From Candidatus Hydrogenedentota bacterium (GTDB lineage: Bacteria; Hydrogenedentota; Hydrogenedentia; Hydrogenedentales; SLHB01), in contig JACRLJ010000154.1 in NCBI GenBank assembly GCA_016215105.1, positions 1-40,769 of the forward strand: a stretch of DNA of 40,769 nucleotides, in the 5' to 3' direction. This document shows, one piece after another, positions 1 through 40,769 of this stretch. The notes below the pieces were generated by a model. That model searched no databases, was not told the DNA's origin, and saw nothing but the letters and a program-made list of their open reading frames with translations. Each line of letters opens with the position of its first letter. Within the stretch, counting starts at the first letter, position 1. The position numbers and the translations under genes are program-made.

Positions 1-1
1 A

Positions 2-604
2 ACGTCCGGGGCAATTCCGTTGCCGCCCTACATTCGGCGCGCGGCGCCGGAGGACGCCGATCTCACGCGGTACCAAACGATTTACGCCGAGCGGCCGGGC
101 GCCGTAGCCGCGCCAACGGCCGGTCTGCACTTCACCCCGGCCGTCGTTGAGTCGTTGGAGCGCGCCGGCGTGCGGCGGGCCAGGCTGACCTTGCACGTCG
201 GATACGGAACCTTCCGGCCTATCCAGGTCGAGAACCTCGAGGACCATCGGGTGGACGGCGAAGAGTTTGAGGTCACGGATGACACCTGCAGTCTGTTGAA
301 TCGCACGCGGAACGAAGGCGGCCGAATCGTGGCCGTCGGGACCACCTCAGCCCGTGTCCTCGAAACCCAGTATCGCGACGGCCGGTTCGAGGCGGGCCGC
401 GGAGAAACGCACAAATACATTTTCCCGCCCTACGAATTCCACGGCGTGGACGCGCTGCAGACAAATTTTCATCTGCCGGAATCGAGTCTGCTAGCCCTGG
501 TGTGCGCGTTCGCGGGCGCCGAGTTCGTCCTCGAGGCCTACCGCAATGCCGTCGCGGAGAAGTTCCGCTTCTATTCCTACGGGGATGTCATGCTGATCCT
601 GTAA
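2..604 (+). CDS. queA: S-adenosylmethionine:tRNA ribosyltransferase-isomerase QueA, C-terminal part (gene cut by window edge)
   Basis: QueA transfers the ribosyl part of SAM to 7-aminomethyl-7-deazaguanine in tRNA and makes epoxyqueuosine, the penultimate step of queuosine synthesis in the cytoplasm. The reading frame is already open at base 2 and begins within the family's PLPPYI segment. It then shows the conserved blocks YAERPGAVAAPTAGLHF, HVGYGTFRPI, GTTSARVLE and TNFHLPESSLL. About 200 codons are present, against roughly 340 in the whole family, so the N-terminal 40 percent lies outside the window. No start codon should be assigned inside it; an in-frame TTG at base 20 is internal. The C-terminus and TAA stop look intact. 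It is followed by two dispersed palindromic repeats, with no partner gene on the same strand close by. Identification is secure. Confidence 0.95.
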   Translation, partial: TSGAIPLPPYIRRAAPEDADLTRYQTIYAERPGAVAAPTAGLHFTPAVVESLERAGVRRARLTLHVGYGTFRPIQVENLEDHRVDGEEFEVTDDTCSLLNRTRNEGGRIVAVGTTSARVLETQYRDGRFEAGRGETHKYIFPPYEFHGVDALQTNFHLPESSLLALVCAFAGAEFVLEAYRNAVAEKFRFYSYGDVMLIL

Positions 605-623
605 CACAATCCGCGCGCCCCCT

Positions 624-657
624 AAAGTAGGCGCGCCGTCTCGCCGCGTCAGCCCGA
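624..657 (+). repeat. REP-like palindromic repeat, copy 1
   Basis: First of six dispersed copies of a short element with the core GACGCG-N9-CGCGTC. Here the left arm reads GGCGCG, one change from the consensus. The spacer CCGTCTCGC is identical to copies 2 and 4. It lies directly after queA and is followed 82 bases later by copy 2 in the same orientation. Flanking bases (AAAGTAG before, CAGCC after) are also shared. Confidence 0.8.
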
Positions 658-705
658 TTGCCATACGCTTTCCGCACGACAAACGCCACGGTAGTCGCAT
701 GGCCA

Positions 706-745
706 AAAGTAGACGCGCCGTCTCGCCGCGTCAGCCGGAGCGCCA
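706..745 (+). repeat. REP-like palindromic repeat, copy 2
   Basis: Core GACGCG (712-717), spacer CCGTCTCGC, CGCGTC (727-732), a perfect 6-bp inverted repeat. The flanks AAAAGTA and AGCCGGAGCGCCATAAGCT are close to those of copy 1, so the shared unit is about 44 bp. It lies upstream of the sialate esterase gene and would be read through by any start codon upstream of 878. That supports the start chosen for that gene. Confidence 0.8.
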
Positions 746-877
746 TAAGCTATGCATATGGCAATCGCCCTCTGCCTGGCCGCCCACGCCGCAAACAAAT
801 CTATCCACGACCCCAGCTTTGTCTCACGCCGCGCCGTGAGGTATTGTTGTTGCCTGTTCAAACTAGGAGGATTCGCC

Positions 878-2344
878 ATGCGCCACACTCTTGCCTCTTG
901 CGTCGTACTTCTCTGTCTCGGGATGCTGTGCTCGAGCGCCCACGCGCTATCCGTTACAAAAGGCCTTGCGCCGTACCAAGTGGTTCAATGCGGCAACGAC
1001 GGCAAGGCGTCAATCGATCTTGCGGGCGCAAGCGTGGCCGCGGGCAAAGTGCAAGCGCGGGTAGTTGGCGTGCAGAAGGAAATCATTCCGTGGACGGATC
1101 TGGGCAAGGCCGCGGGCGGCGCATGGCAAGGCGCGCTACCAGCCGTTCCCGCGGGCGGACCGTATCGCGTCGAGGTCCGCCTGGTTGATGATTCGGGCAA
1201 GACGCTCGAGGAGACTGCGGTTTCCGAGGCGATGGTCGGCGACGTCTGGATCCTGGCGGGCCAGTCGAACATGCAGGGCGTCGGCAACCGCGTGAATGTC
1301 GAGTCACCGCATCCGCAGGTGCATACATTTGCAATGAACTACGAGTGGCGGCTGGCGCAGGAGCCATTGCACACACTGGCGGAATCACCGGACCCTGTGC
1401 ATGGGACGTTTCCTTCGGATGCAGAACGGCAAAAAGCGATAGCCGGATGGCGCGACGGCGCCAAAGGCGCCGGACTGGGAATCGCGTTCGCGAAGGAGAT
1501 GCTGACGCGCACTGGCCGCCCGGTAGGCCTCATTGCGTCGGCGCACGGCGGCACGAGCATGGAACAATGGGACCCGGCGCAGAAGGACAAGGCCGGCGCG
1601 TCGTTGTACGGCTCGATGTGCAAGCAGGTCCAAGCGGCGGGCGGCAAGGTCAAGGGTGTGCTCTGGTATCAAGGCGAGTCGGACGCCAACGAGAAAGTGC
1701 AGCCGGTCTATCGCGAGAAGATGAAACAACTCGTAGGAGCGATGCGCGCGGACCTGGGCGTGGCCGATTTGCCGTTCTACTACGTCCAGATTAGCCGGTT
1801 CGCAGGCAAGAACGTCGAAATGTTTCCCGCCTGGGGCAAGATTCAGTCGGACGAACTCGCGCTGGAAGGCGAGCTGGGCCGGTGCGGACTAGTCTCCGCC
1901 ATCGACCTCGACATGGACGACGGCATCCACATCGGCACGCCGGGCCTGAAGACGCTCGGATACCGTCTGGCCTGTCTTGCCGAGAAGGACCTGTTTGGCG
2001 GAAAAGTGCTGCGCGGGCCACGTCTCGAGAAGATTGAGCCCATCGCAGGGACTCCCCACGGCCAACAACTCCGCGTGAAGTTCGCGTCGGTCAATGGCGG
2101 ACTCAAGGCCGCGGGCCGGGTGAGCGGGTTTAGCATCAGCGGCGGACCCGACGCGGCCAACGCGTCATGCATCTTCAAGCAAGAAGTTTCCACGGACGAT
2201 CCGACGGTCATAATCCTGTGGGTCGAAAGCGTTCCGGAAAACGCCCAACTCTGGTACGGCCGCGGCCTCGACCCCTACTGCAACGTCGTGGATCAGGCCA
2301 ACATGGCGCTACCAGTCTTTGGGCCAGTCGCTATTCCGAAGTAG
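878..2344 (+). CDS. secreted sialate O-acetylesterase-like SGNH hydrolase
   Basis: Predicted to remove O-acetyl groups from sialic acid or another acetylated glycan outside the cytoplasm. The 488-residue protein starts with a signal peptide (MRHTLASCVV..., likely cleavage after AHA at residue 23). A beta-sandwich-like region follows up to about residue 120. Then comes the SASA domain (PF03629 type): GQSNM with nucleophile Ser130, VLWYQGESDA around 261-270, and DDGIHIG with the Asp348/His351 pair. The start at 878 is preceded by AGGAGG at 865-870; an upstream in-frame start would run through a repeat and miss the signal peptide. It is convergent with the heptosyltransferase gene, with a hairpin between them. 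A sialidase-like gene lies at the far end of the window, so both may serve host- or algal-glycan use. The true substrate is not shown by the sequence. Confidence 0.88.
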   Translation: MRHTLASCVVLLCLGMLCSSAHALSVTKGLAPYQVVQCGNDGKASIDLAGASVAAGKVQARVVGVQKEIIPWTDLGKAAGGAWQGALPAVPAGGPYRVEVRLVDDSGKTLEETAVSEAMVGDVWILAGQSNMQGVGNRVNVESPHPQVHTFAMNYEWRLAQEPLHTLAESPDPVHGTFPSDAERQKAIAGWRDGAKGAGLGIAFAKEMLTRTGRPVGLIASAHGGTSMEQWDPAQKDKAGASLYGSMCKQVQAAGGKVKGVLWYQGESDANEKVQPVYREKMKQLVGAMRADLGVADLPFYYVQISRFAGKNVEMFPAWGKIQSDELALEGELGRCGLVSAIDLDMDDGIHIGTPGLKTLGYRLACLAEKDLFGGKVLRGPRLEKIEPIAGTPHGQQLRVKFASVNGGLKAAGRVSGFSISGGPDAANASCIFKQEVSTDDPTVIILWVESVPENAQLWYGRGLDPYCNVVDQANMALPVFGPVAIPK

Positions 2345-2419
2345 AGGAAATCTACTCCCAAGCACAGACCTTGGCTGGCGTAGAGAACATCAAGCCAGTG
2401 CGCCGTGGCCTGTGCGACC

Positions 2420-2446
2420 GGGAGGGCGGATGTCCTCATCCGCCGG
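2420..2446. terminator. GGGAGGG-type hairpin between convergent genes
   Basis: Perfect 8-bp stem GGCGGATG / CATCCGCC (2425-2432, 2437-2444) with loop TCCT, preceded by GGGAG and followed by GG. It lies between the stops of two convergent genes, so it may act as a bidirectional terminator, although no T-tract follows. It belongs to a family of at least seven such hairpins in this window whose stems differ while the flanks and loop stay alike. Confidence 0.6.
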
Positions 2447-2503
2447 TCCAGGCGCGTTGACCTGTTTGCCGCGGCTTGGCCTTCGTATTCGTTGACGCGC
2501 GCC

Positions 2504-3556
2504 TTACGAAAAATACGACCCGAGTCCGCTCTTGATTTCTTTGCGGTGTACGGTCAGGCGGACGCAGGCGTCGTAGGCCATTTCGGGGGTGATGTGTTCG
2601 AGTCGTTGTTTTGCGTTGAGGCCGGGATCGGAAGTATACAGGACCTCGTAAGGTTCGCGGTAGGGCGCGTGACGGGCAGGATCGGTGCCGCCGAAGACGG
2701 CCGCGACAGCCGCGCCCATCGCGGACGCAATGTGCATCGGGCCGGTATCGCTCCCGAAATAGAGGTCCGACCGGTGGGCCAGCCAGGCGTAATGCTTCAA
2801 ATCCGGCGATTCCGGCGCGACCACCGGATTGCGTCTCGTGCGTTCAATTACCTCATCAACCGCGGCCCTCTGGCCCGGACCCCACGTCAGGAGCACGTCA
2901 AACCGGCCGTCGGCCAGCAGAAAGTCCGCAAGCGCAGCAAAATGTTCGACAGGCCACTGCTTTTCGGCCCGATCAACCGGGACATGCATGGCGACCACGA
3001 GTTTGCCGCCATCAAACGTATTGTCGAAGAAGTCGTTTACGTGGTCCTGAATCTCGACGGGCACGTCAATAGTGACATCGAGGGTATGGTGTTGCGGCGA
3101 TATGAAGTCGCTGAGGGCGAGATTCTCCTCGATGCGGTTCAACACCTGCTGACCAAGCTTAACGCGTTTGTTAACAAAGAGATAGCTCAGCTCGCGCGCA
3201 CGCGGCCGTGCGAAACCAAAACGCTGAGGAGCGCGGGAAAACAGGCTCACGAGACCGCTCTTAAAGATTCCGTGAAAGTCAATCACCATGTCATAATGGG
3301 ATTTGCGGATGCGCTGGCAGAATTCAAGAAAGGTTCGCGCCGAATCAAGGGTGCGTGCGTTCGTGCGTTCGTAAATTAGAACCCGATCAAGCGCCGGGTG
3401 GCCCTCGACGATGTCGGCGGACTTGCGTTCAACCGCCCAGTCAATTTGAGCGTTCGGAAACGCGTTGCGCAGGGCGTGAAGGGCAGGCAGGACGCGCACT
3501 ACGTCGCCGATTGCGCTGAGGCGAACGATCAGGATGCGCGGAATTCCATTTTCCAT
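2504..3556 (-). CDS. glycosyltransferase family 9 (LPS heptosyltransferase-like)
   Basis: Family 9 enzymes transfer ADP-heptose to the inner core of lipopolysaccharide on the cytoplasmic face of the inner membrane (WaaC/WaaF type). The 350-residue length is usual. The N-terminal Rossmann half starts RILIVRLSAIGDVVRVLPAL, a family hallmark. The C-terminal half carries the nucleotide-sugar site GSDTGPMHIASAMG followed by VFGGTDPARHAPY, matching the D-x-GPMH-x-A and FGxTDP signatures. The ATG at 3556 has a GGAG/AGGTG ribosome site upstream. It stands alone on the minus strand, with repeats upstream and a convergent esterase downstream. WaaC, WaaF or WaaQ specificity cannot be told from the sequence. 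It implies a Gram-negative outer membrane. Confidence 0.9.
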   Translation of the reverse strand: MENGIPRILIVRLSAIGDVVRVLPALHALRNAFPNAQIDWAVERKSADIVEGHPALDRVLIYERTNARTLDSARTFLEFCQRIRKSHYDMVIDFHGIFKSGLVSLFSRAPQRFGFARPRARELSYLFVNKRVKLGQQVLNRIEENLALSDFISPQHHTLDVTIDVPVEIQDHVNDFFDNTFDGGKLVVAMHVPVDRAEKQWPVEHFAALADFLLADGRFDVLLTWGPGQRAAVDEVIERTRRNPVVAPESPDLKHYAWLAHRSDLYFGSDTGPMHIASAMGAAVAAVFGGTDPARHAPYREPYEVLYTSDPGLNAKQRLEHITPEMAYDACVRLTVHRKEIKSGLGSYFS

Positions 3557-3660
3557 TCAATACACCTATCTCCAAGGTAGCAGCAACTTTAGCATAACGC
3601 GAACCACGAGACAAGCGCCGTGTTGAAAACTCGAATTTCGGGCATCGGGAAAGTAGGTTT

Positions 3661-3959
3661 TCAGCCCCGGTTTGGGGCGCAAGAAGGTAGCCCACGGTGT
3701 GAACCGTGGGATCAGTTTGTCGGCTGCTGAATCTAGGATCGATGGACACGCTGGTACTCAGCCCCGGTTTGGGGCGCAGGAAGGTAGCCCACAGTGTGAA
3801 CCGTGGAATCAGTCTTGTCGGCTGGGAAATTAAGGATCATCGGAGACGTTGGTATTCAGCCCCGGTGAGGGGCGTAAGAAGATAGCCCACGGTGCGAACC
3901 GTGGGATCATGCCAAGCCGACGGGTCAGCCCTGGAAGGGCGAAAGAAGTTAGGGCTATG
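3661..3959 (+). repeat. imperfect tandem array of a ~97-bp two-hairpin unit (3 copies plus a partial)
   Basis: Units begin with TCAGCCCCGG at 3661, 3758 and 3856 (periods 97 and 98), and a shortened unit begins at 3924. Each holds hairpin 1 (GCCCC ... GGGGC) and a linker GCAAGAAGGTAGCCCA. Hairpin 2 has stem CCCACGGT / ACCGTGGG around a GTGA loop (first copy 3691-3710). Units differ by scattered substitutions. The same architecture with a different second stem occurs at 32964-33200. No open frame through the array resembles a protein. Confidence 0.8.
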
Positions 3960-3978
3960 CACCTCCGACCACGCGCCA

Positions 3979-4140
3979 TGGGACTGACACCGTCTTTCGC
4001 ACGGCAGTTTGTGCGAAACACGGTGTCTGTCCCTCTCTTCCATGCGCTGGCCAGCGAATCTGGGTTCGCGCAGGGAGTGACCCCCGTCTTTCGCACGGCA
4101 GTTTGTGCGAAACACAGTGTCTGTCCCTCTCTTCCACAAC
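3979..4140 (+). repeat. two direct copies of a ~67-bp palindromic element
   Basis: Copies at about 3979-4046 and 4075-4140 share the stretch CGTCTTTCGCACGGCAG, then TTTGTGCGAAACAC, then GTGTCTGTCCCTCTCTTCCA. The first copy is an imperfect palindrome: GGGACTGACACCG at the left end pairs with CGGTGTCTGTCCC at the right, with TTTCGCAC/GTGCGAAA as an inner stem. A degenerate relative lies at 8241-8297. It sits just past the 3' end of tRNA-Ser. Confidence 0.7.
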
Positions 4141-4239
4141 GCCATAACGCCGCAACTTCCGAATTGAAGGCAAAAGGGATTTCTTGAGGTGTGCGATTGA
4201 ACCGCTATTCGCGATGGCAGATCTGCCCATGTCAATGGA

Positions 4240-4331
<92 letters not shown>

Positions 4332-4344
4332 AGGCCAGCGGCGG

Positions 4345-4373
4345 ATTATAGGCCCGAACGGCGCGACAGTCAA
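4345..4373 (-). promoter_or_regulatory. sigma-70-type promoter of tRNA-Ser
   Basis: On the minus strand, TTGACT (-35, 4373-4368) and TATAAT (-10, 4350-4345) are separated by exactly 17 bases. The -10 ends 14 bases before the mature tRNA 5' end, leaving a very short leader. Both boxes are near-consensus for the housekeeping sigma factor. Confidence 0.8.
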
Positions 4374-4407
4374 ATTGCGGTGGATTCTGCAAATGCGCGA
4401 GCAGCGG

Positions 4408-4444
4408 CGAAAGTCGTCCGATCCGTCTGATCCGTCCGACCAGC
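4408..4444 (+). repeat. short 10-bp tandem repeat (GATCCGTC type)
   Basis: The run GTCCGATCCG TCTGATCCGT CCGACC repeats a roughly 10-bp unit about three times. A related run, on the opposite strand and with similar words, lies at about 7365-7400 just past rsmG. No coding role is apparent. Confidence 0.5.
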
Positions 4445-4526
4445 GGCTCGCATCCCGAGAATAGAAATGCGCCCAACCCGTGTTTTACTGTCTTCAAACG
4501 CCGGGCGATCGATACAACCGCGAACT

Positions 4527-4556
4527 TTGCATGCCCACGGCGGCATTGGCTATAAT
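4527..4556 (+). promoter_or_regulatory. candidate promoter of trxA
   Basis: TATAAT at 4551-4556 is a perfect -10 box. TTGCAT at 4527-4532 is a partial -35, 18 bases upstream. Predicted transcription would begin near 4563 and give a leader of about 85 bases before the trxA start. The -10 is convincing and the -35 is weak. Confidence 0.5.
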
Positions 4557-4648
4557 GCGCCACGTCCCGGGACCCCGGCGCTCTTGGAAACTCGTGCGCG
4601 TCGGCGTTGGTCCGATGCGCAATCAATCCGCACTTAAGGAGATCGTTC

Positions 4649-4969
4649 ATGAGCCAAGCGACTGTGCTGACCACCGCGAATTTCAAAACGTCCGTTGCAA
4701 AGGGCGTGACGTTAGTGGACTTCTGGGCGGAATGGTGCGGACCCTGCCGGATGATGGCGCCGGTGTTGGACGAGCTGGCTCAGGAGTTCGCCGGGAAAGC
4801 CGTCGTGGGCAAGGTTGACGTCGACAGCGAGGGCGCTCTGGCCGAGGAATTTGAAGTCCAGGGAATTCCCACGCTCTTGATCTTCAAGGACGGCGAACTC
4901 GTGAACCGTTTCGTCGGCGTGACCCAAAAGGCGAGACTCGTCGAGGCGCTTACGACCGCGTCCGCATAG
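4649..4969 (+). CDS. trxA: thioredoxin
   Basis: Small cytoplasmic disulfide reductase of 106 residues that keeps protein thiols reduced and feeds electrons to ribonucleotide reductase and peroxiredoxins. The active site is FWAEWCGPC with Cys30 and Cys33. Asp24 is the usual buried acid, and the cis-proline loop GIPT is at residues 72-75. Length and motif order are those of classical TrxA. The start at 4649 (MSQATVL) is chosen over an upstream in-frame ATG at 4607 because of the TAAGGAG ribosome site at 4635-4641 and because it fits the family N-terminus. It appears monocistronic, with its own promoter and a dispersed repeat downstream. Confidence 0.97.
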   Translation: MSQATVLTTANFKTSVAKGVTLVDFWAEWCGPCRMMAPVLDELAQEFAGKAVVGKVDVDSEGALAEEFEVQGIPTLLIFKDGELVNRFVGVTQKARLVEALTTASA

Positions 4970-5053
4970 TTTCCTGAGCCTCCGCGCATGCGGATGGGCT
5001 TCCGCGGGTCGCGGTAGGCATGGCGCAGCGTATAGGCGGACGAGTGCATCCCT

Positions 5054-5092
5054 ATAGTAGACGCGGCGTCTCGCCGCGCTGCCGGAGCGCAA
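5054..5092 (+). repeat. REP-like palindromic repeat, copy 3
   Basis: Core GACGCG (5060-5065), spacer GCGTCTCGC, CGCGCT (5075-5080), so the right arm is slightly degenerate. Flanks ATAGTA and GCCGGAGCGC match the other copies. It lies between trxA and asd. Confidence 0.75.
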
Positions 5093-5232
5093 TCGATACC
5101 CAATTGTGCCGCGCTGTGGCGAGGCGAGTGTCGCGTGGCTACGCCAAAGTCAGACCAACATCTCCATGGTCGCGGTTAAGCCGCGTTGTGTACGAAACAG
5201 CAAGTCATTGAAATAGAGGGAGAACTTAAGTC

Positions 5233-6237
5233 ATGTCAGGCAAGACGGTCGCCGTCGTCGGGGCTACAGGCCTCGTGGGAACCCGAATGATCCAGGTATT
5301 GGAGCAGCGCAACTTTCCGGTGAAGACTATCAAGTTTCTTGCCTCGGAACGGTCCAAAGGGAAGACGCTGAAGTTCCACGGGGAGACGGTGCCCGTTGAA
5401 GTCTTGGGTAAAGATTCGTTCAAGGGCGTCGAAGTCGCGTTGTTCAGCGCGGGCTCCGGCACGAGCAAGACGTTCTCGCCGTGCGCCGCGGCGGATGGCT
5501 GTGTCGCGGTGGACAATTCGAGCGCGTGGCGCATGGACCCGAACGTGCCGCTGGTGGTGCCGGAAGTGAACGCGCACGACATCGCGAAACATCACGGCAT
5601 CATCGCGAATCCGAATTGTTCGACGATTCAAATGGTGGTGGTGTTAAAGCCGCTGCACGACGCCGCAACAATCGAGCGCGTCGTCGTCGCGACCTACCAG
5701 GCCGTATCCGGCGCGGGAATCAAGGCGTTGGATGACATGATGAATCAAGTGAAAGATGACTTGGCGGGACGCGAGCCGTCGTGCCAGGTGTTCCCGTATC
5801 CGATCGCATTCAACTGCATCCCCCAAATCCCGCAGAGCGACGCGTTCACCGACAACGGCTACACCTCCGAAGAAATGAAGATGACGAACGAGACCCAGAA
5901 GATCATGGGCGATCCGTCCATCCGCGTCACCGCGACGACCGTGCGCGTGCCGGTTCACACCGGACACAGCGAAGTGGTTAACATCGAGACGAAAAAGAAA
6001 CTTACCGCCGATCAGGCCCGCGCGATTTTGTCCAAGGCCCCGGGCGTAGTGGTGCAGGACGATCCCGCGCATCAAATCTATCCGCTCGCGCGCGACGCCG
6101 CCGGCAAAGGCGAGACTTTTGTCGGCCGCATTCGCGAAGACATTTCGCATCCGCGCGGTCTCGCGATGTGGATCGTCTCCGACAACCTGCTAAAAGGCGC
6201 CGCGCTCAACGCCGTCCAGATCGCCGAACTGCTGTAG
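5233..6237 (+). CDS. asd: aspartate-semialdehyde dehydrogenase
   Basis: Reduces aspartyl phosphate to aspartate semialdehyde with NADPH, the branch point to lysine/diaminopimelate, methionine and threonine. The 334-residue protein starts with the nucleotide-binding loop VAVVGATGLVG. It has the catalytic NPNCST with Cys129, the QAVSGAG substrate loop near 157-163, and RVPVHTGHSE carrying Arg238 and the catalytic His245. The ATG at 5233 follows a GAGGGAGAA ribosome site. The gene is closed by a strong intrinsic terminator, so it is probably expressed alone. All key residues are present. Together with cimA, and possibly the mutase-like gene at 8500, it belongs to aspartate-family and isoleucine synthesis, although these genes are scattered here rather than in one operon. 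Confidence 0.97.
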   Translation: MSGKTVAVVGATGLVGTRMIQVLEQRNFPVKTIKFLASERSKGKTLKFHGETVPVEVLGKDSFKGVEVALFSAGSGTSKTFSPCAAADGCVAVDNSSAWRMDPNVPLVVPEVNAHDIAKHHGIIANPNCSTIQMVVVLKPLHDAATIERVVVATYQAVSGAGIKALDDMMNQVKDDLAGREPSCQVFPYPIAFNCIPQIPQSDAFTDNGYTSEEMKMTNETQKIMGDPSIRVTATTVRVPVHTGHSEVVNIETKKKLTADQARAILSKAPGVVVQDDPAHQIYPLARDAAGKGETFVGRIREDISHPRGLAMWIVSDNLLKGAALNAVQIAELL

Positions 6238-6268
6238 ACCGCAATTCGTCGATAGCCACAAGACCACA

Positions 6269-6304
6269 CGCCCTGCAAGTGTCTGACCCTTGCAGGGCGT
6301 TTTC
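6269..6304 (+). terminator. intrinsic terminator of asd
   Basis: Perfect 11-bp stem CGCCCTGCAAG (6269-6279) / CTTGCAGGGCG (6289-6299) with a 9-base loop, followed by TTTT. It begins 31 bases after the asd stop. This is the clearest rho-independent terminator in the window. Confidence 0.93.
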
Positions 6305-6340
6305 GTTATCCCCACTGATCCCTCGTTTCCAAGTACCACC

Positions 6341-6611
6341 CTCGTTCCCGAGTTGTACTCGGGAACGCACCGGCCCAAAGACAGTCCTCTGTACGACTCG
6401 CTACCCCGCTCTCGTTCCCGAGTTGTACTCGGGAACGCACCCGTCCAAAGACAACCCTCTGTAGGACTCGCTACCCCGCCCTCGTTCCCGAGTTGCACTC
6501 GTGAACGCACCCGCCCAAAGACAACCCTATGTACGACTCGCTACCCAGCTCTCGTTCCCGAGTTGCACTCGGGAACGCACCCGCCCAAAGACAGCCCTCT
6601 GTACGGCTCGC
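6341..6611 (+). repeat. tandem array of four 70-bp units with a perfect palindrome in each
   Basis: Units start at 6341, 6411, 6481 and 6551, spaced exactly 70 bases. Each opens with CTC and a 10-bp inverted repeat, GTTCCCGAGT / ACTCGGGAAC around TGT or TGC. Then comes GCACCCGCCCAAAGACA, and a tail ending in GTACGACTCGCTACCCCG. The last unit is cut short by REP-like copy 4. Units differ at only a few positions. Open frames here shift between copies, since 70 is not a multiple of three, so the array is not coding. A single related hairpin lies at 17553-17582. Confidence 0.92.
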
Positions 6612-6652
6612 TATAGTAGACGCGCCGTCTCGCCGCGTCACCCCAGCGCCAG
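6612..6652 (+). repeat. REP-like palindromic repeat, copy 4
   Basis: Perfect core GACGCG (6619-6624), spacer CCGTCTCGC, CGCGTC (6634-6639). It abuts the last 70-bp unit directly, which suggests that it interrupted or capped that array. Confidence 0.8.
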
Positions 6653-7087
6653 AAGCACAGCCCGCGACGACTTCCTCTTCGTGGTGGAAATTGCTACGCC
6701 AGTCGAGCTCCGTATAAATCGCTGATCTGGCGCCCACTCGATCCTAAGTCGAATTCAAGCACGAGCTAGAATAGGGCATAAACAAATAAATAGAAAAGGG
6801 GTGGTACGGTACACGGGTGTAGAGTTGGTGTTCTCCGGCGGCGGGCAACACCACCGAGATCTAGACGCGGGTTTCTGCAAGCATGCATCTTCGTTATTCC
6901 CGTCTGCGCGGCCCACGAGCCGTCGCATGCCATTCGGCAAACAGGGCTGAACTGCGGACCACACGGAAGAATCGCTTGCCGTATTCCTCCGACTCGGATA
7001 CAGCCGCGTCTCTCCTATCTTCTCCGCGATTCTCCGCGTTCTCGGCGTCTCTGCGTTAAGACGGCTTTCGTCTCGCCCACGCCGTGG
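6653..7087. other. intergenic stretch without a recognisable gene
   Basis: No frame here has coding character. It holds a short A-rich patch (6777-6798). Near 7018-7063 there is a low-complexity run built from CTCCGCG / TCTGCG words (TTCTCCGCGATTCTCCGCG and similar), which looks like another degenerate intergenic repeat. No promoter could be placed with confidence. Confidence 0.5.
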
Positions 7088-7340
7088 CTATATCTCGAGC
7101 GCGTAATCCGGGATCTGGTTATACCAGAGGTAGTACGTCTCCCCAAAAACCTCCAGCGCAGGCAACCCAGCCCCCCCAGCCGTTCATAGACCCCGCGCCC
7201 GTCCCTAACCTTCATATTCGGGTTCCGTTCAGACCACCGGATGCCATTGTAGCGCCGCCACAGCATCAGCCGTCCGTCCGGCAAGAAGAACTCCTCGGTG
7301 ACGCACGTGATTACGGGCCCCTTCGACCAATCGAGAGCCG
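7088..7340 (-). pseudogene. frameshifted remnant of an unidentified gene
   Basis: On the minus strand, one frame reads a protein-like stretch (...VTEEFFLPDGRLMLWRRYNG, then IRWSERNPNMKVRDGRGVYERLGG). At about 7160-7178 the sense continues only in another frame: LPALEVFGETYYLWYNQI, then PDYALEI and a TAG stop at 7090-7088. The two parts join smoothly at a run of seven G followed by CTGGGTTG, a typical slippage site. I find no start codon for the upstream part; it reads out of a short 10-bp repeat next to the rsmG stop. I do not recognise the family. It could be a decayed gene or a sequencing error in a G-run. Confidence 0.6.
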
Positions 7341-7408
7341 CTCTGTCCCCACCACCCGCCCTATCCGACCCGTCTGACCTGTCCGATCCGTCCGACGCAG
7401 TCTCCCCA

Positions 7409-8050
7409 TCACCCTTCCGCGCGAACGATCTCCAACACCCCCCGCCGCAGCCCCTCCCGGGACCAATTGTCTTCTATACGTTCCACGTGGAACGTGGCGG
7501 GAAACTCGCCCAATGTCTTCGGCATCTGACACAGAAAGACGCACCCCTTCGGCATATACCTCAAGACCTGCCGACGCAGCTTCTCCGGCCTCTCCACCGC
7601 CCGGGCCGTTATCACCTGCGGCGTCAGCCCCTTGGCCGCCGCAGGAAATTCGCCCAGAACCACCGTGCTGCGCGACAAGCCCAAGGCCTCCACGGCCCGC
7701 CTCAAAAACGCCGCCTTCTTCTCAGACCGTTCCACCAAATAAACCGTCAGACCTGGAAGCGCAATCGAGATTGGAACAGCCGGAAACCCCCCGCCACCGC
7801 CGATATCCAGCAACACCCCCTCCGGCCCCGCATAGCGCTGTACCAACGGCGCCAAACTAAGCGAGTCCGGGATATGGATCTCCCCCAGGCGGAGACAGTC
7901 CCCCGCGGACACCAGCGAACACGCCTCGTTACACTCCGCGACCAACCGGCAGAACGCTTCGAGCTGATCAACCTGACCGCCGGATAGTGTAACCCCATCC
8001 TGGATCAGCAGCGCCCCAATTCTCTCATAAATCACATTATTCACATTCAT
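7409..8050 (-). CDS. rsmG: 16S rRNA (guanine527-N7)-methyltransferase RsmG
   Basis: Methylates N7 of G527 in the 530 loop of 16S rRNA, using SAM. The 213-residue length is normal. Family blocks in order are GEIHIPDSLSLAPLV (56-70), the SAM loop LLDIGGGGGFPAVPISI (80-96), VYLVERSEKKAAFLRRAV (103-120) and TARAVERPEKL (157-167). The glycine loop is unusually rich in glycine: GGGGGFP, where most relatives have GTGAGFPG. The ATG at 8050 has no strong ribosome site. Outside proteobacteria rsmG often stands apart from mnmG/parAB, as here. The frameshifted remnant follows directly downstream. Confidence 0.93.
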   Translation of the reverse strand: MNVNNVIYERIGALLIQDGVTLSGGQVDQLEAFCRLVAECNEACSLVSAGDCLRLGEIHIPDSLSLAPLVQRYAGPEGVLLDIGGGGGFPAVPISIALPGLTVYLVERSEKKAAFLRRAVEALGLSRSTVVLGEFPAAAKGLTPQVITARAVERPEKLRRQVLRYMPKGCVFLCQMPKTLGEFPATFHVERIEDNWSREGLRRGVLEIVRAEG

Positions 8051-8487
8051 CCCATTTAACCGATCGTCAACTACCAGTCCACACCCAACTCAGCCACAGC
8101 ATAGCCCTCCAAGCCGCCCAAATCCACAGCCAGCCCACCCTAAACCTATGCGCAGCGCCATCTCCGGTTTGACTTCGCCCTGCCCGTCTGCTATTTTCCC
8201 GCAGGAAGTCCAACAATTATCCCAACTTCGGCAGTTGGCCGGGACCGACCCCTTGTTTCGCGAAACCCTCTTGCGCGAAATAACGTGTCTGACCCTTTCC
8301 CCGAGCACGGGTACGTTGCGCGCCGCAGACTCCCGATCGAGTGCGAGTTCAGCGCCCCTGCAATGCGCCAACAATCGAACTTGGGTTTACACAACTTAGC
8401 CACTTTGTCAGCGCCCCTTGCGCTATGCATGCCTGGTGCTGATAGAGAAGTCATGTCGTTGACAACGAAATTGCGCCTCAACTGCCT
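8051..8487. other. intergenic stretch without a gene, with a degenerate palindromic element
   Basis: Between the divergent rsmG and the mutase-like gene no frame looks coding. At 8241-8297, GGGACCGACCCC ... TTTCGCGAAA ... TTGCGCGAAA ... GTGTCTGACCC is a weak relative of the two palindromic elements near tRNA-Ser. A promoter for each flanking gene must lie here, but I cannot place one convincingly. Confidence 0.45.
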
Positions 8488-8499
8488 TAGGAGGTTTTC

Positions 8500-9714
8500 G
8501 TGCGTTACCTGGTCCTGCTCGGAGATGGCATGGCCGATTTCCCTCTCGCGGAACTCGATGGCCGGACGCCTCTCGAGGCGGCGTTCACACCCGCCATGGA
8601 TGAAATGGCGAAGCGGGGCATGTCAGGCCTCTTCTGTCCTATCCCCGCCAATCTCCCGCCCGGCAGCGACATCGGCAACCTCTCCATGTTCGGCTACAAC
8701 CCCAACGAAACCTTCACGGGCCGTGCGCCACTTGAAGCCGCCAACCAGGGCATCTCTCTGGCCGACGATCAAGTCGCATTTCGCTGCAATCTCGTGTCTC
8801 TCGGCGACGGTCTCATGCGCGACTTATCGTCCGGCCATATTACCACCGAAGAAGCGGCCGTGCTCATCGCGGCGCTAAACGAAGCCTTGTCGAAGTATCC
8901 CGTCAAGTTCCACCCGGGCGTAAGCTACCGCCACTTGGCCATCGTGACCGCGGGCGCCATTTCCGCGGAGGACCTGGCGCGCATTGACTGTACACCCCCG
9001 CATAATATACCAGATAAGCCCTACGCCGACTATCTTCCCCAGGGCGCGGGCTCCGATCTGATCAACGCGCTCATACGTCAGTCGCAGCCCGTGCTCGAGA
9101 AGCATCCCGTGAACGCCGCACGTATCGCGAACGGTAAAGCGCCCGCCACCTCCGCGTGGCTGTGGGGACAAGGCCGCGCGCCGTCTCTCGCCACCTACCG
9201 CGACCGGTTCGGCATCAGCGGCGCCGTGATCTCCGCGGTGGACTTGGTAAATGGCATTGGCGTGTGCGCCGGATTCGAAGTCATTCGCGTGCCGGGCGCT
9301 ACCGGCTATCTCGACACCAATTACGAAGGCAAAGTGTCCGCCGCGTTGGACGCGCTCAACCGCCACGACTTTGTATTCGTCCATGTCGAGGCGCCCGACG
9401 AAACCAGCCACCAAGGCCGCACCGACCTCAAGATCCAAGCCATCAACGATTTTGATCGCCGCATCGTCGCGCCCTGCCTCGAGTACGCTCACCGCGCCGG
9501 TGACGTCCGCGTCCTCGTCGCCCCCGACCACATTACTGCCATCTCCACCCGCACCCACGCCGGGGGCCCCGTCCCCTTCGCCCTATGCGGACCCGGAATC
9601 ACCCCCAACGGCTGCCGCGCCTACAACGAACGCGAAGCCGCCGCCAAAGGAGTCCTCTTCCCCGACGGCTACCGCCTCGTCCCCTTCATGCTAGGCCAGC
9701 CTGTTTCAAACTGA
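8500..9714 (+). CDS. archaeal-type cofactor-independent phosphoglycerate mutase homologue (possible homoserine kinase)
   Basis: Alkaline-phosphatase-superfamily protein of 404 residues, related to ApgM, which interconverts 2- and 3-phosphoglycerate. Metal-site blocks are visible: LLGDGMAD with Asp9 at the N-terminus, PPGSDIGNLSMFGY around 53-66 with the candidate phospho-Ser62, HVEAPDETSHQG in the C-terminal third, and PDHITAISTRTHAGGPVP. Bacterial members have been proposed as homoserine kinases from neighbourhoods lacking ThrB (TIGR02535-type annotation). asd lies about 2.3 kb upstream, which fits either role weakly. The start is GTG at 8500, set by the TAGGAGG ribosome site at 8488-8494. 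No other threonine gene is adjacent, so function stays open. Confidence 0.85.
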   Translation: MRYLVLLGDGMADFPLAELDGRTPLEAAFTPAMDEMAKRGMSGLFCPIPANLPPGSDIGNLSMFGYNPNETFTGRAPLEAANQGISLADDQVAFRCNLVSLGDGLMRDLSSGHITTEEAAVLIAALNEALSKYPVKFHPGVSYRHLAIVTAGAISAEDLARIDCTPPHNIPDKPYADYLPQGAGSDLINALIRQSQPVLEKHPVNAARIANGKAPATSAWLWGQGRAPSLATYRDRFGISGAVISAVDLVNGIGVCAGFEVIRVPGATGYLDTNYEGKVSAALDALNRHDFVFVHVEAPDETSHQGRTDLKIQAINDFDRRIVAPCLEYAHRAGDVRVLVAPDHITAISTRTHAGGPVPFALCGPGITPNGCRAYNEREAAAKGVLFPDGYRLVPFMLGQPVSN

Positions 9715-9756
9715 CGCAGCAGCTGTCCCTACGACCTCGGGCAAAGATGAACGCCC

Positions 9757-9804
9757 CAGGGTAGGGCCGTTTTGCTAGGGTAGGGCCGTTTTGCCAAAAC
9801 GGCC
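9757..9804 (+). repeat. short direct repeat ending in a perfect palindrome
   Basis: AGGGTAGGGCCGTTTTGC occurs twice in a row (from 9758 and 9777). The second copy runs into its own inverse, GGCCGTTTTG (9784-9793) / CAAAACGGCC (9795-9804) with a one-base centre. It lies just past the mutase-like gene and may serve as its transcription end, though no T-tract follows. The rest of 9715-10141 holds a second, looser inverted repeat (TGGCCACC ... GGTGGCC, about 9894-9929) and no gene. Confidence 0.6.
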
Positions 9805-10141
9805 ACCCGTCACCAAGACTACCGCCTACCGCCCACCCCACCGGCGCCACGTCTCTCTTTTCGCCAGCGGCGATACATATCAAAGCCCTGAATTGGCCAC
9901 CGGAGGCCTTGCGAAGGTGGCCTACCCAGGGAAAACGAGGAGACCCAATGGGATTTCCCTGAAGGGGAAAAACAGCGGCCTAGCTATTCGTATCTGCCGC
10001 GCCAAAACAGACGACCCAGACGAATACCAACTATGCGCCACCAATTCTCAAACGTGACGCGACACAGGATCATCGCGCAGCCCCTGCATTAACCTCGATG
10101 TCCTGATGAACCGTCTCGCCCGCCTCGTGCGACTCCCCGGA

Positions 10142-10951
10142 CTAGTTCTTAGTCATAACGTAGAACCAGGGAGCTTTACCACGGTTTGTGACGTCGCCGT
10201 TTATCCACTCCATGAAAAGGAACTGCGTGTTATTCATCGTCTTAACGGTGTACTTGCCGCGGACTTGGTCGCCAGGACGCCAGACGATTCCTTTGCTCCA
10301 CCGCCAAGGTCCGGAGGTTCGGCCGTCGGGTTTGACCTGCAACTCCTTGAGAAACAGATCGCCCGAAAAGGCCTTTTTCCCCGGCACGAACTCCTCGATG
10401 GTTTGCACGTAATCCACACTGGTCCATGAACCGATCATGTCAGGATCGTCCACAAACGCCGGGGCTTCAGTCGTAACCGCTACGGTCCTATGCGGAGTAC
10501 TGAATTCGCCCTTCTTTAGGACGTTGAACCGGGGCCTTCCATAAAGTTCGGGGCTTGTCCATTCCACGAATAGAAACGGCACGCCTTTGATCGTCTGAAT
10601 CGTGTATGTGGCGAGTGTCCTGTCCCACGGATGCCACAGAGTTCCCTTACTCCACAGCCAAGGACCCGACGTCTTTCCGTCTGCTCTGAATTCGACTCCC
10701 GGGACATACGGGTTCTCCGTCAATATCGTTCTCTCCGGCACGAACTCCTCGATGGTTTGCGTGAAGCCCACACTTACCCAGGAGCCGAGCGCGTCGGGAT
10801 CGTCCACGAACGCCGGGGCTCTAGTCACGAGCGTAACCACTTGTCCCCCAACCAATACGACTTTGGATCTGAATAGGCTAACCGCGATAGGGGTCAAGAC
10901 AATGACGGCCACGACCGTCGCCGCCAGGATCTTCAACTTCTTACTAAGCAC
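10142..10951 (-). CDS. membrane-anchored protein with two BlaR1-tail-like domains
   Basis: 269-residue protein with one N-terminal membrane segment (KILAATVVAVIVLTPIAVSLF, given here as residues about 7-27) and an outside part made of two copies of a ~105-residue domain. Each copy runs: FVDDPD-x-x-GSW-x-SV, QTIEEFVP, a GKTSGPW-x-WSKG core, a YTI/YTVKT strand, FLF-EW, and an RGK/RPRFNVL-type end. As I recall, similar domains occur at the C-terminus of BlaR1-like peptidases and in stand-alone Firmicutes proteins; no function is established to my knowledge. The start is GTG at 10951 because GCGGAGG sits seven bases before it. An upstream in-frame TTG (10966) overlaps that site. It is the last gene of a three-gene operon, 21 bases after the Yip1-like gene. 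Confidence 0.7.
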   Translation of the reverse strand: MLSKKLKILAATVVAVIVLTPIAVSLFRSKVVLVGGQVVTLVTRAPAFVDDPDALGSWVSVGFTQTIEEFVPERTILTENPYVPGVEFRADGKTSGPWLWSKGTLWHPWDRTLATYTIQTIKGVPFLFVEWTSPELYGRPRFNVLKKGEFSTPHRTVAVTTEAPAFVDDPDMIGSWTSVDYVQTIEEFVPGKKAFSGDLFLKELQVKPDGRTSGPWRWSKGIVWRPGDQVRGKYTVKTMNNTQFLFMEWINGDVTNRGKAPWFYVMTKN

Positions 10952-10972
10952 GTCCCACCTCCGCAAACGTTA

Positions 10973-11593
10973 CTAACCCATTGCCCACACCGCGAGCACT
11001 ACGATGAGCGCCTTCGAGATAATCTCCCCAAAGAGCGTCGCGACCACGAATGCGGTCACCGCTTTCCACCCTCTTGCGTTGCACGAAACAGAGAAGCCGT
11101 TGTACATCAGAATAACCATCCAGATAAGCATCGCAACGACCATTAGCGCCACAAACGAGAATGCCGCCATATCGGCCGGAATGGACTCCAGATTCATCAC
11201 GGTCAGACGCCCTATCTGGCGTTGGTAACCCGGCAGCAACGCAACGAACGCCATCACCAGTGTCGGGAATCGCGCCAACGCCGCCGTGCCGAAGACATCT
11301 ATGGAGCGCATGCGGCTCTTGGATATCAGCAGTCCCGCCAGACAAAGCGGGAGCGCCGCCGAAACCCAGGAAATCCCTCCCTCGACCAGGAACAACCACA
11401 ACGGAGCGGCCGCCCCCGTGTGGAAATCCAGAACGCCGTCAAAGTGAGAGTTGCTGACGGAACCGTTATAACCGGCCAAGAGTAGTACCGCGAGCCCCAT
11501 CGCAAGCGCCCTCCCACCCGCGATGAAATGGAACGGATTAAACAACCATGCCCTCAGACTGTCTCGAGACGGGAATGCCATCGTTTCCGTCAT
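10973..11593 (-). CDS. Yip1-family-like integral membrane protein
   Basis: 206-residue hydrophobic protein with about five membrane segments. The N-terminal amphipathic start FNPFHFIAGGRALAMGLAVLLL and the later blocks ALARFPTLVMAFVALLPG, FSFVALMVVAMLIWMVILMYNGFSVS and GWKAVTAFVVATLFGEIISKALIVV resemble bacterial Yip1-domain proteins (PF04893). Those have no proven function. The ATG at 11593 overlaps the stop of the upstream regulator gene by four bases (ATGA), so the two are translationally coupled. In Bacteria such proteins often sit with regulators or transporters. Here it lies between a DUF2089 regulator and an anchored two-domain protein, suggesting an envelope-sensing unit. Confidence 0.65.
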   Translation of the reverse strand: MTETMAFPSRDSLRAWLFNPFHFIAGGRALAMGLAVLLLAGYNGSVSNSHFDGVLDFHTGAAAPLWLFLVEGGISWVSAALPLCLAGLLISKSRMRSIDVFGTAALARFPTLVMAFVALLPGYQRQIGRLTVMNLESIPADMAAFSFVALMVVAMLIWMVILMYNGFSVSCNARGWKAVTAFVVATLFGEIISKALIVVLAVWAMG

Positions 11594-11916
11594 GACTTTG
11601 TCTCCTTGTCTCTTGCCGGCGATACTTCCGTCGTCAAGGATCTCAGCGTTTCGATAAGGGTGTCCAGCCGGTTGCGGACGGTTGGATACGAAACCCCATA
11701 CACCCGTGCGAGCTCCTTGAGGCTTCCACTGGATTGGACGAGATTAAGCAGGAAGGTCTGTTCGTCGGGTGTCAGGCGCGCAACCGCTGGAAGCCCAAAA
11801 TCGCCCTCGACGGCGCTCGCGCAGATCCCGCACTCAAGGCGCTTCACCCGAAGCGTTTCGCCACAACTCGGGCACTTAACTGGAAGGGTTCTTCTTTCCA
11901 TTATAATCCATTTCAC
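11590..11916 (-). CDS. DUF2089-family zinc-ribbon/HTH regulator
   Basis: Small protein (108 residues from GTG at 11916, or 103 from ATG at 11901). The N-terminal zinc ribbon CPSCGE ... CGICAS has four cysteines at 15, 18, 29 and 32 in the longer form. A C-terminal helix-turn-helix follows: LARLTPDEQ-type linker, then SLKELARVYGVSYPTVRNRLDTLIETL. This is the layout of DUF2089 proteins, which are thought to be transcription regulators. Neither start has a strong ribosome site; the longer form fits the leader length better. It is the first gene of the operon, directly behind an AT-rich promoter that overlaps two direct repeats, so autoregulation is plausible. Confidence 0.8.
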   Translation of the reverse strand: MKWIIMERRTLPVKCPSCGETLRVKRLECGICASAVEGDFGLPAVARLTPDEQTFLLNLVQSSGSLKELARVYGVSYPTVRNRLDTLIETLRSLTTEVSPARDKETKS

Positions 11917-11936
11917 TTTCGTTTACTTTATCCACC

Positions 11937-11972
11937 GCTAAATAATATATCATAGCTAATAAATTATATCAA
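11937..11972 (-). promoter_or_regulatory. promoter of the DUF2089 operon overlapped by two direct repeats
   Basis: On the minus strand, TTGATA (-35, 11972-11967), a 17-base spacer and TATATT (-10, 11949-11944) form a good sigma-70 promoter in an unusually AT-rich patch. The same DNA holds two direct repeats: GATATAATTTATTAGC (11970-11955) and GATATATTATTTAGC (11951-11937). They are spaced about 18 bases apart and cover both boxes. A dimeric or paired repressor binding here would shut the operon. The DUF2089 protein encoded just downstream is the obvious candidate. Confidence 0.65.
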
Positions 11973-12690
11973 TATGTCCTTGTGCTGATTGGAACGAAAC
12001 CGGGAACGCTGCCCGTCTTCTGAAACCCGGCCACCGTGGCTAAGCTTCGCCAGTCAATGCGTCAACGAGGAGGTCACACTAATCGCAGTTGTGTATATCA
12101 AAATACCCCTCGTTTAACCTCCGTTCTCCTCCCGAGCCCTGCCGGACCCGTACCCGGTCGCGCGCCACCGACAACTCTACAATCCCTTGCGCTGCACTAG
12201 CTTATCCCTGGAGACCCCTTGTTTCGAGAACACGCTCATCCCCCCATTCCGCCGGAGACCCTCGCCCGCGACCCTTGTATCGCAAACCGGCGCCGGCCAA
12301 CGCCATGCCCCCGTCACGACCCAAACCCACACGCGCCGAGTACTGCCGCGTTCGCCAAACACGGCGCCCCGAACCACGCACAATCGCTATCGCGAATCCC
12401 CGCCACGGCTCCCTGATCTCCTCAAACTACCCTCGAAGCCGAAACAGCCGCCCTTCATATATAGGGGCGCTTTGTGACACGTCCGGCGCATACTGTTCCG
12501 GCGACCGGCATTTCCTCCCCGGTAATGTCCGGCTTGAGCCGCGAGAAGAGAGGAGCCTATACGCATAACTTCCAGAAAGGAAAAGCGCTGAATCAGCCGA
12601 CCCGGTCAGGTTCAGCTTGCAGTCGCGACCAATTACTGTGTAATCTCTAGTGTTTACACGCCGAAATCGGCCCCCGGCCACGGCGCCTCA
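11973..12690. other. long intergenic stretch without a recognisable gene
   Basis: About 720 bases between the divergent DUF2089 operon and cimA. Open frames exist on both strands, but they are rich in Arg/Pro/Ser and lack any family feature. A loosely paired segment occurs near 12589-12616 (CTGAA ... GAC CCG GTC ... TTCAG) and could be part of a cimA leader. I cannot assign it to a known riboswitch class. No tRNA or repeat family member was seen. Confidence 0.5.
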
Positions 12691-12707
12691 GGATAGGAGA
12701 GGGAAGC

Positions 12708-14297
12708 TTGTCCCAGCGTATCGAGATCTATGACGTAACCCTGCGCGATGGCGCGCAAGGCCCGAATATCAAGTTTTCGGCTGACGACCAGCTTCGCGTC
12801 GTGCGCGAACTGGACCGATTCGGCGTGGCGTACATCGAGGGGGGCCAGCCCGGCTCGAACCCCAAAGCCGCCGAACTCTTCATTCGGACACGCGACCTCG
12901 ATCTCACGAATGCGAAAATGGCCGCCTTTGGCAGCACCCGCAATCCCAAGTCCGCGCCTGAAGACGACGCCAACATCAAGGCGCTCCTCAGCGCCGAGAC
13001 CGAAGTCGTCACGATTTTCGCAAAATCGTCGCCCACCCACGCCAAAGAAATCCTGCGCGTCAGCCTGGACGAGAATCTCAAGATCATCGAGGATTCCGTC
13101 GCCTACCTCCGCTCGCAGAACCGCCGCGTGTTTGTGGACGCCGAGCACTTCTTCGACGGCTATGCGGAAGATTCGAGCTACGCCCTTGCGGCGCTCGAAA
13201 CCGCCTCGCGCGCCGGCGCCGAAGTCCTGATCCTGTGCGACACCAACGGAGGCCGCCTCCCCTGGGAAGTGGCCGAGACGATCCGCGCCGTGCGCAAACG
13301 CCTGCCCGCCGCGCAGTTGGGCATCCATGCCCACAACGACTGCGGCTGCGGCGTGGCCAACTCCATCACGGCGGTAGCCGAAGGCGTGGTCCACATTCAG
13401 GGCACGATCAACGGCTACGGCGAACGCACCGGCAACGCCAACCTGTGTACCATCATTCCCGACGTGCAACTGAAGATGGGTGTGCCATTGGTCACGCCCG
13501 AGCAGCTTGCCACGCTCAATCGGCTGTCGCACCTGGTAGCGGAACTGGCCAACATGACGCCCCGCGATTCGGACCCCTTCGTGGGCCGGGACGCCTTTAC
13601 GCACAAGGGCGGAATGCACGCGGACGCCGTCAGAAAGCTCAAGCACAGCTACGAGCACATTGATCCGGGTCACGTGGGCAGCAGCACGCATATCGCCGTG
13701 AGCGAGGTCGCGGGCCGTTCGAGTCTGCTGCAAAAGGCCGCAGAACTGGGCATCCAACTCGAACGCGACGGCAAGGAAACCCGCGCCATCCTTCAGCGCG
13801 TGAAGGAGCTCGAAAACGAGGGCTACGAGTTCGAAGGGGCGGACGCCTCCCTCGAACTGATCATGCGCAAAGCGACCGGCGCATACCGCAGGTTCTTTAC
13901 GGTGCAAGGGTTCCGCGTCAGCGTCGAACAGCAGGGCAAGAACGGCGAGCCATCCGTGTCCGAAGCCACATTGAAACTGACCCTGCCCGACGGCTTATTG
14001 ATGCACACCGCGGCGGAGGGCCACGGTCCCGTCGACGCGTTGAACAACGCGTTGCGCAAGGCGCTCGAAGGCACCTACCCCGAATTGCGCGACGTCCACC
14101 TCGAGGACTACAAGGTGCGTATCCTCGACGCCCAGGCCGCTACCAGCGCAAAGACCCGCGTATTGATCGAATCCAGCGACAGCGACCTGACCTGGGACAC
14201 GGTCGGCGTGTCGGAAAACATCATCTCCGCGTCTTACCAGGCGCTGGTGGATAGTATCGAATACAAGCTCCTCCGATCCCGCGGCCCCGTCGAATAA
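12708..14297 (+). CDS. cimA: (R)-citramalate synthase
   Basis: Condenses pyruvate and acetyl-CoA to (R)-citramalate, the threonine-independent entry into isoleucine synthesis. The 529-residue protein has the DRE-TIM catalytic domain: DVTLRDGAQGPNIKFS near the N-terminus, CDTNGG around 183-188, and the metal site HAHNDCGCGVANS near 205-217, followed by GTINGYGERTGNANL. Past about residue 370 comes the LeuA-type C-terminal regulatory domain, usually the site of feedback inhibition. It is CimA rather than 2-isopropylmalate synthase by length and by the INGYGERTGNANL pattern. The start is TTG at 12708 with GGAGAGGGA just upstream. No other branched-chain gene is adjacent; the IlvC-like gene 15 kb away is unlikely to be its partner because its active site differs. 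Confidence 0.93.
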   Translation: MSQRIEIYDVTLRDGAQGPNIKFSADDQLRVVRELDRFGVAYIEGGQPGSNPKAAELFIRTRDLDLTNAKMAAFGSTRNPKSAPEDDANIKALLSAETEVVTIFAKSSPTHAKEILRVSLDENLKIIEDSVAYLRSQNRRVFVDAEHFFDGYAEDSSYALAALETASRAGAEVLILCDTNGGRLPWEVAETIRAVRKRLPAAQLGIHAHNDCGCGVANSITAVAEGVVHIQGTINGYGERTGNANLCTIIPDVQLKMGVPLVTPEQLATLNRLSHLVAELANMTPRDSDPFVGRDAFTHKGGMHADAVRKLKHSYEHIDPGHVGSSTHIAVSEVAGRSSLLQKAAELGIQLERDGKETRAILQRVKELENEGYEFEGADASLELIMRKATGAYRRFFTVQGFRVSVEQQGKNGEPSVSEATLKLTLPDGLLMHTAAEGHGPVDALNNALRKALEGTYPELRDVHLEDYKVRILDAQAATSAKTRVLIESSDSDLTWDTVGVSENIISASYQALVDSIEYKLLRSRGPVE

Positions 14298-14309
14298 TAG
14301 GCAATTCGC

Positions 14310-14428
14310 GGGAGGGGCGGCGTCCCCGCCGACCGGTTTGTTCAAGATCGTCGGTTTTCCACAATAAGCGTTCCGCGTGATTGGTCGGCTCGTGACATCC
14401 CAGGTCGGCGAGGACGCCGACCTTCCCG
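14310..14428. repeat. two GGGAGGG-type hairpins facing each other
   Basis: The forward element at 14310-14336 (GGGAGG, stem GGCGGCG/CGCCGACC with one bulged base, loop TCCC) follows cimA. An element in the opposite orientation at 14401-14428 has perfect stem GTCGGCG/CGCCGAC around AGGA. They belong to the same family as the hairpins at 2420, 34447 and 40510. They may end cimA transcription. The 14298-14565 gap holds nothing else I can name. Confidence 0.6.
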
Positions 14429-14565
14429 GAGAGACCCGCGTAACGGGCCGCGTTGCGGGAACTTCTTCGCGCAACGATGGATCTACTCTTCCCAGGCTGC
14501 AACGCGAGAACAGTCCTATCCGTCTGCTTTGCGGCATTCTTCCCCGGAATGGTACGATTGGAGTT

Positions 14566-16740
14566 ATGAAGTCCCAAAACGAAGGCGCAGCGCCGTCACC
14601 CACCCCCGATTCCGACACTGCCAAACCGCGGCGGCCCCGCGGTTGCGGCGGCATTTTCCTGTTCTTCATGGTGTTCATCGGCGCTCTGTGGGGGATGTCG
14701 CTCGGCGGCTTTGTCGCGCTGCTGGATCGCACCCAAACGACCATCGAGGGGCTGGACGAATGGCGCCCAAAGGTCGGCAGCAAAGTCTATTCGGACGATG
14801 GCGAAGTGCTTGCGGAGTTCACCACCAGTAATCGCCAGTTGGTGCCATTGAGCGAGATTCCGCTGAACCTGCAAAAAGCCTTTCTGGCGCGTGAGGACCA
14901 AACCTTCTACGAGCACAAAGGTGTCCGACCGGACGCCATCCTCAGCGCCATGTGGTACATCGCGCGCACCGGAAAAGTGCGCGGGGCCAGCACCATCACC
15001 ATGCAGTTGGTCCGCAACGTGGACGTGCCCGGCTTTCCCGACAAGACCCAGACCATGAAGCGCAAAGTCCTTGAAGCGCTGGTTGCGCTTCAGGTCGAGC
15101 GCGAGTTCACCAAGGACGAGATACTCGAGCTCTACCTCAACCAGATCTTCCTCGGGGTGAGCGCGAACGGCGTCGAGGCCGCGTCACAACAATACTTTGG
15201 CAAGAGTTGCCGAGACCTGACCCTCAGCGAATGCGCGCTCCTCGCGGGCATTACCAAGTCCCCCAATTCCTTCGAGCCGTTCAGCAATCCCGAAGGCGCC
15301 CGGCAACAGCGCGACACCGTGCTGGATTCGATGCTCGAGTACGGCTTCATCACCCAAGCCGATCACGACACCGCCGTGGCGGTTCCCATGGACAAGCTGG
15401 TCTTGTCCAAAGAGGAACGGAAAGCGCAGGCCAAGAAGACCGGCCGCCATTGGGTCCCGGGAACGACGTTAGCGCCGTACTTCGTGGAGGAAGTGCGCCA
15501 GCAAATACTGAACAAACGTTCGAAAGATGAAGTCTTCGAAGGCGGCCTGGCCATTTACACCACCCTCGACATGCGCCTCCAGCGCGCCGCCGAGGACGCG
15601 CTGCTCACCGCGCTCGATGAATTCGACGCCAAGAAGCTCGAATCCCTGAAGAAGCAAGGGCACGAGTCCGAGTTCGTTCCCGTGACCGGCGCCCTCATCT
15701 GCCTCGACAACCGCCCCGGAATGGAGGGCTACGTGCGCGCCATGGTCGGCGGCCGCGATTTCACCAAGCAGAAGTTCAACAACGTTACCCAAGCCAAACG
15801 CCAGCCGGGCTCGAGCATCAAGCCGTTCGTATGGGCCACCGCCATCGACAACGGAATGACCGCGTCGGACATCATCGTGGACGAACCCTTCGAGCAAGTC
15901 GTCGGCACATCGGTATACCGGCCACAGAACTTCGATGGCAAGTTCTCCGGACCCGTTACGCTACGCACCGCTTTGGAGCGATCCATAAACATCGTCTCGA
16001 TAAAACTCGTCCGGAAATTCACGCTGCCCTTGGTTCGCTCGTACGTGCAGCGTTGCGGCATCACATCGGATATCGGTGACGACGTCGGTCTCACCATCGC
16101 CTTGGGCTCGCCCGTGGTCACACCACTGGACCACTGTATTGCGTACTCGACTTTCGCTAAAGGGGGAACGCTGGTACGTCAAAGCATGGTTCGAGAGATC
16201 CGTGAACGCGACGGATTTGTCGTCTACACCAACCAGATTCAGAAGAAGCCCGACGTTCTGAAACCCGAACTCGCCTACGTGATGACCTATCTCATGCAGG
16301 GCGTCGCAACGTATGGCACGGGCGCCTACTCCGCCAAACTCGGCCGGCCTCGCGCGGGCAAGACCGGCACCAGCAACGACGCCAAGGACGTGTGGTTCTG
16401 CGGGTTCACGCCCGACTACACGTGCGTGGTCTGGATTGGATACAAAGACAACCGTTCCCTGGGCCGCGGCGCCGATTATACCGGCGGACGCATGGCGTGC
16501 CCGGTGTGGACGGCGTTCATGACCCAAGCCGAAGAAGGGCTTCCTGTCCGTGACTTCGTGGCGCCGGAGAAGGTGAAGTTCTATAACGTAGACAAGTCCT
16601 CGGGCGTGGCGGGCGGCAAGTTCTCAGAAGCGTTCATCGCCGGTACCGCGCCACCCGAAGTCCAGCACATTCCCGAGTACGAAGAAAGGGAAAGCCTCGA
16701 GATGCTCGACGAGTCCCCCGACCAAATGAATCCCCAGTAG
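14566..16740 (+). CDS. bifunctional penicillin-binding protein 1A (class A)
   Basis: Synthesises peptidoglycan: glycan polymerisation from lipid II plus peptide cross-linking, anchored in the inner membrane and acting in the periplasm. The 724-residue protein has a Pro-rich cytoplasmic start and one membrane segment (about 29-53). The GT51 domain contains AREDQTFYEHKG with catalytic Glu110 and GASTITMQLVRN. The transpeptidase domain contains SSIK with nucleophile Ser416, SIN at 473-475 and KTGT at 599-602. All motifs are intact. The ATG at 14566 is chosen because it precedes the basic/membrane start; GGAG is very close (two bases), so initiation may be weak. Upstream in-frame sequence runs through a repeat. 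It is convergent with lexA, 13 bases apart. Confidence 0.95.
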   Translation: MKSQNEGAAPSPTPDSDTAKPRRPRGCGGIFLFFMVFIGALWGMSLGGFVALLDRTQTTIEGLDEWRPKVGSKVYSDDGEVLAEFTTSNRQLVPLSEIPLNLQKAFLAREDQTFYEHKGVRPDAILSAMWYIARTGKVRGASTITMQLVRNVDVPGFPDKTQTMKRKVLEALVALQVEREFTKDEILELYLNQIFLGVSANGVEAASQQYFGKSCRDLTLSECALLAGITKSPNSFEPFSNPEGARQQRDTVLDSMLEYGFITQADHDTAVAVPMDKLVLSKEERKAQAKKTGRHWVPGTTLAPYFVEEVRQQILNKRSKDEVFEGGLAIYTTLDMRLQRAAEDALLTALDEFDAKKLESLKKQGHESEFVPVTGALICLDNRPGMEGYVRAMVGGRDFTKQKFNNVTQAKRQPGSSIKPFVWATAIDNGMTASDIIVDEPFEQVVGTSVYRPQNFDGKFSGPVTLRTALERSINIVSIKLVRKFTLPLVRSYVQRCGITSDIGDDVGLTIALGSPVVTPLDHCIAYSTFAKGGTLVRQSMVREIRERDGFVVYTNQIQKKPDVLKPELAYVMTYLMQGVATYGTGAYSAKLGRPRAGKTGTSNDAKDVWFCGFTPDYTCVVWIGYKDNRSLGRGADYTGGRMACPVWTAFMTQAEEGLPVRDFVAPEKVKFYNVDKSSGVAGGKFSEAFIAGTAPPEVQHIPEYEERESLEMLDESPDQMNPQ

Positions 16741-16753
16741 TACGGCGCTGCGC

Positions 16754-17371
16754 TTACTTGATACTCCGCTGCAGGCTCACCACGACGCCCTGAATCTTCA
16801 CTGATGCCGCCGGCACAACAATCGGCTGCATGGAAGCGTTGGCGGGGCGAAGCTCGACCTTGTCACTCTGAGGATGGTAGTGCTTCACCGTGGCCTCGTC
16901 GTCAATGAGCGCGACCACGACATCGCCCTTGCGCGCCCGGCGGGTCGGATCAACGACAATCGTGTCGCCGTCCAGAATCCCGTCCTCGATCATGCTATCC
17001 CCCTGGACCCTGAGACAGAACGCGCCCGGTTTCATCAGCGCCGCCGCCACCGCCACCCGGCCCTCGATGTTCTCTTCCGCGAGAATGGGTTGGCCTGCCG
17101 CGACTCGGCCGACCATAGGCAACGCCCCGGCGATGTGCTCGTACAACCCGGCCTCGGCTTTCTCGGTAACATAGATGGACCGCGCCTTGGACGACCGCTC
17201 GATGAATCCCTTGCGCTCCAACGCCAGCAGATGATCGTTCACCCCGTTCGTCGATGCGATTCCGAAGTGGTCTCCAATCTCCGCAATGGTCGGCGGATAC
17301 CCGCCATCCCGGATACAGTCCACAATGTAATGCAGGATCGCTTCCTGCCGAACCGTCAAGCCCTTGGCCAT
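16754..17371 (-). CDS. lexA: LexA repressor
   Basis: SOS-response repressor that cleaves itself when RecA filaments form on damaged DNA. The 205-residue protein has an N-terminal winged helix (LTVRQEAILHYIVDCI, then PPTIAEIGDHFGI and NGVNDHLLALERKG) and a C-terminal peptidase domain. The cleavage site is Ala92-Gly93 in VGRVAAGQP. The catalytic Ser126 is in GDSMIEDGI and Lys163 is in ATVKHY. The ATG at 17371 has GGGAG upstream. The recognition helix (PTIAEIGDHFGIASTNGVNDHL) departs from the E. coli type, fitting a different operator. A perfect palindrome over its own promoter is the likely binding site. The gene lies downstream of the YhaO/YhaN pair on the same strand, which suggests a DNA-damage theme, though hairpins separate them. 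Confidence 0.95.
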   Translation of the reverse strand: MAKGLTVRQEAILHYIVDCIRDGGYPPTIAEIGDHFGIASTNGVNDHLLALERKGFIERSSKARSIYVTEKAEAGLYEHIAGALPMVGRVAAGQPILAEENIEGRVAVAAALMKPGAFCLRVQGDSMIEDGILDGDTIVVDPTRRARKGDVVVALIDDEATVKHYHPQSDKVELRPANASMQPIVVPAASVKIQGVVVSLQRSIK

Positions 17372-17392
17372 AATCCGCTCTCCCGAAAAGGT

Positions 17393-17408
17393 CTGAAATA
17401 CTTTTCAG
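17393..17408 (-). promoter_or_regulatory. lexA: candidate LexA operator (CTGAAA-N4-TTTCAG)
   Basis: Perfect 6-bp inverted repeat CTGAAA / TTTCAG with a 4-base centre, 21 bases upstream of the lexA start. It lies just downstream of the -10 region of a likely promoter, where an autorepressor would be expected to bind. It resembles neither the E. coli CTGT-N8-ACAG nor the Bacillus GAAC-N4-GTTC box exactly, though it keeps the CTG...CAG ends with N10. Confidence 0.6.
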
Positions 17409-17411
17409 GTA

Positions 17412-17441
17412 TATTCAACCATCCTTTGGGCGCTTTGTCAA
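17412..17441 (-). promoter_or_regulatory. candidate lexA promoter
   Basis: Perfect -35 TTGACA at 17441-17436 on the minus strand. A weak -10, TGAATA at 17417-17412, gives an 18-base spacer. Transcription would start near 17405, inside the palindromic operator candidate. The -35 is strong and the -10 uncertain. Confidence 0.55.
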
Positions 17442-17497
17442 GCCCCAATTGAGCCCCACAATCCGCGCGTAAGGGTTGCGTTGGTCCGGCGCTCTTG

Positions 17498-17582
17498 TGG
17501 CTTGGCCTTCCAGGCCAAGGTTCTTGGGCAAGATGCCCAAGCCACATTCGGACTCGTTCCCAAAGTTGCACTTGGGAACGAG
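17498..17582. repeat. cluster of three perfect hairpins (two-hairpin element plus GTTCCC palindrome)
   Basis: Hairpin 1: CTTGGCCT (17501-17508) TCC AGGCCAAG (17512-17519). Hairpin 2: CTTGGGCA (17523-17530) AGA TGCCCAAG (17534-17541). The outer bases GTGGCTTGG and CCAAGCCAC can also pair. Hairpin 3: CTCGTTCCCAA (17553-17563) / TTGGGAACGAG (17572-17582), a relative of the palindrome in the 70-bp array. Hairpins 1 and 2 have the same loops as the element at 30305-30357 with different stems. They lie between the yhaN-like stop and lexA and may end transcription from upstream. Confidence 0.8.
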
Positions 17583-17617
17583 GGCTGTGCGAGGTGAACG
17601 AACGATCACCAAGACGC

Positions 17618-20600
17618 TTACAGTTGCAGAATTGGCGCGCCGGTGGCCTCGGCGGCGCGGGCGACGTCATCGCGGCAAGTGAAGACGAGAATCTGCGTCG
17701 TTTCGCCGATGCGGGCGAGAAGGCGTAGCGCCCGTTCGAGCCGCGCGTCGTCGTAGTTCGCGAACGGGTCGTCGAGCAACATGGGAATCGTTTCGGCGTT
17801 TTCGCTCAAACACTGCACCAGGGACAGACGCAGCGCAAGATAGATCTGATCCACGGTTCCCTGGCTGAGACGCCGCTCGGGATTCTCGTCCATGTGTTGG
17901 TTGTGCGGGATTCGGACGCTGATCCGCATGTCGCGGCTTAGGAGCAGCTCGCGGTACGCGCCCCCGGTGATCTCGTCGAGATGCTGGCTGGCCAACGCTG
18001 CGAGCCGCGGCGCTATGCGCGCATGCCGGCCGCGCGCAACGTCCTCAACGATAGCCGCCGCATACGCCGCCGCGTCCAGCTCCAACTCGAGCTGCGCCAC
18101 GCGGGCGGCGACCTCCGCGCGCTCCTCTTCAATCTCGCTGATGGCGCGAACGCCCGCGGAACGCTGCGTCAACGCAATCTCGATTTCGTGCATCTCCTGG
18201 CGGCGGGCCTCGAGCGACTCGTTGACCGCGCCTATGGACGTCTTGAGTTCGGCGGCGGAACGCTCCGGTTCCGCGCCCTCCACGTCGGCGGAATTCACGA
18301 CCTCTCGAAGGTTCTCGATGGTGTCGTCCCGCAGGACAAGCGCCAACTTCTCGCGCAGTTCGGTCCGCTCGTCCCACGCCTGACGATACAATTCCGCCCG
18401 ATCAGCAAGCTCGTGCCACTGCTCCGGAGTCTCAGCTCCCGCCGCGCGCAGATAGCGCGTCAGCACTTCCTCCTGCTTGGCCAAGTCCTTTTCTTCCGCT
18501 TCCAGACGCCGATCCAGGGCAACGGCCTTTTCCTGCAAGACCTCGATTCGGCCGCGCTTCTGTTTCTGTTGGGCCGTGCGCAGGCGGTAGGCGCGCAACG
18601 CGCTCAACGCGCCGGTATGCTTGCACTCATCCGCGAATCCGTTCTCGCGCATCACGCGGCGCACTTCCAGCGAGAGCTCGCGCTCCGCCTTCAACCGCGT
18701 CTCGAGTTCCCGATTCAACTTGTCACATTCAGACCGGAAGAACGCCCCTTGCTCCTTACTCTCGTTGACGCGCCGTTTCGCATCGCGAAACTCCTGGTAG
18801 CGGGACATCGCGCGGCCGGCCGCGTCCGGTACTTGCGCGGGATCGGTAATTTCCTCGCCGACGGTAACCAGCGTCTCGCGTAAACGCAAAATGAACTGCG
18901 TGAAATGATGCTCTTCTTCTACCGTCTTTTGTTTCTGCTCGGCAAGCGCTTCCCGGCGCGCCGCCAGATCCGCCAACCCCTCGCGATACCGGTCGTACTG
19001 CGCCTCGAGCTCGCGAATCGTCACGCAGCCCGCATCGAGCATCAACTGTTCCATCCGGACCCTGCGCGCGGTGTCCTCCTCGCGAAGTGTGACAATCTTG
19101 GCCTCAGCGGCCGCGATTTGCGCGGCCGCGCGCGTTGCGGAGATTCGGTTCGCGGCGGTCATCACGGCGAAATAAATGGCCGCCACCGCCGAAAGTCCCG
19201 CAGGAATTAAGACCGCCGGCTTCGACCAATAATGCGCGACCCCGGCGAAAAGTATCACACCGACCGCGCTGAGAAGCATGAGTAGGAGAGACTCACGCGT
19301 CAGTCCGCTGTTCTCCTCGCGCGCGTTCTTGTTCCCCTCGATGCCGCTCGTGAGTGAGGACATCTGTTCATCAAACACGCGCGACGACAGTTCGTAGTCC
19401 CGCGCTTCATTCATAAAATCGTTGCGATCGCCAAAAAGCCGCCTCGGGGCAGCCAGTTCGGCGTCCTTCCGAGCCGCCTCGTCGAGCAGCCTTCCAAGCT
19501 TGGCCTGCTCCTCATCGTAATTCTTCAGCGTGACGCGATACGAACTGGCCAAGCCGCTGAGCCACTCGATAGGATCGGGAGGCAGCTTGCTGAAGTCCGG
19601 GAGCGCGGCCAAGTCGACTTGGGCCGTTTCGAGCCGCTTTTCCGCAGTCGCAAGCGCGCCCTGGGATTCCTCGAGCCGCTGGTGAAGCACTTGAATGCGC
19701 GACTCCAACTCGGTAAGCCGGCTCTCCGTTGACTCCGCAATCTCACTGCGCTCTTCGATTGCCGCCGGCCCCAACCGCTCGAGTTCGGCCTCGATCTGTT
19801 TCTGCAGCTCCGCGCGCTCGGCCTCTGAGCGTTGGACGGCTGCGCGGGCGGTGGCCGCCACGTTCTCAGACCGCTGGAAATCATGCTGCTGTTCGAGCGG
19901 AAACTCGCGCGCGTCACCCAACCCAAAACACCGGGCAGTCGCCTGCTGAATCTGGTTCTCGAGCGTTTCCGCCTCGCGCAATCGCTGAGCCCGGTCGTGG
20001 GCGCCCAGCGAATCCATCTCTTTCTCGAGCGCCGCGCGTTCCGCCGCCAACCCTTTGACTTCATCCCGGAGGTCGTGCTGGCGCCGCGTAGAGGCCTCGA
20101 GTTCTCCGTGAAGCGTCCGCGCGGCATCGAGTTCGCGGTCCAGCTCAGCCAACCGGGCCCGAGCGGACGGCAGCGGCCGGGTTCGCGCAGTGGGCCGGCC
20201 GATTTCGGCGGCATAGGCTTCGATACTCTCCAGCGCGGCCTCGGCCGAGTGCTCCTCCTCGCCAGAATCCGCCAGGGAGAGTAGTCTCTCGCGAATCTGC
20301 GCGAGTGCGTCGTCATCGCCAAGTCCATCGAGCGTCATGTGGCTGATGGTCGCGGTACTAAGGAACACGCTCTTGGTAAGCCCGAGGTGCGCATCCGCGA
20401 AAGTGGACTCACGATTCCGCAATTTCGGAAAGTCGTGCGTGATCTCTCTCGCGTTGGTTCGGTCAAAGACCTGGATGGATTCCCGCTTGCGGTCGAAACT
20501 GCGACTGATCTCGATTTCACGCCCGTCGTCGAGGTGATACAGCAAACGGCCCCCATAGGCTTCGACGTTGGCCCACGGGCGGCGCAACTCGTGCGTCTCG

Positions 20601-20779
20601 TCATAGACCCGTTGGCTGTCGCTGCGCTTCTGACCGTACAGCATATCCGCGATGAACCCGCGCAGCGTGGTCTTGCCTTGCTCATTCGGCCCGACGATAA
20701 GCTGAAGGCCGGGATGCAACGCGACCTCCCGTTGCGCAAAGCGTCCGTACCCGTCGAGCCAAAGCTTGCCTAGCCGCAC
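17618..20779 (-). CDS. YhaN-like (SbcC/Rad50-type) AAA ATPase with central membrane hairpin
   Basis: Large ATPase of 1053 residues, partner of the metallophosphoesterase encoded just upstream; together they form an SbcCD/YhaNO-type DNA end-processing machine. N-terminal Walker A is IVGPNEQGKTT (28-38). Long coiled-coil arms cover about 200-490 and 560-940. Between them, instead of a zinc hook, lie two membrane segments (about 497-516 and 521-541: SLLLMLLSAVGVILFAGVAH and VLIPAGLSAVAAIYFAV), a feature of the YhaN branch. The C-terminal lobe has the ABC signature LSQGTVDQIYLALRLSL from 971 and Walker B PMLLDDPFANYDD around 999-1011. The start is GTG at 20779, three bases after the stop of the upstream gene, so translation is coupled. 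The membrane hairpin suggests action at the cell membrane. Confidence 0.88.
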   Translation of the reverse strand: MRLGKLWLDGYGRFAQREVALHPGLQLIVGPNEQGKTTLRGFIADMLYGQKRSDSQRVYDETHELRRPWANVEAYGGRLLYHLDDGREIEISRSFDRKRESIQVFDRTNAREITHDFPKLRNRESTFADAHLGLTKSVFLSTATISHMTLDGLGDDDALAQIRERLLSLADSGEEEHSAEAALESIEAYAAEIGRPTARTRPLPSARARLAELDRELDAARTLHGELEASTRRQHDLRDEVKGLAAERAALEKEMDSLGAHDRAQRLREAETLENQIQQATARCFGLGDAREFPLEQQHDFQRSENVAATARAAVQRSEAERAELQKQIEAELERLGPAAIEERSEIAESTESRLTELESRIQVLHQRLEESQGALATAEKRLETAQVDLAALPDFSKLPPDPIEWLSGLASSYRVTLKNYDEEQAKLGRLLDEAARKDAELAAPRRLFGDRNDFMNEARDYELSSRVFDEQMSSLTSGIEGNKNAREENSGLTRESLLLMLLSAVGVILFAGVAHYWSKPAVLIPAGLSAVAAIYFAVMTAANRISATRAAAQIAAAEAKIVTLREEDTARRVRMEQLMLDAGCVTIRELEAQYDRYREGLADLAARREALAEQKQKTVEEEHHFTQFILRLRETLVTVGEEITDPAQVPDAAGRAMSRYQEFRDAKRRVNESKEQGAFFRSECDKLNRELETRLKAERELSLEVRRVMRENGFADECKHTGALSALRAYRLRTAQQKQKRGRIEVLQEKAVALDRRLEAEEKDLAKQEEVLTRYLRAAGAETPEQWHELADRAELYRQAWDERTELREKLALVLRDDTIENLREVVNSADVEGAEPERSAAELKTSIGAVNESLEARRQEMHEIEIALTQRSAGVRAISEIEEERAEVAARVAQLELELDAAAYAAAIVEDVARGRHARIAPRLAALASQHLDEITGGAYRELLLSRDMRISVRIPHNQHMDENPERRLSQGTVDQIYLALRLSLVQCLSENAETIPMLLDDPFANYDDARLERALRLLARIGETTQILVFTCRDDVARAAEATGAPILQL

Positions 20780-20782
20780 GCG

Positions 20783-21931
20783 CTATCCCCTTTCCGCGCC
20801 GCGAACGGCTAGCGCTTGTCCTCGATACGCCGCGATACCGATAGCCCGGGCCCGCTCGAGCATCTCGCGGCGGCGCGCGTCCGCGGTGTCGCGAAGCTCG
20901 TTGGTAAGCGCATCAACAAACGCCCCCAGACTGGTATTCTCGCGGGCCAGCGCTTCGATATCTTCGCGCGGCACGGTTGCGTCCACAAGGTCCAGGAATT
21001 CGTACTCCGCCGCGACAGCGTCGTACGCCGCGTTGAACTCATTGCGCAGCGAATCCTCGCACGCGCCGGTCAGGGTGATGCGCGTGACTTGCGGTAAGCC
21101 CCCGTCGCGCGGCAGCGCCCGAACGGCATTTACCAAGTCCTGCGCGCTCGCAAACGCCGCGCAGTCAATGCTGTGCGCAGCGTATACCGCCCGGGACGAT
21201 GCTACCGGCGTAACGAGCGCGGTCCGTTCGTCAATATCGGCTTCGAGGTAGTAGTGAATGCCGGTCTCGCCAAAACTGTGGCCTTCCGGCGCGCCCGAGT
21301 AATAGATGAGCGTCGTGAAATCGCCCGTAAGCTGCCGTAACCCGTGGTAGTGACCCAGCGCCAGATACGCGAGTCCGTCGGGCGCGGCGTCCTCGGCGCG
21401 GAACGGCGCGTACGCGGTTTTTCCAGACGGAATGAAACTGTTTTCCGACCCGTGCGCCACCGCAACGTGCAGCCGGCCATCCTGCGGTACGGCCAGCGCG
21501 CCGAACGGGTTTACCGAGATATCTGGACCATCAAACGCGAATCCGTGTACCGTCAATGGCGCGTTGTCGAGCGCGTGCGGCGTCCACTTCGGGCTGGAAA
21601 AGATCACCACGTTGTCCGGCCACGCCATCGTGGCGTAAGGCGAATCCGGCATGTAGGGATCGTGGTTTCCAGGCGCAATGAAGACTGGCACATGGGAGAT
21701 GGATGCGAATTCACCGCGCAGAAACGCGAGCGTATCGAGGCTCACGCGATCGTGCTCGAACAAATCGCCCACGATTAACAAGGCATCCGCCGGCCACTCG
21801 CCCGCGCGCCGCACAATCTGCTGGAAAACGTCCCGCAGGCCTTGCCGCCGCCGCGCGCCGAAGCGGACGGGTAACCCCGCGGCCGCATAGGACGCGTCAA
21901 GATGAATGTCCGCTGTGTGAATCAATCGCAT
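20783..21931 (-). CDS. YhaO-like (SbcD/Mre11-type) metallophosphoesterase, DNA repair nuclease
   Basis: Putative Mn-dependent DNA nuclease of 382 residues. Phosphoesterase motifs in order are: HTADIHLD (Asp8, His10), VGDLFEHD (Asp56), APGNHD (Asn89, His90), VAHGSEN and LALGHYHG. A C-terminal helical part follows the catalytic core, as in YhaO. The start at 21931 is chosen because beta-strand 1 (MRLIHTADIHLD) normally begins these proteins; a longer frame runs upstream through REP-like copy 5 and is unlikely. No strong ribosome site is visible, so an ATG at 21988 remains possible. The gene is followed after three bases by its ATPase partner. Both may be under the same promoter, upstream among the repeats. 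Confidence 0.88.
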   Translation of the reverse strand: MRLIHTADIHLDASYAAAGLPVRFGARRRQGLRDVFQQIVRRAGEWPADALLIVGDLFEHDRVSLDTLAFLRGEFASISHVPVFIAPGNHDPYMPDSPYATMAWPDNVVIFSSPKWTPHALDNAPLTVHGFAFDGPDISVNPFGALAVPQDGRLHVAVAHGSENSFIPSGKTAYAPFRAEDAAPDGLAYLALGHYHGLRQLTGDFTTLIYYSGAPEGHSFGETGIHYYLEADIDERTALVTPVASSRAVYAAHSIDCAAFASAQDLVNAVRALPRDGGLPQVTRITLTGACEDSLRNEFNAAYDAVAAEYEFLDLVDATVPREDIEALARENTSLGAFVDALTNELRDTADARRREMLERARAIGIAAYRGQALAVRGAERG

Positions 21932-22049
21932 TGTATCTGGGACTGCACCGGCGTCGCGTGGATACGTTTCTCTTCCATTGTCAGGCATAGGGTAGCACGA
22001 CTTGAAAGGATTTGGAAAGCGGCGCCGCGCGGATGCGATGGCCGCGCCC

Positions 22050-22091
22050 AAAGTAGACGCGGCGGCTCGCCGCGTCAGCCGGAGGGCAATA
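22050..22091 (+). repeat. REP-like palindromic repeat, copy 5
   Basis: Core GACGCG (22056-22061), spacer GCGGCTCGC, CGCGTC (22071-22076). It lies upstream of the nuclease-ATPase pair and faces copy 6 in inverted orientation 127 bases away. Confidence 0.78.
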
Positions 22092-22190
22092 ATCTCGTCA
22101 GCGCCACTCGCCTGCCCAGGACACACGCACGCCTGGACTGTTCCTGTTGGTCAATGCGCCCAGGATAGACTTCATCACGGGCCAGATCGT

Positions 22191-22235
22191 TGGCGCCCGG
22201 CTGACGCGGCGAGACGGCGCGTCCACTCTGGGCGA
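22191..22235 (-). repeat. REP-like palindromic repeat, copy 6 (opposite orientation)
   Basis: On the minus strand the core is GACGCG (22223-22218), CCGTCTCGC, CGCGTC (22208-22203), identical to copies 2 and 4, with the same AGTGGAC and AGCCGG flanks. Copies 5 and 6 form an inverted pair, the arrangement typical of REP doublets or BIME-like units. Confidence 0.8.
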
Positions 22236-22290
22236 ACTTGGCTTGACTGGCTGCGGGCGCTCGCGCCGATATTCCGTCAACCGCAGCCCG

Positions 22291-24399
22291 TTATTTGAAG
22301 AACGGGACGCTTAACGCGCTAAGCCGCGGCATACTCGCGGGATTCGTAGGATCGGCGCCGCCCTGAATCTCGATCAAGTCATCGACACCGTCTCCATCGG
22401 TATCGGCATTGATCGGATTGGTGACATATCCCAGCGTGCCGGCGACTTCGTCCGCGTCGGTGATGCCGTCTGCGTCGCTGTCCGGGTCGTCGTCCACAAT
22501 CGTAAGGGTCGCGGGATTGTTCGTCCCCGCAAGCGTGCAGCCCACTGGGCTAGACAAGGTCAGCACAACGGTCTCGTCACTTTCGTGCAGGCCATCGCTC
22601 GCCACGGGCGCGGTGAACGACATCGACGTATCGGTCGCGCCAAAGGTGAGCGTGCCGCTGGCGCTCGTGTAATCGGCGGGCTCCGTTGCGCTGCCGTTCG
22701 AGGTGGAAAACTGAACTGTCGCGGTGTTGCCCGTTCCCGGCGCCGCGCTCAGGTTCACGGTAATCGTGGCGGTACCTCCGCTTTCGCCAATGGAATACGT
22801 CGCCGATGAAAAGTCCACCGTGGGCGGCGCCGCGCTCGATAGCTTGCCCCACCACGTTCCCCAAGTGTCCGCGGGGCTGTCGGCGTATTCCTGGATGGTC
22901 CACATCGTTAGATCGTCGGCGGGGTCCACGCAGGTACTGCTGTAGTCACCCCAACGGTTCGACGTGCCGCTGAACGTCTTGAAATACGACGCCAACCCGG
23001 CTTTCAAGAGCGAAACGGGCTGCATGGTCCCCGACGCGTCACTCGAGACCCGCGTTGTATAGTACGCGCTCACAAACGTCGTCGAAGACGAGCCGCTGAA
23101 GCCCATGAGGACTTCGTCGTTCGCGTTTACCGAAATCGAAGGATAGTAATAGAAGGAGCCGGTTACCGTATCCTCGACAACGCCCGACTGGATGGCTGCG
23201 CCCGATACGGGGTTGACCTGCCACCATTTGACCGCGGACCGCGTGGGAGCCCCCGACGGCAAGCCAACCGCGTGCGTACACCACAAACTGCCGTTGCGCA
23301 AGACCGCGTTAATGACCCGATCGTCGCCGGAATCGATGGTGTTGACCGAGCCGAGTTGAGGCGCCGGCGTGGGGGTGTCGCTCCAGGCGGTAGCCGTTGG
23401 CGAAAGGCCGGTATCGGTAAACACCGGGGTGGCGACCGGGCCGGTCACCGTATAGAGCCTCAAGAGTCCCGCGGCGCCATTGAACGTCTGAATCAAGTAC
23501 TGCGTGGTTTCGGCGGCCGAAAACGTCGTGCAGGGAACGAGTACGCCCCCGATTCCGGTCTCAAAGAACAGGTTGAACGTGACAGTGGCGCCCGCCAGCG
23601 CGTCCGTCTTGTTAATCACCCAGACATTCGCCCCCGCGAACGTGTCCCCGGCGATCGTAAACATGTTCGACGTAATCGTAATCCACTTGCCGTTCACTCC
23701 GATGTTGGGGTAATCCACCCAGTTCGTGTCGGACGCGTCCCCATCCAACTGGTACATATTCCAGCTACCTGTCGGGTCGCTCGTCGCGCTGACCGCCAGG
23801 AGCATGCTCGAGGCGGCCGCGCTGCGCTCCGCGCACGTTACGAACATAAACCGGCCGCTGAGCGAGTCGTAGATTACCTTGGGGTCGAACACATCCGAAA
23901 GTGACGGAAAGCCGGTCTGCCAAAAGGCCAAGAGATCGACCGTGCTCAGCGATGCGCCGGCCTTGGTCTGAAAGCGCACGCGATCATTGAGAGCCACCAT
24001 CAGATGCGACGCCCCCACGGCCCCATCGGTATCCGGCGGTATCGCCGTGCCGGAGTCCGGCAAGGCCTGAAAATTGTCCGCCAACGAGAGGGACTTGGGC
24101 TGCGGCGCGGCTGGAACGGGCGCTTTTGGCGCCGCTGCGCCCTTTTGTGGCGCAAGACCACGAGCCGCGTCCGGCATCGGTACCGGGAGGCGCTTGATTG
24201 CGCGCGGCGTTCCGTGTTCCTTTCGAGTTGTTAGCGCCGCATCGTGCGCGAGAATTTCGCGGAAGGACACCGCGACCTCGGCCGACGACGACCGTACACC
24301 CGCGTAGGATGTTGCGGCGTACGCAGGGGCCGCGCACGCGAACGCCAAGATTACGGCGCAACCCAATAGAAGTACCCCTGCCAATGCAAACCTAGACAT
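22291..24399 (-). CDS. large secreted protein with Calx-beta domain and calcium-binding repeats
   Basis: 702-residue exported protein. The signal peptide MSRFALAGVLLLGCAVILAF... ends near AYA. A Pro/Ala-rich linker (about 65-110) is followed by a ~400-residue beta-rich region containing PPDTDGAVGASHLMVALNDRV and WVDYPNIGVNGKWITIT, perhaps a propeller. Then comes a Calx-beta domain near 540-640 (ATYSIGESGGTATITVNLS, ESDETVVLTLSSP, TLTIVDDD). Near the C-terminus are two thrombospondin type 3-like calcium repeats (DSDADGITDADE, DTDGDGVDDLIE). The start at 24399 follows GGGAGG with nine bases between; an ATG eight codons upstream lacks a ribosome site. No sorting signal is obvious at the C-terminus. 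The function may be adhesion or matrix binding; the sequence shows no catalytic motif. Confidence 0.82.
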   Translation of the reverse strand: MSRFALAGVLLLGCAVILAFACAAPAYAATSYAGVRSSSAEVAVSFREILAHDAALTTRKEHGTPRAIKRLPVPMPDAARGLAPQKGAAAPKAPVPAAPQPKSLSLADNFQALPDSGTAIPPDTDGAVGASHLMVALNDRVRFQTKAGASLSTVDLLAFWQTGFPSLSDVFDPKVIYDSLSGRFMFVTCAERSAAASSMLLAVSATSDPTGSWNMYQLDGDASDTNWVDYPNIGVNGKWITITSNMFTIAGDTFAGANVWVINKTDALAGATVTFNLFFETGIGGVLVPCTTFSAAETTQYLIQTFNGAAGLLRLYTVTGPVATPVFTDTGLSPTATAWSDTPTPAPQLGSVNTIDSGDDRVINAVLRNGSLWCTHAVGLPSGAPTRSAVKWWQVNPVSGAAIQSGVVEDTVTGSFYYYPSISVNANDEVLMGFSGSSSTTFVSAYYTTRVSSDASGTMQPVSLLKAGLASYFKTFSGTSNRWGDYSSTCVDPADDLTMWTIQEYADSPADTWGTWWGKLSSAAPPTVDFSSATYSIGESGGTATITVNLSAAPGTGNTATVQFSTSNGSATEPADYTSASGTLTFGATDTSMSFTAPVASDGLHESDETVVLTLSSPVGCTLAGTNNPATLTIVDDDPDSDADGITDADEVAGTLGYVTNPINADTDGDGVDDLIEIQGGADPTNPASMPRLSALSVPFFK

Positions 24400-24612
24400 G
24401 CCGCGAGGCCTCCCGCCTACCATTTCAAGTTATGAATCTTGACCCAACCCACACCGAACCCGTGCGATAAGGATACGGGAGCCCCGACTTTTCGTCAACC
24501 AAAAGATTTCCTGCCCGGCGTCCTGCCGCGACTCCGCGGGACGTTGAGCGCCGACGCCGCACTTTTGATATGATGCTGCCGGCAATTCGGGGACGGAACA
24601 AGGAGCAGTGGA

Positions 24613-26289
24613 ATGGGACGCAAATACGTAATCGGACTGGACTATGGCACGGAATCCGGGCGGGCGCTGCTCGTTGCGGTGGATAACGGCGAGGAGGTCG
24701 CGACCGCCGTCATGACCTATCCGCACCGGGTAATAGACGACACGCTGCCGGGCACGGGAAAGAAATTGGAGCCGGACTGGGCGCTGCAAGATCCCCGGGA
24801 CTATCTCCAGGTCCTGGAAACGGTTATCCCCCAGGTTCTCAAGGAATCGGGTGTCAAGGGCGGAGACGTCATCGGCATTGGAACGGACTTTACCGCCTGC
24901 ACGATGCTTCCCATAGACCAGGCCGGTGCGCCCCTGTGCATGAAGCCCGAGTTTGCGGCCAATCCCCACGCGTGGGTGAAACTGTGGAAACATCACGCGG
25001 CACAGCCCGAAGCGGACAAGATCAACGAGGTCGCTCGCGCCCGTGGCGAATCGTTCCTGGCGCGTTACGGCGGAAAGATCTCCAGCGAATGGTTCTTCTC
25101 GAAAGCCCTCCAAATCCTCGATGAGGCGCCGGAGATCTACACAGCCGCCGACCGTCTGATCGAAGCGGGTGACTGGATCGTGCTCCAACTCTGCGGCAAG
25201 GACACGCGCAACGCCTGCGCCGCCGGCTACAAAGCCATCTGGGACGAAGGCTATCCGGATAAGGCTTTTTTCAAGGCGCTCGACCCCCGATTCGAGAACG
25301 TGGTCGCGGATAAGCTCAATGCGCCCGTGTTACCTGCTGGCGTGAAGGCGGGCGGTTTGCTCCCGGAGATCGCCAAGAAGATCGGTCTCGTTCCGGGCAC
25401 AGCGGTCGCCACGGGTGGTGTGGACGCGCACGTCGCCGTACCCGCGACCGCCGCGACCAGCGAAGGCAAAATGGTCATGATCATGGGTACCAGCCTATGT
25501 CACATGGTGTGCGGAACGAAGAAAGTCGCTATCGACGGCATGTGCGGCGTCGTAAAAGACGGCATCCTGCCCGGCTTCTACGGGTTCGAGGCCGGACAGA
25601 GCGCCGTCGGCGATATCTTCGCGTGGTTCGTCAACAACTGTGTTCCAGCGTCCGTGGCGGAAGACGCCAAGAAGGCCGGAACCGACATCCACGGCTATCT
25701 CGCCGCGGAAGCCGGTAAACTTAAGGTGGGCGAGTCCGGCGTGCTCGCGCTGGACTGGTGGAACGGCAATCGCTGCATCCTGGTAGACGCCGACCTCACC
25801 GGACTCATGGTGGGAATGACCCTGGGCACTACGCCCGCGGAAATGTACCGCGCTATCCTCGAAAGCACCGCGTTCGGCACCTACACGATCATCCGGCAAC
25901 TCGAAAAGGGCGGCTGTCCCATCACCGAGTTGTACGCGTGTGGCGGCTTGCCCGGCAAGAACCCGCTGTTGATGCAGATCTTCGCCGACGTCACCAACCG
26001 CGAAATCAAGATCAGCGCCAGCGAACAGACGGTCGCCCTGGGGTCGGCCATGTGGGGCGCGGTCGCGGCGGGCGCGGCGGCCGGCGGCTACGACGACGTG
26101 ACCCACGCGGCGCAAAAGATGGCGCGCCTGCGCAAGGAAACCTACAAACCCAACAAAGAAAATCACGCACAGTACGAGAAACTATTCGCGGAGTATACCC
26201 GCCTGCACGACCTGTTTGGCCGGGGCGGGGATAACGTGATGAAGAATCTCAAGGCAATTAAACGGTCCATTCGTGGCGTATCGAACTAA
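24613..26289 (+). CDS. araB: ribulokinase
   Basis: FGGY-family sugar kinase that phosphorylates L-ribulose (and related ribitol/ribulose sugars) with ATP. The 558-residue length fits AraB and is longer than xylulokinase or glycerol kinase. Visible are the N-terminal phosphate loop [13 protein letters not shown], then [32 protein letters not shown] and the C-terminal nucleotide region [24 protein letters not shown]. An AGGAG ribosome site at 24601-24605 sets the start. No araA isomerase or araD epimerase is adjacent, so the sugar pathway is not complete here. It heads a long same-strand series, but the 147-base gap to the next gene leaves operon membership open. AraB naming is by family; the actual substrate is untested. 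Confidence 0.9.
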
Positions 26290-26436
26290 TTAGTTTCGAT
26301 ACGACGCGCGGCGCCGCGAGATCATCGCTAGCGGCGCAATTGACCTGCGGGGCCTGTTCCAGCGATTCTAGTGGCAGCCCACACAACGCGCGATTTCGCC
26401 AGGCATTGGCGGGACACGCTGGAAGGAGATATCGTC

Positions 26437-26937
26437 ATGCACGAGAAAAGCATCGACCTGCTCAACAAGGCGGCCGCGGACGAATTGGCCGCCATCCATC
26501 AGTATATGTACTTCCACTTCCACTGCCACGATCAAGGATATGATCTCTTGGCCAATCTGTTCCGAAAGACTGCTATCGACGAAATGCTGCACGTCGAGCG
26601 GCTGGCAGAACGGATATTGTTCTTGAAGGGGGACGTGGTGATGAAAGTCGCGCAGGTACCCAAGAAGGTACACGATGTGAAAGGCATGCTGGCGTGCGCG
26701 GCGGGCATGGAAGAGGAAAGCGCCAAGGAATACAACGTCTGGGCCAACCAGTGCGGCGCCCACGCCGATTCCGCCACCAAGCGGATTTTCGAGGATCTCG
26801 TCGCGGATGAAGAGCGTCACTACGACCAATACACCACCGAGATGGAAAACCTGGAAAAGTTTGGCCAAAACTACCTTGCCCTGCAATCCATCGAACGAAG
26901 CAAGAGCGTCGGCGCGCCGGCGCCCGGCGGCGCGTAA
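26437..26937 (+). CDS. bfr: bacterioferritin
   Basis: Iron-storage four-helix protein of 166 residues that oxidises Fe(II) at a di-iron site and packs it in a 24-subunit shell. Ferroxidase ligands are in place: Glu16 in ADELAAIHQY, Glu49 and His52 in DEMLHVERLAERILFL, a Glu in the MEEESAKEY helix, and Glu/His in DEERHYDQY. Met50 occupies the position of the heme-binding Met52 of classical bacterioferritin, so heme may be bound between subunits. The start at 26437 is set by AAGGAGAT at 26423-26430; the in-frame sequence upstream is unrelated to the family. No ferredoxin (bfd) gene is next to it. A secreted glycoside-hydrolase-like gene follows after 65 bases. Confidence 0.88.
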   Translation: MHEKSIDLLNKAAADELAAIHQYMYFHFHCHDQGYDLLANLFRKTAIDEMLHVERLAERILFLKGDVVMKVAQVPKKVHDVKGMLACAAGMEEESAKEYNVWANQCGAHADSATKRIFEDLVADEERHYDQYTTEMENLEKFGQNYLALQSIERSKSVGAPAPGGA

Positions 26938-27002
26938 GCCGCCCGGGGAGTGTGACCCCAACCTGTAACGCCTGAAGCGGCATAGTCGCAGAGGAGAATG
27001 CC

Positions 27003-29195
27003 ATGACCGCCGCATTGAGCGGCATTGTGATCTCGATGCTAACGGCGGCGGCCAGTCCGGGCGCGCTCCCGGGACCGCGGCTTCAAGTCGAGGTGCGCGC
27101 GGATCAACATGACGTGGACACGGGGCGGTCCGTGAGCCTGGACATATCCGTCCGAACCGAATCGAGCATTCCCGCGGCCGACTGCCTGCTCTTACCGTAC
27201 GTAAACGGGCGGCGATGGGGGGCGCACGAAGTCACCGACGGCCAGGGCCGCGCGCGCGTAATCCTGCCCTTGCCCAATCCCGGCTTGGCGCGTGTCGTGG
27301 TGCGAGCCGTGCCCGGCTTCCACCATACCTGCTGGATTTGGACAGAACGCGGCGCCGCGAAAAACGCGTACCTGATGCGATCATTCGCGATGACTTTCCC
27401 AGTGGACAGCGCTCGAATCCACGCCGCCGCGACAGGGCACAGCACGGTTTACCTCAACGGTTCCACAGTGGGCAAAGTGGCGGGCATTACCGAGGAAGCC
27501 CGCATCGAAGTTCCCAACGGCTTGCTCAAAGTGGGACAGAACATCATCGCTATCGAGGCGGACAACAGCTCCGGCATGGCGGGAGTCGCAGCGCAACTCC
27601 GATTCCACGAAGGTGGCGCTGAGCGCATCATATCTACGGACAGCGAATGGCGCGCGTGGGAGCAGGCGCCCGCCGGATGGCCCGGCAGTGTGACTGACGC
27701 CGTCACGCCGGCGCGCGCGTTGGCGCGGCTGTGGGACGATCTATTGCCGAGCAAATCGTTTGAGTCGTGGTTTGGCGGCGTTCATCGCGACGAACTATTC
27801 GTAGGACGCCTGCTTCCCGATAACGCCTGCGCGTCGGCGCCGCTTGACGTGGACGTCCGCCGCCGCGCGATTACCGGTCGCCGTGATCCGGCACACCTGG
27901 TAGGCATCCAGTGGGGCAGTTACTATTTCCCGGGCGGCTTCTACTGGCAGACCGCGCAGGCGGTCCCGGTAGTAGGGTTCTACGACACGTATAACCGTGA
28001 CGTTATCCGCCAGCACGCGCTCTGGTTTATGGACATGGGGATCGACTTTCTGGTGGCGGACTGGCCGGTCTACATCCCGCCGAACGCGGAAGGCAAGCAG
28101 CGCTGGGCCGACCGAACCGAATTCGGGATTCAACAGATTCACGCCACCACCATGATGCTCGAAGGACTAGCGGAGCTTCGCGATGAAGGCTACCCGGCGC
28201 CGGCCATGGTTATCATGGCCTACTTGTCGAACGGTCCGGCGAACACAAAGGAAACGCTAAACGAGCAACTCACATGGCTGAATGAGAATTTCATTCGAAA
28301 CCCGCGTTTTCATGATCTGTGGGTCGTGTACGAGGGGAAACCGTTAGTGTGTGTGTTGTACACGGGCGGGACGCCGGCGAGTCAGTTGCCGGGTCCGCCG
28401 GTTGACACGAGTTCATTTACGATTCGTTACGTCGGGACACAGTTGCAGGCGACACACGTGGACGAACTCGGCCACTGGTCATGGATGGACGGTGTGGCCG
28501 AGCCCATCGTCACGTACGCGAACGGCCGTCCCGAGGTGGTAACTCCGGCCACGGCGTTCTTCAGTCTGAAGACGGGCTGGCGCGGCGAGGACGCGTACGG
28601 GCGGCGGAACGGCGCGACCTTTCTGCGCTCGTTCAATCCGGCCCTAAAGGCGCGGCCGCAGTTCGTGCTGTTCCATCAATGGAATGAGTTTACCGGCCAG
28701 GCCGAAGGGTATCCGTACGAAAGTGGAATCTACGGAGACAGCTACAGCGTCGAGTTGTCCGACGACATCGAGCCGGTGTCGCTGACGTCGCCCGGCTACC
28801 GGGGTGACCACGGGGGCTGGGGATTCCTGTACGCCAACCTCACGCGGGCGATGGTTGACCTATTGAAGCAGGAGACGCCGCAAGACTCGCTGCTGGCGGT
28901 ATATTCGCCGCGGCCCGGGGAGCAGGTCACCGGGGACAGCGTTACTGTCGGTTGGGAACTATTGGGCAAAGCTCCGGAATCATTCACTCTATTGATCGAC
29001 CAAGTCCAAGTCGCTCACAATGTGAAGGGCAGCGCATACTCGCTCAGTCTTTCCAGCGTATCAAAGGGCAGACACGTGCTATCGGTTCTCGCGGAGGGCG
29101 TGACGACTCACTTTCCTCTGTTGGAAGACCGCATGGATACACGGCTCGACGAAGCCATTCCGGTTCGTCGCGATATAACGTTCGTTCGCGAGTGA
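27003..29195 (+). CDS. secreted GH99/GH71-like glycoside hydrolase candidate
   Basis: 730-residue protein with a short signal peptide (MTAALSGIVISMLTAAASPG). A beta-sandwich with a carbohydrate-binding look follows (about 135-205: VYLNGSTVGKVAGIT, LLKVGQNIIAIEADNSSG). The central part reads like a TIM barrel of the GH99/GH71 kind: VGIQWGSYYFPGGFYW, ALWFMDMGIDFLVADW and FVLFHQWNEFTGQAEG, the last typical of the C-terminal barrel end. A final Ig/FN3-like domain begins near residue 640. The catalytic acids cannot be assigned from the sequence alone. An AGAGGAGA ribosome site precedes the ATG. The stop is 41 bases before the IlvC-like gene, so they may be cotranscribed, coupling outside glycan breakdown to the following dehydrogenases. 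Confidence 0.7.
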   Translation: MTAALSGIVISMLTAAASPGALPGPRLQVEVRADQHDVDTGRSVSLDISVRTESSIPAADCLLLPYVNGRRWGAHEVTDGQGRARVILPLPNPGLARVVVRAVPGFHHTCWIWTERGAAKNAYLMRSFAMTFPVDSARIHAAATGHSTVYLNGSTVGKVAGITEEARIEVPNGLLKVGQNIIAIEADNSSGMAGVAAQLRFHEGGAERIISTDSEWRAWEQAPAGWPGSVTDAVTPARALARLWDDLLPSKSFESWFGGVHRDELFVGRLLPDNACASAPLDVDVRRRAITGRRDPAHLVGIQWGSYYFPGGFYWQTAQAVPVVGFYDTYNRDVIRQHALWFMDMGIDFLVADWPVYIPPNAEGKQRWADRTEFGIQQIHATTMMLEGLAELRDEGYPAPAMVIMAYLSNGPANTKETLNEQLTWLNENFIRNPRFHDLWVVYEGKPLVCVLYTGGTPASQLPGPPVDTSSFTIRYVGTQLQATHVDELGHWSWMDGVAEPIVTYANGRPEVVTPATAFFSLKTGWRGEDAYGRRNGATFLRSFNPALKARPQFVLFHQWNEFTGQAEGYPYESGIYGDSYSVELSDDIEPVSLTSPGYRGDHGGWGFLYANLTRAMVDLLKQETPQDSLLAVYSPRPGEQVTGDSVTVGWELLGKAPESFTLLIDQVQVAHNVKGSAYSLSLSSVSKGRHVLSVLAEGVTTHFPLLEDRMDTRLDEAIPVRRDITFVRE

Positions 29196-29236
29196 TCGTT
29201 GCCACAGCCACAGCACCACAGCAGAAGGAATGCCTC

Positions 29237-30277
29237 ATGAAGCTTCTCAAAGATCAGGACGCCTCGCTGGGGCCTCTGAAGGGCAAGGCGGTCGCGGTGC
29301 TCGGATACGGCAATCAAGGCCGAGCCCAGGCGTTGAATTTGCGCGACAGCGGTGTACACGTGATCGTGGGGAATCGGGACGACAAGTACCGCGAGCAAGC
29401 GGCCACCGACGGGTTCATGCCGATGTCCATTCTGGACGCCGCGACGCAGGGCGACATTCTGATCATTGTCACCACGGACGAGTCTCAGCCCCGAATCTGG
29501 AATGAGCAGATTGCGCCGGGCGTGAAGCCCGGCAACACGCTGGTCTGGGCCAGCGGCTACAACATTGGCTATGATCTGATACGTCCGGCCGCCGATGTGG
29601 ATGTCATCATGATTGCGCCCCGCATGACGGGGAACATGGTGCGCGTAATGTTCGAGCAGGGCACGGGCGCCCTCGCGCAGTTCGCGGTTCACCAAGACGC
29701 GACCGGACACGCCCGTGAGACCTGCCTCGCGTTGTGCAAGGGTATGGGGCTGACCCGTGGCGGCGTGTTCGAATCCACGTTCCGCGAAGAAGCCGAACTG
29801 GACCTGTTCGCGGAACAAGTCGTATGGGCCGGCCTCACGGCGTGGTTCGTCGAGTGCTTCGAGATCGGCGTCGAGCACGGGTTTTCCCCCGAGCTCATGG
29901 TGATGGAACTGTACGCGTCGGGCGAAGCCGCGGAAATCCTGGGGATGATGTCCAAGCGCGGGTTCTTCAAACAAATGACGCACCATTCGACCACGAGCCA
30001 ATACGGAACGCTATCACGAGGGCCGCGGCTAATCATGGATGAAATGAGGCAAAAGGCGCGCGAATTCTTGAGGAAGGACATTAAGGAGGGCGCGTTTGTT
30101 CGCGAGTGGAGCAGCGAGCAGGACCAAGGCGAAGGGCGGCTAGAAGCACTGAAAAAGAAAGCGTTGAGCCATCCCATGAGCCAGGCCGAGGACGCCGTGA
30201 TCGCCATGATTCAAGCGGCGCACAGTTCGGCCCCACCCAAGAGCGCGGCCTCAAACGCGGAAGTTGGCCGCAAATGA
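29237..30277 (+). CDS. IlvC-like ketol-acid reductoisomerase homologue with altered active site
   Basis: 346-residue protein alignable end to end with class I ketol-acid reductoisomerase. The Rossmann part has VAVLGYGNQGRAQALNLRDSGV (about 19-40). The C-terminal knot has AVHQDATGHARE and ESTFREEAELDLFAEQ with the metal ligands Asp189 and Glu193. However, the catalytic His of the usual AHGFN is Ser106 (WASGYN), the Lys of APKGPG is Arg129 (APRMTG), and the second glutamate of the ExxxE pair (ELYAS, Glu224) is Ser228. The NADPH fold is intact. A normal acetohydroxyacid reaction is therefore doubtful. The start at 29237 has AAGGAA upstream. It lies between a secreted hydrolase and an SDR dehydrogenase rather than ilv genes. 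A new substrate, perhaps a sugar-derived keto acid, is possible. Confidence 0.8.
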   Translation: MKLLKDQDASLGPLKGKAVAVLGYGNQGRAQALNLRDSGVHVIVGNRDDKYREQAATDGFMPMSILDAATQGDILIIVTTDESQPRIWNEQIAPGVKPGNTLVWASGYNIGYDLIRPAADVDVIMIAPRMTGNMVRVMFEQGTGALAQFAVHQDATGHARETCLALCKGMGLTRGGVFESTFREEAELDLFAEQVVWAGLTAWFVECFEIGVEHGFSPELMVMELYASGEAAEILGMMSKRGFFKQMTHHSTTSQYGTLSRGPRLIMDEMRQKAREFLRKDIKEGAFVREWSSEQDQGEGRLEALKKKALSHPMSQAEDAVIAMIQAAHSSAPPKSAASNAEVGRK

Positions 30278-30304
30278 TGCCACGGTTGCGCGTTTGCCAG
30301 TAGC

Positions 30305-30357
30305 GCCGGCTTCCAGCCGGCAAGTTTCGGTTCCTGCGAGGCCGGCAAGATGCCGGC
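30305..30357. repeat. two-hairpin intergenic element (TCC and AGA loops)
   Basis: Hairpin 1: GCCGGCT (30305-30311) TCC AGCCGGC (30315-30321). Hairpin 2: GCCGGCA (30341-30347) AGA TGCCGGC (30351-30357). The loops and their closing pairs match those at 17501-17541, but the stems are different and compensated. It lies between the IlvC-like and SDR genes. Confidence 0.75.
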
Positions 30358-30381
30358 GTTACATCTGACGGGAGAAGACTT

Positions 30382-31158
30382 ATGCGGCTGACGGGAAAAG
30401 TAGCCATCGTCACGGGCGCTGCCCAAGGGATTGGGTTAGGGATCGCAGGAGTGTTCGCGCGTGAAGGCGCTAGCGTGACGTTATCGGATGTACAGTCCGA
30501 CGCCGGAGCGCGCGCCGTGCAGGCTATTACCTCCGAAGGCGGAGATGTGTGCTATCAGCACGCGGACGTTACCCGCGAAGCGGACGTGAAAGCGCTCGTT
30601 GACACCACCGTGGATCGCTTCGGCGGCCTCGACATCATCGCGAACAACGCGGGCATTTGTATGGTGCGGTCGGCGGAGGAAAGCACGGTCGAGGAATGGG
30701 ATCAGACCATGGCCATCAACGTGCGCTCCATTTTCCTGACAACCAAACACGGCGCGCCTTACCTGCGGCGGCGGGGCGGCGGCGCGATTCTCAATGTGGC
30801 TTCGATATCCAGCTTTGTCGGACAGGAAGGCACCCCGGCGTACACCGCCAGCAAGGGCGCCGTATTGATGCTGACGAAAAGTCTGGCTGTGGATTACGGA
30901 CGCGACAAAATCCGCGTGAACTGCATCTGCCCGGGCATCACCGATACGCCGATGTTGCGCTACCATATGGGCCAGGCGGGAGACGTCGACCAGGCGATTG
31001 AAAAACGGCTTCGCCGAGTCCCCTTGGGCGAAATGCTCTACCCAGACGACATGGGCCGCGCGGCGGCCTACTTGTGCAGCGACGAAGCAGGCGGAATCAC
31101 CGGCGCATCGCTGGTTGTGGACAGCGGTTACATCGCCTGCGCGGAGTTCGACCACTAA
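30382..31158 (+). CDS. short-chain dehydrogenase/reductase (SDR)
   Basis: 258-residue NAD(P)-dependent oxidoreductase of the classical SDR family. The cofactor loop is TGAAQGIG (11-18), with an acidic residue at the end of strand 2 (LSDVQ, Asp36) that favours NAD. NNAG is at 88-91. The catalytic Ser141 (NVASIS), Tyr154 and Lys158 (YTASK) are all present, and the C-terminal ITGASLVVDSGY is typical. GGGAGAAG precedes the ATG. It follows the IlvC-like gene after 104 bases that hold a two-hairpin element. The substrate cannot be told from the sequence. Similar enzymes oxidise sugars, sugar acids or 3-hydroxyacyl groups. In this setting it may work with the IlvC-like protein. Confidence 0.9.
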   Translation: MRLTGKVAIVTGAAQGIGLGIAGVFAREGASVTLSDVQSDAGARAVQAITSEGGDVCYQHADVTREADVKALVDTTVDRFGGLDIIANNAGICMVRSAEESTVEEWDQTMAINVRSIFLTTKHGAPYLRRRGGGAILNVASISSFVGQEGTPAYTASKGAVLMLTKSLAVDYGRDKIRVNCICPGITDTPMLRYHMGQAGDVDQAIEKRLRRVPLGEMLYPDDMGRAAAYLCSDEAGGITGASLVVDSGYIACAEFDH

Positions 31159-31285
31159 ACGCTTGCGCTGGCACGCTGGGTCCAATGGCCTTCATAGTTG
31201 TATATTGGCCCGCAATACTTGATTGCCGGTTCAACCCGTGTTTGCGCGCCTCGATGTTTCGATGGCGCAAGGGGAAAAGTCTGTG

Positions 31286-32053
31286 ATGAATTCGATGCAT
31301 CTGGCAAATCAGAAGTGGTGGGATGCCGCGTCCGCGAATTGGGCGCGAGGCGCGGATTCGCGAGGCCTATGGCCGCGATGCCCGACGGAACCCGAATTGG
31401 CGCTGTGCCCGAAAGCTTTGGCGTATTTTGAAGACGCCACGGGTAAACGGGTGTGTGTTCTCGGTAGCGGGGACAACCAGGTTGTCTTCGCGCTAGCGGG
31501 GCTCGGCGTAGCAGTGACCTCCGTGGATATTTCGCAAAAACAACTGGACGTTGCGGCGCGTCGCGCGAAGGAACTCGGACTTTCGATCTCCTTCCAACAG
31601 GCGGACGTGACCGATCTCTCCGCGTTTGCCAACGATGCGTTCGACTCCGTCTATACGGGGGGACACGTTGCCGTGTGGGTTTCCGACTTGCAGATGTACT
31701 ATTCGGAGGCCGTGCGTATCTTAAGACCGGGCGGTTTCTTCATTGTGGACGAGTATCACCCCTTTCGGAGACTTTGGAAAAACTCGCGCGACGCCCTAGT
31801 CGTCGAAAACCCCTATTTCGAAAGGGGCCCGTTCGAGTATGAAGAAAGCGCCGCGATCCTCCAGCCGGAACCGGGGCCGTGGAAGACCTACGAATTCCAT
31901 TGGACCGTTAGCGACTATATGAACGCCGTCTTAAAGACGGGATGTTCGCTTGAATTGGTGGACGAGTACGGCGAAGACGTCGAACGGGAAGGCGCTCCCC
32001 TTCACGGTCTACCCGAATTCCTCCTGATCGTTGGCCAGAAACCGGTCAGGTAA
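31286..32053 (+). CDS. class I SAM-dependent methyltransferase
   Basis: 255-residue protein with the seven-strand SAM fold. The N-terminal helix reads NQKWWDAASANWARG. Motif I is RVCVLGSGDNQVVFALAGLG (55-74), with Ser-Gly-Asp in place of the common Gly-Cys-Gly. Asp81 follows in VTSVDIS, FQQADVTDLS comes next, and EAVRILRPGGFFIVDEYHPF is the usual post-motif strand, ending in a long insertion with FEYEESAAIL. The start at 31286 (MNSMHL) has AGGGG 11 bases upstream; a TTG at 31223 or an ATG at 31262 are alternatives. The substrate is unknown. It lies between the SDR and the MBL-fold gene on the same strand, so it could modify an intermediate of the same unknown pathway. Confidence 0.85.
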   Translation: MNSMHLANQKWWDAASANWARGADSRGLWPRCPTEPELALCPKALAYFEDATGKRVCVLGSGDNQVVFALAGLGVAVTSVDISQKQLDVAARRAKELGLSISFQQADVTDLSAFANDAFDSVYTGGHVAVWVSDLQMYYSEAVRILRPGGFFIVDEYHPFRRLWKNSRDALVVENPYFERGPFEYEESAAILQPEPGPWKTYEFHWTVSDYMNAVLKTGCSLELVDEYGEDVEREGAPLHGLPEFLLIVGQKPVR

Positions 32054-32141
32054 ATCGGAGCTCCACATCTTGGAGGTCGATCAAACTACCGCGTCTGTAC
32101 AGCGCATCGTTACTTAGCTTCATAACGTACAAGGAACAATC

Positions 32142-32915
32142 ATGACGTATTCATTGCGCGTGTTGTACGGCGCCCGGCAAAAGTCGCCGAGTTGCGTGTG
32201 GTACTACATCGGCAAGATTGGCGAGTGGCGCGACCTGTACTTCTACTACTGGCTAATCCAAGGGAACGGGCACGTGGTATTGGTGGATACCGGCGTTCCG
32301 CTCAACAAGCCCGAAGACTTCGACATCTTGAATCGCAGCCACCAGTACGTCCACAAAGACTGCGGACATCCGCGCGAATACGTCATCGAGCCACAGGATG
32401 CGCTCGCCAAAGTCGGATTGACGCCCGCCGACGTGACCAAAGTGTTCATTACCTCGACTTCCTCCTACGCCACAGGCAACATCGAACTGTTCACGAACGC
32501 CGACGTGTATGTTTCGCGGCTGGGCTGGGAGAATGTCACCAAGGGCGACACCATGGGCTTGTACGAAAACCGGGTGTTCTTTCCCAAGGCGACAATGGCC
32601 TACTTGCAGGGGCCGGGCAAGGCGAAACTGCATCTCGTGGACGACGAGGAAATCCTGCCGGGGCTCCGGTTTTGGTGGACCGGCGTACACCATCGCGGTT
32701 CCATGGCGGTTACCGTACAAACCGCCAAAGGCAAAGTGAATTTTGCGGACGCCGCGTTTGTTTACGAGAACCTGCAAGAAAAACGCCCCATCGGGTGTAT
32801 CGAGAGTATGGAAGAATGGAACACCGTCTACCCCAGGTTGATGGACGCCGATCTGGTCCTCCCGTTCCACGATTCCCGCCTTCTGGAGAACTATCCGGAC
32901 GGTGTGATCGCGTAG
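32142..32915 (+). CDS. metallo-beta-lactamase-fold protein lacking the HxHxDH metal motif
   Basis: 257-residue protein that aligns with the lactonase-like branch of the MBL superfamily: VVLVDTGVP (45-53), VTKVFIT (98-104), a GVHHRGSMAV block (181-190), FADAAFVYE (201-209) and LPFHDSRL (240-247). The metal-binding signature after strand 'FIT' should read THxHxDHxGN; here residues 104-113 are TSTSSYATGN, so all three His and the Asp are replaced. The later His183/184, Asp203 and His243 remain. A classical two-metal hydrolase is thus unlikely; the protein may bind one metal, or act without hydrolysis. The gene has AAGGAAC upstream of its ATG and follows the methyltransferase after 88 bases. Confidence 0.82.
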   Translation: MTYSLRVLYGARQKSPSCVWYYIGKIGEWRDLYFYYWLIQGNGHVVLVDTGVPLNKPEDFDILNRSHQYVHKDCGHPREYVIEPQDALAKVGLTPADVTKVFITSTSSYATGNIELFTNADVYVSRLGWENVTKGDTMGLYENRVFFPKATMAYLQGPGKAKLHLVDDEEILPGLRFWWTGVHHRGSMAVTVQTAKGKVNFADAAFVYENLQEKRPIGCIESMEEWNTVYPRLMDADLVLPFHDSRLLENYPDGVIA

Positions 32916-32963
32916 AACGAGTGACTCGCAAAGGTATCGATCTATTCCAATGGCCTTGATACT

Positions 32964-33200
32964 CTCTTAGCCCCGGAAGGCGCGCCCGAAGGTAGCGGGA
33001 GGACTGCGAACATCACGCGAACGAACGTTCTCTTAGCCCCGGAACGAGCGCAAGAAGGTAGCGGCAGGTACGTGTGCGAACGCCACGCGAGCCAGCCTTC
33101 TCTTAGCCCCGGATGGGGCGCAAGAAGGTAGCCCATGGCGTGAGCCATGGGACGCGAAGCAAGACCAAACATCGGGTAGCCCAGGATGGGGCGTAAGAAA
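32964..33200 (+). repeat. tandem array of AGCCCCGG two-hairpin units (3 copies plus a partial)
   Basis: Units start with CTCTTAGCCCC at 32964, 33030 and 33100 (periods 66 and 70); a shortened copy starts near 33178. The linker CGCAAGAAGGTAG matches that of the array at 3661. The best-formed second hairpin is CCCATGGC (33132-33139) GTGA GCCATGGG (33144-33151): same GTGA loop as at 3691 but a different stem. The first two units lack a perfect second stem. The array fills most of the gap between the MBL-fold gene and the aminopeptidase. Confidence 0.82.
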
Positions 33201-33345
33201 CCCCGCGCCGACGCGATGGCCTCGATGACCGTTCTTCCGGGGTCTCCCGTTCGCCATTGTGACATGTTCGATTTCAATGCGGTATAACATGCGTCAAACG
33301 TAAACACACGGTCTTAGACGGTAACTGTATAAGGAGTCCATCTTC

Positions 33346-34404
33346 ATGCGCCACGAGTCGCTAAACTTTCTCAAGAAATTGGTTACCACGCCCAGCCCGT
33401 CCGGGTTCGAGGAGCGCGTGCAAAAACTCTGCCGCGACTATGTGAAGCCCTATGTGAATGAGATTCACAAGGACGTACACGGCAACCAATATGCGGTGCG
33501 CAACCCGAAGGGGAAGCTCCGCGTGATGCTCGCGGGCCACGTCGATGAGATCGCGCTGATGATCAACCATATCGACGACAAAGGGTTCCTGGGCTTTGTC
33601 GCCATCGGTGGCGTGGACGAGGCGATCCTCGGCGGGCAGCGCGTGCAGGTGCACAGCGAGAAGGGAGCCGTGCCCGGCGTCATCGGGCGCAAGGCGATTC
33701 ACCTGACCGATACCGAAGATCGCGGCAAAGCGTACAAAATGCACCAAATGTGGGTGGACATCGGCGCGAAAGACAAGAAGGACGCCGAGAAAGTGGTCTC
33801 GATCGGCGACCCAATCACCATCGATGTTGGTTTCCTTGAGTTGCGGGATAACAAGGTCGTCGCGCGCGCCATGGACGACCGCATTGGCGCGTTTGTGATT
33901 CTCGAAGCGATACGCCTCCTCGATAAGCGGAAGATCGACTGCGCGGTGTACTGCGTGACCACGGTACAAGAGGAGATCGGTCTGCGCGGCGCCACCACCA
34001 GCGCCTACGGCGTCGAACCCCACGTGGGCCTGGCCGTGGACGTGGGTTTCGCCACCGACCACCCGAACGGCGACTCCCGGCGCCACGGCGAAGGTTCCAT
34101 CAACAAAGGCCCCATCCTCCACCGCGGTCCCAACATCAATACCGTGCTAGGCCGCCAACTGATCAGCGTCGCCAAGGCCAAGAAGATCCCCTACCAACTC
34201 GCCGCCGCTCCGCGCGGCACCGGCACCGACGCCAACGCCATGCAACTCAGCCGAGGCGGCGTCGCGACAGCGCTACTTAGCATCCCGAACCGCTACATGC
34301 ACTCCCCAGTAGAGCTGGTGTCGCTAACCGACGTCGAGCACGCCGCGCAACTCATCGCGGAATGGATCTGTACGCTGAAGCCAACCATAAGCTTCATCCC
34401 GTAA
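33346..34404 (+). CDS. M42 family metallo-aminopeptidase/glutamyl aminopeptidase
   Basis: Cytoplasmic di-metal peptidase of 352 residues that trims short peptides, usually as a large tetrahedral dodecamer. Metal ligands and catalytic residues are in place: His65 and Asp67 (LAGHVDEIA), Asp177 (ARAMDDRIG), Glu209 and Glu210 (VQEEIG), Asp232 (VDVGFATD) and His319 (YMHSP). An insertion around residue 96-165 forms the usual beta-barrel domain. AAGGAG at 33331-33336 sets the start. It stands alone after a repeat array. Some homologues are annotated as endoglucanase-like (CelM/FrvX), but the fold and residues are those of peptidases. Confidence 0.94.
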   Translation: MRHESLNFLKKLVTTPSPSGFEERVQKLCRDYVKPYVNEIHKDVHGNQYAVRNPKGKLRVMLAGHVDEIALMINHIDDKGFLGFVAIGGVDEAILGGQRVQVHSEKGAVPGVIGRKAIHLTDTEDRGKAYKMHQMWVDIGAKDKKDAEKVVSIGDPITIDVGFLELRDNKVVARAMDDRIGAFVILEAIRLLDKRKIDCAVYCVTTVQEEIGLRGATTSAYGVEPHVGLAVDVGFATDHPNGDSRRHGEGSINKGPILHRGPNINTVLGRQLISVAKAKKIPYQLAAAPRGTGTDANAMQLSRGGVATALLSIPNRYMHSPVELVSLTDVEHAAQLIAEWICTLKPTISFIP

Positions 34405-34446
34405 GCCAGAATTAAGAGACCTACGCGGAACCCGCGTCCGGGCGAA

Positions 34447-34473
34447 TGGGAGGGCGGCTGTCCCCAGCCGCCG
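34447..34473. terminator. GGGAGGG-type hairpin after the aminopeptidase gene
   Basis: Perfect 8-bp stem GGCGGCTG (34452-34459) / CAGCCGCC (34464-34471) with loop TCCC, preceded by GGGAG. It is a family member with the same flank and loop type as 2420 and 40510. It may end transcription of the peptidase gene, although no T-run follows. Confidence 0.6.
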
Positions 34474-34536
34474 GTTCTGACATGCGCGAGCGCAACCTTT
34501 TACGTCAATCCGGGGATCTTACCTACGGTATAATAA

Positions 34537-34588
34537 CTCAGACAACCGGACAGTCAAGTAGCTGGACCAAAAGGTTATAATGTCTGAG
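34537..34588. promoter_or_regulatory. inverted repeat CTCAGACA / TGTCTGAG next to TATAAT boxes
   Basis: Perfect 8-bp inverted repeat (34537-34544 and 34581-34588) with 36 bases between. A TATAAT lies directly left of the first arm (34529-34534) and another overlaps the second (34576-34581). Neither has a good -35. It precedes the orphan secreted gene by about 50 bases and may be its promoter/operator. Confidence 0.4.
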
Positions 34589-34632
34589 CGCAACGGAGTT
34601 CAGTTCGTGGGGCTCCGCGAAAGGGGTGTGGT

Positions 34633-35514
34633 ATGAGGAACCGGTGGGTAACCCTAGGTATCTGTTTAGGCATGGGCGTGGCTAGTTCCGCCGCCTATCT
34701 CGACAAAGCCAATGCCGCGGAACTAATCTTCGAACCCAACCTCACTGCGGTACAACAAAAGGTTCGAGATATCATTGCCAAGACGGAGGAGCGACCCGAG
34801 TTCAAGGCTACCACGCCCCTGGAACGTATCGAATTCCTGGTAGTTCAACAGGAGCGGAATCTGGTTCCTGCCCCTGAGATAACGGGACCGGGAACGCCTT
34901 GCTACCTAGCGCACGCCATCGCGCACCGGAACTGGTGGAAAGATTCGCGTGACTATCTCATCGTCCTTCTGGCGGAAGCACAAGACTGGACACCAATACT
35001 GATCTTTCGGAGCGAACACCTCGAATTCAATCTCGTTGATCTGCGGGACTGGATGAAATACGGTGAGGACCCGCACGCTGAATACCGTGGCGTTCGTACG
35101 CTGAAGATCGAAGAAGGGTCCTATCACATGAGCACCGAGAAAAGGCTCTCCCTGTGGCGGTACGACCCGGGCAAGCGAACCCTCTATTCGATCCTTAGTT
35201 TAGTAACCGAGTTTACGGTAGGTAGATGCACACCTTACGAAGAATTTAAGAGCACGGCCTCGTTCCAGAAGAACAACACGAAGTCGCTACCGTGGTTAGA
35301 TGACGTGATCCTGACAACGGACTGGTATGCCGACGGATTCTGTGACGCGAACGGCAATCCGCTGGCGCCGGAAAAATCACGGGTTGACCAGCGGAAGTCC
35401 ATATTTCATTGGAATGGAACGAAGTACGAAGGGGAGATAGACCTGCCCGAGCAAGGCAAGAAATGCTGGGCCTCCCACCAAAATGCGTGGCTCCCAGGTA
35501 AGGTCGATCCGTAA
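34633..35514 (+). CDS. hypothetical secreted protein
   Basis: 293 residues; I do not recognise the family. A hydrophobic start (WVTLGICLGMGVASSAAYL) followed by KANAAEL looks like a signal peptide with cleavage after ANA. The mature part is mixed alpha/beta, rich in Trp and charged residues, with a few cysteines (Cys in GTPCYLAHAIAHRNWW, VGRCTPYEEF, DGFCDANGNP, GKKCWASHQN) that could form disulfides outside the cell. The ATG at 34633 follows GAAAGGGGTG. It is less GC-rich than the neighbours, and the DUF2442 gene follows after about 100 bases. Both could be recent arrivals, but there is no mobile element to prove it. Confidence 0.6.
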   Translation: MRNRWVTLGICLGMGVASSAAYLDKANAAELIFEPNLTAVQQKVRDIIAKTEERPEFKATTPLERIEFLVVQQERNLVPAPEITGPGTPCYLAHAIAHRNWWKDSRDYLIVLLAEAQDWTPILIFRSEHLEFNLVDLRDWMKYGEDPHAEYRGVRTLKIEEGSYHMSTEKRLSLWRYDPGKRTLYSILSLVTEFTVGRCTPYEEFKSTASFQKNNTKSLPWLDDVILTTDWYADGFCDANGNPLAPEKSRVDQRKSIFHWNGTKYEGEIDLPEQGKKCWASHQNAWLPGKVDP

Positions 35515-35616
35515 GGGACCTCGTGACAACTGCCGCCCGTGGGCGATCTCGCACGTTATTGGAGCGCGTTCAACAGCGACTGCTGCTGGCCCACGTTGCG
35601 CCACTGGAGTAACGCT

Positions 35617-35889
35617 ATGATACTGCACGTTGTCGAAGCGAAGTACGAGCGTGATTACGTGATTCACCTGAGATTCAATGATGGCGCAGAGGGTTACGTT
35701 GATCTTGCGGATGAACTGCACGGGGAAATGTTTGCCCCTTTGAAAGACAAGGAGAAGTTCAAAGCATTTCAGGTAGATCCAGAACTCGAAACCATTGTGT
35801 GGAATAACGGGGCTGACCTAGCGCCGGAGTTTCTGCACGACCGCCTGCTCGTGCTGGCCGAAGGAGCACATTTAGGCCACGCAACATAG
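35617..35889 (+). CDS. DUF2442 domain protein
   Basis: 90-residue protein with the DUF2442 pattern: VVEAKYERDYVIHLRFNDGAEGYVDLADEL, a central APLKDKEKFKAFQVDPELETIVWNNGADLAPEFLHD strand-turn-strand, and a short C-terminus. These proteins often pair with DUF4160 in what has been taken for a toxin-antitoxin-like unit, or stand alone; function is unproven. The start at 35617 has GGAG eight bases upstream. A longer in-frame start (35539) would add residues unlike the family. The upstream 100 bases do not encode a recognisable DUF4160 partner. Confidence 0.78.
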   Translation: MILHVVEAKYERDYVIHLRFNDGAEGYVDLADELHGEMFAPLKDKEKFKAFQVDPELETIVWNNGADLAPEFLHDRLLVLAEGAHLGHAT

Positions 35890-35927
35890 TCCGACGGCAG
35901 ACGTACCACGCAGCCGGATAGACGAAT

Positions 35928-36653
35928 TCAGTCTTTCCCTAACCTGCCAGTCTTCTTGAGCACGCGGGCGCCGACGTACGCGATGGTTAGAGGGGTGAGC
36001 ACGATGGCCACGGTGATGATGCGGTGCTTGGTGAACTTGAGGCCGTAGTGGACGTATTGCTCCCACCAGTACAGAGCCGCCGCGCACACGATCCACACGA
36101 AGGTGCTGCCGTATTCCTTGCGGATGAGCCGTTGCCAGTCGAAGTGCATTCCTTCGATCGACTTGCCGAGGCCCGCGAAGCGCGGTATGAAGCGCGGGAC
36201 GCGTTCGCAGTAGTCGTCGTACTGCGCGCCAAACTTCGTGCGCAGGAAGTCCTCTTCCGCGGCGGTGATGGCTAAGTAGGCGAACAGGTAGAACGCGCCG
36301 CCGATGGCGATCACCCACGGCGATCCTTGAATCACGATCAGCCCCGCGAGAATGAGCAGGTTGCCCACATAAAGCGGATTTCTCGAGTGGTTGAAGAAGC
36401 CCTCGGTCACCAGGGTGTCCGCGTACACTTGCTTATTCTTGCCGCCGCGCTTCACGTAGGCGTATCCGATGACCGCCGCCCGCAACGCTTGCCCGGCGAC
36501 GGCCAGTGCAAGGCCCAACGCGTCCGTGACGCGATCGTATTCGCGCACACCCATCGGATACGCGGGTTTGAAGCCGACCGCGAGGATGACAAAAATCAGC
36601 GGGAACAGAAAATCCCGGTAGCGAAAAAAGAAGTTGCCGAAACGAATCATCAT
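35928..36653 (-). CDS. ICMT/PEMT-like integral membrane methyltransferase
   Basis: 241-residue membrane protein with five or so helices. The conserved SAM-binding block of the isoprenylcysteine carboxyl methyltransferase-type family is present: LVTEGFFNHSRNPLYVGNLLILAGL (about 81-105), followed by the AEEDFLRTKFGAQYDDYCERVPRFIP C-terminal segment (about 132-157). Bacterial members methylate unknown lipids or small molecules; isoprenylcysteine substrates are not expected. Two extra C-terminal membrane helices follow the usual core. It lies 58 bases downstream of cmoA on the same strand, which may mean cotranscription and perhaps use of the unusual SAM derivative made by CmoA; that is inference only. 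The start is the first of two adjacent ATGs. Confidence 0.82.
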   Translation of the reverse strand: MMIRFGNFFFRYRDFLFPLIFVILAVGFKPAYPMGVREYDRVTDALGLALAVAGQALRAAVIGYAYVKRGGKNKQVYADTLVTEGFFNHSRNPLYVGNLLILAGLIVIQGSPWVIAIGGAFYLFAYLAITAAEEDFLRTKFGAQYDDYCERVPRFIPRFAGLGKSIEGMHFDWQRLIRKEYGSTFVWIVCAAALYWWEQYVHYGLKFTKHRIITVAIVLTPLTIAYVGARVLKKTGRLGKD

Positions 36654-36711
36654 GGTGTTGGCGTGGACTTTCCTCGTAAAGAAGAACGCTGCGCAGTAAA
36701 AGGCTGCGCCG

Positions 36712-37476
36712 TCATTTGATGGCGACGATGCCGCAGAAGTTGTACCACTTGAAGAACGTGTCGATCTGCTGGAAACCGACCTTGCGAAGCAGTTGCAGAT
36801 TCTCGGTGTGGTGATACGGGATGAGCACGTTCTCGAGGGCTTCGCGCTTTTGCGCTATCTCGAGTTCGCTGTATCCGTTGCGCTTCTTGTACTCGTAATA
36901 GTGCTTGATGAACAGCCGGTTGAACGTGGAATTCTCGCCCAAGACTTTCTCGACGATAATTAGCGCGCCGCGCTCGTTCATGCCTTTGTAGATGCTTTCC
37001 AGCAGCACCTCGCGGTGCATGGGCCGAATGAACTGGAGCGTAAGCGTCATAAACACGACGCTCGCGTTCGTCAGTTCGATTCCCTGGTTCAAATCGCTTA
37101 CGCGGAGCTCGTACTCGTGCTTAAAACCGGAGTCTTTGAGCTTGGCGCGCGCCCGATCCAGCATCTGCTCCGACGAATCGAGCCCCACGAAGCGGAGACG
37201 AACGTCGGGCGGCAACAGCGGGGCCACTTGGAGAAACGTGTTGCAGGTCGAACACCCCAGATCGTACATGCTCGTCCCGCTCGCCGCGAAGTCCACCGCC
37301 AGTTCGGCGGTCATCCGCTGGATTTCACCATAAAACGGCACCGAACGATTCAGCATGTCATCAAAGACCGCTGTCGTCTCCTTGCCGAAGTTGAAATCCT
37401 CGACGCGCTGCTTGCGTTCGGAAAAGATCCGGTCCCGCTCAGCCGCGGACGGTGATTGATTGTCCGATTCGTTCAT
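36712..37476 (-). CDS. cmoA: carboxy-S-adenosyl-L-methionine synthase CmoA
   Basis: Makes carboxy-SAM from SAM and prephenate; CmoB then uses it to carboxymethylate hydroxyuridine at position 34 of tRNAs (cmo5U). The 254-residue protein follows E. coli CmoA block by block: FDDMLNRSVPFY (38-49), MYDLGCSTCNTFL (70-82), VGLDSSEQML, LTLQFI (145-150) and the hallmark NGYSELEIAQKREALENVL (200-218). Arg211 sits where E. coli Arg199 holds the carboxylate. It is longer at the N-terminus. GAAAGGAAC precedes the ATG at 37476. No cmoB is adjacent; an ICMT-like methyltransferase follows instead. It is divergent from the GT-C gene, sharing a 127-base control region with a TATAAT box at 37532-37527 on the minus strand. 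Confidence 0.9.
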   Translation of the reverse strand: MNESDNQSPSAAERDRIFSERKQRVEDFNFGKETTAVFDDMLNRSVPFYGEIQRMTAELAVDFAASGTSMYDLGCSTCNTFLQVAPLLPPDVRLRFVGLDSSEQMLDRARAKLKDSGFKHEYELRVSDLNQGIELTNASVVFMTLTLQFIRPMHREVLLESIYKGMNERGALIIVEKVLGENSTFNRLFIKHYYEYKKRNGYSELEIAQKREALENVLIPYHHTENLQLLRKVGFQQIDTFFKWYNFCGIVAIK

Positions 37477-37526
37477 TCTTGGAGTTCCTTTCCTGCCCGT
37501 GTGCCCGCGCCACGCGAACTCCCGGC

Positions 37527-37532
37527 ATTATA
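37527..37532 (-). promoter_or_regulatory. -10 box of the likely cmoA promoter
   Basis: TATAAT on the minus strand, about 50 bases upstream of the cmoA start, in the region shared with the divergent glycosyltransferase gene. The matching -35 (TTTCAA, 37555-37550, 17-base spacer) is poor, so strength is uncertain. Confidence 0.45.
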
Positions 37533-37603
37533 CAAAACGTGGCGCGGGGTTGAAAGCCACGTTTGCTCCGCGCCGCGCAGTACAGTACATTCTCCCCATC
37601 TCT

Positions 37604-39199
37604 ATGGAAACTTCTTCCGGACATAATCCGACTTGGGACCGCGTCGCCGTGTGTATGCTGGCGCTCTACGTGGTCGCTGCCGCGGCGCTGTTCACGCACT
37701 ATCAGTACCGGCTGAATCCGGACGGCGTGTCCTATGTCTCGATCGCCGAGAAATACGCGCGCGGCGACGCCCTGGGCGCGATTAACCGTCATTGGGCGCC
37801 GCTGCTGTCGTGGCTGACGGCCCCCGCGATCTATTTCGGCGTTCCCGGAGTAGCCGCCGCTAAGGTGTGGCTGCTCGTGGCCGGACTGGCGGCGCTCGCG
37901 GCGTTCGTTGTGCTCCTCCGTCAATTTGAGGTCACCGGCAGGCCCCGTGCGATTGCCCTGGCCTCCGCGTTGGTGTGCGCCCTGTCGTTTGCTCTCACAC
38001 TGGTCACGCCGGACGTGTTAACCGTCGCGCTGCTCGCCGTCTACTACTGCGTGATCTGGAGCTCGCGCTACACGGACTCCCGCTGGGCGGGAGCGCTGTG
38101 CGGATTGCTCGGCGCCCTTGCGTATCTAGCCAAGAACTACAACTTCTACTTCTTCTTCGCGCATTTTGCCGCCATGACCGCCTGGCTCCATCTCCGAAGC
38201 GCGACGCCCGGCGCCAAGCGGACCGTACTCCTCAACGCGGCCACCGGGTACGCCGTCTTCCTCGTCCTGTCCAGCGTATGGATAGGGATGATGGCGCACA
38301 AGTACGGCGAACTCACCATCGGTTCGGCCGGCAAGTACAACCTGCTCGCCTGGGGTCCGGATTCCAACGGTCAGCCCATGGACAACGGCGGGTTCCTCGC
38401 GCCGCCCAACCCGACTGCGGTAAGCATGTGGGAAGACCCCAGCTTGTACATGGACCGCATGAAACCTTGGAACCCGCTGGGGTCGTGGCGCGGCCTCAAA
38501 CATGCGCTGCTGACCACGCTCAAGAATGCCGGTCTTGCGCTAAGCAGCGGCGGTGTCATCTTCAGTGTCGTCTTGCTCGTGCTAGCCCGGCGGCGAAACG
38601 TGACGCTGGCGTCCAGGGTCTACTGGCTGATCCTGAGCGTGACGCTGTACGCCGCGGGTTATCTACCGCTCATCGTTGAAGACCGTTACTTGTGGAGCTC
38701 CAAGCTGCTCGGATTAGTCCTGTGCGCCGCGCTTCTCGGCGCCCTCGCCGCCCGGCGGATTGGGCCTGATCTGCGGCCACGCCGCTGGCCGTACGTGCTC
38801 TACCTGCTGATGTTCGTGTCGGCGCCGCTCGCCGGCCTCATCACCAATTGGAACGGCGCCAAGGAGTACTTCGATATCGCGCAGCGGCTGCGCTCCGAAT
38901 TCCACGTCCAAGGAAACATCGCGTCGAGCAGGGGAATGTGGCACCGATCGCTTCAGGCAGCCTACTACATGGACGCCCACTACTACGGGCAACCCGCGCC
39001 CGATATCGACGGCGCGGCGCTCGAAAAAGAGCTTGCCCACTTCGATATTGACTATTACTTTGTTTGGGCGCTGTGGGACCCCCTGTCCAACAAGATGGCG
39101 TTTCCCGCCACCGGCGCTCCCGCGAACCTGCCCGAAATCGCCCACGGCGCCATCCCCAACCTGCGCGTCTATGCCTGCAAGTCTTCTCCGGGTGGATAA
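37604..39199 (+). CDS. GT-C-type integral membrane glycosyltransferase-like protein
   Basis: 531-residue protein with about ten to twelve membrane segments. The first outside loop reads RLNPDGVSYVSIAEKYARGDALGAINRHWAPLLSWL, placing Asp40 where ArnT/PMT-type enzymes keep the catalytic acid, followed by the Trp-Ala-Pro loop. Such enzymes transfer sugars from polyprenyl phosphate donors to lipids or proteins in the periplasm. Segments include VAVCMLALYVVAAAALF, AALAAFVVLL, LAVYYCVIW, ATGYAVFLVLSSVWIG and a C-terminal soluble part after about 455. The start at 37604 is chosen because the upstream extension lacks character and would overlap cmoA; no good ribosome site is seen for it. The sugar and acceptor are unknown. 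Confidence 0.72.
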   Translation: METSSGHNPTWDRVAVCMLALYVVAAAALFTHYQYRLNPDGVSYVSIAEKYARGDALGAINRHWAPLLSWLTAPAIYFGVPGVAAAKVWLLVAGLAALAAFVVLLRQFEVTGRPRAIALASALVCALSFALTLVTPDVLTVALLAVYYCVIWSSRYTDSRWAGALCGLLGALAYLAKNYNFYFFFAHFAAMTAWLHLRSATPGAKRTVLLNAATGYAVFLVLSSVWIGMMAHKYGELTIGSAGKYNLLAWGPDSNGQPMDNGGFLAPPNPTAVSMWEDPSLYMDRMKPWNPLGSWRGLKHALLTTLKNAGLALSSGGVIFSVVLLVLARRRNVTLASRVYWLILSVTLYAAGYLPLIVEDRYLWSSKLLGLVLCAALLGALAARRIGPDLRPRRWPYVLYLLMFVSAPLAGLITNWNGAKEYFDIAQRLRSEFHVQGNIASSRGMWHRSLQAAYYMDAHYYGQPAPDIDGAALEKELAHFDIDYYFVWALWDPLSNKMAFPATGAPANLPEIAHGAIPNLRVYACKSSPGG

Positions 39200-39282
39200 C
39201 AGGCGCCCCTTGCCTGTACCCTTTCGTACGGAGAATTGGCCTTTGTTTTGCGCACTGGAAAACACATTACGGGAGAAGTCCA

Positions 39283-40503
39283 ATGCGAACCCTTACCTTG
39301 TTCTTGGCGGCCACGGCAATGATGACTGCCGCTTTCGCCGCGCCCCTTCACGAATCCCAACTCATCTTCGAAGCTCCGGCGTCTGACCCGCAATTTCACG
39401 CGCACGCGTCGTGTATTGTCGAATGTCCCAACGGTGACCTCCGCGCCGTCTGGTACGAGAACGGGACCATTCTTCCGGCGCCGTATTTCTCCGAGCGCCG
39501 GGATAAGTCCGACGATGTCCGCATCGGCGGCAGCCGGAAAGCGGCGGGCGCGAAGGAGTGGGAAACGCGATTCGTCATGGCGGACACCTTCGGCGTGTCC
39601 GACAACAACCCCTGCATGGTGATTGACAAGCAAGCGCGCCTGTACCTTATCTATCCGACCTTGGTCGGCGTGCCGGATTGGACTTGGCCCAGCGCGCTGC
39701 TCCGGTACGCGGTTTCGACGGACTACAGCAAACCGGGTCCCCCGGTGTGGGCTAAACAGAATGTACTTATTCCACATGTCCAGGGAATCAAAGAGGTGGT
39801 CGAAGCGTCGCTCGCCAAGCTGGCAGAGGACACCGATTCGCCCATCGAAAAGGTGGAGAAATTCCGGCAGGAGATTGATAAGCAACTCGGAAACATCGCG
39901 TATTTCCGGCTCGGCTGGATGCCGCGCGCGCACCCGCTCGTGCGATCCGACGGCGCCGTCGTGCTGCCGCTATCGAACGAGAACTTCAACGTCGCCGCCA
40001 TGGCCATCACAAATGACGGCGGGGATACCTGGACCTACTCAAAACCCGTTCCCGAAGCGGGAATTACTCAACCGACCTTGGCGGAATTCCCGGATAAGTC
40101 CATTGTCGCGTTCTTCCGCAACGGCGGCAAAGAACACCGCATCAAGCGAAGCGAATCCACCGACGGCGGCATGACGTGGACGCCGCTCTCGCTGACCGAC
40201 CGGCCACGCCCCGGCGCCGGCATCGAGACGCTCTTGCTCAAGAGCGGCGAGCTGCTCTTGATCTACAACGACGATGAAAAGGAACCCCGCAGCAAACTCG
40301 CGGTCTCGCTGTCCACAGACCGCGGTAAGACCTGGCAATGGACCCGCCACCTCGAAGACACCCCCGACGGGCGCTTCGATTATCCGTCCGTCACCCAGGC
40401 CAAGGACGGATCATTGCACGCCACCTACACGGTCGGTACCAAGACGATCAAGTACGCCCACTTCAACGAGGAATGGATTAAAGAAGGCGATCCGAAGAGA
40501 TAG
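39283..40503 (+). CDS. secreted sialidase-like BNR/Asp-box protein
   Basis: 406-residue exported protein with a six-bladed propeller pattern. The signal peptide is MRTLTLFLAATAMMTAAFAA (1-20). Asp boxes are visible: TNDGGDTWTYS, STDGGMTWTPLS and STDRGKTWQWT. Other propeller blocks are CIVECPNGDLRAVWYENG, DNNPCMVIDKQARLYLIYPT, GWMPRAHPLVRSDGAVVLPLSNENF, and PTLAEFPDKSIVAFFRNGG. The family includes exo-alpha-sialidases, but a sialidase Arg triad is not certain and many such proteins act on other glycans. The start at 39283 follows GGGAGAAG. A sialate esterase gene sits at the other end of the window. The last 25 codons, stop and trailing hairpin are duplicated directly downstream. Confidence 0.78.
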   Translation: MRTLTLFLAATAMMTAAFAAPLHESQLIFEAPASDPQFHAHASCIVECPNGDLRAVWYENGTILPAPYFSERRDKSDDVRIGGSRKAAGAKEWETRFVMADTFGVSDNNPCMVIDKQARLYLIYPTLVGVPDWTWPSALLRYAVSTDYSKPGPPVWAKQNVLIPHVQGIKEVVEASLAKLAEDTDSPIEKVEKFRQEIDKQLGNIAYFRLGWMPRAHPLVRSDGAVVLPLSNENFNVAAMAITNDGGDTWTYSKPVPEAGITQPTLAEFPDKSIVAFFRNGGKEHRIKRSESTDGGMTWTPLSLTDRPRPGAGIETLLLKSGELLLIYNDDEKEPRSKLAVSLSTDRGKTWQWTRHLEDTPDGRFDYPSVTQAKDGSLHATYTVGTKTIKYAHFNEEWIKEGDPKR

Positions 40504-40675
40504 AGGCGATGGGAGGGTCCGCGTCCTCGCGGACCGGTATGGCCGATGGCTACACGGTCGTCGCCAAGACCATCAAGTACGTTCTTTTCAACGAGGAATG
40601 GATCAAAGAAGGCGATCCGAAGAAATAGAGGCGATGGGAGGGTCCGCGTCCTCGAGGACCGGTACGGCCGATGGC
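40426..40675 (+). repeat. tandem duplication (2 x 125 bp) of the sialidase-like gene's 3' end and trailing hairpin
   Basis: Copy 1 (40426-40550) covers the last 25 codons, the TAG stop and a GGGAGGG hairpin. Copy 2 (40551-40675) repeats all of it with about a dozen substitutions. It still encodes the same C-terminal peptide ending (NEEWIKEGDPK) in open frame, followed by TAG at 40626. Copy 2 has no start codon of its own, so it is a gene-end relic. Period exactly 125. Confidence 0.93.
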
Positions 40676-40709
40676 GCACACGCCGGTCCGCGAGGACGCG
40701 GACCCTCCC
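40510..40709. terminator. three GGGAGGG-type hairpins past the sialidase-like gene
   Basis: Elements at 40510-40536 (perfect stem GGTCCGCG/CGCGGACC, loop TCCT) and 40635-40661 (same with one mismatch) face one way. A third at 40682-40709 faces the other way (GGTCCGCG AGGA CGCGGACC, then CTCCC). The inverted pair could form a longer hairpin and end transcription. The remaining bases to the window end show no gene. Confidence 0.65.
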
Positions 40710-40769
40710 GCACTTGCATCTCAAGAACGAATCGATGGGGAATACAGGCGAACACGGCCTTGGCCGGAA

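Follow-up and report, generated by a model that had tools for sequence, protein, structure and literature searches.

A remodelled ketol-acid reductoisomerase subfamily, most likely catabolic, with a relative of solved structure

The window, by which we mean the whole stretch of 40,769 nucleotides analysed here, carries on its forward strand a gene for a ketol-acid reductoisomerase (KARI)-like protein that we refer to, together with its relatives of the same type, as K2. The open reading frame is a real gene encoding a two-domain class I KARI homologue: its boundaries fall exactly at 29237–30277 (+), it specifies 346 amino acids, and comparison of its codons with those of relatives gives a dN/dS of ~0.1–0.2, so the gene is maintained. 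The KARI_N (3.6e-55) and KARI_C (2.3e-30) domains are both complete in a domain search, which matches the class I architecture of KARI_N and a single KARI_C knot domain in a protein of typically about 330–345 aa. The protein passes the cut-off of the NCBIfam ilvC model TIGR00465 (266.6 bits; cut-off 226) and does not reach that of the stricter NCBIfam model NF004017 (300.8 bits; cut-off 336). The blocks of the class I fold named in an initial sequence-only reading (GYGNQG, Asp189, Glu193, and HQDATG) are all found in the protein. A single-sequence AlphaFold model of the protein was discarded (pLDDT 37).

Table 1 Features of the K2 locus in the window, with residue counts from the alignment described in the text.
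Feature	Position	Strand	Details
730-aa protein, earlier called glycoside-hydrolase-like	27003..29195	+	Upstream neighbour of the K2 gene
K2-type KARI-like protein gene	29237..30277	+	346 aa; KARI_N, KARI_C, and NCBIfam matches
Asp49 in shortened cofactor loop (GNRDD)	29381..29383	+	Invariant in 13-member K2 alignment
Ser106 replacing catalytic His	29552..29554	+	K2: S 11, H 2, T 1; comparison set: H 27, S 1
Arg129-Met130 replacing catalytic Lys and Gly (APRM for APKG)	29621..29626	+	14/14 K2; Lys in 28/28 comparison sequences
Asp189, retained predicted metal ligand	29801..29803	+	D in 42/42 sequences
Glu193, retained predicted metal ligand	29813..29815	+	E in 42/42 sequences
Glu224, first Glu of second metal pair, retained	29906..29908	+	E in 14/14 K2 and 27/28 comparison sequences
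Ala227-Ser228, two-residue insertion	29915..29920	+	Gap in 28/28 comparison sequences; Ser228 in 14/14 K2
Glu230, counterpart of canonical second Glu	29924..29926	+	E in 42/42 sequences; same placement by BLASTP
His250-Ser251, new invariant His, then kept substrate-binding Ser	29984..29989	+	His250 in 14/14 K2, V/I/C in comparison set; Ser251 in 42/42
REP-like palindromes between K2 gene and SDR gene	30300..30360	.	Repeat unit GCCGGCAAGATGCCGGCG
SDR oxidoreductase, probable partner	30382..31158	+	258 aa; adh_short_C2 3.4e-67

Downstream of the K2 gene lies the gene for an SDR oxidoreductase, which is 51.6% identical to the SDR of a K2–AP2–SDR cluster in a relative (L005). The gap between the two genes contains REP-like palindromes, so co-transcription of K2 and the SDR is not certain; genome-wide, the repeat unit GCCGGCAAGATGCCGGCG has 23 copies that are exact and 16 with one mismatch, and several of these form inverted pairs ~37 bases apart in a REPIN-like arrangement. 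An AP2 partner elsewhere in the genome is a weak match at best (2.7e-5). The 730-aa protein encoded upstream has no Pfam or NCBIfam match, and none of the other K2 loci compared encodes a homologue of it, which rules out this glycoside-hydrolase-like neighbour as a conserved K2 partner. Of the two neighbours first offered as support for a changed function, the SDR thus recurs in one relative, and the glycoside-hydrolase-like gene falls away. The region at 24613–26289, further upstream, encodes an L-ribulokinase (744.7 bits); the gene after it specifies a ferritin-like protein. The window also encodes a citramalate synthase (12708–14294; 690.8 bits), an aspartate-semialdehyde dehydrogenase (5233–6237), and a phosphoglycerate mutase or proposed homoserine kinase (8500–9714). 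These amino-acid genes lie 15–24 kb upstream of K2, so some genes of the isoleucine pathway do occur on the contig.

Residue counts were taken from an alignment of 42 sequences, comprising the window protein and 13 relatives of the same type (14 K2) and 28 other KARIs. The catalytic His of the HGFN motif is absent from the window protein, where Ser106 stands in its place, and the catalytic Lys of APKGPG is replaced by Arg129. Both substitutions had been proposed from the sequence alone and are borne out by the comparison set, with His in 27 of its 28 sequences and Lys in all 28; within K2, position 106 varies among Ser, Thr, and His. The two acidic residues of the first metal helix, DxxxE, are both present (Asp189 and Glu193). 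The second metal helix reads E224-xxx-S228-x-E230 in K2, compared with E-xxx-E in canonical enzymes, and MAFFT and BLASTP agree on a two-residue insertion in K2 that leaves Glu230 opposite the second canonical Glu; Glu224 and Glu230 both align to the Glu pair of this helix, with two extra residues between them. Ser228, previously taken for a replacement of the second metal Glu, sits within the insertion, so that assignment was an alignment error and the substitution is ruled out. Because Asp189, Glu193, Glu224, and Glu230 are invariant in K2, all four acidic metal ligands are probably kept and the metal site intact.

The Ser that contacts the substrate carboxylate is conserved as Ser251, and the motif around it is HSxTSQ in K2 (HSxTSA in one member, L039) versus the canonical VSDTAE, with Ser254 and Gln255 both changed. 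Met130, Gln246, His250, and Ser254 are further changes fixed in K2, and the cofactor loop is ~3 residues shorter than in most class I sequences aligned. The sequence-only reading had missed Met130, Gln246, His250, Ser254/Gln255, and the shorter loop with Asp49. Replacement of two near-invariant catalytic residues could mark a non-catalytic pseudoenzyme, but strong purifying selection makes this hardly credible, as does the fact that the metal-ligand residues, the substrate Ser, and the cofactor motif do not vary across bacteria and archaea. The S61D and S63D changes in Se-KARI were reportedly made to shift that enzyme to NADH. Since the K2 loop is short and carries an invariant Asp49, a preference of K2 for NADH is a reasonable inference by analogy with these Asp-substituted Se-KARI loop mutants (S61D and S63D, listed in PMC5940873). 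From Arg129 and His250, we infer a polar or charged substrate.

In a maximum-likelihood tree, the 14 K2 rows, including the window protein, form one clade apart from the canonical KARIs with support of 100/99; the tree was flagged for several long branches, which leaves the order of branching within K2 less certain than the clade as a whole. The hallmarks of the clade are Arg129-Met130, ExxxSxE, HSxTSQ, and the shortened loop with Asp49, and its fixed residues are R129, M130, S228, Q246, H250, S254, and D49. Of the three residues initially suggested to define such a clade, Arg129 and Ser228 do mark a monophyletic K2, and Ser106 was rejected as a marker, since S, T, and H vary at this position and two haloarchaeal members keep the His. 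Members come from MAGs labelled Verrucomicrobia and Kouleothrix (Chloroflexota), whose proteins are 74–77% identical to the window protein, from three members of the window genome's family, and from a small separate phylum. Others are encoded on haloarchaeal plasmids and on one plasmid of Sulfitobacter. PDB 6jcv (‘Putative ketol-acid reductoisomerase 2’, 17 entries) also belongs to K2, where it forms a 98/91 subgroup with L058 and L061. That the nearest relatives are labelled as other phyla suggests horizontal transfer of K2, or else mis-binned contigs.

K2 is rare and patchy, scattered across bacteria and archaea. It was found in 6 of 452 distinct genomes (G000–G451), in a screen with the degenerate motif GYN-17aa-APRMxG that would miss K2 proteins with other motif variants, and on plasmids of halophilic archaea and Sulfitobacter. 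A second sample of 386 genomes, mostly overlapping the first, contained no further K2 genome, and the phylum search around G113 covered 3 genomes. Two candidates, L062 and L065, were rejected as canonical KARIs. In Sulfitobacter sp. DSM 110093, an apparently truncated K2 whose match begins at residue 34 (L063:8001–8777) has IS elements around it, and the aldehyde dehydrogenase of this locus is 97.9% identical to that of the S. dubius K2 locus. Another divergent KARI-like protein (L046:4175–5086) has SSAFN for HGFN, retains APKGPG, and sits on a very long branch; its gene adjoins genes resembling branched-chain aminotransferase and keto-acid dehydrogenase E1.

A search of the window's genome for a second, canonical ilvC found one directly after ilvN (L001), whose product is 37% identical to the window protein. 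A canonical KARI accompanies K2 in all six whole genomes (G000, which is the window's genome, G006, G014, G018, G113, and G386), and G387, which is sister to G113 and G386, carries the canonical KARI only. No ilvN homologue occurs at any K2 locus compared, and the neighbourhoods in the clade resemble catabolic loci more than ilv loci.

By its accession neighbourhood, we take PDB 6jcv to be the S. solfataricus enzyme, and presumably it is the published KARI of that species, assayed on acetolactate; PDB 6KPJ and 6jcv belong to the same accession series. In PMC8615647, the S. solfataricus KARI (PDB 6KPJ) is cited among dodecameric KARIs and bispecific enzymes, and a K2 member thus appears to have been published as a bispecific KARI. 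This, together with the probable retention of the acidic metal ligands and the deposition of 6jcv as a KARI with the same Ser, Arg, and ExxxSxE, weakens the initial claim that the window protein cannot do normal branched-chain chemistry. K2 could accordingly be viewed as a second ordinary acetohydroxyacid isomeroreductase, a branched-chain isoenzyme with different cofactor or pH behaviour. Such an isoenzyme would agree with 6jcv (apparently the bispecific S. solfataricus KARI), with the passed NCBIfam ilvC cut-off, and with the citramalate synthase on the same contig. We nevertheless consider it unlikely: K2 is always the extra copy, is never beside ilvN, is rare, patchy, and set among catabolic genes, and has an invariant Arg where the invariant Lys would be.

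Sugar or sugar-acid genes are found at most K2 loci. L005 has K2, an AP2 TIM barrel, and an SDR in a tight head-to-tail array, close to an aldehyde dehydrogenase gene, and at L006 an AP2 gene adjoins K2. In haloarchaea, a stretch of 10 kb contains a sugar ABC transporter, two SDRs, and three genes of the enolase superfamily, and cupins are encoded at these loci as well; the Sulfitobacter locus holds a glycerate kinase, a TRAP transporter, a GntR regulator, and aldehyde dehydrogenases, and an Fe-ADH lies near K2 at L043. At L058 and L061, the AP2 gene stands beside an ADP-ribosylglycohydrolase gene that adjoins K2, and a related ADP-ribosylglycohydrolase is two genes away from K2 at L041. The cluster at L058 (7985–19570) and L061, from the small separate phylum, runs DUF711–AP2–ADP-ribosylglycohydrolase–K2–Mur-ligase-like and comes after aspartate-family genes identified by eye (aspartokinase, semialdehyde dehydrogenase, and threonine genes). 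Neighbours differ between K2 loci, with no universal partner, and two haloarchaeal loci, L040 and L064, have no sugar genes near K2.

The AP2 enzymes near K2 weakly resemble 2-oxo-tetronate or hydroxypyruvate isomerases and, with the Sulfitobacter glycerate kinase, would fit a simple reductase that works, with His and Lys changed, on a 2-oxo acid (hydroxypyruvate, tartronate semialdehyde, or ketopantoate) and has no isomerase action. Promiscuous reduction is a known property of KARIs, the IlvC of C. glutamicum makes up for a missing panE, and hydroxypyruvate is among the substrates assayed on KARIs (PMC4353338). However, the residues that align with the metal ligands of the isomerase step are all kept and invariant, and a check for ketopantoate reductase found two good PanE homologues above the cut-off in the window's genome; ketopantoate reduction is therefore not needed from K2, and its role as a PanE substitute was rejected. 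A simple reductase seems to us rather improbable, if worth keeping in view.

The most likely explanation, which we put forward tentatively, is that K2 is a Mg2+-dependent, NAD(H)-leaning KARI subfamily that is catabolic and acts on a polyhydroxylated sugar-derived acid, not on acetolactate in valine/isoleucine synthesis. A catabolic role is favoured by the canonical ilvC beside ilvN, the status of K2 as an extra copy in 6/6 genomes, the clade support of 100/99, the dN/dS of ~0.1–0.2, and the presence of sugar or sugar-acid genes at most K2 loci, with no ilvN. Against it stand the deposition of 6jcv as a KARI and the apparent publication of a K2 member as a bispecific KARI, the variable neighbours with L040 and L064 lacking sugar genes, the size and promiscuity of the SDR family, and the citramalate synthase of the isoleucine route 15 kb upstream in the window. 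In the favoured catabolic subfamily, Arg129 and His250 would make the polar contacts that Lys and His otherwise provide, and a Mg-chelated hydroxy or oxo acid would be oxidised or reduced with NAD(H), perhaps in the oxidative direction. K2 may still rearrange the carbon skeleton, the adjacent SDR may act before or after it, and the promiscuous reductase activity of KARIs would be a plausible starting point.

Formally, D-apionate oxidoisomerase (ApnO) runs a KARI reaction backwards with a branched sugar acid as its substrate, and the C-terminal domain of ApnO differs from that of K2. It is quite unlikely that K2 is itself a catabolic oxidoisomerase, using NAD+ to run the reverse KARI reaction on an acid of this branched sugar type and feeding the SDR and, in relatives, also an AP2 isomerase, in which case 6jcv would be a misassigned sugar-acid enzyme. 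If K2 is catabolic, the annotation ‘ilvC, valine/isoleucine biosynthesis’ that K2 genes carry is wrong, and the physiological substrate of an archaeal enzyme whose structure has been well studied needs another look. K2 would then also provide a natural comparison of a metal-dependent carbon-migration site with Arg for Lys and Ser for His.

We regard K2 as a variant within the known KARIs and not as an enzyme class of its own. It shares both domains, the aligned metal-ligand residues, the substrate Ser, and 37% identity with class I KARI (IlvC, EC 1.1.1.86; e.g., L001), whereas Lys129 and usually His106 are replaced, a two-residue insertion, a new His250, and a short cofactor loop are present, and the neighbourhood is non-ilv. 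Streptomyces IlvC2 resembles K2 in being an extra KARI copy with diverged substrate use, but it is 97% identical to IlvC1 and complements an ilvC mutant (PMC4353338), while K2 is a deep, separate clade. Within that clade, 6jcv shares the Ser106, Arg129-Met130, ExxxSxE, and HSxTSQ of the window protein, but belongs to a separate branch of K2, and the work on it has treated it as an ordinary class I KARI.
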